In this document: positions 1 to 64,000 of the stretch, one piece after another | Numbering within the stretch: position 1 is the first letter of the stretch | Layout of the letters: the number at the start of each line of letters is the position of its first letter | Assembly (NCBI GenBank): GCA_947623205.1 | Contig: CANQGM010000011.1 | Coordinates: 1-64,000, forward strand | DNA from: an uncultured Clostridia bacterium | GTDB taxonomy: Bacteria > Bacillota > Clostridia > Oscillospirales > Acutalibacteraceae | Direction of reading: 5' to 3' | DNA length: 64,000 nt | Notes under the pieces: generated by a model | The model's input: the letters and a program-made list of their open reading frames with translations, nothing else | The model's database searches: none | What the model was told of the DNA's origin: nothing | Translations under genes and position numbers: made by a program

Positions 1-32
1 AAAGAGGGCATGGAGTAAATAAAAATATAGAG

Positions 33-74
33 AATCCCCGGTATTTGTCCATTTTGGGCATTGCCGGGGATTTT
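33..74 (+). terminator. Rho-independent terminator-like hairpin
   Basis: AATCCCCGG ... CCGGGGATTTT inverted repeat followed by T-run. Confidence 0.7.
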
Positions 75-129
75 CGCATTTATGGGATAAATAATTAGAA
101 GATAAATTGATAATTTATTTACTGAGGGG

Positions 130-342
130 ATGATTATGTATCCGTATCACAACACAATTAAAAAAAGAATTAAAAACGGCGAGCTGATAAGTTTTAATTA
201 TGTGGATAACTACAAGGATATAGGGGAGTGTTTACTTTTGCATTTCAGCACACCGCCATTTGAGCGACCAATAAGACCACACAAATATCACGAGTATTTC
301 GATATTCTTGAAAAATGGGCAAAACAGTCGGATAATAGTTAG
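130..342 (+). CDS. small hypothetical protein (70 aa)
   Basis: ORF with upstream GAGGGG SD-like sequence; no confident family. Confidence 0.55.
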   Translation: MIMYPYHNTIKKRIKNGELISFNYVDNYKDIGECLLLHFSTPPFERPIRPHKYHEYFDILEKWAKQSDNS

Positions 343-396
343 AAAGACAAAGCTTTAAAATTTAAGAATGTAATTGTGAAAAGACAATTTGAGATT

Positions 397-846
397 TTAA
401 TTAAATAGAATTTTAATACGTCTGACAGATTGATAACCGTTTTGACAATTATCTAATATTCTCTGCATATCAATAATCTTTATGTCGGACATTTTTTTAT
501 GATAAAGTGATTTACATTGATTATAAGCAGCTTCATACTGGCGTTTGGTATTTGCGTTTGTATCATCTGTAATAAATTCATCATACCAACGCTTATAAAT
601 TTCATTAAAAGCAAGTTTTGCTCATTTTATGTCATATGGATTTTTATTGTAGTCCGACAGAGCGTTTAAGGCATCCAGTCTGTTTGGATAATACCCGATA
701 ATTTTTCGCTGCTGATTACGAGTTTCTCTATCATATCCAATGGTGACACAAACAGCCCAAGGATTACGTCTTTTTCCGCTCAGTTTATAAACCGAGCCAT
801 AACCGTTTGGTAGTTTCATAAAAGGCCTCCATATCAAATTTGACAC
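397..846 (-). pseudogene. truncated tyrosine-type integrase (N-terminal arm-binding plus part of core-binding domain)
   Basis: 622-846 encodes KLPNGYGSVYKLSGKRRNPWAVCVT...; the same frame continues past an in-frame TGA (..NPYDIK*AKLAFNEIYKRWYDEFITDDTNANTKRQYEAAYNQCKSLYHKKMSDIKIIDMQRILDN..) to a TAA at 397; catalytic domain absent. Confidence 0.8.
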
Positions 847-911
847 AGAGGCATAATTATCCTAGAATTATTTTAAGACTTATCATGGTTTTTTGGTGAC
901 TCCTGTGTTAC

Positions 912-952
912 CGTCCGCTCTATCCTGTGCCAACAGGGTAGGGCGGTTTTTT
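912..952 (+). terminator. terminator-like hairpin (T-run on + strand)
   Basis: CCGCTCTATCCTGT-GCCA-ACAGGGTAGGGCGG then TTTTTTATTTTAT. Confidence 0.65.
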
Positions 953-955
953 ATT

Positions 956-1162
956 TTATATCACTATTAAAATTATGACAATAGCTATTATAAGAATAGT
1001 TAGTAATACAGGCATTAAACAACCCCCGCCAGTAATCATTTTACCTACTTTCCTTTGTCGCCCTGATTTGGTAAGCGGAATCCCAGTTGCTTTTGAAATC
1101 TTACGTTTGGCTTTTGTAACACCTAATGCGCGTTTCCAACTAAAACCACCTCTATTTGCCAT
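956..1162 (-). CDS. small basic protein with C-terminal TM helix (MANRGGFSWKRALGVTKAKRK...)
   Basis: ORF; start at 1162 has a GGAG SD on the minus strand; C-terminus is a hydrophobic TM segment. Confidence 0.7.
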   Translation of the reverse strand: MANRGGFSWKRALGVTKAKRKISKATGIPLTKSGRQRKVGKMITGGGCLMPVLLTILIIAIVIILIVI

Positions 1163-1191
1163 CGTACACATCTCCATTTAAGAAAATTATT

Positions 1192-2271
1192 TTATATAAA
1201 ACGCTTTACAACTTCAATGAGTTTATCTTTATAATGTTCAAGGTCATAAATATTGGGGAGTATAATTTTTTCTTGACTTTTATCCTCATTAGGAATATAA
1301 AGAATTTTTTTATTATCTGTAAGAACCAACCGACAGATCCATTTACGCCCATTGTCTTTATATAAAATATTTATGTATGATATAGTATCTCTATATGTAA
1401 TATCAGTCATTGGAACTATATCTTTTAAAAGGTTTTTTATTATAAAATACGCTTCTAATTCTTCATCAGTTGTTATGATTTCTGAAGATTTATTATGTTC
1501 TTCTTGAACGACTTCAGCAGTTTTATCAGGTATATTATCAGTAGCCTTCGATTTTTCATCATCTGTACCTAAAGCAGCTTTTATTTTTTCGTTCATCAAT
1601 TCACTTATGTAGTTGTTAAGTGATTTTTTCAAAATTGGTTTAAATTTGTCAACAACATTTTGTGTCAGTCTGCCGGAATAGGTTTTGTTTAAAAAGAATC
1701 TAAGAAAATCATCTGTTGGCTTTTGTAATTCTTGAGACAAAATATTTTTAAATTCATTTGAGTATTTTAATTCAGAGGCAGTACTAAAAATTTCTTCAAG
1801 ATTAAAGTTGGATTTATGAAATTTTTTTAGTTCAGCAATTTTAGTTTCTTTAGGATTTAAAATATCAATTTCTAAGAACGGTTTTTCATCCATTTTATTC
1901 GGTTCTTCTAAATCGGTGAAAAACTTATAAACTAACCCGTTAGTTAAAACGGCAAATTTTGCTTTTGTTGTACCAAAATATCTAAATAATTGTGAACTGT
2001 GTCTATCTAAATTTTCGCCACACCATTTTGCTTCAATTAGTATAATGGGTTGTCCATCTTGAATTATAGCATAGTCAACTTTTTCCCCCTTTTTGATACC
2101 TACATCAGCTGTGTATTCGGGAACAAATTCATCAGGATTAAAAACATCGTAACCTAACATTTTAAAGAAAGGAACGATTAACGACATTTTTGTTGCTTCC
2201 TCTGTTTGTAATGTTTCCTTGATATTTGCCGCCTTTTTTGAAAATTGCTTGATTTGATCGATGAAATCCAT
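1192..2271 (-). CDS. HSDR_N-like PD-(D/E)XK nuclease domain protein, standalone
   Basis: 359 aa; VDYAI-IQDGQPIILIEAKW (D..ExK) and SQLFRYFGTTKAKFAVLTNG are typical of the type I restriction R-subunit N-terminal domain; no helicase or methylase nearby. Confidence 0.8.
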   Translation of the reverse strand: MDFIDQIKQFSKKAANIKETLQTEEATKMSLIVPFFKMLGYDVFNPDEFVPEYTADVGIKKGEKVDYAIIQDGQPIILIEAKWCGENLDRHSSQLFRYFGTTKAKFAVLTNGLVYKFFTDLEEPNKMDEKPFLEIDILNPKETKIAELKKFHKSNFNLEEIFSTASELKYSNEFKNILSQELQKPTDDFLRFFLNKTYSGRLTQNVVDKFKPILKKSLNNYISELMNEKIKAALGTDDEKSKATDNIPDKTAEVVQEEHNKSSEIITTDEELEAYFIIKNLLKDIVPMTDITYRDTISYINILYKDNGRKWICRLVLTDNKKILYIPNEDKSQEKIILPNIYDLEHYKDKLIEVVKRFI

Positions 2272-2363
2272 TTTTTTCTCTCCTTTAAAATATTATTTGA
2301 CAAATTATGTTAAATAATATAATATTTTATCAGAGGAGTGCTAACTTCTCACGCTTATTTATT

Positions 2364-2402
2364 GCCGTCCGTTATTTGCAGTAACGGGCGGTTTTTTATT
2401 TT
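2364..2402 (+). terminator. terminator-like hairpin (T-run on + strand)
   Basis: GCCGTCCGTTA-TTTGCAG-TAACGGGCGG then TTTTTTATTTTAT. Confidence 0.6.
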
Positions 2403-2418
2403 ATAAAAAAGCTATATA

Positions 2419-2895
2419 TTAATAGCCGTTTTGTTCAGCTCCATATACGGCTTGTTCATGTGTAAATCCTTCGTATTCAAGCTGTTTAATTAATGAGTCC
2501 TTTGAGAAACTTGAATATTCTAAGTAGGAAGCGGCTGATTTAACTGCCTGTTCTTTCCAATCGGCACCGCAATTATCAGCAGCATATACGGCTTCTTCAT
2601 TGGAATATTTTTCGTATTCCAATTGCTCAATAAGTCCCTGATATGAAAAGGCTTTAGATTCAAGATAAGACTTTGCTGATTTCAAGGCATTTATTTTACC
2701 TATAGAAACGTCAGACTTCGTCTTTTCTGTTGGTTTCTCAGTTGTAGACTCTTCTGTCGTAGTTGCTTGCATTGCTTGTACGGTAGTATCGGATTCTGTC
2801 GTAAACTGCTCGGAATTTGTCGATGATGAACAGCCTGCGAAAATTACCGATGTCGCAATAACTCCCATTAATAGAATTGTAATTACTTTTTTCAT
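2419..2895 (-). CDS. Ltp-family (host cell surface-exposed) lipoprotein with two repeats
   Basis: lipobox VIFAGCSSS; two repeats ALKSAKSYLESKAFSYQGLIEQLEYEKYSNEEAVYAADNCG / AVKSAASYLEYSSFSKDSLIKQLEYEGFTHEQAVYGAEQNGY. Confidence 0.85.
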   Translation of the reverse strand: MKKVITILLMGVIATSVIFAGCSSSTNSEQFTTESDTTVQAMQATTTEESTTEKPTEKTKSDVSIGKINALKSAKSYLESKAFSYQGLIEQLEYEKYSNEEAVYAADNCGADWKEQAVKSAASYLEYSSFSKDSLIKQLEYEGFTHEQAVYGAEQNGY

Positions 2896-3049
2896 TTGTA
2901 TTCCTCCAAAATATAATTAATTTGCCGACATAAATTTACATATTTTGTCAGCTAATTATATAATAAGTTATTTAAGATGAAAGTGCAACTATATCACAAT
3001 TTTACGTGCAAACTTTGTGAAATTACGACAAAATTTATAAAAAGAATTT

Positions 3050-3300
3050 GTTTAAAATATGCTCTTAATTCCACTTTTTTGTTTTTTATGAATGTTTCAA
3101 ATTGATTATATACCTGTTTTTCCATTGGGTGTAAATACCACGCATTTCGCATTTCAAGTTCACGCATACGTTTTTTTCGTTATGTTGCCGCTTCAAGCGA
3201 TATGTTACATAGATTTGCAATATCGCGAGCAGTAAATGCTTTTAACTCGTGCAGTACGCAAGCAGGAGCTAATAAATCTCTTGCAAATACATTATATAAA
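3050..3300 (-). pseudogene. ImmA/IrrE-family metallopeptidase, C-terminal remnant with in-frame stop
   Basis: minus-strand translation LYNVFARDLLAPACVLHELKAFTARDIANLCNISLEAAT*RKKRMRELEMRNAWYLHPMEKQVYNQFETFIKNK; TAA at 3180-3182. Confidence 0.7.
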
Positions 3301-4082
3301 GATGAGAAAGCTGAGCTATATTAAATGAACATTATTCAGATAATAGTTTTAAGATTTATTATGGATAAGCAGGAGATATATAATTTAATGATTTCCGAAA
3401 TGAGCAAAATAATTAATCAATGGGATAACTCTGGTATTATAATTGAAACACAATATGAATTTGCGTCGCAACATATTATAAAGTATTATTTTGATTAGAT
3501 TTATAAAATTATTAAAGAAAATGGGGCATAGTGTTGGCGAAATAAATAGTGTTAATTGTGAAGACGATTATTGCATTTAAGAAGTTTTATGCGAGACAAT
3601 TGAAATTTTAGGAGAAGGATAAATGTATTGTTTTTTGATCCTTTAATGATAAATTATAATGAGGCAAAAAGAATTGTTGAAAGATATTTTGAGTTGCATT
3701 CATCTTTGATTGTTTAGATTATAATTTGTTTAAATAAGAATTTTCGGCTCCCATAATATTTTGTGTAAAAACTACTCCATCAAGCAATAAAAAAGTGGAT
3801 TGCAGAATCGGTGTGATTGACTTGCACTGTATTAATTATGATTCCCGTTTGCGCAATGTTATGTGTGAGCCAGTTCGCATGACCGTTTATAATAATACAA
3901 CGCGCTTATTCCCTCATCAATCTTTAGATAGGTGAGGGAGTTTTTATCATAAAATAATGTTAGCTACTTGTTTGCTATATGTTAGCTACGAAGCATAATT
4001 TAGCGTAATTCAGTGTAACTTTAATATAGCAAAAGCTCAGTAAATATCGGGATTTACTGAGCTTTCACATTAATTAATGTTT

Positions 4083-4169
4083 TGGTGCAGGTAACAGGAC
4101 TTGAACCTGCATGAAATTGCTTTCACATGGACCTGAACCATGCGCGTCTGCCAATTCCGCCATACCTGC
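4083..4169 (-). tRNA. tRNA-Leu (anticodon CAG)
   Basis: 7-bp acceptor stem GCAGGTA/TACCTGC, anticodon stem-loop CATGG-TTCAGGT-CCATG, GGTTCAAGTCC T-loop, encoded CCA, long variable arm. Confidence 0.95.
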
Positions 4170-4287
4170 ATATTTGATATTCATAAAGTTTTAAGACAAA
4201 GTTTTTTAGACGGAGACTTACTTGTTAAGTATATCAAACATATTGAAGAATGTCAATTAAAGATTAATAATTTTATTTTTATGTTTT

Positions 4288-4938
4288 TTAAATTAACGAT
4301 AATTCCAAATAAATATCATTTGCTGATTTTATAAACGCTTTGCAATTGTACTTTTCAGCATCCTCTTTTGTTCTGAATCCCCAGCCGTATAGAGCCGCAG
4401 CAAAGTCCATTCCGACTTTTTCAGCACCCTGCGCGTCAACTTCACTGTCTCCTATAATAATACTGTCTTCAACAGACACTCCGAGTTTTTCGCATGCCTG
4501 CATAATCAAATCGCCTTTTGTGAGATTAGTACCGACATCTGTTGCGCAAACAGCGTCAAACATATTTTTACCATTAAATGATTCCAGCATATTTGAAATA
4601 AACATTGTATGTTTTTGAGTTGCTATTGCAAGCTTGCAGCCGTTTTCTTTTAATTTGTTCAGTGAGTCGGCTATGCCGTCATATAATGTGAACATCTCTA
4701 TGCCTTTTTGCGAATATAACTTGCTGTAATTATTTGCGGCATATTTGACTTCATCATCTTTCATATCAAAAATTCTTTTAATGACTTCTTCAAGAGGAAA
4801 ACCGATCACACCGTAAAGCGCGTCGTGGTCAACGGGCGGATATCCTAACGATGTTGCTGTTGTGTTTAAGCAGTAAAGTATTCCCGGAGAAGTATCTGCA
4901 AGAGTTCCGTCAAATCCGAAAATTACTAATTTTTTCAT
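4288..4938 (-). CDS. HAD-superfamily hydrolase, phosphoglycolate phosphatase-like, motif I altered
   Basis: FGFDGTLADTSPG (canonical FDFDGTLxDT), ATQKH, KGDLI, IIGDSEVDAQGA. Confidence 0.85.
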   Translation of the reverse strand: MKKLVIFGFDGTLADTSPGILYCLNTTATSLGYPPVDHDALYGVIGFPLEEVIKRIFDMKDDEVKYAANNYSKLYSQKGIEMFTLYDGIADSLNKLKENGCKLAIATQKHTMFISNMLESFNGKNMFDAVCATDVGTNLTKGDLIMQACEKLGVSVEDSIIIGDSEVDAQGAEKVGMDFAAALYGWGFRTKEDAEKYNCKAFIKSANDIYLELSLI

Positions 4939-5166
4939 AATATCACCTGTAAATAAAAAAACACACGATAAAAACACATTTTTGCGTATTACATTCTCTG
5001 TGTATAGTGTTTAGATAAACATAATACTTTTTGTTAATTATAACATTCAAAATTAATAAACACAATAGTTATTTTTAATTGACATAATGTGCAGGGCGGT
5101 ATAAAATTAACTTATGCATTAGTTATTTACTGCCATATGCTGACTAAATTAATGAAAGGCTTAAAA

Positions 5167-6798
5167 ATGAGCACATCAAATATACAAAATGACAAAAACA
5201 AAAAGTTAAATCAAAAATACACCGTAAAAAATGCGCTTGTAAACTATTATTTATTTTTAATCTTTACTGTTTTTCCGCTGTTTGCAACTAACGCGTATTT
5301 TAATATACGTCACGATAAATATTACTTATTTATAATTCTTTCAGCTTTGATTATTTTAGCAGAAGCCGCTTTGGTACTATCGTTAAAAGCCGATAATAAA
5401 AATAAGTTATGTGATGAACCTGTTATGGGTGTGAAAAAAAATATATGGTACAAGTCGTTTTCATTTACCGACTGGGCCATGCTTGCCTTTCTTGCGGTCA
5501 GTTTTATATCGTCCGCTTTGTCAAAGCATCCGCTCGACGCGATTTTAGGCACCGCGGGCAGGAACAACGGTTTGCTGCTGATTGCATTGTATGTTGGCGT
5601 TTACTTTCTTATTACACGTTATTACTATTTTATGGAATATGTTTTTATTGCGCTTGCGGGAGCGTCGGCAATTGTTTATCTGCTGTCTATTCTAAATTGC
5701 TTTTACATTGATCCGCTCGGAATGTTTTCCCGGCTTACCGATGAAAAAACAATAACCGACTTTACTTCGACCATCGGCAATAAAAATTTGATGTCAAGCT
5801 ACATATGCATAACTCTTCCGGTGTTTATTGCAATGTCGGTCCACACAAAAAAATCAGCTTATCGGGCAATCTATCTTACCCTTACGGGTCTTGGCTTTGA
5901 GGCATTAATGACTGCCGACAGCGACTCGGGCATTCTCGGCATAGGAGTATTTTTAGTTATATATTTTGTCTGGTATTCAAGAAAGATTGCAAGATTAAAA
6001 AGATTTTTTCTTTCCCTTACGGTTATGTTGGGGTGCGCCAAACTCCTAAGGCTGTTTTCATTTTTAATGAATGATAAATCAAAAGGTATGGATGATTTTC
6101 AAAAGTTGTTTGTTTACTCAAGATTTGGATTTGTAGTTCTTGCAGTCGTTGCAATAATTACCGTTCTGCTTTACTTAATTGATAATAAAAAGCCTGATAT
6201 TGTACTTTCAAGGGCAGTGCCGATTACGCTTGGTGTATTTGCAGTCTTGTGTGCAATAGGAATTGTCGGCACAGTAGTTTATTTTAGCCGGATAGATACG
6301 ATTGCAGACCTTAAAGGATTTAAAGGTCTTTTGCGTTTTGACGATGAATGGGGAACGCACAGAGGCTTTATGTGGATAAGGTCAATGTGGATTTTCAATG
6401 ATTTTTCATTAGTCGAAAAACTGTTCGGCTGCGGTCCCGACAACTACTATTATGCTTTTCAGCCGTATTTTAGCGGACTTCAAAAATATGGCGACTCATC
6501 AACAAATGCGGCGCATAACGAGTACATAAATTATTTGATTACAATAGGAATTACCGGTCTTTTGTCTTTCCTTGCAGTTTTAGGCGGCACTATAACCCGT
6601 GCGGTCAAATCGGCACAAAAAAATCCCCTTGCCATTGTATGCGTATCGGCCGTTATATGTTATTCGGTGCAGGCGGTCGTAAATATTTCACAGCCTATAA
6701 CAACTCCGCTTTTTATTTTGTTTATTGCACTTTGCGAAGCAGTTTCAAGACAAACAAAATTAACAGGTAAAAATTCATTTGATGTTGGTGAGTGTTAA
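5167..6798 (+). CDS. O-antigen ligase/polymerase family membrane protein (Wzy_C-like)
   Basis: multi-TM protein; GCGPDNYYYAFQPYF...NAAHNEYINYLITIGITGLLSFLAVLGG. Confidence 0.75.
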   Translation: MSTSNIQNDKNKKLNQKYTVKNALVNYYLFLIFTVFPLFATNAYFNIRHDKYYLFIILSALIILAEAALVLSLKADNKNKLCDEPVMGVKKNIWYKSFSFTDWAMLAFLAVSFISSALSKHPLDAILGTAGRNNGLLLIALYVGVYFLITRYYYFMEYVFIALAGASAIVYLLSILNCFYIDPLGMFSRLTDEKTITDFTSTIGNKNLMSSYICITLPVFIAMSVHTKKSAYRAIYLTLTGLGFEALMTADSDSGILGIGVFLVIYFVWYSRKIARLKRFFLSLTVMLGCAKLLRLFSFLMNDKSKGMDDFQKLFVYSRFGFVVLAVVAIITVLLYLIDNKKPDIVLSRAVPITLGVFAVLCAIGIVGTVVYFSRIDTIADLKGFKGLLRFDDEWGTHRGFMWIRSMWIFNDFSLVEKLFGCGPDNYYYAFQPYFSGLQKYGDSSTNAAHNEYINYLITIGITGLLSFLAVLGGTITRAVKSAQKNPLAIVCVSAVICYSVQAVVNISQPITTPLFILFIALCEAVSRQTKLTGKNSFDVGEC

Positions 6799-6859
6799 AA
6801 AGAAATTTAAAAATCATTTGCGTAAACTTAATTTTTAATCACTATTGTTTGTAAGACTA

Positions 6860-6900
6860 AAAAATCCCAACCGAAAATTTATTTTTCGGTTGGGATTTTT
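6860..6900. terminator. bidirectional terminator hairpin
   Basis: AAAAATCCCAACCGAAAA-tttat-TTTTCGGTTGGGATTTTT between convergent genes. Confidence 0.9.
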
Positions 6901-6915
6901 ATTGGTGTTTTATCT

Positions 6916-8427
6916 TTATTTTATAATGCTGTTGCCGTCCATTTCTTCCGGTTTGGGAAGATTTAAAATATGAAGCATGGTCGGTGCAATATCTGCAAGT
7001 CTGCCGCCTTCTCTGAGTTCGCAGTCATAGCCTACAACGCAGAAAGGAACCGGATTTGTAGTATGAGCGGTAAAGGGTTCTCCGTCGGAGTCTATCATTT
7101 TGTCTGCGTTTCCGTGGTCAGCGGTAATAATTGCAACTCCGTCCATTTCTCTGATAGCGTCAATAACTCTGCCAACGCAGGAGTCAACAGCTTCAACGGC
7201 CTTTACGGTCGCTTCAAACACACCTGTATGACCTACCATATCACAGTTTGCAAAGTTGAGAATAATCACATCATATTTGCCGCTTTTAATTGCCGGAATG
7301 AGCTTATCTGTAACCTCATAAGCGCTCATTTCGGGTTGTAAGTCGTAGGTTGCAACAGCAGGAGATTTGACAAGGATTCTGTCTTCACCCGGATATTGCT
7401 TTTCAACACCGCCGTTAAAGAAGAATGTAACGTGAGCATACTTTTCTGTTTCTGCAATTCTCAGTTGAGTCAGATTTAAACTTGAAATATACTCGCCCAG
7501 TGTATTTTTAAGAACCTGCGGCTTGAAAGCAACGTCAACATTCGGCATAGTTGCGTCATACTGGGTCATACAAACATATTTAAGCGGGAATAATCCGTTT
7601 TTTCTTTCAAATCCCGTAAATTCGGGGTCAACAAGAGTTCTTGTGATTTCACGGGCTCTGTCGGGACGGAAATTAAAGAAAATAACACTGTCGTTTTCTT
7701 TAATTGTTTCGCCGCCTTTTATAAAGCAGGGAACAACAAACTCGTCTGTAACTCCGTCTTTATACGAGTTTTCAACAGCGCAAACAGGGCAGTCAGCCTG
7801 AACGCCCTCGCCGTAAACCATTGCCGCATATGCTTTTTCAACACGTTCCCAGCGATTGTCACGGTCCATAGCGTAATATCTGCCCATTACAGTTGCAATT
7901 TTACCAACACCTATTTCTTCGGTTTTTGCTATGCATTCTTTAATAAAATCTGCGGCGCTTGACGGAGGAACATCACGACCGTCAAGAAAAGCATGAATAA
8001 ATACTTTTTTAAGACCCTTTTTCTTTGCAAGTTCAAGTATGCCGTAAAGATGTGAGCTGTGGCTGTGAACGCCGCCGTCGGATAGAAGTCCCATAAGATG
8101 AAGAGATGTGCCTTTTTCAAGAGCATTATCCATAGCGGCAACAATAGCTTCATTGTCCTTAAGTTTATCTTCGTTGATAGTTTTGGTAATTCTTGTAAGC
8201 TCCTGGTAGACGATACGGCCTGCTCCGATGTTTGTGTGACCAACTTCTGAGTTGCCCATCTGACCGTCGGGAAGTCCAACGTCCATACCCGACGCGCCGA
8301 TTTGAGTTATGGGGTTAGATGAAAAGATTTTGTCAAGGTTTGGTCTTTTTGCCACTTTAATTGCATTGCCGTCTGCGGAATTAATACCGAAACCGTCAAG
8401 AATCATTAAAATTAAAGGTTTTTTCAT
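6916..8427 (-). CDS. gpmI: 2,3-bisphosphoglycerate-independent phosphoglycerate mutase
   Basis: [14 protein letters not shown]...[15 protein letters not shown]...[11 protein letters not shown]...ITADHGNAD. Confidence 0.97.
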
Positions 8428-8505
8428 TACACAAATCCTTTCCTGTAAACATTTTAAGAAAAAGAACGTACATAGATACGTCACGAAAAACAAGTAAGGG
8501 TAAAA

Positions 8506-9273
8506 TTATTTACTTGCTGCTTTTACAATGGCGGCAAATTTTTCCGCAACAAGTGAAGCACCGCCTATAAGACCGCCGTCAACGTTTGTTTTAGAGAGAA
8601 GTTCATCTGCGTTGCCGTCGTTCATAGAACCGCCGTACTGAATTGTAACAGCATCGGCAGTTTCTTTATCATAAAGTTTTGTAAGAGTTGCGCGAATAAA
8701 TGCACAAACTTCTTCAGCCTGGTCGGCCGTAGCGGTTTTGCCTGTTCCAATTGCCCATACGGGCTCATATGCAATAACCGTATTTTTGACATCTTCTTTA
8801 GATACGTCAAAAAGGTCAAGCTTTATCTGCCTTGCAATAACCTCTTCTGTTATGTCGCACTCACGTTCCCAAAGGAGTTCTCCGACGCAGACAATAGGCT
8901 TTAAGCCTGCTGAAAGCGCAGCCTTTGTTCTCTTGTTTACCGTTTCATCTGTTTCACCAAAGTACTGTCTTCTTTCACTGTGACCTACAACTACATATTC
9001 AACGCCCATTTCTTTGAGCATACCTGTTGAAATTTCACCTGTAAAAGCGCCGCTTTCAGCCCAGTGACAGTTTTCGGCGCCGATTTTTACATTAGAACCC
9101 TTTGTAACCTCAATGGCAACGCTTAAATCCACATAAGGTACGCAGGCGATTACTTCGCAGTCCGCATTTTTAACAGCGGGAATAATTGCTGTTAAAAGCT
9201 CTTTAGCTTCACTTGGAGTTTTGTTCATTTTCCAGTTGCCGGCAATAATTGCCTTTCTTTTAGTTTTATCCAT
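8506..9273 (-). CDS. tpiA: triosephosphate isomerase
   Basis: AGNWKMNKT, VVVGHSERRQYFGETDE, AYEPVWAIGTGK, IQYGGSMN. Confidence 0.98.
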   Translation of the reverse strand: MDKTKRKAIIAGNWKMNKTPSEAKELLTAIIPAVKNADCEVIACVPYVDLSVAIEVTKGSNVKIGAENCHWAESGAFTGEISTGMLKEMGVEYVVVGHSERRQYFGETDETVNKRTKAALSAGLKPIVCVGELLWERECDITEEVIARQIKLDLFDVSKEDVKNTVIAYEPVWAIGTGKTATADQAEEVCAFIRATLTKLYDKETADAVTIQYGGSMNDGNADELLSKTNVDGGLIGGASLVAEKFAAIVKAASK

Positions 9274-9338
9274 TTTTTATTCTGCCTTTCACACATATAT
9301 TTTATGGGCGAGAAAACCCGCCCATATTATTATTTGAA

Positions 9339-10547
9339 TTATTTATCGCCGATTACTGCAATGCCGGGGAGTGTTTTGCCCTCAAGATATTCAAGTGAAG
9401 CACCGCCGCCGGTTGAGATGTGGCTCATTTTATCGGCATAGCCAAGCTGAATAACAGCAGCCGCGCTGTCGCCGCCGCCGATAATTGTTGTTGCGTCCGT
9501 ATCTGCAAGAGCCTGAGCAACAGCAATTGTACCCTTTGCAAGAATTGGATTTTCAAATACGCCCATAGGGCCGTTCCAAACAACCGTTTTAGCGGTTTTA
9601 ACGGCATCGGCAAACAGCTCTTTGGTTTTTGGACCGATGTCAAGTCCCTCCATATCGGCGGGAATACTGTCTGCGTCAACAACCTCAACATCAATTGGAG
9701 CGTCAATGGGGTCGGGGAATCCTGCTGCGACTGTCGTATCAACAGGGAGAAGGAGCTTTTTGCCCAGCTTTTCAGCTTTATCCATCATTTCTTTACAGTA
9801 GTCGATTTTTGTATCATCAACAAGAGAAAGACCGACCTCCTTGCCCTGAGCCTTTAAAAACGTATATGCCATGCCGCCGCCTATGATAAGCGTGTCGCAC
9901 TTTTCAAGCAGGTTTGAAATTACATTTAGCTTGTCAGCAACCTTTGCGCCGCCAAGAATTGCAACGAACGGGCGAACAGGGTTTTCAACGGCATTGCCAA
10001 GATAATTGATTTCTTTTTGCATAAGATAACCTACTGCCGTTGTCTTAATGTGGTCGGTAACACCTGCGGTTGAGCAGTGTGCGCGGTGTGCCGAGCCGAA
10101 AGCGTCCATTACGAAAACTTCTGCAAGAGAGGCAAGCTCTGATGAGAACGGTTCAAGATTTTTTGTTTCTTCTTTTCTGAAACGTGTATTCTGAAGAAGC
10201 ACAACGTCACCGTCGTTCATTTCCGCTACTGCTTTTTTAGCGTTATCGCCGACTACTTCATCGTCATTTGCAAAAACAACGTCTTTGCCAAGAAGCTCTG
10301 AAAGTCTTACGGCAACGGGTGCAAGAGAAAACTTTTCTTCCGGGCCGTTCTTTGGTTTGCCGAGATGTGAGCAAAGAATAACCTTGCCGCCGTCTTCAAT
10401 AAGTTTTTTAATTGTCGGAAGAGCAGCAGTAATTCTGTTGTCGTTTGTGATAACACCGTCTTTGAGAGGTACGTTGAAGTCACAACGAACAAGTACTTTT
10501 TTACCTTTTACATTAATGTCGTCAACGGTAACCTTGTTGAGTTTCAT
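9339..10547 (-). CDS. pgk: phosphoglycerate kinase
   Basis: [54 protein letters not shown]. Confidence 0.98.
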
Positions 10548-10611
10548 AAAATACATTCCTTTCCTGAATAGATGGATACTGTAAAAATTTAGTATTTTCA
10601 CATACGAATTT

Positions 10612-10640
10612 ATTATATATCAAATCCCGTTTTTTATCAA
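10612..10640 (-). promoter_or_regulatory. sigma-A-type promoter for pgk-tpiA-gpmI
   Basis: minus strand TTGATA-17 nt-TATAAT upstream of pgk. Confidence 0.7.
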
Positions 10641-10757
10641 TAGAAAAGTAAAAAAATAAAATATATTATAATTTTACGCTAAAATGTGAAAAATACTTTA
10701 TAGAAAAGTGTTTATACAATTTTTTAGTACTGCATATTTTAAATCGGCCGGCTGCTT

Positions 10758-11267
10758 TTATAATACATCACACCATTTATGGTTGTGCAGCTCGCCTTTG
10801 TTTAAAAGATTGGGATAATTCCATTGTCTGAGTACTTCGTATGCTGCAATTGCAACCGAATTTGATAGATTAAGACTTCGCGCCTCGTCAATCATTGGAA
10901 TGCGCAGTGTTTCATTTGGGTGCTGTATTAAAAGTTCTTCGGGCAGTCCTTTTGTTTCTTTCCCGAACAAAAGATAACAGTTGTCAGGATATTCAATATC
11001 GGAATGTATGTGAGTTCCTTTTGTTGAAAAGAAATAGTATTTTCCTCCTTTAGTTTTTTCAAAAAAGCTCTCAATATTTTCGTAATATGTAATATCAAGA
11101 AAATGCCAGTAATCAAGTCCCGCACGTTTAAGTTTGCGGTCGTCAATTGCAAAACCTAACGGCTTTACAAGATGAAGACTTGCGCCTGTTGCGGCGCAGG
11201 TACGCGCAATATTGCCGGTGTTTTGCGGGATTTCGGGTTCAACGAGAACAAGATTGAGTTTTGCCAA
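10758..11267 (-). CDS. trmL: tRNA (cytidine(34)-2'-O)-methyltransferase
   Basis: LVEPEIPQNTGNIARTCAATGASLHLVKPLGF...LLFGKETKGLP...IPMIDEARSLNLSNSVAIAAYE. Confidence 0.95.
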   Translation of the reverse strand: MAKLNLVLVEPEIPQNTGNIARTCAATGASLHLVKPLGFAIDDRKLKRAGLDYWHFLDITYYENIESFFEKTKGGKYYFFSTKGTHIHSDIEYPDNCYLLFGKETKGLPEELLIQHPNETLRIPMIDEARSLNLSNSVAIAAYEVLRQWNYPNLLNKGELHNHKWCDVL

Positions 11268-11374
11268 AAGTTATCACTCCTGATTTTTATATAAAGCGTT
11301 TTATTCCATTTTAAAACGCAAACAATAATATTGCAAGAATTACTCTTGTTAAAAATTTTTGGAGGTGTAATATT

Positions 11375-11557
11375 ATGAATTCTAATCCTGTAATGAACAT
11401 GGTTAAAGGTGCAGCTATTGGTTTGGCAGCGGGAATGGCTGTAGGTTATATGGGCAAAAAGACTTTTGAAAACAATCCGAAATTCAGAAAAAAGGCTAAT
11501 AAGGCACTCCATACAATGGAATCTATTATGGATACCGCACAGTATATGTTTAAGTAA
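11375..11557 (+). CDS. small hypothetical protein with Gly/Ala-rich helix (YtxH-like)
   Basis: 60-aa ORF preceded by GGAGGTG SD; MVKGAAIGLAAGMAVGYMGKK. Confidence 0.7.
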   Translation: MNSNPVMNMVKGAAIGLAAGMAVGYMGKKTFENNPKFRKKANKALHTMESIMDTAQYMFK

Positions 11558-11579
11558 AATAATCAATTATTAATTAAAA

Positions 11580-11618
11580 AAGGCTGTAATTGAGGGTTAC
11601 CTTAATTACAGCCTTTTG
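11580..11618. terminator. bidirectional terminator hairpin
   Basis: AAGGCTGTAATTgAGG..cctTAATTACAGCCTTTT between convergent genes. Confidence 0.85.
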
Positions 11619-11637
11619 ATGATAATATTTTTTCAAA

Positions 11638-13089
11638 TTAACTTACAAACTGCATTGGGTCAAGTCTGTTGTCGCCGTATCTGACTTCAAAATGAAGATG
11701 AGGTCCGGTGGAGTTACCTGTTGAGCCGACATAGCCGACAGTATCTCCTTTTGATACCGACTGTCCTGCCGAAACAGCAAGCGAACTGCAGTGTCCGTAG
11801 AGTGTTTTATATCCGTTGCCGTGGTCAATTATTACATAATTTCCGTAGCCTGAATTATCATTGCCTGCAAATATTACCGTACCGCTGTCAGAAGCTGAAA
11901 TCGGCTGTCCGTAAATTCCGCCGTCAGAAATATCGACGCCTGAATGCAGTCTACCCCAGCGCTCTCCGTAATAGCTTGTGATGTTATGGGTAAATGGCAT
12001 TGGCCAACTGAATGAACCCGATGATGAACTGCTTAAATTCGATGAGGAAGAGGAGCCGCTGCCCTTTGTACCTATAATAACGACCTCATCAACGGCTTTT
12101 TTTATTACCTCGCAGTCTGTTTCAACTGCGTCAGTCTGCTGACCGTCAATAAAGGTTGTTCTGAGAGTTACTTTTTCCTCACCGTTTTTTCCTTCGGTTT
12201 TAGTTTTTTTATAAGAGGAGGACTTTGTGTCGTCATATTCAGTTTGTGTTTCGTATTTGATCTCTCTGTTGTAAATAATGTCTGTTGAAAGTGAAATTGA
12301 GAACAGATCCTGCGCTGATTCCATAATGTCTTTTACGCTCATTATTTCGTCTTCGGAAAAGTTACCGCTCTTTACTTTAACATCGTTTGCAAATTCTGTT
12401 GTAGTTTTGCTGTCATAGCCTTGGCGGTAATCAACAAGTACCTTTTTTAATTGAGCATTAAGCGCCGTAGCATCGCTTGTCGCGCCGATAAGTTTGCCGT
12501 CAACGTACAAACCAAAGCAGCTGCCCTGCATATTTTCGCTTGCCAAAGCCTTTGTAATGGATGTGTATGCGTCGCTGGTAAGCTCGCCGATTGCTTCGTC
12601 AGCCGTTGAAATTGAATCTGCATTGTTAAAGTCATTAAAGCCGTTTTCCGAATTACTTTCGTACAGAAAATCATCAGCTTTAATTTCATTAGAGGTTGAA
12701 ATGTCCTGTGCTTTTGTGTCGTCGACCGAAAAATCAAGAGCGCTTGCTACGGTTATGCAAGAAAGGGTTACCGCAACAAGGCAGGAAAGAGCTGTAAGAA
12801 CTGCTTTGCTTTTAAGCATGGAGTGTGCGCCTGTGCTTGTTTTGGAAGAAATTTTAGAATAATCTTTAGTATTTGATAAATTAATTTTTACATCGGATTT
12901 TTTTGCAACAATGTTTAAAACTTTTGCTTTGATAAATTTTATAAAATAAACCGAGGCTCTTTTAATAAAGCGAACAGTTTTTTGGGCTGTATTTAATTTT
13001 TTGCAAGTTTTAATGTTAGCCCTTTTCTTGGTTACTGAAAGACTTTCAATTTCATTGAAACCATCCAAACCAATAAATTTTGTATTCAA
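11638..13089 (-). CDS. M23-family peptidoglycan metallopeptidase with G5-like domain
   Basis: C-terminal HSGVDIS...GYKTLYGHCSSL...HLHFEVRYGDNRLDP; N-terminal TM; G5-like region KYETQTEYDDTKSSSYKKTKTEGKNGEEKVTLRTTFIDGQQ. Confidence 0.9.
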   Translation of the reverse strand: MNTKFIGLDGFNEIESLSVTKKRANIKTCKKLNTAQKTVRFIKRASVYFIKFIKAKVLNIVAKKSDVKINLSNTKDYSKISSKTSTGAHSMLKSKAVLTALSCLVAVTLSCITVASALDFSVDDTKAQDISTSNEIKADDFLYESNSENGFNDFNNADSISTADEAIGELTSDAYTSITKALASENMQGSCFGLYVDGKLIGATSDATALNAQLKKVLVDYRQGYDSKTTTEFANDVKVKSGNFSEDEIMSVKDIMESAQDLFSISLSTDIIYNREIKYETQTEYDDTKSSSYKKTKTEGKNGEEKVTLRTTFIDGQQTDAVETDCEVIKKAVDEVVIIGTKGSGSSSSSNLSSSSSGSFSWPMPFTHNITSYYGERWGRLHSGVDISDGGIYGQPISASDSGTVIFAGNDNSGYGNYVIIDHGNGYKTLYGHCSSLAVSAGQSVSKGDTVGYVGSTGNSTGPHLHFEVRYGDNRLDPMQFVS

Positions 13090-13258
13090 AATAAATTCTC
13101 CTATCCCATTAACCGTTACATTTTTGTAACAAACTTAATACATTAATTATACCAAATTGTAATAAAATTGCAACAAAGGAATTAAAAAACGTAAATATTT
13201 ATAGTTTTTAATGAAATAAAAGAGAATAATTAGTTTTGTTTTACAATAATTCTAATAA

Positions 13259-13714
13259 TTAATTATACGTAAGGTTATTAACACTATATTTATTCAACAA
13301 TTTGTAATATTCTTTTAAAGCATATAAAGCTCCGTTTAAATCGTGTTCTTTATAGTTTCCGCACTCAATTGCAGAAGCTCCGGGAATATTGCCAACGTGT
13401 TGAGAACACTTTTTAACGGTTTCTTTTATCAGTTCAAGCGCATCTTCCTGAGATAAATCTCTTACAAGAAAGTAAAATCCCGTTCTGCAGCCCATAGGTC
13501 CAAAATATATTACATTGCCGGCGTATTTGCTGTTGCGAGCATATGTGGCAAAAAGATGTTCAATTGTGTGCATTACGGGGTTAGAGAGATAGGGAGGAGT
13601 ATTCGGTTTAACAAAGCGCATATCATATGTTGTAATATCGCCGTCAATTCTTGACACATATACCCCCGGCATTAAAGTGTTGTGATTTATGGTAAAGCTT
13701 GCAATTTTTTCCAT
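13259..13714 (-). CDS. luxS: S-ribosylhomocysteine lyase
   Basis: TIEHLFATYARNS (HxxEH-type metal site), GPMGCRTGFY, ECGNYKEHD. Confidence 0.96.
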   Translation of the reverse strand: MEKIASFTINHNTLMPGVYVSRIDGDITTYDMRFVKPNTPPYLSNPVMHTIEHLFATYARNSKYAGNVIYFGPMGCRTGFYFLVRDLSQEDALELIKETVKKCSQHVGNIPGASAIECGNYKEHDLNGALYALKEYYKLLNKYSVNNLTYN

Positions 13715-13769
13715 AATAAAGTTCCTTTCCTGCGTAATTATTATGAGTTATTGGCGGTCATTTAATAAA

Positions 13770-14666
13770 TTAATCGTAATCAGCAATATTTGTAAAGCAT
13801 ATGTTAAGGTCAACTTCTCCTTCAATACCGTCAATTACTGATGTTGATGAATATTGCCACATTGAGAATTGATAATAGAATACCGGCACGTTTGAATATT
13901 CACAGTACCATATGTCAATGTCGGCAAGACGTGATAAGTCATATTTAAAATACAGTTCAGGGCTTGTTGAATAAATAATCGGCGTGCAGCCGTTCTTTTT
14001 GACCTCATCGCAGAAAGCTCTGGCACATTCGGTCAATTGATAAGGCGATACGCTGTCTGTTCTTGCATTATCGTCTTTAATGATTTCCCAGTCGAAGGCA
14101 ACGGGGTAATCGAGTTTTATATCCCCGAGAACCGTTTTTATGTAGTCGGCTTCCTCTTTTGCCTCTTCTGTTGTTATTGCCTGCGAAAAAAAGTAAACGC
14201 CTACTTTAATTCCGGCGTCCCGGGCATTTTTAATATTTTCAATTGCTTTGTCGTCAGTATAAATTATACCGTCGTCACCGTAGCCTCTTCCGCCGATGCG
14301 TATCATTGCAAAATCAACTCCGCTTGCCTTAACCTTTTCCCAGTCAATATTGCCGCTGTATGACGAAATATCAACGCCTTCGGTTGAAGCAGGTTTTCCG
14401 TTTTCGCTGTAATACTTAAATGTGCTGTCTGAGGTAAAATTTGAGTTGTCAAGCTTGTTTATGGGAACACCCTGAAGCGCCGTTACCCATATTTCTCCGA
14501 GCGTGCCGTCGTTTACATGAATTTTTTCACCTGTTGTTTTTACCGTTGTGTCTGTTGAATCGGTCGCTTTTGTATTATCTGTATTGTTGCCGGCGTCAGA
14601 GCATCCGCATAAAACCGCGGAACAAATCAAAGCAGTTATTACAAGCAAATGTATAATCCTTTTCAT
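13770..14666 (-). CDS. GH25-family lysozyme lipoprotein
   Basis: lipobox VLCGCSD; GVDISSYSGNIDWEKVKASGVDFAMIRIGGRG...KVGVYFFSQA...YPVAFDWE. Confidence 0.92.
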   Translation of the reverse strand: MKRIIHLLVITALICSAVLCGCSDAGNNTDNTKATDSTDTTVKTTGEKIHVNDGTLGEIWVTALQGVPINKLDNSNFTSDSTFKYYSENGKPASTEGVDISSYSGNIDWEKVKASGVDFAMIRIGGRGYGDDGIIYTDDKAIENIKNARDAGIKVGVYFFSQAITTEEAKEEADYIKTVLGDIKLDYPVAFDWEIIKDDNARTDSVSPYQLTECARAFCDEVKKNGCTPIIYSTSPELYFKYDLSRLADIDIWYCEYSNVPVFYYQFSMWQYSSTSVIDGIEGEVDLNICFTNIADYD

Positions 14667-14825
14667 TTTAATACTCCGTTTCTTTTGTTACCAAAAGAAT
14701 AACACAAAATCCGTCAGCTGTAAATAAAATCAGTCGAAAATTGTAATTATTTATTTTATAAAATATATTGATATTTTGCAAGTAAAGTTATATAATTAAC
14801 TTGTAAAAATTTTACATAATTTAAG

Positions 14826-15008
14826 TTAATTATTAAAAACGACAATCTGCCAAATGATGAAGTAACAGTTTTAAAAAATTACCTTGACAGACGGGTTGCA
14901 TTGCTAAATGTACCAAATAACGGCTCTCCGATACTTGACGGTGAAAGAGAACTCGAATGGGAAATTGAAGATATTCTCGGTTATGATCGTTGGCAGTTTT
15001 CGGATTAA
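14826..15008 (+). pseudogene. start-less C-terminal coding remnant (…NDNLPNDEVTVLKNYLDRRVALLNVPNNGSPILDGERELEWEIEDILGYDRWQFSD*)
   Basis: open frame with protein-like composition, TAA just before 15030 ORF, no in-frame ATG/GTG/TTG with SD. Confidence 0.4.
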
Positions 15009-15029
15009 CCAACATACAAGTATAAACAT

Positions 15030-15482
15030 ATGAAAAATAAATTTATAATCATCATTTCATTAGTAATTGTCGTAATTATTGCAGGCGGATCAGCTGCATT
15101 TTATTTTATGACAAGTTCTGCAAACCGAACAGAATATGACATTCCATTTACTTATGACGACGGTTTTGTCGCAAAAATAAAAGTGCCGCAGGGAACAAAG
15201 CATATCAGTACGTCTGGTTTGACGGTCATGCAGTTTGAAACTGAGCTTAGTGAAGATGAAGTAAAGGAATATTATGACAATTATTTTTCTACCCTTCAAG
15301 TAGTTTACAGTAAAGGAACTGCGTCTAATGATGTAGTGTATTACTATGATAAGGAACAACGAGTTGTTTTACGTGATTTTAAAGTTTGGAGATTAGACAA
15401 TAAAACAAAATTTAATATAGGTTTGGAAAAGTGTGAGGACATTAATTCTGACAGCGAGTGGAGTGCAACTGAACCAAAATAA
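15030..15482 (+). CDS. hypothetical membrane-anchored protein
   Basis: N-terminal TM segment then extracytoplasmic-like domain. Confidence 0.7.
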   Translation: MKNKFIIIISLVIVVIIAGGSAAFYFMTSSANRTEYDIPFTYDDGFVAKIKVPQGTKHISTSGLTVMQFETELSEDEVKEYYDNYFSTLQVVYSKGTASNDVVYYYDKEQRVVLRDFKVWRLDNKTKFNIGLEKCEDINSDSEWSATEPK

Positions 15483-15545
15483 AAAGTTGGTTTAATGTCA
15501 GTAGTTGTGATAAACAGTGTAAAGGTAAAAATAGAGCATCATTGC

Positions 15546-15577
15546 AGGCGATGGCTATAAGGCTGTCGCTTGTTTTT
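15546..15577 (+). terminator. terminator hairpin with wobble pairs
   Basis: AGGCGATGGC-TATAAG-GCTGTCGCTTGTTTTT. Confidence 0.6.
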
Positions 15578-15750
15578 AAATTATAGAAAGTTTAGTGAAC
15601 AGCATATGTAAAATACGGTTACAGAGTTTATTATCGTCCTACAAGCCCTAATGAAATAAATAGAAAATTGTATTGAAAATAATGTAAATATTAAGTATAA
15701 TAAATACTAATATTGGAATATTTGTTATTTACGGCTGAAAGACGGGTGAT

Positions 15751-16014
15751 ATGGTGAACGGTACAGCAGGCGTAAGCGGATACCGCAAAAAAACGAAGGA
15801 GGAGCTTATAAAAGCAATTGATGAATGTAAGTCTCTTAGCCAGCTTTTTGCTCTTATTCAGCACGAGCACATTACAGTTCAAATGCAAAGTCAGTTTGGT
15901 GCGTCAAATATAAAAACCCCTAACCTCGAACATAATAAAATAATTGATAATAAAGACACACCCATGGAAAGGCTGAGAGCTCGCATAAGAACGGCTGTTG
16001 AAGAAAGCAGATAA
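15751..16014 (+). CDS. hypothetical protein (87 aa)
   Basis: ORF track; charged soluble protein. Confidence 0.55.
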   Translation: MVNGTAGVSGYRKKTKEELIKAIDECKSLSQLFALIQHEHITVQMQSQFGASNIKTPNLEHNKIIDNKDTPMERLRARIRTAVEESR

Positions 16015-16164
16015 ATTAAAAATTGTATTTGTATGTCCATAAAAATAATGTAATTATTTAATTAATATTTTATAAAGATTCTTTTTTAAATTTTTTTAGT
16101 ATATACTTTAGTTATATTGCAGCGTACAGTTGTAAAATATATATTTGGTTTTAGAGGAGTAATT

Positions 16165-17694
16165 ATGAAAAACTATTTAAACCGCGTAACATCAGTTATT
16201 CTTGTTGCCGCAACAGTATTATGTTCGTCACTCTGCCTTGATTTCAGCGCTGCGGCGGCTGAAGATACAAACAGTAAAGTTGCTGCTTTAGAAAACACCG
16301 AAAGTCAGTCGGCAAAGCTGGCAGAAAATCCTGCTGTTACCGTAACCTCTGTTTCTTATCAGGTTAATGAAACAGTACCGACAGCCAAATATATGAGTTC
16401 TACCGTTTATACCGAACAACCAACAACGGTTCCCGCAGTTTCTATACCTGCTCCAATTGTTGGAGACGTAAAAAATATAATAAAAACGAGCTTTGAAAAA
16501 GATAAAATTACTCTTACATGGGATAAAGTAGAGGGCGCAACAGGCTATGTGCTTTATTATTGTAATGCAGACAAAACAAAAGAATTTACAAAGGTAAAGG
16601 AGTTAACAACAAATTCCTGCACAATTAAAAATTTGTTGCACACTACGTCGTATTATTTTAAGGTATCTGCTTATGTTGTGCAAGACGGCATAAAATATGA
16701 GGGAAAAGGAACCATAAAAAAGACGGCGACCCAGCCGGGAAATATGAGCAATTGCAGACTTTCCCGTTCATCAGATGTAATACAAATTTCATGGAATCGC
16801 AATTCAAAGGCTACCGGTTATAAAATTTACCGTTCCTGCGCAAAATCAAAGAATAAGTATGTTGAATATAAAACAATAAAAAATAACAAGACAACTACTT
16901 TTATTGATAAAAAGGTTGAGAAAGGAAAAACCTATAATTATAAAGTAAAAGCTTACCGTAATTTGTATAGTAAAAATACTTATAATGGTAGCTCTACAAT
17001 TATAAAAGCAACGTGCGGCCTTTGCGCACCGAATTTCTCTATGACCACTCAGCTTTCACGAGTAAGTCTTACATGGAAAAAAAACAAATACGCAAGCGGT
17101 TATGAAGTCTACTATTCAACTTCAAAAAACGGAAAATATACTAAATTAGTCAATACAAAAAACGATTTTTACAATACAAAAAAACTTTCTAACAACAAAA
17201 CATACTACTTTCGCGTTCGCCCGTACAGATATGAGGGAAAGAACAAAACAAAAATTTGCGGAACATACCATACAAAATCAATTAAAGTAACAAATAAGGC
17301 TTATGGCAAAAACATAGGAAAAACATATATAGAGGTTAGTATTAAGCAGCAGCATATGTGGTTCTATTTAAACGGCAAGCTTTATTGCGAAACCAATGTT
17401 GTTACAGGCAATGATGATAAATATCACGCAACACCAAAGGGAGCATATAAAATTTTTCAGCGTCAGTCGCCTACAACTCTTTATGGCCCCGGATACATAA
17501 CTAAGGTTTCTTACTGGCTTGGATTTACTTCATCGGGGTGCGGTATTCATGATTCAAGCTGGCGCTCCTCAAAAGAATACGGAGGTACAACATATAAAGG
17601 AAACGGTTCGCATGGTTGTGTAAATACTCCGTATAATGCAATTAAAAAAATTTATAAAAAGGCTAAAAAAGGTAATTACGTAGTTGTTTACTAA
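16165..17694 (+). CDS. L,D-transpeptidase with fibronectin type III-like repeats
   Basis: signal peptide; repeated W(D/N/K)K..GYxxYxx; YkuD motif GIHDSSWR...GNGSHGCVNTP. Confidence 0.92.
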   Translation: MKNYLNRVTSVILVAATVLCSSLCLDFSAAAAEDTNSKVAALENTESQSAKLAENPAVTVTSVSYQVNETVPTAKYMSSTVYTEQPTTVPAVSIPAPIVGDVKNIIKTSFEKDKITLTWDKVEGATGYVLYYCNADKTKEFTKVKELTTNSCTIKNLLHTTSYYFKVSAYVVQDGIKYEGKGTIKKTATQPGNMSNCRLSRSSDVIQISWNRNSKATGYKIYRSCAKSKNKYVEYKTIKNNKTTTFIDKKVEKGKTYNYKVKAYRNLYSKNTYNGSSTIIKATCGLCAPNFSMTTQLSRVSLTWKKNKYASGYEVYYSTSKNGKYTKLVNTKNDFYNTKKLSNNKTYYFRVRPYRYEGKNKTKICGTYHTKSIKVTNKAYGKNIGKTYIEVSIKQQHMWFYLNGKLYCETNVVTGNDDKYHATPKGAYKIFQRQSPTTLYGPGYITKVSYWLGFTSSGCGIHDSSWRSSKEYGGTTYKGNGSHGCVNTPYNAIKKIYKKAKKGNYVVVY

Positions 17695-17697
17695 CAG

Positions 17698-17730
17698 AAA
17701 GAGAGTGCTGAAAACTTAGCACTCTCTTTA
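17698..17730. terminator. bidirectional terminator hairpin
   Basis: AAAGAGAGTGCT-gaaaactt-AGCACTCTCTTT. Confidence 0.85.
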
Positions 17731-17777
17731 TTTAAATTAAATATTTTGTCAAAAGCAGCGGAAATGTCTGTAAAAAT

Positions 17778-18590
17778 TTACTCAGTTGTCTGAGTTTCGG
17801 CTGAAGCAGAGGGCGCGGCGGTTTCAGTATTTGCGCACATTTTTCCCTGAACGTCTGTGTAATAATCGCCTTTGAGTAAAATTTGCGATATGGGCACAAT
17901 TTCAAAGCCCTTTTCTTTAATGCCTTCTATAACCATTGGCAGAGCCTCGGGTGTGTTTGTTGCGCCGTTGTGCATAAGAATAATACTTCCGTTTTTTATT
18001 TTATTTACAACATTTTTTGTTATTTGTTCAGAGGTTGGATCTTTCCAGTCAAGTGAATCAACATCCCACTGAACACAGTACATTGAACACCCTTTAACAC
18101 TGTTTACCACATCATTATTATAATCTCCGTACGGTGCGCGGAACAGTGTGGTGGTTTTGTTCGTAAGCTTTTTGATTTTTTCGTTGCAGGCCTGAATTTC
18201 ACCTGTCATATCGCCGGTTGAAAGCTGAGTCATATGCGGATGAGTATTGCTGTGGTTGCCTATATCATGCCCACGTTTGTCAATTTCTTTTACGCTGTCG
18301 GGATATTTTTCAACCCAGTCGCCGACAAGAAAAAATGTTGCTTTGACTTTGTATTTATCGAGTATGTTGAGCAGGTCATTTGTCTGTTCGTTGCCCCATG
18401 CGGCGTCGAATGACAGGGCAACCTGTTTTTTATCGGTATCAACGCAATAAATGGGAATTTCACGTTTTGTGGTTGCTGTTTGAACAGCCTTTACTGTTGA
18501 TGTTATTGCAATTGTGCCTGCCATAATTCCAATTAACAGACAAAACCCGATTGATATCAGATTACGTTTTGTTAAGATTAATAAACGCAT
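17778..18590 (-). CDS. polysaccharide deacetylase, PdaB/CE4-like
   Basis: VALSFDAAWGNEQT, GHDIGNHSNTHPHM, LFRAPYGDYN, SIILMHNG. Confidence 0.9.
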   Translation of the reverse strand: MRLLILTKRNLISIGFCLLIGIMAGTIAITSTVKAVQTATTKREIPIYCVDTDKKQVALSFDAAWGNEQTNDLLNILDKYKVKATFFLVGDWVEKYPDSVKEIDKRGHDIGNHSNTHPHMTQLSTGDMTGEIQACNEKIKKLTNKTTTLFRAPYGDYNNDVVNSVKGCSMYCVQWDVDSLDWKDPTSEQITKNVVNKIKNGSIILMHNGATNTPEALPMVIEGIKEKGFEIVPISQILLKGDYYTDVQGKMCANTETAAPSASAETQTTE

Positions 18591-18627
18591 AAAATCCCCT
18601 CCATTTGGATTATATGAAGGGGATTTT
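18591..18627 (-). terminator. hairpin between cysS and deacetylase gene; contains the downstream SD
   Basis: perfect 10-bp arms AAAATCCCCT/AGGGGATTTT; minus strand ...GGAGGGGATTTT-ATG. Confidence 0.7.
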
Positions 18628-18638
18628 TTTATATGACT

Positions 18639-20054
18639 TTAAGTTTGATGTTTTTCAAAGTGCCATTTAATGCCGTCTTTTGTGTCAACAATAACAACGT
18701 TCATTTCTTTTAATTTGTCCCGTATTGCATCCGCAGTAGCCCAGTCTTTATTTGCGCGGGCCTCTGTACGTTTTTTAATAAGCTCCTCGACCTCTGCTGA
18801 AATTTCATCGTCACAGCAATTTTTTTGCGAGGTTTCGCCTTTTGTAAGGTCAAGTGAAAGCACTTTATCAAATTCACTGATAACATACAATTTTGTTGCG
18901 TCGTCAATATCAGCCTTTAGTACGTCATAAACGCAGGTAAGACCGAGAGAAGTGTTTAGGTCGTTGTCAAGAGCCTCTTTAAAAGAGTTAATAAACGGCT
19001 GTGCTTTTTCTTTATCGGGAACACCGTCTTTTGAAAGAACGGAAATTCTCTTTATAAGTTTGTCGTATGTCTTAGCGGTATTATCGAGACTGTCATAAGA
19101 AAATGTAAGCGGCTTGCGGTAGTGGCTTTGCAGGCAGAACATTCTGTAAACAAGAGGATCATAGCTTTTGCTTTCAAGCAGGGAAACAGTGAGAAAATCA
19201 CCCTTGGATTTGCTCATTTTACCTCTTGCGTCATTAAGGTGCAGAACATGAAACCAGTAGCCGCACCATTTGTGACCGAGAAAAGCCTCGCTTTGCGCAA
19301 TTTCATTTGTGTGATGGGGAAAAGCGTTGTCTATGCCTCCGCAGTGAATGTCAAGGTACTCGCCGTTGTGTTTGCAGCTTATGCACGAACACTCAATATG
19401 CCATCCCGGATAACCGACGCCCCAGGGACTGTTCCATTTTAGCTCCTGTGAATCAAATTTAGATTTTGTAAACCAAAGCACAAAATCAGCCTTATTCTTT
19501 TTATTTTCATCCTCCTCAACGCTGTCACGAACACCTACGGCAAGGTCTTCTTCGTTCATATTTCCGAAAACATAATAGCTGTCAAGTTTTGAAGTGTCAA
19601 AATACACGTTGCCGCCTGCAATATAGGCAAAGCCTTTTTCAAGAAGAACGGAAATCATATTTATAAAGTCGTCAATGCAGTTTGTGGCAGGTTCAACAAC
19701 ATCAGGGCGCTTTATGTTTAGTTTTTTGCAGTCCGCAAAAAATGCGTCGGTATAAAATTCAGCAATTTCAAGAACGGTTTTATGTTCCCGTTTTGCACCC
19801 GCAACCATTTTATCTTCGCCTGTGTCCGCGTCGCTTGACAAGTGCCCGACATCGGTAATGTTCATAACACGGTTTACGTCATAACCTGAAAAACGCAGAT
19901 ATTTTTCAAGAACATCTTCCATAATATATGTTCTCAGATTGCCTATGTGCGCGTAGTGATAAACGGTAGGACCGCAGGTGTACATATTTACCTTTCCCGC
20001 GGTATGGGGTATAAACTCCTGTTTTGTCTGCCCGAGAGAATTGTATAAAATCAT
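18639..20054 (-). CDS. cysS: cysteinyl-tRNA synthetase
   Basis: MYTCGPTVYHYAHIGNLRT, GWHIECS, KMSKSKGDF. Confidence 0.98.
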   Translation of the reverse strand: MILYNSLGQTKQEFIPHTAGKVNMYTCGPTVYHYAHIGNLRTYIMEDVLEKYLRFSGYDVNRVMNITDVGHLSSDADTGEDKMVAGAKREHKTVLEIAEFYTDAFFADCKKLNIKRPDVVEPATNCIDDFINMISVLLEKGFAYIAGGNVYFDTSKLDSYYVFGNMNEEDLAVGVRDSVEEDENKKNKADFVLWFTKSKFDSQELKWNSPWGVGYPGWHIECSCISCKHNGEYLDIHCGGIDNAFPHHTNEIAQSEAFLGHKWCGYWFHVLHLNDARGKMSKSKGDFLTVSLLESKSYDPLVYRMFCLQSHYRKPLTFSYDSLDNTAKTYDKLIKRISVLSKDGVPDKEKAQPFINSFKEALDNDLNTSLGLTCVYDVLKADIDDATKLYVISEFDKVLSLDLTKGETSQKNCCDDEISAEVEELIKKRTEARANKDWATADAIRDKLKEMNVVIVDTKDGIKWHFEKHQT

Positions 20055-20070
20055 TTTAATGCTCCTTATT

Positions 20071-20709
20071 TTAGTTTGAGTTTTTCAGCTCGTCAATTTC
20101 CTTTTGAAGTACAAATATTTTATGCTCCAAATTACAAAGAGCAAGTGCAACGGGGTCAGAAATATGAATTTGGTCAAGAGTTTCACTGCGTATGCCGTTT
20201 ACTTTAACTACACGGGCAGGAACGCCGACAGCAGTTGCGTTTGCGGGAACTTCACTCAAAACAACGGCGCCTGCCGCAATTCGGGCATTGTCGCCTACTT
20301 TAAACGGACCAAGAACCTTTGCACCGGATCCCACAAGCACATTGTTGCCAAGCGTGGGGTGACGTTTTCCGGTATCTTTGCCCGTACCGCCAAGGGTCAC
20401 GTTCTGGTAAATTGTGCAGTTGTCGCCTATTACTGTGGTTTCGCCTATTACTACACCCATACCGTGGTCAATAAAAAGACCTTTGCCGATTGTTGCGCCC
20501 GGATGAATTTCAATTCCTGTTTTATGGCGGCTGCGCTGTGAGATCCAGCGTGCAATAAACTTTAAGTTATGTCTGTAAAACCAGCTTGCTTTGCGATGTG
20601 ACCTGACAGCTTTAAATCCGGAATACAGAAAATAGACCTCGGCTTTGCTTCTTGCGGCTGGGTCGCGCTCAAGCACAGCGTTAATATCTGATTTTAATGT
20701 ATCAAACAA
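20071..20709 (-). CDS. cysE: serine O-acetyltransferase
   Basis: GIEIHPGATIGKGLFIDHGMGVVIGETTVIGDNCTIYQNVTLGGTGKDTGKRHPTLG. Confidence 0.97.
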   Translation of the reverse strand: MFDTLKSDINAVLERDPAARSKAEVYFLYSGFKAVRSHRKASWFYRHNLKFIARWISQRSRHKTGIEIHPGATIGKGLFIDHGMGVVIGETTVIGDNCTIYQNVTLGGTGKDTGKRHPTLGNNVLVGSGAKVLGPFKVGDNARIAAGAVVLSEVPANATAVGVPARVVKVNGIRSETLDQIHISDPVALALCNLEHKIFVLQKEIDELKNSN

Positions 20710-20761
20710 AATATCACGTCCGAATTAAGATAAGGTATTTATACAAATTATTTTTCATTTA

Positions 20762-21352
20762 TTACTTTTCATTTATAAAATGCTTGTTTTGAAGTATGTA
20801 AATTACTCCCGAAATAATTGAAAATACGGTTGAAATCCATACAAGAACATAGCCGACTACTGTAAAAACAGGCGACAGTGTATAATATAGTTCAGCGTTT
20901 CCGAAAAATCCTGTATTAATCAGCTCAAGAATAAACTGCAAAAGCAGAATAATAACAATTGCGGACATTTGCGAAACGGTTTTTATTTTTCCCCAAATGT
21001 TGGCGGAAACTACCTTGCCGTTTGCTGCCGCGGTAAGACGTATTGAAGTTACCGAAAACTCACGGAACAAAATCAATATAACTGCAATGCAGTCGCAGAG
21101 TCCGTTTTGTATAAAGCATAAAAGTGCGGCAAGCACAAGAATTTTGTCGGCGAGAGGGTCGGCAAATTTTCCGAAATCCGTAATAAGATTTTTTTTGCGT
21201 GCAATTTTGCCGTCAAGCATATCGGTAATTGACGCAATTGCAAAAATTATAAGCGCCCATAGATAGTTGAACGGAAAGTCAATAAGTATTGCAGCTACAA
21301 AAAACGGAACAAGAATAATTCGTATTACTGTCAGTTTATTGGGTAAGTTCAT
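20762..21352 (-). CDS. pgsA: CDP-diacylglycerol-glycerol-3-phosphate 3-phosphatidyltransferase
   Basis: MNLPNKLTVIRIILVP; SITDMLDGKIARKKNLITDFGKFADPLADK (CDP-alcohol phosphotransferase motif). Confidence 0.95.
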   Translation of the reverse strand: MNLPNKLTVIRIILVPFFVAAILIDFPFNYLWALIIFAIASITDMLDGKIARKKNLITDFGKFADPLADKILVLAALLCFIQNGLCDCIAVILILFREFSVTSIRLTAAANGKVVSANIWGKIKTVSQMSAIVIILLLQFILELINTGFFGNAELYYTLSPVFTVVGYVLVWISTVFSIISGVIYILQNKHFINEK

Positions 21353-21397
21353 ATAAATACCTTTCAAATACTATTATATTAAAATAACGAAAATCGG

Positions 21398-22726
21398 TTA
21401 CACGGTTATACCAATAGGATCACATCCGGAATAATCGGTAATTTTAACCTTTACAAAATCGCCTGGATCAGGTTTTTTGCCGGTACAGGTAAAAAATACA
21501 CATCCGTCAACTTCCGGAGAGTCGGCATAGCTTCTGCCAAAGAAACATTCGGCAAGTTTATCAAATCCCTCAACAAGAACTTCAAGTTCTTTGCCGACCA
21601 GGCTTTCGCAGTATTCAGCCATAACGCGTTGCTGATGCTCCATAATTATGTCTGCGCGTTTTTGCTTTATTTCATCATCAATTTGGTTTGGCATAAGAGC
21701 GGCTTTGGTGTCCTCTTCTTTAGAGTAAGCAAAGCAGCCGAGACGCTGAAATTTTATTTCCGCGGCAAATTCGGCAAGCTCTTCAAACTGTTCATAAGTT
21801 TCACCGGGAAATCCCGTAATGAATGTTGAGCGGAGAATAACATTTGGAATTTTTGCTTTGATTTTGTTAAGAAGCGAAGTAAGGCTTTGACGGTTGCCGC
21901 GACGGTTCATATTTTTTAAAATTTCGCCGTTGCAGTGCTGAAGCGGAATATCAATATAATTTACAATTTTTTCTTCATTTGCGATAGTATCAATAAGTTC
22001 ATCAGTAATTCTGTCGGGATAGCAATACAGCACTCTTATCCACTTAAAGCCGTCAATTTTGCATAAGCGCTTGAGCAGCTTTGCAAGGTAAGGCTCACCA
22101 AAAAGGTCCTCGCCGTAACGTGTTGTGTCCTGAGCAATTATATTAAGTTCTTTTACTCCGTTTTCAGCAAGCTTTTCGGCCTCTTTAACAATGTCATCGG
22201 GCTGACGGCTGCGGAATTTTCCCCTTATAAGCGGAATAGCGCAGTATGTACAGCAGTTGTCACAACCCTCGGCAATTTTCAAATAGGCGGTGTATGGGGG
22301 AGTTGACTGAATACGTCCTCCTTCAAGAGGAAGGCAAAGTTTACTGGCAAATATTTCATCTTTTTTGCCGTTAAGCGCGTCAATTACAACATCGGCAATC
22401 TGTTGGTTGGCGCCGATTCCTATTACGGCGTCAACTTCATAGAGCTGTTTTGTGATTTCATTTTTATATCTTTGGGCAAGGCAGCCGGTAACAATAATTG
22501 CTTTAACAGCGCCCTCTTGTTTTAGTTTGCCCAGTTCAATTATTTCATTAATGCTTTCCTGTTTTGCCGACTCTATAAATCCGCAGGTATTTACTATTAC
22601 CGCGTCAGCGTCGGCAGGGTCGTTTACAATTTTAAACCCCCGGTTTTTAAGTGTAAATAACAACATTTCGGCGTCGACCTGGTTTTTGACACAGCCAAGC
22701 GATACGATGCCAACTTTATAATTCAT
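21398..22726 (-). CDS. rimO: ribosomal protein S12 methylthiotransferase
   Basis: VSLGCVKNQVDAE; radical-SAM CDNCCTYCAIPLIRGKFRSR; FITGFPGET. Confidence 0.97.
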   Translation of the reverse strand: MNYKVGIVSLGCVKNQVDAEMLLFTLKNRGFKIVNDPADADAVIVNTCGFIESAKQESINEIIELGKLKQEGAVKAIIVTGCLAQRYKNEITKQLYEVDAVIGIGANQQIADVVIDALNGKKDEIFASKLCLPLEGGRIQSTPPYTAYLKIAEGCDNCCTYCAIPLIRGKFRSRQPDDIVKEAEKLAENGVKELNIIAQDTTRYGEDLFGEPYLAKLLKRLCKIDGFKWIRVLYCYPDRITDELIDTIANEEKIVNYIDIPLQHCNGEILKNMNRRGNRQSLTSLLNKIKAKIPNVILRSTFITGFPGETYEQFEELAEFAAEIKFQRLGCFAYSKEEDTKAALMPNQIDDEIKQKRADIIMEHQQRVMAEYCESLVGKELEVLVEGFDKLAECFFGRSYADSPEVDGCVFFTCTGKKPDPGDFVKVKITDYSGCDPIGITV

Positions 22727-22728
22727 AT

Positions 22729-23334
22729 TCAGTCTTCCTCTGTATATTCTTCAAAAACGCTGCGTATCTCATCCCAGCGGTATCCAAGTCTTTGAAGTGC
22801 GGCCGACGCTCTCCGTCTGATTTTTTCATCATTTATATTTTTATATTTCTTATCTATTACAGCCCTTATATGTTCCCGGCTGTCAACTGTGATCTCATCC
22901 AAAATTCGGCTCGCAAGCTCTTTGTCAATTCCCTTTTGAACAAGTGACTGAAATGCGCCGTTTTTTGACATATGTTTTGTAAAAAGCAGTTGCTGTGCAT
23001 AGCGGCGGGCATAATTTTCATCGTTTACAAGCCCAAGCTCCTCCATACGTTCAACTGCCTTTTGAGCCGAATCTTCATCGCAGGTGCGCCTGATCTTATC
23101 CTTCAGTTCTTTTTTTGAATGGTCACGATAAGAAATCATCCAAAGCGCCTTTTCCTTTGCACGGCGCTCATTGCTGAGTTTAATGATTTGATACAGATCT
23201 TCGTCGTCGATCTCTCTGCCCACATCGAATCTGTTTTCAATCAGAGTGCGTGAGTCAAGATTCATAACAAATTCACCGTCAATATAGAGAGCGCTCATTG
23301 ATTTTTTTCGAGGTTCAATTGCTGTTATCAACAT
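22729..23334 (-). CDS. recX: regulatory protein RecX
   Basis: directly downstream of recA with 1-nt overlap; KALWMISYRDHSKKELKDKI...YARRYAQQL. Confidence 0.93.
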   Translation of the reverse strand: MLITAIEPRKKSMSALYIDGEFVMNLDSRTLIENRFDVGREIDDEDLYQIIKLSNERRAKEKALWMISYRDHSKKELKDKIRRTCDEDSAQKAVERMEELGLVNDENYARRYAQQLLFTKHMSKNGAFQSLVQKGIDKELASRILDEITVDSREHIRAVIDKKYKNINDEKIRRRASAALQRLGYRWDEIRSVFEEYTEED

Positions 23335-24455
23335 CAGTCATCAACCAAAACGTCAATTTTTGAACTGCCGGCAGTTTTAGAATTAATTTCGGGAACAGCA
23401 GAACCGGAAGGCTCAGCAGCAGGAATGTTGGTGATTTTTGCCTTTGGAGCAGGTTTTTTGCGCTCGTAAAGCTTGTCAAGATTAGCCCAAAGTTCATCTT
23501 CAATTTTTTTAGCAAGCTCTTTGTCTGTTTTCAAAAGTTCCTTTACCTTGTCCCGACCTTGTCCCAGACGGTTGTCGCCGTAACTGAACCAAGCGCCTGA
23601 TTTCTGAACAATTTCCGCTTTTACCGCAAGGTCAAGAAGCTCGCCCTCGCGGGAAATTCCCTGACCGTACATTATGTCAAATTCTGCCTCGCGGAACGGA
23701 GGAGCAATTTTATTTTTAACGACCCTTGCTCTTGTATGTGAGCCTATCATTTCTCCGTTTACCTTTATAGTATCAAGACGTCTTATGTCGATACGAACCG
23801 AGCTGTAAAATTTCAGCGCGCGTCCGCCGGTAGTAACTTCGGGATTACCGTAAACAACGCCTACCTTTTCACGAAGCTGATTTATAAAAATTGCAACGCA
23901 GTTTGATTTTGAAATTGCTCCGGCAAGTTTGCGGAGCGCCTGCGACATAAGTCTTGCGTGCAGACCAACGTGACTGTCGCCCATTTCACCCTCAATTTCA
24001 GCCTTTGGAACAAGCGCCGCAACGGAATCTATTACAATAACGTCTATTGCTCCGCTTCTTATTAGAGCTTCGGCAATTTCAAGCGCGTCTTCGCCTGTGT
24101 CCGGCTGTGAAACAAGCAGAGAATCAACGTCAACTCCGAGTGCAGCAGCATATGTTGGGTCAAGTGCGTGTTCAACGTCTATAAACGCAACATTGCCGCC
24201 GCTTTTTTGTCCTTCTGCAATGCAGTGGAGCGAAAGCGTAGTTTTACCAGAGGATTCAGGTCCGTATATTTCAACAATTCTTCCCCTTGGAAGACCTCCG
24301 ATACCAAGTGCGATATCAAGTGAAAGCGAACCTGTTGATATGTGGTCAATGCTCATGTGTTTATTTTCGCCAAGACGCATAACCGCACCTTTGCCGAACT
24401 GCTTTTCAATTTGAGTAAGAGCTGTTTCAAGCGCTTTTGTTTTATCCATTGCCAT
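23334..24455 (-). CDS. recA: recombinase RecA
   Basis: [45 protein letters not shown]. Confidence 0.99.
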
Positions 24456-24592
24456 TTTATCATTCTCCTTATTCTCCCTGACAATCACTTGTAAGAGGTT
24501 TTATATGCATAAAATTTCAATATTTATTATAAAATACGCACCCAAAAATTGCAATAAAAATCAGATGAAAATCAAACCGCTTTTCTGTTTCT

Positions 24593-25435
24593 TTACTTCG
24601 CTGTACCAATAATCGCCCTCTGAACTCCGCCTAAATCATTCATAACAGTTATATTTTTAAAGCCTTTAGACTTCATAAGAGTTTTAACAGGTTCCGCTTG
24701 ATTTTCGCCGAGCTCAAAGGCAAGCGCACCGCCGTTTTTCAGTTTTGTGTACCAGTACTCAATTATTGCTCTGTAAAAATCAAACCCGTCCGCACCGCCG
24801 TCAAGCGCCATTGCAGGCTCTTTTCTCACTTCGGTTTGCAAAAAGGGAATATCGCCTGAGCGAATGTAGGGAGGGTTAGAAACTATAAGATCAAATTCGT
24901 TGTCGTAAAAATCTTTGTAACATTTTAAAATATCACCCTTAACGGGTTTAACGGATGAATTATTAAGTTTTATGTTTTTTAAAAAGTATTCAAAGGCTTT
25001 ATCACTGAGTTCAATACCCGTTACATCTGCATTTGCAAGTTTTTCGACTGCAACGGAAATTGCTCCGCTGCCCGCACACAAATCAAGCACTTTTTTGCTT
25101 TGTCTGTTTTTTAAAAAGTCGAGGCAGAGGTTCAGGACAACTTCGGTGTCGTCTCTGGGTATGAGCACACCTTCGCCGACCTCAAACTCAAATCCGCAAA
25201 AACTCCATTTTCCGAGAATATACTGCAAGGGTTCACGGTTTATGCGTCTTTTTACAAGCTCATCAAGTTTGTTTGATTTTATATCATCAACTTTTGAGTC
25301 GCCGTGAACAATGAGCGACGTTCTGTCAAGCCCGAGTACCTTTTTTATGAGGCATTGTGCTTCAAACTCAGGGCTTTCTATACCCGCGGTTTTAAGCGAA
25401 GCACAAACTTTTTTATAAGCCTGTTTTGCGTTCAT
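24593..25435 (-). CDS. prmC: peptide chain release factor N5-glutamine methyltransferase
   Basis: VLDLCAGSGAISVAVEKL, LIVSNPPYI. Confidence 0.95.
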   Translation of the reverse strand: MNAKQAYKKVCASLKTAGIESPEFEAQCLIKKVLGLDRTSLIVHGDSKVDDIKSNKLDELVKRRINREPLQYILGKWSFCGFEFEVGEGVLIPRDDTEVVLNLCLDFLKNRQSKKVLDLCAGSGAISVAVEKLANADVTGIELSDKAFEYFLKNIKLNNSSVKPVKGDILKCYKDFYDNEFDLIVSNPPYIRSGDIPFLQTEVRKEPAMALDGGADGFDFYRAIIEYWYTKLKNGGALAFELGENQAEPVKTLMKSKGFKNITVMNDLGGVQRAIIGTAK

Positions 25436-25444
25436 TAAAACCTC

Positions 25445-26431
25445 TTATTTGCATACAATATCCGAGCCGTCTTCGGGTATAACAGATTTAATTGCCTCAA
25501 TTGCGACCTCAATCATTTTGTCGTCCGGCTCTTTTGTTGTAATGCGCTGTGCCCAAAGTCCCGGTGCGGAAATTATGCGGGTTGCAAGGTTATCGTGCTT
25601 GCCGCAAATTTTAATCAGCTCATAGCCGATGCCGCAGGAAACGGGAAGCAGAATAATTTTAAATATGGGCCGCAAAACGCCAATGCCGAACGGGGCAACC
25701 GGAATAAAAAGTCCAACAAGAATACCTACAACAAGCATAAGCACCATAAAGCTTGTACCGCAGCGCGGGTGAAAACGGCTTTGTTTTTTTACGTTTTCAA
25801 CTGTAAGCTCTTCTTCGTTTTCATAGCAGAAAATAGTTTTGTGTTCTGCGCCGTGGTACATAAATACACGTTTCATTTCTGTCATTTGCGAACAGAGAAC
25901 AATATAGAGCAAAAATAACGCTATTTTGATTACTCCCTCAAATACCGACTTCCAAAATACCGCAAGCTCTGTGTCTCCCTGAAAAGCGGGGACGAAATTT
26001 GCAGTAAAGTCAAACAGGAAAGAGGGGACAAAGAAGAAAAGTCCCACAGCAAACGCAACGCCTATGACGGAAGCGATTACCATAAGTACTTTAACAAGTT
26101 TATCTCCAAACTTGTCGTCAAGCCATTTTTCAAATTTGGAAGGTTCCTCTTCTTCTATTTCGCCGGCTTCAAGCGCCTTATCGGCAGAAAGCATAAGCGA
26201 TTTATATGATAAGCGCATTGAATCGATCAGCCCGGCAATACCCCTTAAAAACGGAAGTTTAAAGATTTTAAATTTTGAGGGAATTGTGTTTATGCTGACA
26301 TCTTCGCAGTAAATATTGTTTTCACCTGTGCGAACGCATACCGTAGTGCGCTTTGGTCCTCGCATCATTATTCCTTCAATCAGCGCGCTGCCGCCGATTG
26401 ATGTAATTTTTTTAGTGGATTTTTTAGCCAT
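25445..26431 (-). CDS. DUF1385-family membrane protein
   Basis: IGGSALIEGIMMRGP, MYHGAEHKTIFCYE, HPRCGTSF. Confidence 0.93.
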   Translation of the reverse strand: MAKKSTKKITSIGGSALIEGIMMRGPKRTTVCVRTGENNIYCEDVSINTIPSKFKIFKLPFLRGIAGLIDSMRLSYKSLMLSADKALEAGEIEEEEPSKFEKWLDDKFGDKLVKVLMVIASVIGVAFAVGLFFFVPSFLFDFTANFVPAFQGDTELAVFWKSVFEGVIKIALFLLYIVLCSQMTEMKRVFMYHGAEHKTIFCYENEEELTVENVKKQSRFHPRCGTSFMVLMLVVGILVGLFIPVAPFGIGVLRPIFKIILLPVSCGIGYELIKICGKHDNLATRIISAPGLWAQRITTKEPDDKMIEVAIEAIKSVIPEDGSDIVCK

Positions 26432-26480
26432 AAACTAACCTTTCTTTTAAATAGTTGTAAATATTTTTAAATTTTAAGCA

Positions 26481-27947
26481 TTATAGTTTTATATTTTCAG
26501 GCATATTCTGTTCTTCGCCCTCTTTGTAAATAGGAAATGTAAGAGTTACGGTCGTGCCTACGCCTTCGCCGCTTTCAATGTCGAGCGAGCCGTTATGCAA
26601 ATTCATTATTTCATCCGCAACAGCAAGTCCTATGCCGGAACCCCTTACATCCTGATTAGCTTTGTAAAATTTCTCTTTTACCTTTGGCAGGTCATCGGCG
26701 GAAATGCCGCAGCCTGTATCGGTTATAACAATTTTTATTATGTCGGGTTCATCCTTGCTGTAAATTACCTGCGCGGCTACAACGCCGCCCTTGGGAGTGT
26801 ATTTCAGCGCATTGTCAAGCACATTTAAGAATACCTGTTTAAGCCTGTTTCTGTCACCGTAAACGGGAGGATAAACTGCCTCGGGCTCATCATATAGCAG
26901 ATGCTTGCCCTCTTTTACGGCACGTTCCTTTAGCATATATACGGTCTCGTCAAATTCGGCAAGAATGTCGAGCTTTTCATTTATAAGAACCATTCGTCCG
27001 CTCTGGATTCGGCTGAAGTCAAGCAGTTCTTCAACAATGCTTGTAAGGCGGGAGCTCTCTTTTATGATAACGCCCATACCTCTGTCAAAGGTACGTCGAT
27101 CAAGTTTTCCGCGCTCGGAAAGCTGCATGGTTTCAGCCCATCCCTTTATTGCCGTAAGCGGAGTTCGCAGTTCATGCGATACGCGGGATATAAAGTCGTT
27201 TTTCATTTGTTCGGTTGTACGCAGATCTTTAGACATATCGCTTATTGCGTCGCACAAGTCACCGATCTCATCGTCATATTTATGCTCAATTTTTTCCGAC
27301 GCGGAAAAGTCACCGTGAGCTATTTTGTCAGCAATAACAGAAAGGTTTTGTATCGGCTTTACAATTGAGCGCAAAAACATTGAACTGGATAAGATTACAA
27401 GCGCAATTATTATAAGACCAAACGCGATCAGAAGTGCGGATATAAAAAGGATTCTGCTGTTTACCGGGTCCATAGATACTATATAACGTATAGCGCCCAC
27501 GACCGTTTTGTTGCCGTTTGTAATAATTCGGGTCTCGCTCATTGCGCTTTCGCCGGATTTAAGCTTTCCGTTCCATAAAGCAATGCCTTCACCGTTTGTT
27601 TTGGCTTCCTCAAAATCCTGAATTTGCTCTTTATCGGTAGGAATAAAGCCTGTTGAACTCATTACAACTCTGCCTGAAGAGTTTATTACCATTACAGCCA
27701 TCTGTTCTTTCTTATCGAAGTTTTCAACATAGTCGCGGGCTGAAGAAGTAAAAGAGGTTGAGCTGTCGCTTGTGTAACCCGAAAAAACTAATGACAGTTC
27801 TCCGGACGTTGAACTCAGGCTCTGTTCAACACTGCTTTGGTAAAGATATGTAACAACAAAAATAAGGCTGACAACAATAAGAATGATAATAGTCAGTATT
27901 ACACTCAATGTATTAAGCATCCAACGTTTTGTAATACCCTTAAACAT
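26481..27947 (-). CDS. sensor histidine kinase with HAMP domain
   Basis: FISRVSHELRTPLTAIKGWAETM (H-box), NVLDNALKYTPKGG, GSGIGLAVADEI. Confidence 0.96.
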   Translation of the reverse strand: MFKGITKRWMLNTLSVILTIIILIVVSLIFVVTYLYQSSVEQSLSSTSGELSLVFSGYTSDSSTSFTSSARDYVENFDKKEQMAVMVINSSGRVVMSSTGFIPTDKEQIQDFEEAKTNGEGIALWNGKLKSGESAMSETRIITNGNKTVVGAIRYIVSMDPVNSRILFISALLIAFGLIIIALVILSSSMFLRSIVKPIQNLSVIADKIAHGDFSASEKIEHKYDDEIGDLCDAISDMSKDLRTTEQMKNDFISRVSHELRTPLTAIKGWAETMQLSERGKLDRRTFDRGMGVIIKESSRLTSIVEELLDFSRIQSGRMVLINEKLDILAEFDETVYMLKERAVKEGKHLLYDEPEAVYPPVYGDRNRLKQVFLNVLDNALKYTPKGGVVAAQVIYSKDEPDIIKIVITDTGCGISADDLPKVKEKFYKANQDVRGSGIGLAVADEIMNLHNGSLDIESGEGVGTTVTLTFPIYKEGEEQNMPENIKL

Positions 27948-27981
27948 TGCTGTCCTCCTTTAGTCAGTAATAGTTCGTTGC

Positions 27982-28689
27982 TCAGTTGTTAGTGTCCCAC
28001 TTGTATCCAAGACCCCAAACCGTTATAATGTGCTTTGGGTTTGACGGTTCATCTTCGACCTTCATTCTCAAACGCCTTATATTGACGTCAACAATTTTGT
28101 CCTCGCCAACATATGCATCGCCCCAAACATGATTAAGAATATCAATTCGGTCAAGTGCAACACCAGGGTTAGAGAAGAAATATTCCATTATCTGAAATTC
28201 AACCTGTGTCAGTTCGATCATTTTATCGTTTTTAAGTAGTGAACGATTGCGCAGGTTAAGTGTAAATTCACCCGATTTGAGTTCTTCTTTAAAGTTGTTT
28301 TCAGCGTGTGACTTAGCAAGCGCAACACGCCTGTAAAGCGAGTCGACCCTTGCAAGCAGCTCGCTTGGTGAAAACGGTTTTGTAACATAGTCGTCCGCGC
28401 CTAACATAAGTCCGGTGACCTTATCCATCTCCTGCGTTTTTGCGGACAGCATAATTATGCCTATGCCGCCGTTGCGGTTTCTAAGCTCTTTACAAACCTG
28501 AAATCCGTCAATGCCGGGCATCATAACGTCAAGTATTGCAACATCAAAGTCCCCGTCGCTTGCATCGTACTTTTGAAGTGCTGTTTCTCCGCAGTCCGCC
28601 TCAACAACGTCATATCCTGCACGGGTAAGGTTGATTACAACAAAGTCACGTATTGCGGCTTCGTCCTCGCAAACAAGTATTTTTTTCAT
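27982..28689 (-). CDS. OmpR/PhoB-family response regulator
   Basis: receiver CEDEAAIRDF..DVAILDVMMPGIDGF..KPFSPSELLARV; winged-helix IVDVNIRRLRMKVED. Confidence 0.96.
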   Translation of the reverse strand: MKKILVCEDEAAIRDFVVINLTRAGYDVVEADCGETALQKYDASDGDFDVAILDVMMPGIDGFQVCKELRNRNGGIGIIMLSAKTQEMDKVTGLMLGADDYVTKPFSPSELLARVDSLYRRVALAKSHAENNFKEELKSGEFTLNLRNRSLLKNDKMIELTQVEFQIMEYFFSNPGVALDRIDILNHVWGDAYVGEDKIVDVNIRRLRMKVEDEPSNPKHIITVWGLGYKWDTNN

Positions 28690-28716
28690 ATTAAAACCTC
28701 CGTATTATAATTTTGA

Positions 28717-30057
28717 TTACACTGCTAATTCATTCAAAACCGAAAATGCGGTCTTTATTTCATCATCAGAAAGTGAATATTGATTTTTTGTATTAAAATT
28801 TAAAAAAGTATAAGCGTGGATGTCATCTTTTGAAATGAGCGTATAATTGTCGATGTTTTTGCCTAATTCCCAGTCTGCAATGTCAAACACCTTAATTTGA
28901 AACAGCAGATCTCTGGTTTTATTTTTTTCCCAAGCGTAAAAATTCATTGTGTCGTCTAAGTCAATACTTGCTGTAACCGTGTCTCCAATCCAATTTTCAG
29001 GCATTTTTATTGAATAGCCGTTATTGTAATTTGCTATCATATATATTTTTGCAGTTGTGGTCTCGTTAACCGCGGAAAAACTGTTCCATTCAATTTTGTC
29101 GGCAATATTTTTATCAGATTCGTTTTTCGAGTGGGGAAGTTTGGTAACAACAGGAATTTCAATTAAATCGTCCTTGTCAATATCGGAGGCAATAACCGAA
29201 CAGCTGCGCTGAGTAATATTTTTTTTCTTTTCGCTGAAAAGCGGATTCCTAAGCAAGGACAAATCTGTGCTGTAATAAATTACCTGAGTATTTAATTCAT
29301 CGTTTGCAAGTGAGCCGTCAACGACAACACCCTGAATGTTGCTGTCAAAAGAAGCAACAGTTACATTTTTATACTTTACAATATTGGGGTCCATTGGTAC
29401 AGACGCTTTTGAATAAAGGCTTTTTTCACGTTCGCTGTAATCAAGCATTGACGCGCCGGCTTCGTTTTCGGTTGTGTAAAGCAAAAGTGTAATTACCTCG
29501 TCAATACCGTCAGAGTCAAAATCACCACAGTAAAAGCTTGAGTAATTTTGGCCGGATTTTATGTTGCTTGTTTTGCCTTGCGAATACGCATAACACTCAA
29601 GCCGGTTAACATTGGTGCTGTAAGTTGTGTAACCCGAAAGAATTTCAAGCGAACCATTGCCGTCAATGTCTGCAAAATCAATGCTGTCAATGTCGGTGGT
29701 CTCAATAACATTGTCGGACGAGAGCTTCCATTTATCATTATCAAAGAATATAACAAGCATATGTATAATGGCAGTGTCGTTGCCTTTTCGGTAAAAAGCA
29801 ACGGCCTCGTCCGTTCCGTCGCCGTTGAGGTCGGTCATTGTTATTGCACTGCGATAGTTGCCGCTTTTGGGATATTTTAAAATATAATTATTTTTAGCCG
29901 TATCCGATATAAGCTGTTCGATCTCTGCTTCATCTCCCATAGAGGTCGGCGGACGCAGCAGATTTTCGGTTCCAAAGTCGGAAATATTGCATCCGCTTGC
30001 AAATGTCAAAAAAGATGCGCTTAGTATAACGGCACAAACAGCAGCTTTTAACTTCAA
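28717..30057 (-). CDS. lipoprotein with FG-GAP/VCBS-like Ca-loop repeats
   Basis: lipobox FASGCNIS; TDLNGDGTDEAVAF, ADIDGNGSLEIL, GDFDSDGIDEVI, SDIDKDDLIEIP. Confidence 0.8.
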   Translation of the reverse strand: MKLKAAVCAVILSASFLTFASGCNISDFGTENLLRPPTSMGDEAEIEQLISDTAKNNYILKYPKSGNYRSAITMTDLNGDGTDEAVAFYRKGNDTAIIHMLVIFFDNDKWKLSSDNVIETTDIDSIDFADIDGNGSLEILSGYTTYSTNVNRLECYAYSQGKTSNIKSGQNYSSFYCGDFDSDGIDEVITLLLYTTENEAGASMLDYSEREKSLYSKASVPMDPNIVKYKNVTVASFDSNIQGVVVDGSLANDELNTQVIYYSTDLSLLRNPLFSEKKKNITQRSCSVIASDIDKDDLIEIPVVTKLPHSKNESDKNIADKIEWNSFSAVNETTTAKIYMIANYNNGYSIKMPENWIGDTVTASIDLDDTMNFYAWEKNKTRDLLFQIKVFDIADWELGKNIDNYTLISKDDIHAYTFLNFNTKNQYSLSDDEIKTAFSVLNELAV

Positions 30058-30092
30058 ACCATCCGCCTCCTTTTGTTGAGATTAATATAAAG

Positions 30093-30761
30093 TTATTGCT
30101 TTTGTTTTGCAATACAGTATTTAATTTTTATCCCTTCAGCGGAAAACATCTTTTCGTGCTCCGTCTCAATATTGTCTTTAATTTCACTTGCGTGCAAATC
30201 ACGGGTGGAAAAAATTATTTTATATCCGCTTTGGGCAAAATATTCAAGACTGTCGTCAAAAAGGTTATCGTCGTCTGTTTTAAAGCGGATCTCAGCGTCT
30301 TCTTTGAGAAAAATTTTATACATTTCAAGTTTTTTAAAATATGTAAGTCTGCGCTTGTTGTGCTTGGGACGCGGCCATGGATTGCAGAAGTTTATATAAA
30401 GTCTTTCAATAACGTCATCTTTTGTAATGATTTTATCAAGCTGTTCAACATTGTAGTTTACAAGCAGAAGATTGTTTATTTCATTCTGAGATTTGCCTGA
30501 TTCTTCAAAGAGCCTGACAATATTGCGTCTGCCGACGCCGAGCATATCAATTTTTATATCGACAGCAATTATGTTTTTATCCGGATTTTTAAGAGCAAGC
30601 TGTCCGGCAAATCCGCATTTGCCGCATCCTATTTCAAGCCAAAGCGGCTGTTCTTTTTTAAACGCGTTTTTCCATTTGCCTGCATAAGTTTCAGGATTTT
30701 TTACAAAAAAATCACACACGGAAAGTTCCGGTTCTGCCCATTTCTTTTTTCTTATTCTCAT
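30093..30761 (-). CDS. trmB: tRNA (guanine-N7-)-methyltransferase
   Basis: LWLEIGCGKCGFAGQLA, NFCNPWPRPKHNKRRLTY. Confidence 0.95.
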   Translation of the reverse strand: MRIRKKKWAEPELSVCDFFVKNPETYAGKWKNAFKKEQPLWLEIGCGKCGFAGQLALKNPDKNIIAVDIKIDMLGVGRRNIVRLFEESGKSQNEINNLLLVNYNVEQLDKIITKDDVIERLYINFCNPWPRPKHNKRRLTYFKKLEMYKIFLKEDAEIRFKTDDDNLFDDSLEYFAQSGYKIIFSTRDLHASEIKDNIETEHEKMFSAEGIKIKYCIAKQKQ

Positions 30762-30869
30762 GCTTCCTCATATTCAGGTGCCGAAAACAGGCGCACCTTT
30801 ACACATAATTATTTATGGTATCATTATATCAAATTGTTACAAAATATGCAATAAATATTTTGCATTGAC

Positions 30870-31628
30870 TTAAATATATTTAATAAAATCATTATATGTT
30901 TTCGATTTTGTAAATTCTATGTCAGGAAATTTTTTTGACAGCTTATTGATAAGAGGTAAAATTACAACATCTTCACTTTTAAAGTGTCCTGTATCAATAA
31001 TATTAACACCGAGTGCGTTCGCGCTATTTATTTCATGGTGCTTTATTTCTCCAGTGACAAGAACATCGGCTCCGAGTTCTGCGGCGTAATAAATGTTTGA
31101 ACCGCCCGAGCCTGACGATACGGCGACCTTTTTTACATTATTTTTAATATCGGTATAGCGAAGACCGCTGCAGTTTAGTGCTGATTTAACATTTTGCGCG
31201 AATAAATTTATATTTATTTCATTTTCAAGTTCGCCTGTAAACATACACTCACCAATGCCGCATAGTTCAGGATTTTTTACACCGATCGCTTTTGCAAGGC
31301 AGGTGTTTACGCCGAAATCCTCCGATAAATCAAGGTTTGTGTGCATACACACGGCAGAAATTCCTTTTGAAGCAAGCAGATAGGGAACGGAGGCCGTATC
31401 AAGATTTTTAATCGGTTTAAAAATTACGGGATGATGACTGATAATCAGTTCACATCCCGTTTTTTCTGCTTCAAGCACAACTTTGTCAGTGATGTCAAGA
31501 GTAACAAGCGCTTTTGTAACTAAGGCACTGTTGCTTCCCACAAGCAGGCCTACATTGTCAAAATCCATTGCGGTATCGGTTGGTGCAAAGGTTTCAAAAA
31601 AGTTTAATATATCTTTATTTACAGTCAT
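30870..31628 (-). CDS. Nif3-like dinuclear metal center hexameric protein
   Basis: DFDNVGLLVG, IISHHPVIFKPIKN, CMHTNLD, VLVTGEIKHHEI, DTGHFKSE. Confidence 0.93.
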   Translation of the reverse strand: MTVNKDILNFFETFAPTDTAMDFDNVGLLVGSNSALVTKALVTLDITDKVVLEAEKTGCELIISHHPVIFKPIKNLDTASVPYLLASKGISAVCMHTNLDLSEDFGVNTCLAKAIGVKNPELCGIGECMFTGELENEININLFAQNVKSALNCSGLRYTDIKNNVKKVAVSSGSGGSNIYYAAELGADVLVTGEIKHHEINSANALGVNIIDTGHFKSEDVVILPLINKLSKKFPDIEFTKSKTYNDFIKYI

Positions 31629-32289
31629 TAATATGCTCCTTTAATTTGTCGGCAAGCACAGCAAAGCGCACATCTCCGTTTGCCTGTTTTAAAAGTCTGT
31701 TAATATGATTTTGCACAAAAAGTCGGTGTGTTTTCTTCGTTTTAGGAGAAAGTTTTGCAATATAACAGAAAAGTTCATCTTTTTCGTCAATAACGCCGGT
31801 ATAATTTACAAGCAGCACAGTGTAGCATTTATTTGCAGCAATACAGCAGTCCTGATTTATTATTTCAAATCCGTTTTGGCACAGCCATCTTATGAGGATC
31901 TCACTTTTAGTCATAGGCTGAAGAATAAAGTGCTTTGAGCTGTCTTTTGCAAACGAACATTCCTCCATGATTTTTGCAATAAGCTCGCCGCCCATACCGG
32001 CAATTACAATGTCGTCTGCTTCATCGGCACAAATTTCTTTAAGCCCGCTGCTCAAACGTGCTTTGACAATGTTGCTCATACCCGAATTTTTAATGGTTTC
32101 CTTTCCTCGTTCAAGGGGGTCCGGATTAATGTCGGCGGCAATTGCAGAGGGGCATTTGCCATTTTGGCACAGCCACACGGGAAGATAGGCGTGGTCTGTG
32201 CCAATGTCTGCAAGACGTGAACCGTCTCTGACAAATTCTGCGCAAAGGCGCAGCCGTTCGTCAATTATTAATTTTTGATTTTTATTCAT
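31615..32289 (-). CDS. trmK: tRNA (adenine(22)-N1)-methyltransferase
   Basis: ADIGTDHAYLPVWLCQ, IVIAGMGGELIAKIME, LQPM. Confidence 0.92.
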   Translation of the reverse strand: MNKNQKLIIDERLRLCAEFVRDGSRLADIGTDHAYLPVWLCQNGKCPSAIAADINPDPLERGKETIKNSGMSNIVKARLSSGLKEICADEADDIVIAGMGGELIAKIMEECSFAKDSSKHFILQPMTKSEILIRWLCQNGFEIINQDCCIAANKCYTVLLVNYTGVIDEKDELFCYIAKLSPKTKKTHRLFVQNHINRLLKQANGDVRFAVLADKLKEHINDCK

Positions 32290-32483
32290 TTACCTACAGT
32301 TTTATTGAGGGCGTCTATAAGTGCATTGACGTCCGCGCCGTGAACTTCGCAAGCCTCTTCAATTGTTTCTCCTCTTGACGCAGGACAGCCAAGGCAGTGC
32401 ATACCTATACTGAAAAAAAGCTCGGCAGTTTCAGGATGTTCGTCAAGAACATCACCGATAATTGATTTTTTAGTAATTTCCAT
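32286..32483 (-). CDS. DUF1858-family protein
   Basis: PETAELFFSIGMHCLGCPASRGETIEEACEVHG. Confidence 0.9.
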   Translation of the reverse strand: MEITKKSIIGDVLDEHPETAELFFSIGMHCLGCPASRGETIEEACEVHGADVNALIDALNKTVGK

Positions 32484-32577
32484 AAATATAAACCTCCTTA
32501 ATTTTTATTAAATTATAACACAAATAACATAATTATAATAGTTAATTTTTGTACGGTTGCTTTTGCTGATATATATT

Positions 32578-34128
32578 TTATCCGTTTAAATCGTCCAAAG
32601 GAACGCCCTGCCAGTATTTGCGGTCGAGACTGCGATACTGAACAGCCTCCAGAACATGATCAGAACGTATTACTTCAGATTGCTCAAGGTCGGCGATAGT
32701 GCGTGCTACCTTTAGCACCTTGTCATAGGCTCTTGCCGTAAGTCCCAGGCTTTCAAACGCATTTTTTAAAGTATTTTCCGCCTCTTTGTCTATAATGCAG
32801 ATTTTTTGAAATTGCTCGGCGTTTATTTTTGCATTGCAAAGAGATATTCCTTTAAAGCGCTCACGCTGAATTTTGCGCGCGTTGTCAACACGCTTTTTGA
32901 TTTCGGCTGAATTTTCCGTTTGCTCGGTGTTGCGTAGCTCTTCAAATTTAACGGGAGGAACCTCAACGTGAATGTCAAACCTGTCAAGCAGCGGCCCCGA
33001 AACACGGTTGAGGTACCTTTTAATTTTTGTTTCAGAACAGGTGCAGTTATGAGTAGGGTCGCCATAATATCCGCACGGACAGGGATTCATTGCGGCAATT
33101 ACCATAATTGAGCAGGGGTATGTGCAGTTTTGACCCGACCTTGAAATAGTAATGCTTGCGTCTTCAATCGGCTGGCGCAAAACTTCAAGCGTTGCGCGTG
33201 AAAATTCAGGCAATTCGTCAAGAAACAAAACGCCGTTGTGAGCAAGAGATACTTCTCCGGGTTTTATCGCGCCCGTACCGCCTCCGCCCAGACCGGCGGC
33301 TGTCATTGTGTGATGAGGCGAGCGAAAAGGTCTTATTGATACAAGTCCGTCGTTCATTAAAGTACCCGCAATAGAGTGAATTTTAGTAGTTTCTATCATT
33401 TCTTCAAATGTCATATCGGGCAAAATTGAGGGCAATCGCTTTGCAAGCATACTTTTGCCCGAACCCGGAGGACCTATAAGAAGAATATTGTGACCGCCCG
33501 CAGCGGCAATTTCAAGCGCGCGCTTTGCCTCGTACTGACCCTTGACCTGTGAAAAGTCCGGAATAAAACCCGGCGTTTTATTAATTGAATTTTTAACGGG
33601 CAGGGCAGGGGAGATCTGTTCTTCGCCGCAAAGCAGCTTTTTAAGCTGTACTATATCGCTGACAGGGTATATTTTAATTCCGTCAACAACAGCGGCCTCA
33701 CTTGCGTTTGCCAACGGAACATACATATTATTTATTCCACATTCCCTTGCTTTTATAACCATTGGCAGAACCCCGTTGATTCCGCGCACTTCACCGCTGA
33801 GTGAAAGCTCGCCTATAAATGCGCAGTCCGAAATGTCGGTAGTTATCTGACCCGTAAGCCTTAGTAACGATACCATTATGGGCAAGTCGTAAATAGGACC
33901 CTCTTTTTTAATGTCGGCGGGCGCAAGGTTAAGAGTGATGTGTGCCGAGGGAAAACGAAAACCGCAGTTTTTTAGCGCGCTTCTAACGCGATTGCGGCTT
34001 TCACGCACGGCGGCGTCGGGTAATCCTACCATATCAAATGCGGGCAGTCCGTTTTGCATTGACGCTTCAATTTCAACCCGGTAACCGTCCATTCCGGTTA
34101 TTCCGAAACTGTTGCATTTTACTACCAC
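32578..34128 (-). CDS. YifB/ComM-family Mg-chelatase-like AAA+ protein
   Basis: [62 protein letters not shown]. Confidence 0.95.
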
Positions 34129-34363
34129 AGTAATTCCTCCGACTGTTAAAATTCATTAATAAATGTTTTTAGTAAATTATAACATTAAAAAAATATTTAT
34201 ACAATATGCATATTGTCTGTTAAATCGACTTTTTTCTATTAAACTTTCACAATATTTATTAATGAATTTTTGTATTTTTACGAAAAATACAATGCGGATG
34301 TTGACAATTGCAAAATTATATAGTATTATCGTTTATAAGGAATCAGTATGTTGGGGTGAGAAA

Positions 34364-34951
34364 ATGAGTAAGACGAAAAATTCTTACAGCTCACTCCCCG
34401 ACAACGAGCTTGCAGAGCTTGTAAAGGGCGGCGATGACAATGCCTTTGAAGAGCTTGCAATAAGATACCTGAGAAAAATTAATTTTATTGCGCGAAAATT
34501 TTCGGCAGAGGGTTACGAACAAAAGGATTTTGTACAGGAAGGTTTGCTTGGACTTTTACATTCCTGCAAAACTTTCGACTCCAACGGTGCGGCGTCTTTT
34601 AAAAGTTATATGTCCGTTGTAGTTGAACACAGATTTATTTCAATTATCCGCAGGTCAAATGTGCAGAGAGCTATTCCGTCATCAAATTTGGTGCAAATTG
34701 AAGATTTGAGCAAAACTGTTGAGGACACAGCACAAAATCCGGAGGAACTGCTGATGTGCAGGGAACATCTTAATTTTCTTTTCAGCAGGCTCAAGGCAAT
34801 GCTTTCAAAAACGGAGTACAATGTACTTACTCTTTATTGCAGCGGATTGAGCTACAAGCAAATTGCAGAAAAACTTTCCGTAACTCCCAAAACTGCTGAT
34901 AATGCGCTTCAAAGGGTACGCAAAAAAATCTGTTTCCGAAATATGTCCTAA
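34364..34951 (+). CDS. RNA polymerase sigma-70 family factor (SigH-like)
   Basis: start at 34364 behind GGGGTG SD; region 2 YEQKDFVQEGLLGLLHSCKTFD...F, region 4 TEYNVLTLYCSGLSYKQIAEKLSVTPKTADNALQRVRKK. Confidence 0.88.
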   Translation: MSKTKNSYSSLPDNELAELVKGGDDNAFEELAIRYLRKINFIARKFSAEGYEQKDFVQEGLLGLLHSCKTFDSNGAASFKSYMSVVVEHRFISIIRRSNVQRAIPSSNLVQIEDLSKTVEDTAQNPEELLMCREHLNFLFSRLKAMLSKTEYNVLTLYCSGLSYKQIAEKLSVTPKTADNALQRVRKKICFRNMS

Positions 34952-35016
34952 AAAGTATGGCGGTGCAACTCCGCAAAGGGCAAATAATTTAAAACACCAA
35001 AGAGAGGTAAAAACCA

Positions 35017-35316
35017 ATGTACGAAGACAAGACACTCATTTGCAAAGAATGTGGAAAAGAATTCGTTTTCACAGCAGGCGAGCAGGAGTTTTACGCTGAA
35101 AAAGGTTTTGTAAATGAGCCGCAGCGTTGTAAAGATTGCAGACAGGCTCGCAAGAACGCTGCAAGATCAGCCCGTGAATTTCACGAGACAACCTGTGCCG
35201 ATTGCGGCGGTGTTGCTAAAATTCCGTTTAAACCGATGGAAGGAAAAGATTATTACTGCAGCGATTGCTTTGCAAAAAGAAAAGCGGCTGAAGAAGCTGA
35301 AGAAGAGACTGAATAA
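35017..35316 (+). CDS. zinc-ribbon (CxxC) protein
   Basis: four CxxC motifs: CKECGKEF, CKDC, CADCGG, CSDCF; GAGAGG SD. Confidence 0.88.
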   Translation: MYEDKTLICKECGKEFVFTAGEQEFYAEKGFVNEPQRCKDCRQARKNAARSAREFHETTCADCGGVAKIPFKPMEGKDYYCSDCFAKRKAAEEAEEETE

Positions 35317-35342
35317 TATTTTTATAATTATTATGACACTTT

Positions 35343-35377
35343 ACACGGTGAACATTTTGATGTTCACCGTGTTTTTG
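35343..35377. terminator. bidirectional terminator hairpin
   Basis: ACACGGTGAACAT-TTTG-ATGTTCACCGTGTTTTTG. Confidence 0.88.
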
Positions 35378-35382
35378 TTTGT

Positions 35383-36399
35383 TTAATATGCCGCAAGAAT
35401 GGGAGTTAATCCCTTTTGCTTTGGCTTTTCAACTTCTTCAATATATTTAATTGACTTTCCGCAGCCTGCAATAACACAGTCGGCCGCTTCTTTGTGTATT
35501 CGAACTTTAAGTTTTGTAGATTCGCTTATAATGCGTGCAAGTCCTGACAGCTTTGCAAGACCGCCTGTAAGAATAATGCCGTCTGTATATATATCGCCAA
35601 TTAGTTCCGGCGGAGTTTTTTCAAGAACATCTTTAATTGCGGCTACAATACCAAGCGCAATTTCTGTGATAGCCTCTTTAATTTCAGACGATGTCACATC
35701 TACAAACCTCGGCATACCGCTTACCGCGTCTCTGCCCTTTACCCTGAAAGTTTTTTCTTCATCGGGAGCTTTGACGCATCCGATTGCTTTTTTACAGCTT
35801 TCAGCCATATTTGTGCCTATAATAAGATTATATTTTTTTCTTATATATTTTACTATTTCATCATCCATTGCATTCCCTGCGTGCTTTACGGTTTTTGAAA
35901 CAGAGATCCCCCCCAGAGAAAGCACAGCAATATCCGCCGTACCGCTTCCTATGTCGGCAATCAGTATCCCATGGGGACTTGTTATGTCAAATCCGCATCC
36001 TATTGCCGCTGCCTTCGGGCTTTCAATAAGATACACACGCCTTACGCCGAACGAGCTTACCGAATTGACAACGGCACGCTTTTCAACCTCGGTAATATCG
36101 CAGGGAATGGCGGTAATAACCCGCGGCATTACCACTTTTACCGTACACACCTCTTTAAGAAGTATTGAAACCATATCTTCTACCAAGTCAGACTGTGCAA
36201 TTACTCCGCTGTCAAGAGGATGAACAGCTTTAATGCCCAAGGGTGTTTTTCCGATCATTGAATACGCTTTATCGCCTACCGCAAAAATTTCATTTGTGTC
36301 AACGTCATATGTCACAACACTTGCCTCGTCAAGCACCTTACCCTTGTTTTCTATAAAAACTCTTGTTCTGTCCGAACCGAGGTCAATAGCAATATCCAT
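35383..36399 (-). CDS. MreB-family actin-like protein (divergent)
   Basis: MDIAIDLGSDRTRVF, VITAIPCDITEVEKRAV, YLIESPKAAAIGCG, LIADIGSGTADIAVLSLGGI, GIILTGGLAKLSGL. Confidence 0.88.
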   Translation of the reverse strand: MDIAIDLGSDRTRVFIENKGKVLDEASVVTYDVDTNEIFAVGDKAYSMIGKTPLGIKAVHPLDSGVIAQSDLVEDMVSILLKEVCTVKVVMPRVITAIPCDITEVEKRAVVNSVSSFGVRRVYLIESPKAAAIGCGFDITSPHGILIADIGSGTADIAVLSLGGISVSKTVKHAGNAMDDEIVKYIRKKYNLIIGTNMAESCKKAIGCVKAPDEEKTFRVKGRDAVSGMPRFVDVTSSEIKEAITEIALGIVAAIKDVLEKTPPELIGDIYTDGIILTGGLAKLSGLARIISESTKLKVRIHKEAADCVIAGCGKSIKYIEEVEKPKQKGLTPILAAY

Positions 36400-36468
36400 T
36401 TTTAATCGCTCCAGTAAAATTATTTCATTAAAATTATATTACACTATTATATATATTTCAAGAAATTA

Positions 36469-37134
36469 TTATTTTATTATAACGGCACAAAGTGTAGCGC
36501 AGCTTACTTTTTTGCAGTTGTATTTCATTAGTATGCGGGCACATTCGCCAAGAGTATTGCCCGTTGTAATAACGTCGTCGATTATCAGCACTTTTTTGCC
36601 GTCAACTGCTTTTTTGTCAATTATCCTGTAAACTCCCTTAACATTTTGGGCGCGTTCATTTGATTTTAAATTGTGCTGAATTTTGTTTTCCTTAATTTTT
36701 TCCAGAGTCTGCACAAAAGGGACTCCCATAATATTTGCGCAGTCCCTGGCAAGGAGTTCAGACTGATTGTAGCCTCTTTGTTTAAGAGCCTTTTTGTGTA
36801 TGGGAACACAAGTTATTATGTCAAAATGCTCGCCGTTATAAACTTCGTTAACGCTTTGCACTATCATAAATGCAAGCTGTTTAGAGTATCCGCCGCGGCA
36901 TTTGAATTTAAAAGCATATAACGCATTTTTAAAAATCCCTTCATAGGGAAACGGCGCCGCGCATATGTGTCCGCCCACCGCATATTCTTTTACGGAGGTT
37001 TCAGGAAATTTATTTTTGCATTCACAACAGGCGTATTCGCTGCGCTTAATTACTTTGCTGCAGTAAGGGCAGCGTACAGTGAATAAAAATTCCGCCGCGG
37101 CGTTTTTCAGTTTTTCAATAAAGTCCGTCATCAC
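36469..37134 (-). CDS. ComF-family phosphoribosyltransferase-like protein
   Basis: CPYCSKVIKRSEYACCEC; RGYNQSELLARDCA; VLIIDDVITTGNTLGECARIL. Confidence 0.93.
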   Translation of the reverse strand: MMTDFIEKLKNAAAEFLFTVRCPYCSKVIKRSEYACCECKNKFPETSVKEYAVGGHICAAPFPYEGIFKNALYAFKFKCRGGYSKQLAFMIVQSVNEVYNGEHFDIITCVPIHKKALKQRGYNQSELLARDCANIMGVPFVQTLEKIKENKIQHNLKSNERAQNVKGVYRIIDKKAVDGKKVLIIDDVITTGNTLGECARILMKYNCKKVSCATLCAVIIK

Positions 37135-39328
37135 GTAATAAAAACTCTTTCAGTCCGCTGTATCGTTTGGTACGGCGGTTGTTGTTTACCATATATTCTA
37201 CTATTTGAGGATTCCCGACGAGTACAAGTGTTTTTTTTGCCCTTGTAACGGCAGTGTAAAGCAGATTTCTGTAATAAAGCTGAGATGGCCCCGGATACAT
37301 AGGAATAACTACGGCGTCAAATTCATTGCCCTGACTTTTGTGTACGGTTACTGCATATGCAAAATCAAGGTCAGAGGCATATTCATATGTGTAATGTGCG
37401 ATTTTGTCATAAAAATTAATGTGAATCGATTTTGCCTTTTTATCTATTTTTTCAATTATTCCAATATCGCCGTTAAAAATTCCTTCGCCCGTATCGCCGT
37501 CGGCTTTAAACCACCGTATGTCATAATTGTTTTTGATTTGCATTACTTTGTCGCCCATGCGAAAGGTTTTTGAACCGATCGTAATTTCACTTTTGTCAAA
37601 ACTTTTGGGATTAAGTGAATTTTGCAGTTTTGTGTTAAGTTCGACCGTCCCCAGTTCTCCCTTTTTTGAGGGTGAGAGTACCTGTATGTTCTCCAATGCG
37701 GAGTAGCCGTAGGCTTTTGGAAGTCTGTTGCAGCACAAATCAATAATTGTCTTTGAAATATCGGACTTATTATTCCTTTGCAGAAAAAAGAAGTCATTGT
37801 CGGAAGAATTTAAAACAGGGATTTCACCGTTTATAATTTTGTGTGCGTTTGTTACAATAAGACTTTGCCCTGCCTGGCGAAAAATTTCGTTAAGCGTTAC
37901 GACAGGCGCTATTTTGCTGTTTATTAAATCGCTTAGAATATTTCCCGGACCCACAGAGGGCAGTTGGTCGGAATCGCCTACAAGGATAAGTCTGCATCCG
38001 AGTGGAAGTGCGCGCATTACACTTTCAAAAATGCAGGTATCAACCATTGAAACTTCGTCAACAATAAGCGCGTCGCATTTTAGCTGATTTCGTTCGTTTT
38101 TGTTGAATATGGGGTTATCACGGTTATCCCAGCTTACTTCAAGCAGACGGTGCAGGGTTTTTGCTTCATTCCCTGTAAGCTCGCTCATTCGCTGGGCGGC
38201 ACGCCCGGTAGGCGACGAAAGCAGAACTTTTTTTCCGTTTTGTTTCATTATTTTTATTATTGCGTTCAAAGTTGTTGTTTTGCCTGTGCCGGGGCCGCCC
38301 GTTAGTATAAGCATACCCTCAGTAAGAGCCTGCATAATTGCGTGCTTTTGCAGGTCGGCATAAACTATTCCGTTCTCTTTTTCACACTGTTCAACCGCCT
38401 TGTCAACGTCCTTGATTTTATCAGAAGGAAATTGAAGCAGCATTTTGATTCGTGAGGCAATATAAGTTTCATTCAGATGAAGGTCGGGTGTAAAGATAAA
38501 ATCGCCTCCGTCAATTTTATCAAGAATAAGTGAGCGGTCAAAAACCATTTCATCTATACAGGCATTTATACTGTCAACAGGCACGTTAAGAAAATCGGCA
38601 GAGGTTTTTGCAAGCTTGTCCTTTGGCAGACAGGTGTGACCGTTGCGCTCGTTATGACGCAGAACATACACAACGCCTGCACGCAGCCTTATGGTGCTTG
38701 ACGGTTCAAGGTTTTCTTTTTTTGCAATAAAATCGGCGCTTTCAAAAGATACTCCGAAATCGCCCTGACAAAGAATGTAGGGATTTTCTTTTATTCTGTC
38801 AATGCACTCGGAGCCGATCGCGTTAAATATTTTTACAGACGAAGTGTTGGAAATTCCATATTCTCCGAGATACATCATTAGTGTGCGTATTCCGTAGTTG
38901 CGTTTAAGCTGCAATGAAAACTCATTTGCTTTATTTTCCGAAATCCCTTTTAAAAGTGCGATTCGTTCGGGATGATTTTCCATTATGTCAAGAGTGGATT
39001 CTCCAAACTGTTCAACAAGCCTTTGTGCAGTTTGCGGACCTATGCCCTTGATTGCTCCTGACGAAAGATAACGCAGAATGTCCGCTGATTCGGTAGGGCG
39101 GCAGACTTCACAGGCTTGTACCGAAAACTGTTCTCCGTAGTTATGGTGAGTTATGTATGTGCCTGTCAGCTTAACTATGTCGCCCGCACTGACCTGCGGC
39201 ATTATACCTACGGCAGTTATAAAGTTGTCGGAATCGGGAATTTCAATAACGGTATAGCCGTTTTTTTCATTTCTGAAAACAATGTTTTCAACAGCTCCTT
39301 CAAGCTGTATCAAATCTTCATTATTCAT
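37115..39328 (-). CDS. recD2: RecD-like (RecD2) ATP-dependent DNA helicase
   Basis: 737 aa; ILTGGPGTGKTTTLNAII, LSSPTGRAAQRMSE, ALIVDEVSMVD, AVTVHKSQGNEFDAVVIP, LLYTAVTRAKK. Confidence 0.95.
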   Translation of the reverse strand: MNNEDLIQLEGAVENIVFRNEKNGYTVIEIPDSDNFITAVGIMPQVSAGDIVKLTGTYITHHNYGEQFSVQACEVCRPTESADILRYLSSGAIKGIGPQTAQRLVEQFGESTLDIMENHPERIALLKGISENKANEFSLQLKRNYGIRTLMMYLGEYGISNTSSVKIFNAIGSECIDRIKENPYILCQGDFGVSFESADFIAKKENLEPSSTIRLRAGVVYVLRHNERNGHTCLPKDKLAKTSADFLNVPVDSINACIDEMVFDRSLILDKIDGGDFIFTPDLHLNETYIASRIKMLLQFPSDKIKDVDKAVEQCEKENGIVYADLQKHAIMQALTEGMLILTGGPGTGKTTTLNAIIKIMKQNGKKVLLSSPTGRAAQRMSELTGNEAKTLHRLLEVSWDNRDNPIFNKNERNQLKCDALIVDEVSMVDTCIFESVMRALPLGCRLILVGDSDQLPSVGPGNILSDLINSKIAPVVTLNEIFRQAGQSLIVTNAHKIINGEIPVLNSSDNDFFFLQRNNKSDISKTIIDLCCNRLPKAYGYSALENIQVLSPSKKGELGTVELNTKLQNSLNPKSFDKSEITIGSKTFRMGDKVMQIKNNYDIRWFKADGDTGEGIFNGDIGIIEKIDKKAKSIHINFYDKIAHYTYEYASDLDFAYAVTVHKSQGNEFDAVVIPMYPGPSQLYYRNLLYTAVTRAKKTLVLVGNPQIVEYMVNNNRRTKRYSGLKEFLLRDDGLY

Positions 39329-39460
39329 AAAAAATCCTTAAAATCAAATATTCTGTATAAAAAGTTTGCAGTTGATAAATAAATGTAAATAAGATATAAT
39401 TAAAATATATTTAAAAGATTAAAAATGCAAGTTTAATAAAAAAGCTTTGGAGGTTTATAA

Positions 39461-40162
39461 ATGGAATTTATTGCAAATGAGGGCAAAAACGTAGAAATTA
39501 CAGTAAACGGAAATACATATATGCGCCATGCAATCAAGACCCATTTTGTTCGTCAGGGTGAAGATTATATTGAGATTTTCAAAAAATATGCTGTGCCTGT
39601 TTATAAGGAGGGCGACATTGTTTCTTCAAGTGAAAAAATCATTGCGCTTTGCCAGAACAGAGTGGTAAAAAGAGAGGATCTTAAAATTGGTTTTTGGGCT
39701 AAGCTTCTGTCAAAATTCGCTTCGCATCCCGATACGGGAGTAGGTGTAGGGGAAACAATAAAAATGCAATATGCAATTTCAAAGGTCGGTTTGCCGAGAG
39801 TTTTGTGGGCAAGCATTGCCGGAGGCATTTGCAAAATTTTCGGTAAACACGGCGTATTCTATGAAATTGTAGGTCAGGAGGTAGCTGGTCTTGACGGGTT
39901 TTATGACCACATATGGACAGAATACCGCGACATAGGAATTGAAAATCCGGAAAATCCGTCGGGCGTCTGCGATGAAATAAAAGAAAAACTCGGCATAAGC
40001 TGTATGATTGTTGACGCAAATGACCTTGGACAGGAGATACTCGGTTATTCCTCTGACATTACTTTGTCTGAAGAAGAACTTCACGGAATTATCAGCGATA
40101 ACCCCTGCGGTCAGGGCAAGCAGACAACTCCGCTTATTCTTATTCGCAAAAAATCCGAATAA
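39461..40162 (+). CDS. coenzyme F420-0:L-glutamate ligase-like (CofE-like) family protein
   Basis: HFVRQGEDYIEIFKKYAVPVYKEGDIVSSSEKIIALCQNR; IVDANDLGQEILG; TPLILIRKK. Confidence 0.75.
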   Translation: MEFIANEGKNVEITVNGNTYMRHAIKTHFVRQGEDYIEIFKKYAVPVYKEGDIVSSSEKIIALCQNRVVKREDLKIGFWAKLLSKFASHPDTGVGVGETIKMQYAISKVGLPRVLWASIAGGICKIFGKHGVFYEIVGQEVAGLDGFYDHIWTEYRDIGIENPENPSGVCDEIKEKLGISCMIVDANDLGQEILGYSSDITLSEEELHGIISDNPCGQGKQTTPLILIRKKSE

Positions 40163-40249
40163 TTTACAATTTTTTATAAATTTATTTTATCATAAATTTT
40201 GTTTAATAACAATAGCGCTTATTTATAATAATATAATATTTATTCTAAG

Positions 40250-40579
40250 CTAAAGAGCCTCGAAAAATTCCTTTTTGCTCATAAGCTTTGCAAAACCGTA
40301 GTCTTTGCATATGGTTTCGCAAATTTTTCTTGTTTCTTCGTCCATATCGCAGTCAAGGCAAATTACGTAATCATTTTTACCTCTGCTTATCCATTTGACC
40401 TTTGCAGCGGCACTTCTGAGAATAAATTCAGCGTCGTCACACTTACCGCTGATAGGAGCGACAAACATTATTAAACTGTCTTTATTATTTTTGAAAAGAA
40501 AATATGATAAATCCCGAACAAACGCAATTATGCCGATAACTGCAAAAATAACAAGTACAGCAGCTGAAAAAATCTGCAT
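40250..40579 (-). CDS. hypothetical single-TM protein
   Basis: internal start at 40579 with GAGGTG SD on the minus strand; N-terminal TM. Confidence 0.65.
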   Translation of the reverse strand: MQIFSAAVLVIFAVIGIIAFVRDLSYFLFKNNKDSLIMFVAPISGKCDDAEFILRSAAAKVKWISRGKNDYVICLDCDMDEETRKICETICKDYGFAKLMSKKEFFEAL

Positions 40580-40697
40580 ATAATTCACCTCACTACATTT
40601 TATTATAAAAATCATAAAGAGTTCGGTATAATTCAATTTTGTTTTGTAACAATATATTTAGCGGAATATCCGCACAAATTTTTTTGAGGTGAATAAA

Positions 40698-40880
40698 ATG
40701 GCAGACAACTCATATGCAAACCAGAGCATTATGTGCACAGTAACAAGCTGCAAAAATCATAATAACACAAAAAATTTCTGCTCACTCGAATCAATAAAAG
40801 TCGGCACACATGAACAAAACCCAACAGTATGTCAGTGTACAGACTGTCAGAGCTTTGAAGCAAAGTGCGACTGCAAGTAA
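40698..40880 (+). CDS. DUF1540-like Cys-rich small protein
   Basis: CTVTSCKNHNNTKNFCSLESIKVG...CQCTDCQSFEAKCDCK; GAGGTG SD. Confidence 0.85.
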   Translation: MADNSYANQSIMCTVTSCKNHNNTKNFCSLESIKVGTHEQNPTVCQCTDCQSFEAKCDCK

Positions 40881-40908
40881 AACAAATAGGTTAAATATTA
40901 AATTATTT

Positions 40909-40948
40909 GCAAAACTCCCTCAGACGTAAAAGGCTGAGGGAGTTTTGC
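40909..40948 (+). terminator. terminator-like hairpin
   Basis: perfect 15-bp arms GCAAAACTCCCTCAG/CTGAGGGAGTTTTGC. Confidence 0.85.
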
Positions 40949-41115
40949 TGTAAATGCATTAGGATGATAATAAATTGATTTTACAATGAATACTAAGCAG
41001 TAAAAAATTTATAATAATAGTGTCAGCCGTAGGTGTGCAACTGCGCCTGCGGATTTTAATTGAGTTTATAAAATTGCAAAGCAATATATATCAATGAAAA
41101 AGGAGTAAACAAAGG

Positions 41116-42048
41116 GTGGAAATTTTTACATCTGTAATTTTTCAAATTGCCGTTTTATTCTCCTTTATTTTTGTTGGATTTATTCTGCGCAAGGGCAATT
41201 TTATTCCCGAGGAAAGCTCGGTTGTTTTTTCAAAGCTTGAAAACAGAATTTTTATGCCTGCCGTTGTAATAAATACATTTTGGACAAACTGTACTGTCAA
41301 GAATATTTCTGAAAAATGGACATACATTGTTTACAGCTTCTGCTTGCTTGCGTTTTGTGTGCTTGCGGGTTTTATAATAGGCAGGTTTCTCGGCAAAACT
41401 CCATATTTGCAAAAAATTTACAGATACTCAATTTCAGTTTCAAATTTTGGATTTGTGGGAACTGCTATGGTGTCCGGAATTTACGGAGCAGACAGCATAG
41501 AGCTATTTGACTATTTAATGTTTACTCTTCCGCTGAATATGTTTACCTATTCAATAGGTATAGCGTGGCTTGTTCCCGACAGCGGAAAAGGTCTTACTTT
41601 TAAATCATTTTTAAATCCTATTTTTGTGTCGTTATTTATAGGAGGCGCGCTTGGACTTTTATCAGTGCCGAGATTTCCGATTTTTGTAAGAATAATAACG
41701 GATTCGGCAGATTGTATGGCTCCTATTGCAATGATACTGACAGGCTTTGTTATAGGAAGTTATAAACTGCGTTCATTGCTTAATCATTGGCAAACCTATA
41801 CTGTTGCCGTGATAAGGCTTATAGTTTTGCCGTCCATTTTTGTAATTGTTTTAAAACTCATCGGTACTCCCGGCGAAATAATAGTAGCAACTCTTTGCGC
41901 TCATGCAATGCCCCTTGGACTTAATACTGTAATCATTCCTTCGGCATACGGGGAAAATCCCAAAGCCGGTGCAAGTATGGCATTAGTTTCTCAGCTTATG
42001 TCAATAATAACTATACCTACTTTGTTCCTTATTTTCAGTCCTGCGTAG
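41116..42048 (+). CDS. AEC (auxin efflux carrier) family transporter
   Basis: GTG start; ~10 TM; SVSNFGFVGTAMVSGIYG; LCAHAMPLGLNTVIIPSAYGENPKAGASMALVSQLMSI. Confidence 0.88.
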   Translation: MEIFTSVIFQIAVLFSFIFVGFILRKGNFIPEESSVVFSKLENRIFMPAVVINTFWTNCTVKNISEKWTYIVYSFCLLAFCVLAGFIIGRFLGKTPYLQKIYRYSISVSNFGFVGTAMVSGIYGADSIELFDYLMFTLPLNMFTYSIGIAWLVPDSGKGLTFKSFLNPIFVSLFIGGALGLLSVPRFPIFVRIITDSADCMAPIAMILTGFVIGSYKLRSLLNHWQTYTVAVIRLIVLPSIFVIVLKLIGTPGEIIVATLCAHAMPLGLNTVIIPSAYGENPKAGASMALVSQLMSIITIPTLFLIFSPA

Positions 42049-42089
42049 TTCAGAATAAAATTATACAGATTTAAAAATTTAAGTTATTT

Positions 42090-42117
42090 TGCGGCGGTTG
42101 ATCCGCCGTATTTTTTT
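42090..42117 (+). terminator. Rho-independent terminator
   Basis: CGGCGG-TTGAT-CCGCCG-TATTTTTTT. Confidence 0.9.
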
Positions 42118-42167
42118 ATTATTATGTTTTATATTAAAAAATAAATAAAAAAATTTTAAAATACCTA

Positions 42168-42195
42168 TTGACAAATTAGAAATATATGTTATTAT
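42168..42195 (+). promoter_or_regulatory. putative sigma-A promoter of metY-cysK
   Basis: TTGACA (42168-42173), 16-nt spacer, TATTAT (42190-42195), overlapping TATAAT at 42195-42200. Confidence 0.6.
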
Positions 42196-42211
42196 ATAAT
42201 CAAAACCAAAA

Positions 42212-42228
42212 CCTATTAAATGAATAGG
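42212..42228 (+). promoter_or_regulatory. palindromic operator candidate
   Basis: perfect CCTATT-AAATG-AATAGG just downstream of the -10; additional CCTATT at 42164-42169. Confidence 0.5.
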
Positions 42229-42250
42229 AAATATAGGAAAAGGTGATTTG

Positions 42251-42295
42251 ATGATTTTAAAATTAATACGATGTTGTTATGACACACGAATGTGA
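42251..42295 (+). CDS. candidate leader peptide MILKLIRCCYDTRM
   Basis: 14 codons plus TGA, strong AAAAGGTGA SD 5-6 nt upstream, tandem TGT Cys codons, precedes the metY-cysK genes. Confidence 0.6.
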   Translation: MILKLIRCCYDTRM

Positions 42296-42368
42296 TACAT
42301 ATATTTTGTCATATAGAAAGTGATAATATAAACATAACATCATATATTTAATGAAAAGAGGAAATAAA

Positions 42369-43664
42369 ATGAGCATTTTTAAAGACAGGAAGCTGCACTT
42401 TGAAACACTTCAGCTTCACGTAGGACAGGAAAACGCGGACCCGGCAACAGACGCAAGAGCAGTTCCTATTTACGCAACGACTTCTTATGTATTTCATAAC
42501 AGTAAGCACGCTGCCGACCGTTTCGGACTCAGAGATGCAGGCAACATCTACGGCAGACTTACAAATCCGACGCAGGATATTTTTGAGCAGAGAATGGCAG
42601 CTCTTGAAGGCGGTACGGCAGCGCTTGCGGTTGCATCGGGTGCAGCGGCAATAACATATACGATTCAGGCGCTTGCAAACGCAGGCGACAATATTGTGTC
42701 TGCAAAAACGATTTACGGCGGTTCTTACAATCTTTTTGAGCATACACTCTCAAATTACGGAATAACAACAACTTTTGTAGACCCTGACGAAGAGGGTGCT
42801 TTTGAAAAAGCAATCAACGATAAAACAAAGGCTGTATTTATTGAATCGCTCGGCAACCCAAATTCAAATATTATAGATATTAAAGAAGTAGCGGAAATTG
42901 CACACGCACATAATATACCGCTTGTAATTGACAGTACGTTTGCAACCCCGTATTTATTAAAACCGTTTGAATACGGTGCGGACATTGTGGTTCATTCGGC
43001 AACAAAGTTTATTGGAGGACACGGCACGGCTATCGGCGGAGTAATTGTTGAAAGCGGTAATTTTGACTGGGAAGCGTCGGGCAAATTCCCGCAGTTTTCA
43101 GAGCCGAACCCGTCATATCACGGTGCAGTATTCACAAAAGCGGCACCCGGGGCAGCTTTTGTTACATATATACGCGCAATACTTCTTCGTGATACCGGCG
43201 CTACGCTTTCGCCGTTCCATGCTTTTATTTTTCTTCAGGGACTTGAAACACTCTCACTGAGGGTTGAACGCCATATTTTTAATGCACTTAAGGTGGTGGA
43301 ATTTCTCAGTAAACATCCAAAGGTAGAAAGTGTAAATCATCCTTCACTGCCGTCTTCTCCGTACAATGAGCTGTATAAAAAATATTTTCCTAACGGCGCA
43401 GGCTCGATATTTACCTTTGAAATTAAGGGAGGGGCAGAGGATGCACAGAAATTTATTGACAATCTTAAAGTGTTTTCGCTTCTTGCAAATGTAGCTGATG
43501 TTAAATCACTTGCAATTCACCCCGCAAGCACAACTCATTCGCAGCTTACGGAGGATGAACTTATTGAACAGGGCATTAAACCAAACACTGTAAGGCTTTC
43601 GATAGGTACGGAACATATTGACGATATAATTTATGATTTACAAGAGGCTTTTAAAGCAGTATAA
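42369..43664 (+). CDS. metY: O-acetylhomoserine/O-acetylserine sulfhydrylase (Cys/Met metabolism PLP enzyme)
   Basis: LHFETLQLHVGQE, PIYATTSYVF, DIVVHSATKFIGGHGTAIGG. Confidence 0.95.
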   Translation: MSIFKDRKLHFETLQLHVGQENADPATDARAVPIYATTSYVFHNSKHAADRFGLRDAGNIYGRLTNPTQDIFEQRMAALEGGTAALAVASGAAAITYTIQALANAGDNIVSAKTIYGGSYNLFEHTLSNYGITTTFVDPDEEGAFEKAINDKTKAVFIESLGNPNSNIIDIKEVAEIAHAHNIPLVIDSTFATPYLLKPFEYGADIVVHSATKFIGGHGTAIGGVIVESGNFDWEASGKFPQFSEPNPSYHGAVFTKAAPGAAFVTYIRAILLRDTGATLSPFHAFIFLQGLETLSLRVERHIFNALKVVEFLSKHPKVESVNHPSLPSSPYNELYKKYFPNGAGSIFTFEIKGGAEDAQKFIDNLKVFSLLANVADVKSLAIHPASTTHSQLTEDELIEQGIKPNTVRLSIGTEHIDDIIYDLQEAFKAV

Positions 43665-43687
43665 CATATTGAAAGGACTTGATATAT

Positions 43688-44617
43688 ATGGCTAAAATTT
43701 TTGAAAGTGTAACAGACCTAATCGGCAAAACCCCAATAGTAGAATTTAAAAACATTGAAAAAAAGAATGGCATTAATGCAAGAATTCTTGTAAAGCTTGA
43801 GCTTTTTAATCCTGCCGGAAGCGTTAAAGACAGAATTGCAAAGGCAATGATAGAAGACGCCGAGTCAAAAGGGATTCTTAAAAAGGGTTCAACGATTATT
43901 GAGCCTACATCAGGAAATACAGGCATAGGTCTTGCATCGGTAGCAACCGCAAAAGGTTACAGGGCAATTCTTACAATGCCCGAAACAATGAGTGTTGAAA
44001 GAAGAAATTTGCTTAAAGCGTATGGCGCGGAAATTGTGCTTACCGACGGAAGCAAGGGTATGAGCGGCGCCATTGCAAAGGCAAACGAACTTAAAGAAGA
44101 AATTAACGGGAGCGTTATTCTCGGACAGTTTGTAAATCCCGCTAACCCTGCTATACATTTTGCAACAACAGGTCCCGAAATATGGAAGGACACAGACGGT
44201 AATGTAGATATTTTTGTTGCCGGCGTAGGAACAGGCGGAACATTAAGCGGCGTCGGCAAGTATTTAAAATCGCAGAATCCGAATGTTAAGATAGTTGCTG
44301 TTGAACCCGAGTCGTCTCCCGTACTTTCGCAGGGGCACGGAGGTCCTCACAAAATACAGGGTATCGGTGCAGGCTTTGTTCCCGAAACACTTGACACCGA
44401 AATATATAATGAGGTAGTTGCTGTCTCAAACGAGTCAGCATTTGAGACAGCAAATGAAATTGCAAAAACCGAAGGCGTACTTGTGGGAATTTCTTCGGGA
44501 GCGGCGTTATGGGCGGCTCTTGAGATTGCAAAGCGTTCTGAAAACAAAGGAAAAACAATAGTTGCTTTACTTCCCGACACAGGCGAGCGTTATCTTTCAA
44601 CAGGTATTTATAAATAA
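43688..44617 (+). CDS. cysK: cysteine synthase A
   Basis: [52 protein letters not shown]. Confidence 0.97.
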
Positions 44618-44648
44618 AAAGTGTTTTGCATCTTGTAAAAAACACTTT
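44618..44648 (+). terminator. hairpin downstream of cysK
   Basis: AAAGTGTTTT...AAAACACTTT. Confidence 0.5.
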
Positions 44649-44662
44649 AAAATGATATTATT

Positions 44663-44702
44663 TATCAGGGCGTGTTTGAAATTTTTCAAATACGCCCTGA
44701 TA
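44663..44702. repeat. long perfect-type inverted repeat
   Basis: TATCAGGGCGTgTTTGAA-attt-TTCAAAtACGCCCTGATA. Confidence 0.7.
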
Positions 44703-44745
44703 CTAAACAAAATATTATTTTAATTTGTAATATTGCGGTGATTTG

Positions 44746-45360
44746 ATGACAAAAATTAAAATCTGCGGAATAACATCTTTTGCAGACATAGACTGTATAA
44801 ATGAATATAAGCCGGATTATGCCGGATTTGTTATGTTTTTTCCTAAAAGCAGAAGAAATATATCTGCCGATACAGCAAAGCAGTTGCTTAGCAGGCTTGA
44901 CAAAAGCATAAAGAGCGTTGCGGTAACAGTTTCGCCAACTCCGGAGCAGGTAAAATCGGCAGAGGACTTAGGATTTGATTTTATACAAATTCACGGAGAA
45001 CTTTATGAAGACACGCTTAAAAGTACGTCGATTCCGATTTTGCGCGCATTTAATGTTACTGATATTAACAGCTTTGAAAAGTACAAAAAGTGTGAAAAAA
45101 TTGCGGGATATGTTTTTGATTCCCGAACTCCTGGCAGCGGACAGACATTTGATTGGAATATTCTAAAAAATATTCCCATAAACGGCAAAACCTTTATTCT
45201 TGCGGGCGGACTTGATCCTGAAAATGTTGCCCGGGCAATAAATCTTATTCATCCGGACGGAGTTGATGTCAGCTCGGGCGTTGAAAGTGACGGAGTACCG
45301 GGAAAAGACAAAAAGAAAATTGAATTGTTTGTAAATAATGTTCGCAATGCCTATTTATGA
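44746..45360 (+). CDS. trpF: phosphoribosylanthranilate isomerase
   Basis: KIKICGITSFADID, DYAGFVMFFPKSRRN, ILAGGLDPENVARAI, GVDVSSGVE. Confidence 0.95.
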   Translation: MTKIKICGITSFADIDCINEYKPDYAGFVMFFPKSRRNISADTAKQLLSRLDKSIKSVAVTVSPTPEQVKSAEDLGFDFIQIHGELYEDTLKSTSIPILRAFNVTDINSFEKYKKCEKIAGYVFDSRTPGSGQTFDWNILKNIPINGKTFILAGGLDPENVARAINLIHPDGVDVSSGVESDGVPGKDKKKIELFVNNVRNAYL

Positions 45361-45412
45361 GAGTAATTATTTATTGGGTCATTTATTTTACAGATAGAAA
45401 TGGAAAAAACTG

Positions 45413-45440
45413 TTGACAAGCCGTTTAATTATGATATAAT
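45413..45440 (+). promoter_or_regulatory. sigma-A promoter for rpsF-ssb-rpsR
   Basis: TTGACA-16 nt-TATAAT. Confidence 0.85.
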
Positions 45441-45465
45441 ATTATCTGTTGTAATGTGCAACAAA

Positions 45466-45501
45466 TCCTTGCGGTGAAAACCGCCGAAAAGTCCAGAAGG
45501 A
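45466..45501 (+). promoter_or_regulatory. candidate S6:S18 autoregulatory leader hairpin
   Basis: TCCTT-GCGG-TGAAAA-CCGC-CG...-AAGGA; 3' arm overlaps the rpsF SD; CCG next to inner stem. Confidence 0.5.
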
Positions 45502-45512
45502 GGTGCAGTAAA

Positions 45513-45809
45513 ATGGCAGTAACAGCTAATTACGAAACAGTAATGATTATTTCAATGACAAAGGGCGAAGAAGGTATTCAGGCAATAGTAGAAAAATTTA
45601 AAGCCCTCATTGAAAAGAATGCCACTTTAAAAAATGTTGACGAATGGGGTAAGAGAAAGCTTGCTTACCTTATCAACAAAGAAAGTGAAGGTTACTATGT
45701 TCTTTTTAATTTTGAAAGTACAGCCGAGTTCCCTGCAGAACTTGACCGTGTTTACAAAATTACAGACGGTGTAATGCGTTCACTTATAATTAAGAAAGAA
45801 AACGAATAA
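45513..45809 (+). CDS. rpsF: 30S ribosomal protein S6
   Basis: start behind GGAGG SD; NYETVMIISMTKGEE...NVDEWGKRKLAYLINKESEGYYVLFNFE. Confidence 0.97.
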   Translation: MAVTANYETVMIISMTKGEEGIQAIVEKFKALIEKNATLKNVDEWGKRKLAYLINKESEGYYVLFNFESTAEFPAELDRVYKITDGVMRSLIIKKENE

Positions 45810-45850
45810 TCACATTGTAGGGAATATCCCGAATTACGAAAGGACAAGAA

Positions 45851-46318
45851 ATGTTAAACAGAGTAATTTTAATGGGCAGACTTGTGTCTGACCCTGAATT
45901 AAAGACAACAGGAACAGGTATAAGTGTAACGAGCTTTCGCATTGCGGTTGACCGCAGTTATGTTAAGAGCGGCGAAGAACGCAAAGCAAACTTTTTTGAT
46001 ATTGTTTGCTGGCGCGGCACAGCAGAGTTTGTTTGCCGCTATTTTGGCAAGGGCTCGCTTATTGCAGTTGAGGGTCAGCTCCAGAGCCGTACCTATCAGG
46101 CAAAAGACGGCACTAACCGTTATGTTGTTGAGGTCGTTGCAGATAATGTTTCGTTCACGGGAGAACGCCGTGAAAATTCAGGAGCATACAACGCATCAAA
46201 CGGCGGCAATCAGTCGTATCATCAGAATATTGATTCTCAGGAGCCGCCAGAAGCATATCAGAGCGGTTCAAACTCTGATTTTCAGGATATGCCGCTTGAC
46301 GATGACTTACCGTTTTAA
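45851..46318 (+). CDS. ssb: single-stranded DNA-binding protein
   Basis: MLNRVILMGRLVSDPELKTTGTG...acidic tail MPLDDDLPF. Confidence 0.98.
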   Translation: MLNRVILMGRLVSDPELKTTGTGISVTSFRIAVDRSYVKSGEERKANFFDIVCWRGTAEFVCRYFGKGSLIAVEGQLQSRTYQAKDGTNRYVVEVVADNVSFTGERRENSGAYNASNGGNQSYHQNIDSQEPPEAYQSGSNSDFQDMPLDDDLPF

Positions 46319-46363
46319 TTAATTCTTGATTGTAATAATTCTCATTGAAAGGAGAACATCAAA

Positions 46364-46603
46364 ATGGCAGACAGACCAATGAACCGTGGCAAAAAGGCCC
46401 GTAAAAAAGTTTGCGGATTCTGTGTTGACAAGGTAGAACATATTGATTACAAAGACATTGCACGTCTTCGTCGTTATATGTCTGAAAGAGGAAAAATTCT
46501 TCCCCGTCGTGTAACAGGAACTTGTGCAAAGCATCAGCGTGACCTTACAATTGCTATTAAGCGTGCCCGTCACCTTGCTTTACTTCCTTACTCATCTGAC
46601 TAA
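46364..46603 (+). CDS. rpsR: 30S ribosomal protein S18
   Basis: [53 protein letters not shown]. Confidence 0.98.
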
Positions 46604-46642
46604 AGGAATAAGTTTAAATTATTAAAGTTATAATATAAGTAT

Positions 46643-46670
46643 AAACGGCAGTCATTGTGACTGCCGTTTT
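46643..46670 (+). terminator. Rho-independent terminator after rpsR
   Basis: AAACGGCAGTCA-TTG-TGACTGCCGTTTTT. Confidence 0.92.
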
Positions 46671-46705
46671 TCAATATTGTTGACTGTAAGCCTGAATTAA
46701 AAGTA

Positions 46706-46740
46706 AAAAAATACCGTTCCGATTATGCGGAACGGATTTT
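46706..46740 (-). terminator. Rho-independent terminator after rpmB
   Basis: minus strand CCGTTCC-gcataatc-GGAACGG-TATTTTTTT. Confidence 0.88.
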
Positions 46741-46759
46741 AAATCAGTAATTTGTAAAA

Positions 46760-46948
46760 TCAGTTAGCTCTGGTAACATTACCTGAACGTAGGCAACGGG
46801 TGCAAGCATATACACGCTTTGGTGAACCGTTAACTATAGCCTTAACACGTTGAACGTTGGGCTTCCATGTCCTGTTAGAACGTCTGTGTGAGTGAGATAC
46901 CTTAATGCCGAACTTTACATCCTTACCGCAGAATTCACATTTTGCCAT
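46760..46948 (-). CDS. rpmB: 50S ribosomal protein L28
   Basis: MAKCEFCGKDVKFGIKVSHSHRRSNRTWKPNVQRVK; GGAGG SD. Confidence 0.97.
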   Translation of the reverse strand: MAKCEFCGKDVKFGIKVSHSHRRSNRTWKPNVQRVKAIVNGSPKRVYACTRCLRSGNVTRAN

Positions 46949-47111
46949 GCGTCTGCACCTCCTTAAGAAAATAAAATATATTTCTAACTTTGTTATAATA
47001 TCAGAAATTGGGAGAAAAAGCAAGTGTTTTTTTAAAATTTCCTGTCTTGTTTTTTATTATGATTTATTATATAATATTATTTAATTAAAAACTATTGTTT
47101 TGGAGGACTTT

Positions 47112-47807
47112 ATGCTATCGCTCCTATTAAGCGGCAACTTTGACCTTCCGTCTGTTGTTGCTGAAATTCTTGCAGTGCTTTTAATTATTTTTTTAATACT
47201 TCCTTTTCATGAATGGGCGCACGCATTCACCGCTTCACTGCTTGGTGATAGGGCTATGAGGGGCAGAGGAAGATTAACATTTAATCCGCTTAATCACATT
47301 GATCCTTTTGGTGCCTTATGTATGCTTTTGTTTGGATTTGGATGGGCAAAGGCTGTTCCTGTTGACCCGCGCAGTTTCAAACATCCAAAACTCGGAATGG
47401 CAATTACCGCGCTTATGGGGCCTGTTGCTAACTTGGTTGCGGCTCTGGCGGGAATGTTGGTTTATAATACGATATACACTTTTGCTGTTAGTTTTTATAC
47501 AACTACATTAGGAGTATTTCTGGAAATTTTTCTTTTATTTTATATTCAGTGTAATATAGGCCTTGCAATATTCAACCTTATACCTATACCTCCTCTTGAC
47601 GGTTCTAAAATTCTGTTTCTTTTTCTTCCCGATGAGGCAGTTGATTTTTGTTACAGAAACTCATCCATATTTTTTGTTATTCTTTTTGCGTTTCTCTTTA
47701 CAGGATGGCTGGGCAGCTTGCTTGGCTGGGTAACAAACATTGTAGAACAAGGTCTTTTTTGGATATCATCATTGCCGTTCAGTTTTTTTATTAATGGCTC
47801 ATATTAG
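47112..47807 (+). CDS. site-2 protease family (M50-like) membrane protein
   Basis: LPFHEWAHAFTASLLGD (HExxH), NLIPIPPLDGSKIL (NPxPxDG-like). Confidence 0.92.
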   Translation: MLSLLLSGNFDLPSVVAEILAVLLIIFLILPFHEWAHAFTASLLGDRAMRGRGRLTFNPLNHIDPFGALCMLLFGFGWAKAVPVDPRSFKHPKLGMAITALMGPVANLVAALAGMLVYNTIYTFAVSFYTTTLGVFLEIFLLFYIQCNIGLAIFNLIPIPPLDGSKILFLFLPDEAVDFCYRNSSIFFVILFAFLFTGWLGSLLGWVTNIVEQGLFWISSLPFSFFINGSY

Positions 47808-47818
47808 GAGGGGGACTT

Positions 47819-48550
47819 TTGGAAACTCAGCTGCAATATAAGCTTCCTGTTTTTGAAGGTCCGTTGGACCTGCTGCTGAATTTAATATCAAAAAATAAAA
47901 TAGATATTTATGACATTCAAATTTCCGAGTTGCTCGAGCAGTATATGGAGCAGATAAAAAAAATGCAGGAAAATCAAATGGACATTGAATCTGAGTTCCT
48001 GACCATGGCGTCTCGGCTTGTTTACATTAAGTCTGTAATGCTTTTGCCAAAGTATGAGGATGAGGCAGAAGAACTTAAAAAGGAACTTACGGGTCAGCTG
48101 CTTGAATACGCAGTTTGCCGCGAAATTGCCGCAAAACTCGGCGTAATTTATGATTTTGATACATACTGCCGTGACGCATCTCCCGTTGAATTTGATTTGA
48201 CGTATAATCGCACACATCCGAGTTCAGACATTGTAAAGGCATATGTAAGCGCAGTGGGGCGGGGCAAAAGAAGGCTTCCGCCGCCCGAAAACGCTTTTTC
48301 AGGAATAGTTTCAAGAAAAATAGTATCTGTAAACAGCAGAATTATTCGTCTTATGCGAAGACTGTGGCACGGCAAATGCCTTGAATATCACGAAATATTT
48401 AAGGAGTGCCGGGGCAGGAGCGACCTTGTTGCAACATTTCTTGCTGCTCTTGAGCTTATTAAGGGAAAACGAATAAGAATTGAGGGCACAGGCGAAAGGG
48501 CTGTTGTCAGAATGATTGATAATGACAGGAGTAGTATTGATGGAAGTTGA
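47819..48550 (+). CDS. scpA: segregation and condensation protein A
   Basis: TTG start; LPVFEGPLDLLLNLISKNKIDIYDIQISELLEQYM. Confidence 0.95.
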   Translation: METQLQYKLPVFEGPLDLLLNLISKNKIDIYDIQISELLEQYMEQIKKMQENQMDIESEFLTMASRLVYIKSVMLLPKYEDEAEELKKELTGQLLEYAVCREIAAKLGVIYDFDTYCRDASPVEFDLTYNRTHPSSDIVKAYVSAVGRGKRRLPPPENAFSGIVSRKIVSVNSRIIRLMRRLWHGKCLEYHEIFKECRGRSDLVATFLAALELIKGKRIRIEGTGERAVVRMIDNDRSSIDGS

Positions 48551-49130
48551 AAATATTTCGGCGGCAATTGAAGCAATACTTTTTGCGAGCGGTTCGTCTG
48601 TTGAAACAGAAAGAATAGCTCAAGCTTTGGAAATTTCTGAATTGCAGGTGAAAGAACACATTTCTGCACTGATTGATGATTATACAAGAGCAGAACGGGG
48701 AATAACAATTATTAAACTCGGAAATTCCTGCCAAATGGTATCCTGCAAAGAATATGCTCCGCAAATCCGCAAGGTAATGGATCTTCGCCGCAACACGCCT
48801 CTTTCACAGGCGGCGCTTGAGGTGCTTGCTGTTGTTGCATATAATCAGCCGGTAACAAAAGCATTTATTGAACAGGTGCGCGGAGTTGATTGCAGCGGTG
48901 TGCTCGGAAGTCTTTCTTCTAAAGGTCTTGTTGAAGAAAAGGGAAGGCTTGAACTTCCCGGCAGACCTCTGCTTTACGGTACTACCGAAAATTTTTTGAG
49001 ATGTTTTAACCTTTCAAGCCTTGACGAGCTTCCTCCGCTTCCCGAAAACGATGAGGATAACGGGGAAGCAAATTCTGAAAAATATGCAGAGCAGCTAAAC
49101 ATACTCGAACAACAGACATCGGTTGTGTAA
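48540..49130 (+). CDS. scpB: segregation and condensation protein B
   Basis: AAIEAILFASGSSVETERIAQAL...LSQAALEVLAVVAYNQPVTKAFIEQVRGVDCSGVL...GRPLLYGTTENFL. Confidence 0.95.
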   Translation: MEVENISAAIEAILFASGSSVETERIAQALEISELQVKEHISALIDDYTRAERGITIIKLGNSCQMVSCKEYAPQIRKVMDLRRNTPLSQAALEVLAVVAYNQPVTKAFIEQVRGVDCSGVLGSLSSKGLVEEKGRLELPGRPLLYGTTENFLRCFNLSSLDELPPLPENDEDNGEANSEKYAEQLNILEQQTSVV

Positions 49131-49171
49131 TTGACCTGAAACTGTAAATAAATATTTAAGGGGGATAACCC

Positions 49172-49774
49172 TTGCTTTGGTTGTATATTTTGTTGGGTAT
49201 TCTTTTGCTGATAACGCTTTTGCTTTTATTGCCGATTAAAATATATGCAAGTTACAGCAATGACTTTTATTGTGTGTTATATATCGGCCTTTTAAAATTG
49301 GGACTTTATCCGACAAAACCCAAACAAAAAAAGAAAAAATCAAAAAGAGTTAAAGAAAGGACAACCGAACCAAAAGACGAAAAAACAAACCTGCTGAAAG
49401 AAAAAGGACTTTCGGGTCTTATTGAAATAATAAAAAAAATTGCAGAACTCGCAGTTGGCGTATTAAAGGACCTTTTTAAGCATATAATAATCAAAAAATT
49501 ATTGCTAAGCATTAAAATTGCCGGCAAGGACGCCGCTGACACCGCAATTAAATATGGGGAATGCTGCTCGGCGGTTTATCCTGCAATAAGTGTAATAACC
49601 GGTGCCGTTAATTTTAAAAATTACGGTGTTGATATATCGCCTGATTTTAATGAAAATGCAGAATCAGCTATAAATTTTGAAACCGAAGCAAAAGTTTTTG
49701 TGCTGTGGCTTGTTGTTTTTGCAATAAAATACGGCATTAAAGGAATAAAACTATTGCTTGAATTGAAAGATTAA
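49172..49774 (+). CDS. DUF2953-like membrane-anchored protein
   Basis: TTG start; N-terminal TM, basic linker; position between scpB and gerW/ytfJ. Confidence 0.75.
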   Translation: MLWLYILLGILLLITLLLLLPIKIYASYSNDFYCVLYIGLLKLGLYPTKPKQKKKKSKRVKERTTEPKDEKTNLLKEKGLSGLIEIIKKIAELAVGVLKDLFKHIIIKKLLLSIKIAGKDAADTAIKYGECCSAVYPAISVITGAVNFKNYGVDISPDFNENAESAINFETEAKVFVLWLVVFAIKYGIKGIKLLLELKD

Positions 49775-49785
49775 GGAGAATTATT

Positions 49786-50217
49786 ATGGAACATCCGATA
49801 GGAAACTTAATGGACACAACAATGAAAAAAATTAAAGAAATGGTAGATGTCAACACTATTGTAGGCGAACCTATTTCATCACCTGACGGAACGCTTATAA
49901 TACCTGTTTCAAAGGTGAGCTACGGCTTTGCCGCAGGCGGCTCCGATTTGCCGACAAAAAAGGAGAACAAAGATTGTTTTGGCGGCGGCAGCGGCGCAGG
50001 CGTTACGATTCAGCCCGTTGCTTTTCTTGCAGTGTACAAAGGCGATGTTAAACTTATTCCCGTTGAAAAGTTTGAGGGCGCGTCCGACCGTATTGTAGGA
50101 ATGATTCCCGATATGATCGACAAAGTTAAAGATATTTTTTCTAAAGACAAAAAGAATAAAAGCATTAAAAAAGATGATGATTTTTCCGAAATTACACAGG
50201 ATGATATAGACGTTTAA
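49786..50217 (+). CDS. ytfJ: GerW/YtfJ-family sporulation protein
   Basis: VNTIVGEPISSPDGTLIIPVSKVSYGFAAGGSD...GGGSGAGVTIQPVAFL. Confidence 0.95.
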   Translation: MEHPIGNLMDTTMKKIKEMVDVNTIVGEPISSPDGTLIIPVSKVSYGFAAGGSDLPTKKENKDCFGGGSGAGVTIQPVAFLAVYKGDVKLIPVEKFEGASDRIVGMIPDMIDKVKDIFSKDKKNKSIKKDDDFSEITQDDIDV

Positions 50218-50265
50218 CGTCATAACATAAATACCCTCCGCATAAAATATGCAGGGGGTGTCCTT

Positions 50266-51402
50266 ATGAAAAAAGCTATTTCTTTTATGCTTTGCGTTTT
50301 AATGTTTGTTTTTTGTGCTGTGCCCGCAAACGCTAAGACCCAGGAAAAAGCTCCGTCGGTTTCAGCAGAAACTTTTGTATTATATTGTGCAGACAACGGA
50401 CAAATTATTTATTCTAAAAACGAAAATAAAAAAATGAAGCCGGCCAGCACAACAAAGATAATGACCTCGCTGCTTACCCTTGAAGAGGCGGCATCATCAA
50501 ACAAAAAAGTGACGTTTACAAACGATATGGTTGCCGAGGGCAGTTCAATGTACCTTAAAATCGGCGATAAGGTAACATTGAAAGACCTTGCTGCCGGAAT
50601 GATGATGGCGTCCGGTAATGACGCCGCAAATGCTGCGGCTGTTACTATTTCGGGCGGTGCAGAAAAATTTTCTGTTCTTATGAATGAGCGCGCCAAGCAA
50701 ATAGGTATGAAAAACACTCATTTTATCACGCCGAGCGGACTTGACGACGATAATCACTACTCAACGGCATATGATATGGCATTGCTTATGGCATATGCGC
50801 TTGAAAATGAGGATTTTGCAAATCTGACATCTAAAAAAAGCGAAACAGTTAGTTTTATTGAACCGCAGTCTAAAAAAACAACTTATGCAAATCACAACAG
50901 ATTGCTTTCACTATATAAATACTGCATAGGCGGAAAAACAGGTTACACAAGGGCGGCCGGCAGATGTCTTGTTACCGCGGCGAAAAAAGACGGTCTTACG
51001 CTTGTTTGTGTTACAATGAATGACAGAAACGACTGGAACGACCATGCAGCCCTTTATGAATACGGGTTTGAAAAATATTCGTATTACGAAACCGACGACT
51101 CGGAATTTTGTATAGATGTGCCGTGCGTAGGCGCTGAAAATGAAAACATAACACTTATGGGAGAAAAAAACGCAGGTACGGTTGTTTTATCTGATGACAA
51201 AAACAAAATAGAGCGCAAGATATTTGCTGACAGCTTTCTTTATGCTCCCATAAAAGAAAATGAGGTTTGCGGCAGAATTGATTATGTACTGAACGGTAAA
51301 ACAATTGCAAGCGTAAATCTTGTTGCAACTGACAATGTTAATTCTATAAAAGAAAATAAAAGTATATGGACGATAATAAAGGAAATGTTTACATATGGCT
51401 AA
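50266..51402 (+). CDS. serine-type D-Ala-D-Ala carboxypeptidase (DacF/DacB-like PBP)
   Basis: signal peptide; PASTTKIMT (SxxK), ASGNDAA (SxN), KTGYT (KTG). Confidence 0.95.
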   Translation: MKKAISFMLCVLMFVFCAVPANAKTQEKAPSVSAETFVLYCADNGQIIYSKNENKKMKPASTTKIMTSLLTLEEAASSNKKVTFTNDMVAEGSSMYLKIGDKVTLKDLAAGMMMASGNDAANAAAVTISGGAEKFSVLMNERAKQIGMKNTHFITPSGLDDDNHYSTAYDMALLMAYALENEDFANLTSKKSETVSFIEPQSKKTTYANHNRLLSLYKYCIGGKTGYTRAAGRCLVTAAKKDGLTLVCVTMNDRNDWNDHAALYEYGFEKYSYYETDDSEFCIDVPCVGAENENITLMGEKNAGTVVLSDDKNKIERKIFADSFLYAPIKENEVCGRIDYVLNGKTIASVNLVATDNVNSIKENKSIWTIIKEMFTYG

Positions 51403-52132
51403 AACCGAACCGATTAGACTGCAAAAATTAATATCACAATGCGGAATCGCTTCCCGAAGAAAAGCAGAGGAGCTTATACTTCGGGGAGAGGTAAAAGTAA
51501 ACGGAAGCGTGGCAAAACTTGGAGACAAAGTTTTGCCTAACGACAAAATATATGTCAGGGGAAAGCGCATAGCAGTTCCAAAGTCGCCTCATCGTTATAT
51601 TATGCTAAACAAGCCGAGGGGTTTTATTACAACCATGAATGATGAACGCGGCAGAAAATGTGTTGCGGAGCTTGTGCAGGATGTCGGCGAGAGGGTATAT
51701 CCGGTAGGACGTCTTGACAAAGAATCCGAGGGAATGCTTATTTTGACAAACGACGGAGATTTTGCAAATAAGATAATGCATCCGAAAAATTGCATTTACA
51801 AAATATACAGGGTAACAGTGCGCCCGTCAATTAATGAAGAACAGCTTATAAAGCTTGAAACGGGCGTTGAAATTGACGGAAGAAAAACCGCTCCGGCGCA
51901 GGTTCACGTTCTTCATAAAGAACAAAACAGAGTAGTGCTTGAAATAATTTTGCATGAGGGTAAAAACAGAGAAATACGAAAAATGTGCGATGCAGTCGGA
52001 CTTGAAGTGGCGCGCCTTAAACGCACTCAGATAGGAGGCGTAAAAATGGGTATGCTTAAACAGGGCGATTGGAGAGATCTGACCAATATTGAGGTAAAAA
52101 AACTGTTGTCAAATCCTTTTGTTAAGGGATAG
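51395..52132 (+). CDS. rluB: 23S rRNA pseudouridine synthase, RluB family
   Basis: S4 domain IRLQKLISQCGIASRRKAEELI; NKPRGFITT; YPVGRLDKESEGMLILTNDG. Confidence 0.92.
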   Translation: MAKTEPIRLQKLISQCGIASRRKAEELILRGEVKVNGSVAKLGDKVLPNDKIYVRGKRIAVPKSPHRYIMLNKPRGFITTMNDERGRKCVAELVQDVGERVYPVGRLDKESEGMLILTNDGDFANKIMHPKNCIYKIYRVTVRPSINEEQLIKLETGVEIDGRKTAPAQVHVLHKEQNRVVLEIILHEGKNREIRKMCDAVGLEVARLKRTQIGGVKMGMLKQGDWRDLTNIEVKKLLSNPFVKG

Positions 52133-52347
52133 CCTTTTTATAGTATTTAATTACAATAAAATATGCATTTATTATATTTACAATAAATTTAACGTATTAT
52201 TTCAATTACTATGAAATGTGTGCAAAAATATAAATGATACAGCTTTTTTCTTGTACTTTTAAAGATTTTAAGATATAATGTAAAATATGGTATATTAGGA
52301 ATTATATTGAATTTACCGTATATTACATTGTGCTGGAGGATGTTATA

Positions 52348-53658
52348 ATGAGTATTGAAAAAATCAATCAGGCAAAAGCTGAAATTTCTTCAACTTCCGC
52401 TTACAAAATAATAACGGATTTTTTTGACGAAGGCAGCTTTTGTGAAATTGATGCCTTTGCAAAATCAGGCAAAGATTTTGCTGAGGTTGTCGCCGGTTTT
52501 GGTACGGTAGAGGGAATGCCTGTTTATGCTTTTGCACAGAACAGCGATATTTGCGGCGGCGCAATGAGTAAGGCTCAGGCTGTAAAGCTGAAAAAAATAT
52601 ATGACCTTGCACTTAAAACAGGCGCGCCTGTCGTGGGATTTTATGACAGTATCGGCGGCAGACTTGCTCAGGGAACAGAGCTTTTGGCAGGATGCGGAGA
52701 GGTGCTCAACAGCTCGGCCGCTCTTTCGGGTGTTGTTCCGCAGGTGTCCGTTATTCTTGGAACCTGTCTTGGAACAAGCGCGCTCAATGCAGTAAGTTCA
52801 GACATTGTAATTATGAGCGAAAAGGCTCAGCTATCACTTTCTGTAACAGGAGAAAATTCAGACGCCAAGTACAATTCCGAAAACGGTATTGCAGCAATGG
52901 TGTCAAAAGATACTCAGCAGGCTATTGCCACGGCAAGAGAGCTTATGCTTTATCTTCCTTCCAACAATTTGAATATGGCTCCGCAGTCATTTGAAGAGGC
53001 TCCCTCAGACGGCTGCGGCTGTATTGTAGGAAAGGTTATCGACGGAAACAGCGCAATTAAACTTTTCAACGATTACGGCGCACAGTCCAGAGTTCGTCTT
53101 GCAAGACTCGGCGGACAGGTTGTGGGCATTGTTGCTACAAAAGGCGGAAAACTTGATTGTCCGTCGACAGATAAAATTGCCAAATTTGTTCGTTTTTGTG
53201 ATGCGTTCTCAATACCTGTAATTTCATTTGTTGATTGCAGCGGTTTTAAATCAATTAAATCAGCGGCAAAGGCCGCCTCTGCATATGCTGAGGCTACAAC
53301 CGTTAAAATATCGGTAGTAACGGGCAAAGCGATTGGCTCTGCATATATTTCCTTTGCGGGAACAGGCGCTAATGCAGACGTTGTATATGCTCTTCCGGGT
53401 GCTGTAATTTCGCCGGTAAATGTTGAGGCCGCCGCCTACATTATGGCCCCGGAATCTATGAAAGTTCCGGTTGAGTCACAGAAAACTGCCGCAGAAAAAT
53501 TTGCGGAAGAAAATCTGTCGGCATTTAATGCGGCGCAAAACGGTTATGTTGACGGTATTATTGAAGAATCGCAGCTGCGCCAAACACTTATTTCGGCTCT
53601 TGATATGCTCTCTGGCAAACGTGTACCCACACTTGCAAAGAAGCATTCAACAATTTAA
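52348..53658 (+). CDS. biotin-dependent carboxyl transferase domain protein (divergent 12S/MmdA-like)
   Basis: VYAFAQNSDICGGAMSKAQAVKLKKIYDLALKTGAPVVGFYDSIGGRLAQG...KAIGSAYISFAG. Confidence 0.85.
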   Translation: MSIEKINQAKAEISSTSAYKIITDFFDEGSFCEIDAFAKSGKDFAEVVAGFGTVEGMPVYAFAQNSDICGGAMSKAQAVKLKKIYDLALKTGAPVVGFYDSIGGRLAQGTELLAGCGEVLNSSAALSGVVPQVSVILGTCLGTSALNAVSSDIVIMSEKAQLSLSVTGENSDAKYNSENGIAAMVSKDTQQAIATARELMLYLPSNNLNMAPQSFEEAPSDGCGCIVGKVIDGNSAIKLFNDYGAQSRVRLARLGGQVVGIVATKGGKLDCPSTDKIAKFVRFCDAFSIPVISFVDCSGFKSIKSAAKAASAYAEATTVKISVVTGKAIGSAYISFAGTGANADVVYALPGAVISPVNVEAAAYIMAPESMKVPVESQKTAAEKFAEENLSAFNAAQNGYVDGIIEESQLRQTLISALDMLSGKRVPTLAKKHSTI

Positions 53659-53694
53659 TAAATGATAACTTGTTAAAATAAAGGGGAATTTGTA

Positions 53695-54048
53695 ATGAAA
53701 AATTTGAAGATTACAGTAAACGGTACAGCATATAATGTACAGGTTGAAGAAATCGGAAGTTCTTCCGCGGCAGCACCAACGACCTCGGCTGCCGTTGCCC
53801 AGGCTAAACCGGCCGCACCAGCAGGCGCTGCGGGCTCTGTTGTTGTTAAGGCTCCAATGCCCGGTACTGTCGTTAATGTTGTTGTGTCCGCAGGACAGGC
53901 TGTAAAAGCCGGCGACGACCTTGTTTTTATTGAGGCTATGAAAATGGAAACACCGGTAAAAGCTCCGCAGGATGGCACAATTGCTACTGTTGATGTTTCT
54001 AAGGGAGAATCCGTTGAATCGGGCAAGGTTCTTGTTACTCTAAACTAA
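53695..54048 (+). CDS. biotin carboxyl carrier protein (1.3S-like)
   Basis: KITVNGTAYNV..., Ala/Pro linker, EAMKMET biotinylation motif. Confidence 0.95.
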   Translation: MKNLKITVNGTAYNVQVEEIGSSSAAAPTTSAAVAQAKPAAPAGAAGSVVVKAPMPGTVVNVVVSAGQAVKAGDDLVFIEAMKMETPVKAPQDGTIATVDVSKGESVESGKVLVTLN

Positions 54049-54076
54049 TTTATAACTGACGAAAGGGATGTCCTAA

Positions 54077-55477
54077 ATGGCAAAAAAAATTAGAGTTACC
54101 GAAACGGCTCTGCGTGACGCTCATCAGTCGCTTATTGCTACAAGAATGACTACGGAAGAAATGCTGCCGATACTTGACCGGCTTGATAAAATCGGTTATT
54201 ACTCTCTTGAATGCTGGGGCGGCGCAACGTATGATTCATGTCTTAGATTTTTAAATGAAGACCCGTGGGAGAGACTTCGCATAATTCGTGAGCATTGTCC
54301 CAAAACAAAGCTGCAAATGCTTTTCAGAGGTCAGAATATGCTCGGTTATCGTCATTATGCCGATGACTGTGTAGAATATCTTGTTCAGCGTTCAATTGCA
54401 AACGGCATTGATATAATTCGTATTTTTGACGCTCTTAACGATATTAAAAATCTTCGCACGGCTATTAAAGCGGCAAAAAAAGAAGGCGGGCACGCACAGG
54501 TTGCGGTCAGCTACACAACAGGTCCGGTATTTACTGATGAATATTATGTTGAATATGCAAAAAGAATTGCGGACGCCGGAGCAGATTCGATTTGCATTAA
54601 GGATATGGCGGCACTTCTTACTCCTGCAAGAACAGAAAGTCTTGTAAAAGCAATCAAGTCAGAAGTTGCCCTTCCTGTTCAGCTTCACACTCACTATACA
54701 TCAGGACTTGCTTCAATGTGCCTTTTAAAGGGCGTTGAAGCCGGTGCTGACGGAATTGATACGGCAATCAGTCCGCTTGCTCTCGGAACGTCGCACGCAC
54801 CGACCGAGTCAATGGTAGCCGCTTTGCAGGATACAGAGTATGATACAGGACTTGATATAAAAGCACTTGCCGAAATTCGCGCTTACTTTATGACGCTTCG
54901 TGAAAAATATATTAAATCGGGACTTCTTGACCCCAAAATGCTTGCTACCGACGCAAAGGCGCTTATTTATCAGGTGCCCGGCGGTATGCTTTCAAACCTT
55001 TTGTCACAGTTGAAACAGGCGGGGCAGGAGGATAAGCTTGATGAGGTTCTTGAAGAAGTACCGCGCGTCAGAAAAGACTCCGGTTATCCTCCGCTTGTAA
55101 CTCCAACGTCTCAGATAGTAGGCACACAGGCGGTGTTCAATGTGATAACCGGCGAACGCTATAAAATGTGTACAAATGAGTTTAAAGGTCTTGTTGCCGG
55201 TGAATACGGTACAACGCCAATGCCTATTGACCCTGAATTTCAGAAAAAAATCATCGGTGATAAAAAGGTTATTAAATGTCGCCCAGCTGATCTTCTTGAA
55301 CCGGAGCTCGACAAGCTTCGCGGCGAAATTTCCGAATGGATTGAACAGCCCGAGGACGTTCTTTCTTATGCTCAGTTCCCCAAAGTTGCCCTTGACTTTT
55401 TTGAAAAGAGAAGAAATGCAAAGGTCGGAATCAACGGCGACAAGCTTGACAAAGACAATATGGTTCATCCCGTTTAA
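54077..55477 (+). CDS. oxaloacetate decarboxylase alpha/pyruvate carboxylase CT-domain protein (5S-like), no biotin domain
   Basis: VTETALRDAHQSLIATRMTTEEMLPI, ECWGGATYDSCLRFLNEDPWERLR, QMLFRGQNMLGYRHYADD, LHTHYTSGLASM. Confidence 0.93.
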   Translation: MAKKIRVTETALRDAHQSLIATRMTTEEMLPILDRLDKIGYYSLECWGGATYDSCLRFLNEDPWERLRIIREHCPKTKLQMLFRGQNMLGYRHYADDCVEYLVQRSIANGIDIIRIFDALNDIKNLRTAIKAAKKEGGHAQVAVSYTTGPVFTDEYYVEYAKRIADAGADSICIKDMAALLTPARTESLVKAIKSEVALPVQLHTHYTSGLASMCLLKGVEAGADGIDTAISPLALGTSHAPTESMVAALQDTEYDTGLDIKALAEIRAYFMTLREKYIKSGLLDPKMLATDAKALIYQVPGGMLSNLLSQLKQAGQEDKLDEVLEEVPRVRKDSGYPPLVTPTSQIVGTQAVFNVITGERYKMCTNEFKGLVAGEYGTTPMPIDPEFQKKIIGDKKVIKCRPADLLEPELDKLRGEISEWIEQPEDVLSYAQFPKVALDFFEKRRNAKVGINGDKLDKDNMVHPV

Positions 55478-55492
55478 ATTAACAGTATAATT

Positions 55493-55533
55493 AAACCACC
55501 CTGTAAATGTAAGGTTTACAGGGTGGTTTTTTA
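55493..55533. terminator. bidirectional terminator hairpin
   Basis: AAACCACCCTGTAAA-tgtaagg-TTTACAGGGTGGTTTTTT between convergent operons. Confidence 0.92.
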
Positions 55534-55553
55534 AAAAAATAATTTGTTTTAAG

Positions 55554-56210
55554 TTAATGTCCTGAGTAGTTGTGCGCCTTATCAAGCAGCATATCTTTTA
55601 CCTTCATCAGCCGTGTTCGGCTGCTTCGGTCATTCTCTTCAAGCTTCATTGAAATATACTTTATTGTATCCTGATATCGGGGGATCATAACGTGTTCAAG
55701 CGAATTGACTCTTCGGCGTGTTTTTTCTATTTCAGAAGACATCAGTTCACAGCTTTTTTCAATTTCGGCAAGTTTTATCAAATCGGGGAGAAGCTCGTTA
55801 AGCGACATAACCGCGTCGTCAAGCTCGAATGATGTAAATGCAAAGCCGTAAGGAAATATGTCTCCGCTGTCATTTGTGCGTTTGTTTGCCGAGAACTGCG
55901 GTATTTCAACACTCATTACATTGCGCGATGATACTTTTATATTTACCTGTTGCTTTGGCGACATAAGCGACGCGTCAAGGGCCTCTTTTGACATTACTGC
56001 GCTTGCGTTTACAAAGTGAGAATTGCAGTTTTGCAATTCTTTTTCAACTTTTTCTCTAAGCTCTTTGTTTTCACGCACCAAATCAAGAAACTGACGCATC
56101 AGTTCATCCCGTTTGTCTTTTAACATTTTGTGTCCCCGAACAGCAGTAGCAAGCTGCTTTTTCAGCTTTGTAAGCTGCATTCTTGTGGGATTGACATTCA
56201 TTATTGCCAT
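55554..56210 (-). CDS. ntpD: V-type ATP synthase subunit D
   Basis: NVNPTRMQLTKLKKQLATAVRGHKMLKDKRDELMRQF; NSLEHVMIPRYQDTIKYISMKLEE. Confidence 0.96.
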   Translation of the reverse strand: MAIMNVNPTRMQLTKLKKQLATAVRGHKMLKDKRDELMRQFLDLVRENKELREKVEKELQNCNSHFVNASAVMSKEALDASLMSPKQQVNIKVSSRNVMSVEIPQFSANKRTNDSGDIFPYGFAFTSFELDDAVMSLNELLPDLIKLAEIEKSCELMSSEIEKTRRRVNSLEHVMIPRYQDTIKYISMKLEENDRSSRTRLMKVKDMLLDKAHNYSGH

Positions 56211-56234
56211 GAGTCAGCACCTTCGTTGCAGTTT

Positions 56235-57605
56235 TTATTCACCATAAAATTCATCGAGCATATCGTCCTTAATACGTTTCAATTCACTTCTCGGCAGAAT
56301 ATGCAGCAGCTTCCATCCTATGTCAAGAGTTTCTTCAATTGAACGGTTGGAATCATATCCCTGAGAAACATATTGCTTTTCAAATTCTTCTGCAAATTCC
56401 GCGTATTTTTTATCCATATCCGTGAGAGCCGCCTCACCGAGAATAACCATAAGCTCTCTTGCGTCCTTACCTCGTGCATATGCGGCAAACAGCTGGTTCA
56501 TCGTTGCGGCGTGGTCTTTTCTTGTACGGTCAGGACCTATGCCCTTGTCCTTCAGTCGTGAAAGAGACGGAAGAACGTCAATGGGAGGAGTTACGCCCTT
56601 GCGGTAAAGCTCACGCGATAAAATAATCTGTCCTTCGGTAATATATCCCGTTAAGTCGGGAATAGGGTGTGTTTTGTCATCTTCAGGCATTGTCAAAATC
56701 GGAATAAGAGTAATTGAACCGTCTTTGCCGCGCAGACGACCTGCACGTTCATAAAGGCTTGCAAGGTCGGTGTACATATATCCGGGATAACCGCGTCTGC
56801 CGGGAACTTCTTTTCGTGCTGCCGAAACCTCACGCAGAGCGTCGGCATAGTTTGTGATGTCCGTCATAATTACAAGCACATGCATACCAAGGTCAAAAGC
56901 AAGGTATTCTGCGGCTGTAAGAGCCATACGAGGTGTTGCGATACGCTCAATTGCCGGGTCGTTTGCAAGGTTTACAAACATTACCGTTCTGTCAATTGCA
57001 CCTGTTTCTTTAAATGACTGTACAAAGTAGTTTGATTCCTCAAATGTGATACCCATTGCAGCAAATACAACGGCAAACTGTTCGTCTTTTCCTCTTACTG
57101 TTGCCTGGCGGGCAATCTGAGCGGCAAGCTGAGCATGGGGAAGACCCGAAGCGGAAAAAATCGGCAGCTTTTGACCTCTTACAAGAGTATTAAGACCGTC
57201 AATAGCGGAAATTCCGGTTTGAATAAATTCCTGCGGATAGTTGCGGGCAGCCGGATTCATAGGTGTGCCGTTGATGTCAAGACGTTTTTCCGGTATCAGA
57301 GCAGGACCGTCGTCAATAGGATTTCCGAGTCCGTCGAATACCCGCGAGAGCATATCGGATGATACAGGCAGCTCCATTGAACGGCCGAGAAAACGAACCT
57401 TTGAATCCGCAAGGTTAATGCCTGCGGCAGATTCAAACAGCTGAACAAGGGCATTGCTGCCGTCAACCTCAAGAACCCTGCAACGGCGTGTTTCACCGTT
57501 TGGCAATTCAATTTCACCAAGCTCGTCGTACTTTACGTCGTCTACGTCGCTTATCATCATAAGCGGTCCGGCAACTTCGCGTATTGTGCGGTATTCCTTT
57601 GGCAT
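56235..57605 (-). CDS. ntpB: V-type ATP synthase subunit B
   Basis: [14 protein letters not shown]...[14 protein letters not shown]...[22 protein letters not shown]. Confidence 0.98.
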
Positions 57606-59371
57606 CAGTCCTCACTCCTTTCCAGCACATCTTTAATTTCAATGTCAAGCTGTGCAGCAATAGAATCATATTCTTCATTTATTTTATCTTCCTGTTCATA
57701 TTTAAAGCGTCCTATGCGTTCTCGTATGGGAAGATTTACAAGCATTTCAATATTTGCACCTTTTTTGAGAGCATCAAGCGCTCTGTCATAATAAGTGAGT
57801 ATTATACGCATCATCAAAACCTGTTTTTTAAGTGAAGTATAGGTGTCGGTAGGGTCAAATGCGTTTTGGTGCAGATAATCCTCGCGTATTGAGCGCGATG
57901 TTTCAAGCTTTAGTCTGTCGGGCGCCGATAAAGCGTCCATACCGACAAGGTTTACTATTTCCTGAAGTTCAGCCTCGTCCTGAAGCAGCGCCATAAGTCT
58001 GCCGCGCAAATCTATAAAGTCGGGAGCTGCATTTTCGGCAAACCAGTCTTTAAGCTGGTCAGTATAAAGCGAGTAGCTCGTAAGCCAGTTAATTGCGGGA
58101 AAATGACGTTTGTAAGCAAGGTTTGCGTCAAGTCCCCAGAACACTTTTACAATTCTCAGAGTTGCCTGCGACACCGGCTCTGAAATATCGCCGCCCGGAG
58201 GCGATACCGCGCCTATAACGGACAGCGCGCCTTCGGTATCTTTGCTTCCGTTTACAATTACTCTGCCTGCACGTTCATAGAACTGAGCAAGCCGGCTGCC
58301 GAGATATGCGGGGTAACCTTCTTCACCGGGCATTTCTTCAAGACGTCCTGACATTTCACGGAGAGCCTCTGCCCAGCGTGAGGTTGAGTCAGCCATCAAT
58401 GCGACAGTGTAGCCCATATCGCGGAAGTATTCAGCAATAGTAATACCAGTATAAATTGACGCTTCACGTGCGGCAACGGGCATATCGGATGTATTTGCAA
58501 TAAGCACTGTACGCTCCATAAGCGAGTTTCCTGTGCGCGGGTCTTTAAGTTCGGGAAATTCGTTGAGAACATCGGTCATTTCGTTGCCGCGTTCACCGCA
58601 GCCTATATAAACGATTATGTCAGCAGCCGCCCATTTTGCAAGCTGATGCTGAACAACCGTTTTGCCCGAGCCGAAAGGACCCGGAACAGCGGCAACACCG
58701 CCTTTGGCAAGGGGGAAAAGGGTGTCGATGGCACGCTGACCCGTTGTAAGCAGAATATCAGGCGAAAGTTTTCTTTTGTAAGGGCGTCCTACACGAACAG
58801 GCCATGTTGTAAACATCTTTACATCCGCACTGCCGTCGCTTGTTTTAATTACGGCAACGACCTCATCTATTGTAAAGTCGCCCTCAGTAATTTTTTCAAC
58901 AGTACCACTCACTCTGTCTGGTACCATTATTTTATGAAGTACGGCATTTGTTTCCTGCACTGTGCCGAGAACGTCACCTGTTTCAACTTTGTCGCCTGCT
59001 TTGACAGCAGGTGAAAAATGCCACTTTTTTTCGTGGTTAAGAGAGGGTACGTCAACCCCGCGTTTGAGGTTTGTACCTGCAACCTTCATTATTTCATTCA
59101 AAGGACGCTGAATACCGTCGTATATTGAACCGATAAGTCCGGGACCCAGTTCAACCGAGAGCGGTGCGCCGGTTGAATCAACTGTTTCTCCGGGACCGAG
59201 TCCCGAGGTTTCTTCATAAACCTGAATTGACGCTTTGTCGCCGTGCATTTCGATTATTTCGCCTATAAGACGCTGATTGCTTACACGAACAACGTCAAAC
59301 ATATTAGCATCTCGCATTCCTTCTGCAATAACCAGAGGTCCTGCAACTTTTGTAATTGTACCTGATTTCAA
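57605..59371 (-). CDS. ntpA: V-type ATP synthase subunit A
   Basis: [18 protein letters not shown] (Walker A); [49 protein letters not shown]. Confidence 0.98.
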
Positions 59372-59381
59372 TTATTACACC

Positions 59382-59705
59382 TCAATTGTTGAAGATTATG
59401 TCCGAGCCGACCGCCTGTTCAACGAACGACGACAGGCGCTTTGTGCCTATTCCGGAGTTTGCTTTAACTCCGGGTATTGGAATAACGGCAGGCGTAATTT
59501 TTTCTTCGTACCGTCTGCGTTCTTTTTCCGCAAGCGCAAACATTTCTTCAGTCATAAAAATTATTCCGTAGTTGTCGCTGTCTGCAATTCTTCGGAACAG
59601 ACGCGGTATTTCCTCATTATCGTCGCAAGGGAAAATATCAAGTCCTATTGCCGAAAAACCTTTTATGCTTTCTCCGTCACCGATAACGGCTATGTTTTTA
59701 GCCAT
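59382..59705 (-). CDS. V-type ATP synthase subunit F
   Basis: MAKNIAVIGDGESIKGFSAIGLDIFP...YGIIFMTEEMF; located between C and A. Confidence 0.92.
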   Translation of the reverse strand: MAKNIAVIGDGESIKGFSAIGLDIFPCDDNEEIPRLFRRIADSDNYGIIFMTEEMFALAEKERRRYEEKITPAVIPIPGVKANSGIGTKRLSSFVEQAVGSDIIFNN

Positions 59706-60669
59706 ATAACACACGCAGCCTTTCCCTGATTTTGTCGGTATCCGAGTTAGTACGAATACCGCAGGCAATTATGTGAATCACCTTTTTTTCCGCCTCGCAG
59801 CCTATCATATAACCCATAAGCGGTTCTGCACCTTCGCTTGAGCGCTTGCAAAACTCCTTTGCTTTTGTTATAAGTCTGTCATCAACAAACTTTTCAAATG
59901 CCGAGGGAGATTTTTTATATGCGTCTATTGCCTTGTTACAGTCATAATCACTGTATTTTGCAAGCGTATCAATAAGAGAGTCGCCGCCTTTTAATGCAGA
60001 ATTGATTATAGCCGTTTTATTAAATCCGTCAACATCACACAGAGCCTGTTTAAGATATACACTGTCGGTGCCGGTTCTTGCTGAGCGAATAGAAATTTTA
60101 ACATTATTGTAAAATACAATTGTATTAAAATATTCCTCAACAAATTCTGAACCGGTTTTTTTAGCGGATTTTAGCATTTCCCGCATAACAGCCTTATCAA
60201 GTACGGCATCGCTCATACGGGCGTCTCCGGTATGCGCAATTATTTCATAAGCCTTGTCGGCATCGCCTGCAAGCCAGTCGGGGAGAAGAGTGAATTTTCT
60301 GTTTTCAACTGCATTTATAAGTGAGTCTATACTTACAGTGCAGGGTGAGATCAACAGATTTTTATAATCTCTGCCTGACATTGTCCCTTTTAAAACAGCC
60401 TTTAAATTATGGATGTCATTCTGATACAGAAAAGGAGCAAATATGTCATAATCGGGAGCGACGCTTTTAAGATAATTCCACATTTCCATGGTATGATTGC
60501 TCAATACTTCTTCAACGGTTTTTCCGTCGCCGTAGCCTTTGTCATTAAGAAAACGGCAAAGCTCATCAGTTGATTTGCATACGAGCATATTTTCAATATC
60601 ACTTTGTGAAAACAGAGAGTTTTCTTTTGCACGCACGGAGCCGATTGAAAATTCATATGATAATGCCAT
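59698..60669 (-). CDS. V-type ATP synthase subunit C
   Basis: MALSYEFSIGSVRAKENSLFSQSDIENML...FAPFLYQNDIHNLKAVLKG. Confidence 0.92.
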   Translation of the reverse strand: MALSYEFSIGSVRAKENSLFSQSDIENMLVCKSTDELCRFLNDKGYGDGKTVEEVLSNHTMEMWNYLKSVAPDYDIFAPFLYQNDIHNLKAVLKGTMSGRDYKNLLISPCTVSIDSLINAVENRKFTLLPDWLAGDADKAYEIIAHTGDARMSDAVLDKAVMREMLKSAKKTGSEFVEEYFNTIVFYNNVKISIRSARTGTDSVYLKQALCDVDGFNKTAIINSALKGGDSLIDTLAKYSDYDCNKAIDAYKKSPSAFEKFVDDRLITKAKEFCKRSSEGAEPLMGYMIGCEAEKKVIHIIACGIRTNSDTDKIRERLRVLYG

Positions 60670-60680
60670 TGAGATCCTCC

Positions 60681-61262
60681 TTATTCCGAAAAAAGCTCAC
60701 GATTAATAAGGTCTTCAATTTCATCCCGTTTATCATCAAGAATTGCCGAAAAATCCATATTTTCTTCAATATCGCCGCATTTAAGTATAAAACCGCCTGA
60801 AATTTCGGCGGGAGTTTCGCTTACGCTTACATCTACTCCGCTTTGTTTCATTTGAGATTTAAAATCCGAAGGAAGCCTTGAAAGATCTTTTAAATTCATA
60901 ACAACTTTTCCGCTTTTGCCCTCAAGCCTTTTTGCAAGCTTGTAAATTGTTTTAAAATATGCTTCATCTTCAAGATTTAAAAGATATTTAAGTACGGCGT
61001 TAAAAGTTTTATCTATTTCTCCGCGTCTTTTTTTAAGTAAGGTATTGCGCATTTCAAGGTCTGCGCGGCTTTTTGCAGCAGCCTTAATATGCTCGGCGTT
61101 GATTTTTGCTTTGCCGGCAATTTCCTCTGCCGCGGCTTCAGCTTTTTTACGTCCGTCAGCTATTATTTGCGCGCAAATGTTTTCGGCTTCGGCTTCAATT
61201 GATTTTATATTCTCATCACAATCGGATTTTATGTGAGCTAAAATTTTATCGCCGCCGGTCAT
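60681..61262 (-). CDS. V-type ATP synthase subunit E
   Basis: long N-terminal coiled coil AEAENICAQIIADGRKKAEAAAEEIAGKAKINAEHIKAAAKSRADLEMRNTLLKKRR; operon position. Confidence 0.9.
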   Translation of the reverse strand: MTGGDKILAHIKSDCDENIKSIEAEAENICAQIIADGRKKAEAAAEEIAGKAKINAEHIKAAAKSRADLEMRNTLLKKRRGEIDKTFNAVLKYLLNLEDEAYFKTIYKLAKRLEGKSGKVVMNLKDLSRLPSDFKSQMKQSGVDVSVSETPAEISGGFILKCGDIEENMDFSAILDDKRDEIEDLINRELFSE

Positions 61263-61293
61263 GGCGATTCCACCTTTCTTTTCAATAAATTTC

Positions 61294-63751
<2,458 letters not shown>

Positions 63752-63817
63752 TTATATATCACCACACTTTTTAATTAGAGCAGTACATCATAATTTTTGA
63801 TGTTACCCTTAATTGTT

Positions 63818-64000
63818 TTAATCGGTAAGCTGCCTTACGGCGGATTTAATTACCTTGTCACGGTTTTTTTCCGCAACATCAGAAATTGCGTCGCATTGTT
63901 TTTTTGCTTGCTCTCTTGCATTATCAAGCTCTTTTTCACCTGCGGCTTTAACTGCTTTAAAAAGTGCTTCCGCTTCGCTGCGTGCCTTGTCTTCAGCATC
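63818..64000 (-). CDS. V-type ATP synthase subunit G/H-like (partial, runs off window)
   Basis: minus-strand ...DAEDKARSEAEALFKAVKAAGEKELDNAREQAKKQCDAISDVAEKNRDKVIKSAVRQLTD*; coiled coil at operon head. Confidence 0.8.
   Translation of the reverse strand, partial: DAEDKARSEAEALFKAVKAAGEKELDNAREQAKKQCDAISDVAEKNRDKVIKSAVRQLTD

Follow-up and report, generated by a model that had tools for sequence, protein, structure and literature searches.

An intact orphan HsdR-type nuclease among the cargo of a decayed phage lysogeny module in an uncultured Clostridia bacterium, with putative antisense sRNA-like genes beside the cargo genes

The nuclease locus described here is almost certainly the decayed lysogeny module of a temperate phage integrated in the chromosome, i.e., the interval from repressor to integrase. 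Our preferred explanation, held with moderate confidence, is that the cargo of this module has stayed intact and that its orphan nuclease serves lysogens by attacking the DNA of superinfecting phages. We infer this anti-phage step from gene position and from the catalytic core, and it is this step that holds the uncertainty of the explanation. What had been proposed as a new defense pair turns out to involve a widespread phage nuclease whose HsdR core is intact and which lies beside the repressor in phages of several phyla. Many proteins annotated as “type I restriction enzyme N-terminal domain” become testable as prophage superinfection nucleases.

The window, i.e., the whole stretch of 64,000 nucleotides that was analyzed, is contig 11 from its first base and belongs to a 1.74-Mb, 99%-complete genome. 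Both ORFs inside 956–2271 lie on the minus strand, on which the original prediction was silent, and the neighbors that identify the locus had been missed. The surviving gene order is ImmA remnant, ltp, nuclease, small membrane protein and integrase remnant. Directly upstream of the nuclease, ltp (2419–2895, minus strand) encodes a 158-aa Ltp-type lipoprotein (PF07553) that matches the superinfection exclusion family phrog_4980 with 129 bits. Further upstream, the C-terminal 75 aa of an ImmA-like metallopeptidase remain, interrupted by an in-frame stop (3069–3293, minus strand) and 73% identical to the intact gene of L290, a genome of the same genus. Downstream of the small membrane-protein gene, the N-terminal 145 of 350 aa of a phage tyrosine integrase (PF00589) are left (400–819, minus strand), with an in-frame TGA and 48% identity to the intact L290 integrase. 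Since remnants of ImmA and integrase flank the cargo, the locus has the gene order of a phage lysogeny module, with decay at either end. Lysogeny-module cargo (morons) lies between the repressor and the integrase of a temperate phage, and this is the position found here: in the window by what remains of ImmA and integrase (the repressor has been lost, with no remnant of it in the first 9 kb), and in the relatives by intact genes. Beyond the ImmA remnant lies a tRNA-Leu (CAG) gene (4083–4169, minus strand), which could mark an edge of the former prophage.

The nuclease gene (1192–2271, minus strand) starts with ATG behind the Shine-Dalgarno sequence AAAGGAG and encodes 359 aa, a length well beyond chance: when the 2.9 kb region was shuffled 300 times under a Markov model, the longest ORF reached 151 aa. 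As originally predicted, the protein contains VDYAI..ILIEAKW and no helicase: HSDR_N (PF04313, 1.4e-15) is the sole domain matched, and the SF2 motor that is fused in type I HsdR is absent. The claim that no HsdM is nearby likewise stood, with no HsdM- or helicase-like neighbor and no recognizable HsdS among the ORFs at 1–8000 and only two weak generic matches, of 26 bits or less, in a genome-wide search for N6_Mtase. A role as type I restriction subunit was consequently rejected, as there is neither a motor nor a clear methylase. Over its full length, i.e., residues 1–358 against profile positions 2–354 of 357, the protein matches the phrog_4225 “endonuclease” profile with 451 bits. The AlphaFold2 model (pLDDT 89) is closest in Foldseek to the nuclease domain of DrdV and to an HsdR fragment, the best PDB matches, with a probability of 1.00 and E-values of only 0.006–0.01. 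The C-terminal alpha-beta5-alpha domain (residues 264–359; 1195–1482, minus strand) is modeled with a pLDDT of 96.5, gave no significant match to any solved fold and is confined to this nuclease family among the ORFs compared.

The catalytic core consists of D66, E80-x-K82 and Q94-x-x-R97-Y98 (1978–2076, minus strand), recognized by conservation and by the spacing found in EcoR124I HsdR. Among 57 relatives, D66, E80, K82, Q94 and Y98 are invariant and R97 is present in at least 90%; the PD-(D/E)XK and QxxxY residues by which we judged phrog_4225 membership are complete in this protein. Purifying selection on the family is indicated by dN/dS values of 0.07 and 0.12 for the two pairs with estimable dS, which are divergent (one dS being 2.5) and say nothing on selection in the decayed copy. 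Members of phrog_4225 are annotated as “type I restriction enzyme N-terminal domain protein”, and the nuclease is a new member of this known phage family, functionally untested as far as we found. A literature search on the family in superinfection yielded neither a functional study nor phage-challenge data. One paper on a “type IV restriction endonuclease” in Dp-1 resistance was set aside; it is about McrB, which belongs to a family other than phrog_4225.

Eighteen phage records carry the nuclease; of the ten inspected, nine have it behind the repressor and/or ImmA and ahead of the integrase. The hosts of these nine phages are Terrisporobacter, Enterococcus, Acetoanaerobium, Streptococcus (two phages), Fusobacterium, Lacticaseibacillus (P7.1, a record with unnamed genes whose order was taken from position), Corynebacterium and Klebsiella. 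This placement is also reflected in the IMG/VR loci, in comparison with 616 other ORFs of 150 codons or more from the same viral loci: 70 of 88 nuclease loci have a same-strand repressor-like HTH gene upstream at a distance within 1 kb (other ORFs, 66 of 616), 67 of 88 have an integrase downstream (150 of 616), and 58 of 88 have both (26 of 616). Such a constant place between repressor/ImmA and integrase would also suit a nuclease that serves the phage's own lysogeny, e.g., by processing or protecting the DNA of the phage when it integrates, excises or switches to the lytic cycle. We regard this as quite unlikely, as modules such as L352 of this genome and L354 have repressor, ImmA and integrase and do without the nuclease, only six of 150 genomes of the genus match it (one of them only weakly), and the same slot is elsewhere occupied by Abi_2, PemK-like and Ltp genes. 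Moreover, a copy of the same genus (L292) is solitary, without phage neighbors, and nevertheless intact.

This solitary copy also bears on the idea that the genes in this genome are neutral relics, without current function and simply undecayed so far. In the window, stops interrupt both flanking phage genes but none of the three cargo ORFs (ltp, nuclease and small membrane protein), a pattern that, together with the intact L292 copy, makes mere delay in decay an unlikely account. In its favor, however, ImmA and integrase are already broken here, and another nuclease copy of the genus (L293) is a pseudogene. The homologues of L290 and L291, at 75–78% identity, reside in intact modules of repressor, ImmA, nuclease, cargo and integrase.

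An anti-superinfection role of the nuclease, the reading we favor, would agree with its repressor-side position in phage loci, the invariant catalytic residues and the purifying selection. It would likewise agree with the neighboring gene matching a superinfection-exclusion PHROG and with the Abi_2 and PemK-like genes in the slot of L352. In lysogens, the nuclease would be transcribed together with the repressor and would degrade the DNA of superinfecting phages; its C-terminal domain might supply the recognition of DNA or target in place of the HsdM, HsdS and helicase functions of type I systems. Against this role we count the Porphyromonas phages, in which the nuclease lies amid structural genes, the bacterial genome loci, of which only 25 of 80 have a repressor upstream, so that many copies reside outside recognizable lysogeny modules, and the PADLOC defense models, none of which matches well.

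Downstream of the nuclease, at a gap of 29 nt, follows the gene of a 68-aa protein (956–1162, minus strand) with the basic N-terminal motif FSWKRALG..SGRQRKVG, a Gly-Cys and one TM helix. It starts with ATG and has GGAG upstream, and the description of a small basic TM protein with its own Shine-Dalgarno sequence was borne out. By itself an ORF of this size is within chance (half of 300 shuffles reach that length); it is supported by homologues that are up to 64% identical over its length. The family is defined by the N-terminal motif FSWKRALG..AK..IS...GIPLTKSGRQRKVG and occurs as soluble forms of about 40–50 residues, as forms with Gly-Cys and one TM helix and as longer fusions (L205–L284). 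Pfam gave no match and PHROGs one weak match. Of 79 viral loci of the family, 39 have a repressor-like gene upstream and 26 have an integrase downstream, which indicates that the small protein, too, is often a gene of the lysogeny slot.

The idea that nuclease and small protein form a coupled two-gene defense module, with a nuclease sensor and a membrane effector, could draw on their arrangement 29 nt apart on one strand, each with its own Shine-Dalgarno sequence, and on the first gene after the nuclease encoding a hydrophobic stretch in 25 of 51 distinct cases. Co-conservation of the pair is however missing: the small protein is found in none of 168 other nuclease loci and the nuclease in none of 80 other small-protein loci, and when 399 genomes of the phylum were examined for both genes, the nuclease was present in 16, the small protein in four and the two together only in this one. 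In relatives, the gene downstream of the nuclease is swapped for unrelated genes. Coupling of the two genes, for which the original prediction itself had named absent co-conservation as refutation, was rejected on these counts, and we consider such a module highly improbable. What stands of that interpretation is an orphan nuclease probably used between phages, as suggested by the lysogeny modules and the superinfection-exclusion neighbor; the coupled sensor and membrane effector do not. The small membrane protein counts as cargo in its own right within the same slot and not as a partner of the nuclease. A second kind of basic N-terminal motif (SLKARTTGRAKRAVKKALIPGYGKKG) occurs behind the nuclease in L026 (7096–8595) and L111, where it is found in a small protein and at the start of a larger protein.

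Apart from the protein-coding cargo, comparison of the window with L290–L292 revealed a repeated intergenic element, a less expected result and a side finding of this study. Antisense to the lysogeny genes, it starts with a promoter of the TTGACA-17-TAATAT type, which is followed by a hairpin, a linker and an intrinsic terminator whose loop is conserved. The copy between ltp and the nuclease (2297–2400, plus strand) is a putative antisense sRNA gene with the promoter TTGACA-17-TAATAT, two hairpins and an intrinsic terminator, and its folded RNA has a z of −6.0. A second, diverged sRNA-like unit (840–960, plus strand; TTGACA-17-TAGAAT, hairpin and terminator) matches the model weakly (17.7 bits) and has an exact repeat of 20 nt (GGGCGGTTTTTTATTTTATA) in common with the first. 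Its terminator ends on the stop codon of the small membrane-protein gene. This geometry might suggest a small membrane toxin with a convergent antisense RNA, as in type I toxin-antitoxin systems; yet it is also seen behind ltp and other non-toxin genes, and the sRNA model gave no significant match in the vicinity of further members of the small-protein family.

A covariance model of the element found matches in 29 of 150 genomes of the genus and seven in this genome, of which six are diverged copies elsewhere. A promoter with at least 10 of 12 matches lies just upstream in 35 of 45 tabulated hits, compared to 3.9% of mononucleotide shuffles, and this evidence is largely independent, since the promoter is not part of the covariance model (an overlap of the first model positions with the end of the −10 box is possible). 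In the terminator stem, compensatory changes affect 8 of 11 pairs among 29 aligned sequences. On mostly clostridial nuclease loci, a refined model gave 12 hits at E values under 0.04. Ten of these run antisense to the nuclease gene, and most are directly beside it; the hits do not amount to twelve independent cases, since they include several near-duplicate loci (e.g., L010 and L129) and three that were used for model building. The first model, applied to 99 further loci of the nuclease family, produced one weak hit, and 98 of the 99 lack the element at E<0.1. It is also found in modules without the nuclease (L352, L354–L357 and L359). An RNA partner of the nuclease as a general rule was rejected on account of these nuclease-less modules and the 98 loci without the element. 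A REP-like genome-wide repeat was likewise dismissed, as blastn was confident only for the window copy and the 20-nt repeat, although the covariance model does pick up the six diverged copies elsewhere in the genome. A search of Rfam yielded nothing relevant to the element, only a tRNA being matched.

Altogether, loci with the element are the window, L290, L291, L292, L351–L360, L006, L007, L010, L018, L068, L071 and L136. Among them, L352 (G000 contig 5, 34500–40000) is a second module of this genome with three sRNA copies, in the order repressor, ImmA, sRNA, PemK-like, sRNA, sRNA, Abi_2 and an integrase-like ORF. In L351, L358 and L360, lipoprotein genes that lie outside recognizable prophage modules each have a copy of the element converging on them from behind, and in L358 and L360 this arrangement lies beside the same two downstream genes. 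Judged from sequence, these sRNA-like genes of about 70 nt, antisense to lysogeny genes and equipped with strong sigma-70 promoters and covarying terminators, apparently constitute an undescribed family. If transcribed, they would add to lysogeny modules a regulatory layer that we did not find described. It is conceivable, albeit tentative, that in clostridial temperate phages such genes (own sigma-70 promoter, 5′ hairpin and a terminator with a UUCGCAG-type loop) punctuate lysogeny operons, bracket exchangeable anti-phage cargo and control or insulate it, e.g., through an effect in trans on related elements that incoming phages carry. Alternatively, the element may be an antisense terminator without a regulatory role.

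Several known systems help to place these findings. The prototype among superinfection-exclusion proteins of this kind is the Ltp of phage TP-J34, whose exclusion activity was shown experimentally (PMC3952083), and the gene neighboring the nuclease encodes a lipoprotein of the same family in the same slot beside the integrase; TP-J34 Ltp, however, acts at the cell surface, where it keeps phage DNA from entering (PMC3952083), and is unrelated in sequence to the nuclease. With the phrog_4225 proteins of phages, e.g., Streptococcus phage IPP25 or Enterococcus phage EG-TP1, the nuclease shares homology over its full length, an equal length and the place after repressor/ImmA and before the integrase, whereas this copy belongs to a prophage that has decayed and is flanked by ltp upstream and by the gene of a small membrane protein downstream. 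In comparison to the nuclease domain of EcoR124I HsdR, it lacks the helicase motor, has no clear HsdM in its genome and features extra helical and C-terminal domains. The spacing of the core is identical to that of D151/E165/K167/Q179/R182/Y183 in EcoR124I HsdR (D–E 14, E-x-K, K–Q 12, Q–Y 4 and an Arg before the Tyr), in which the exchanges D151A, E165H and K167A abolish cleavage (PMC2602864; PMC4454674).
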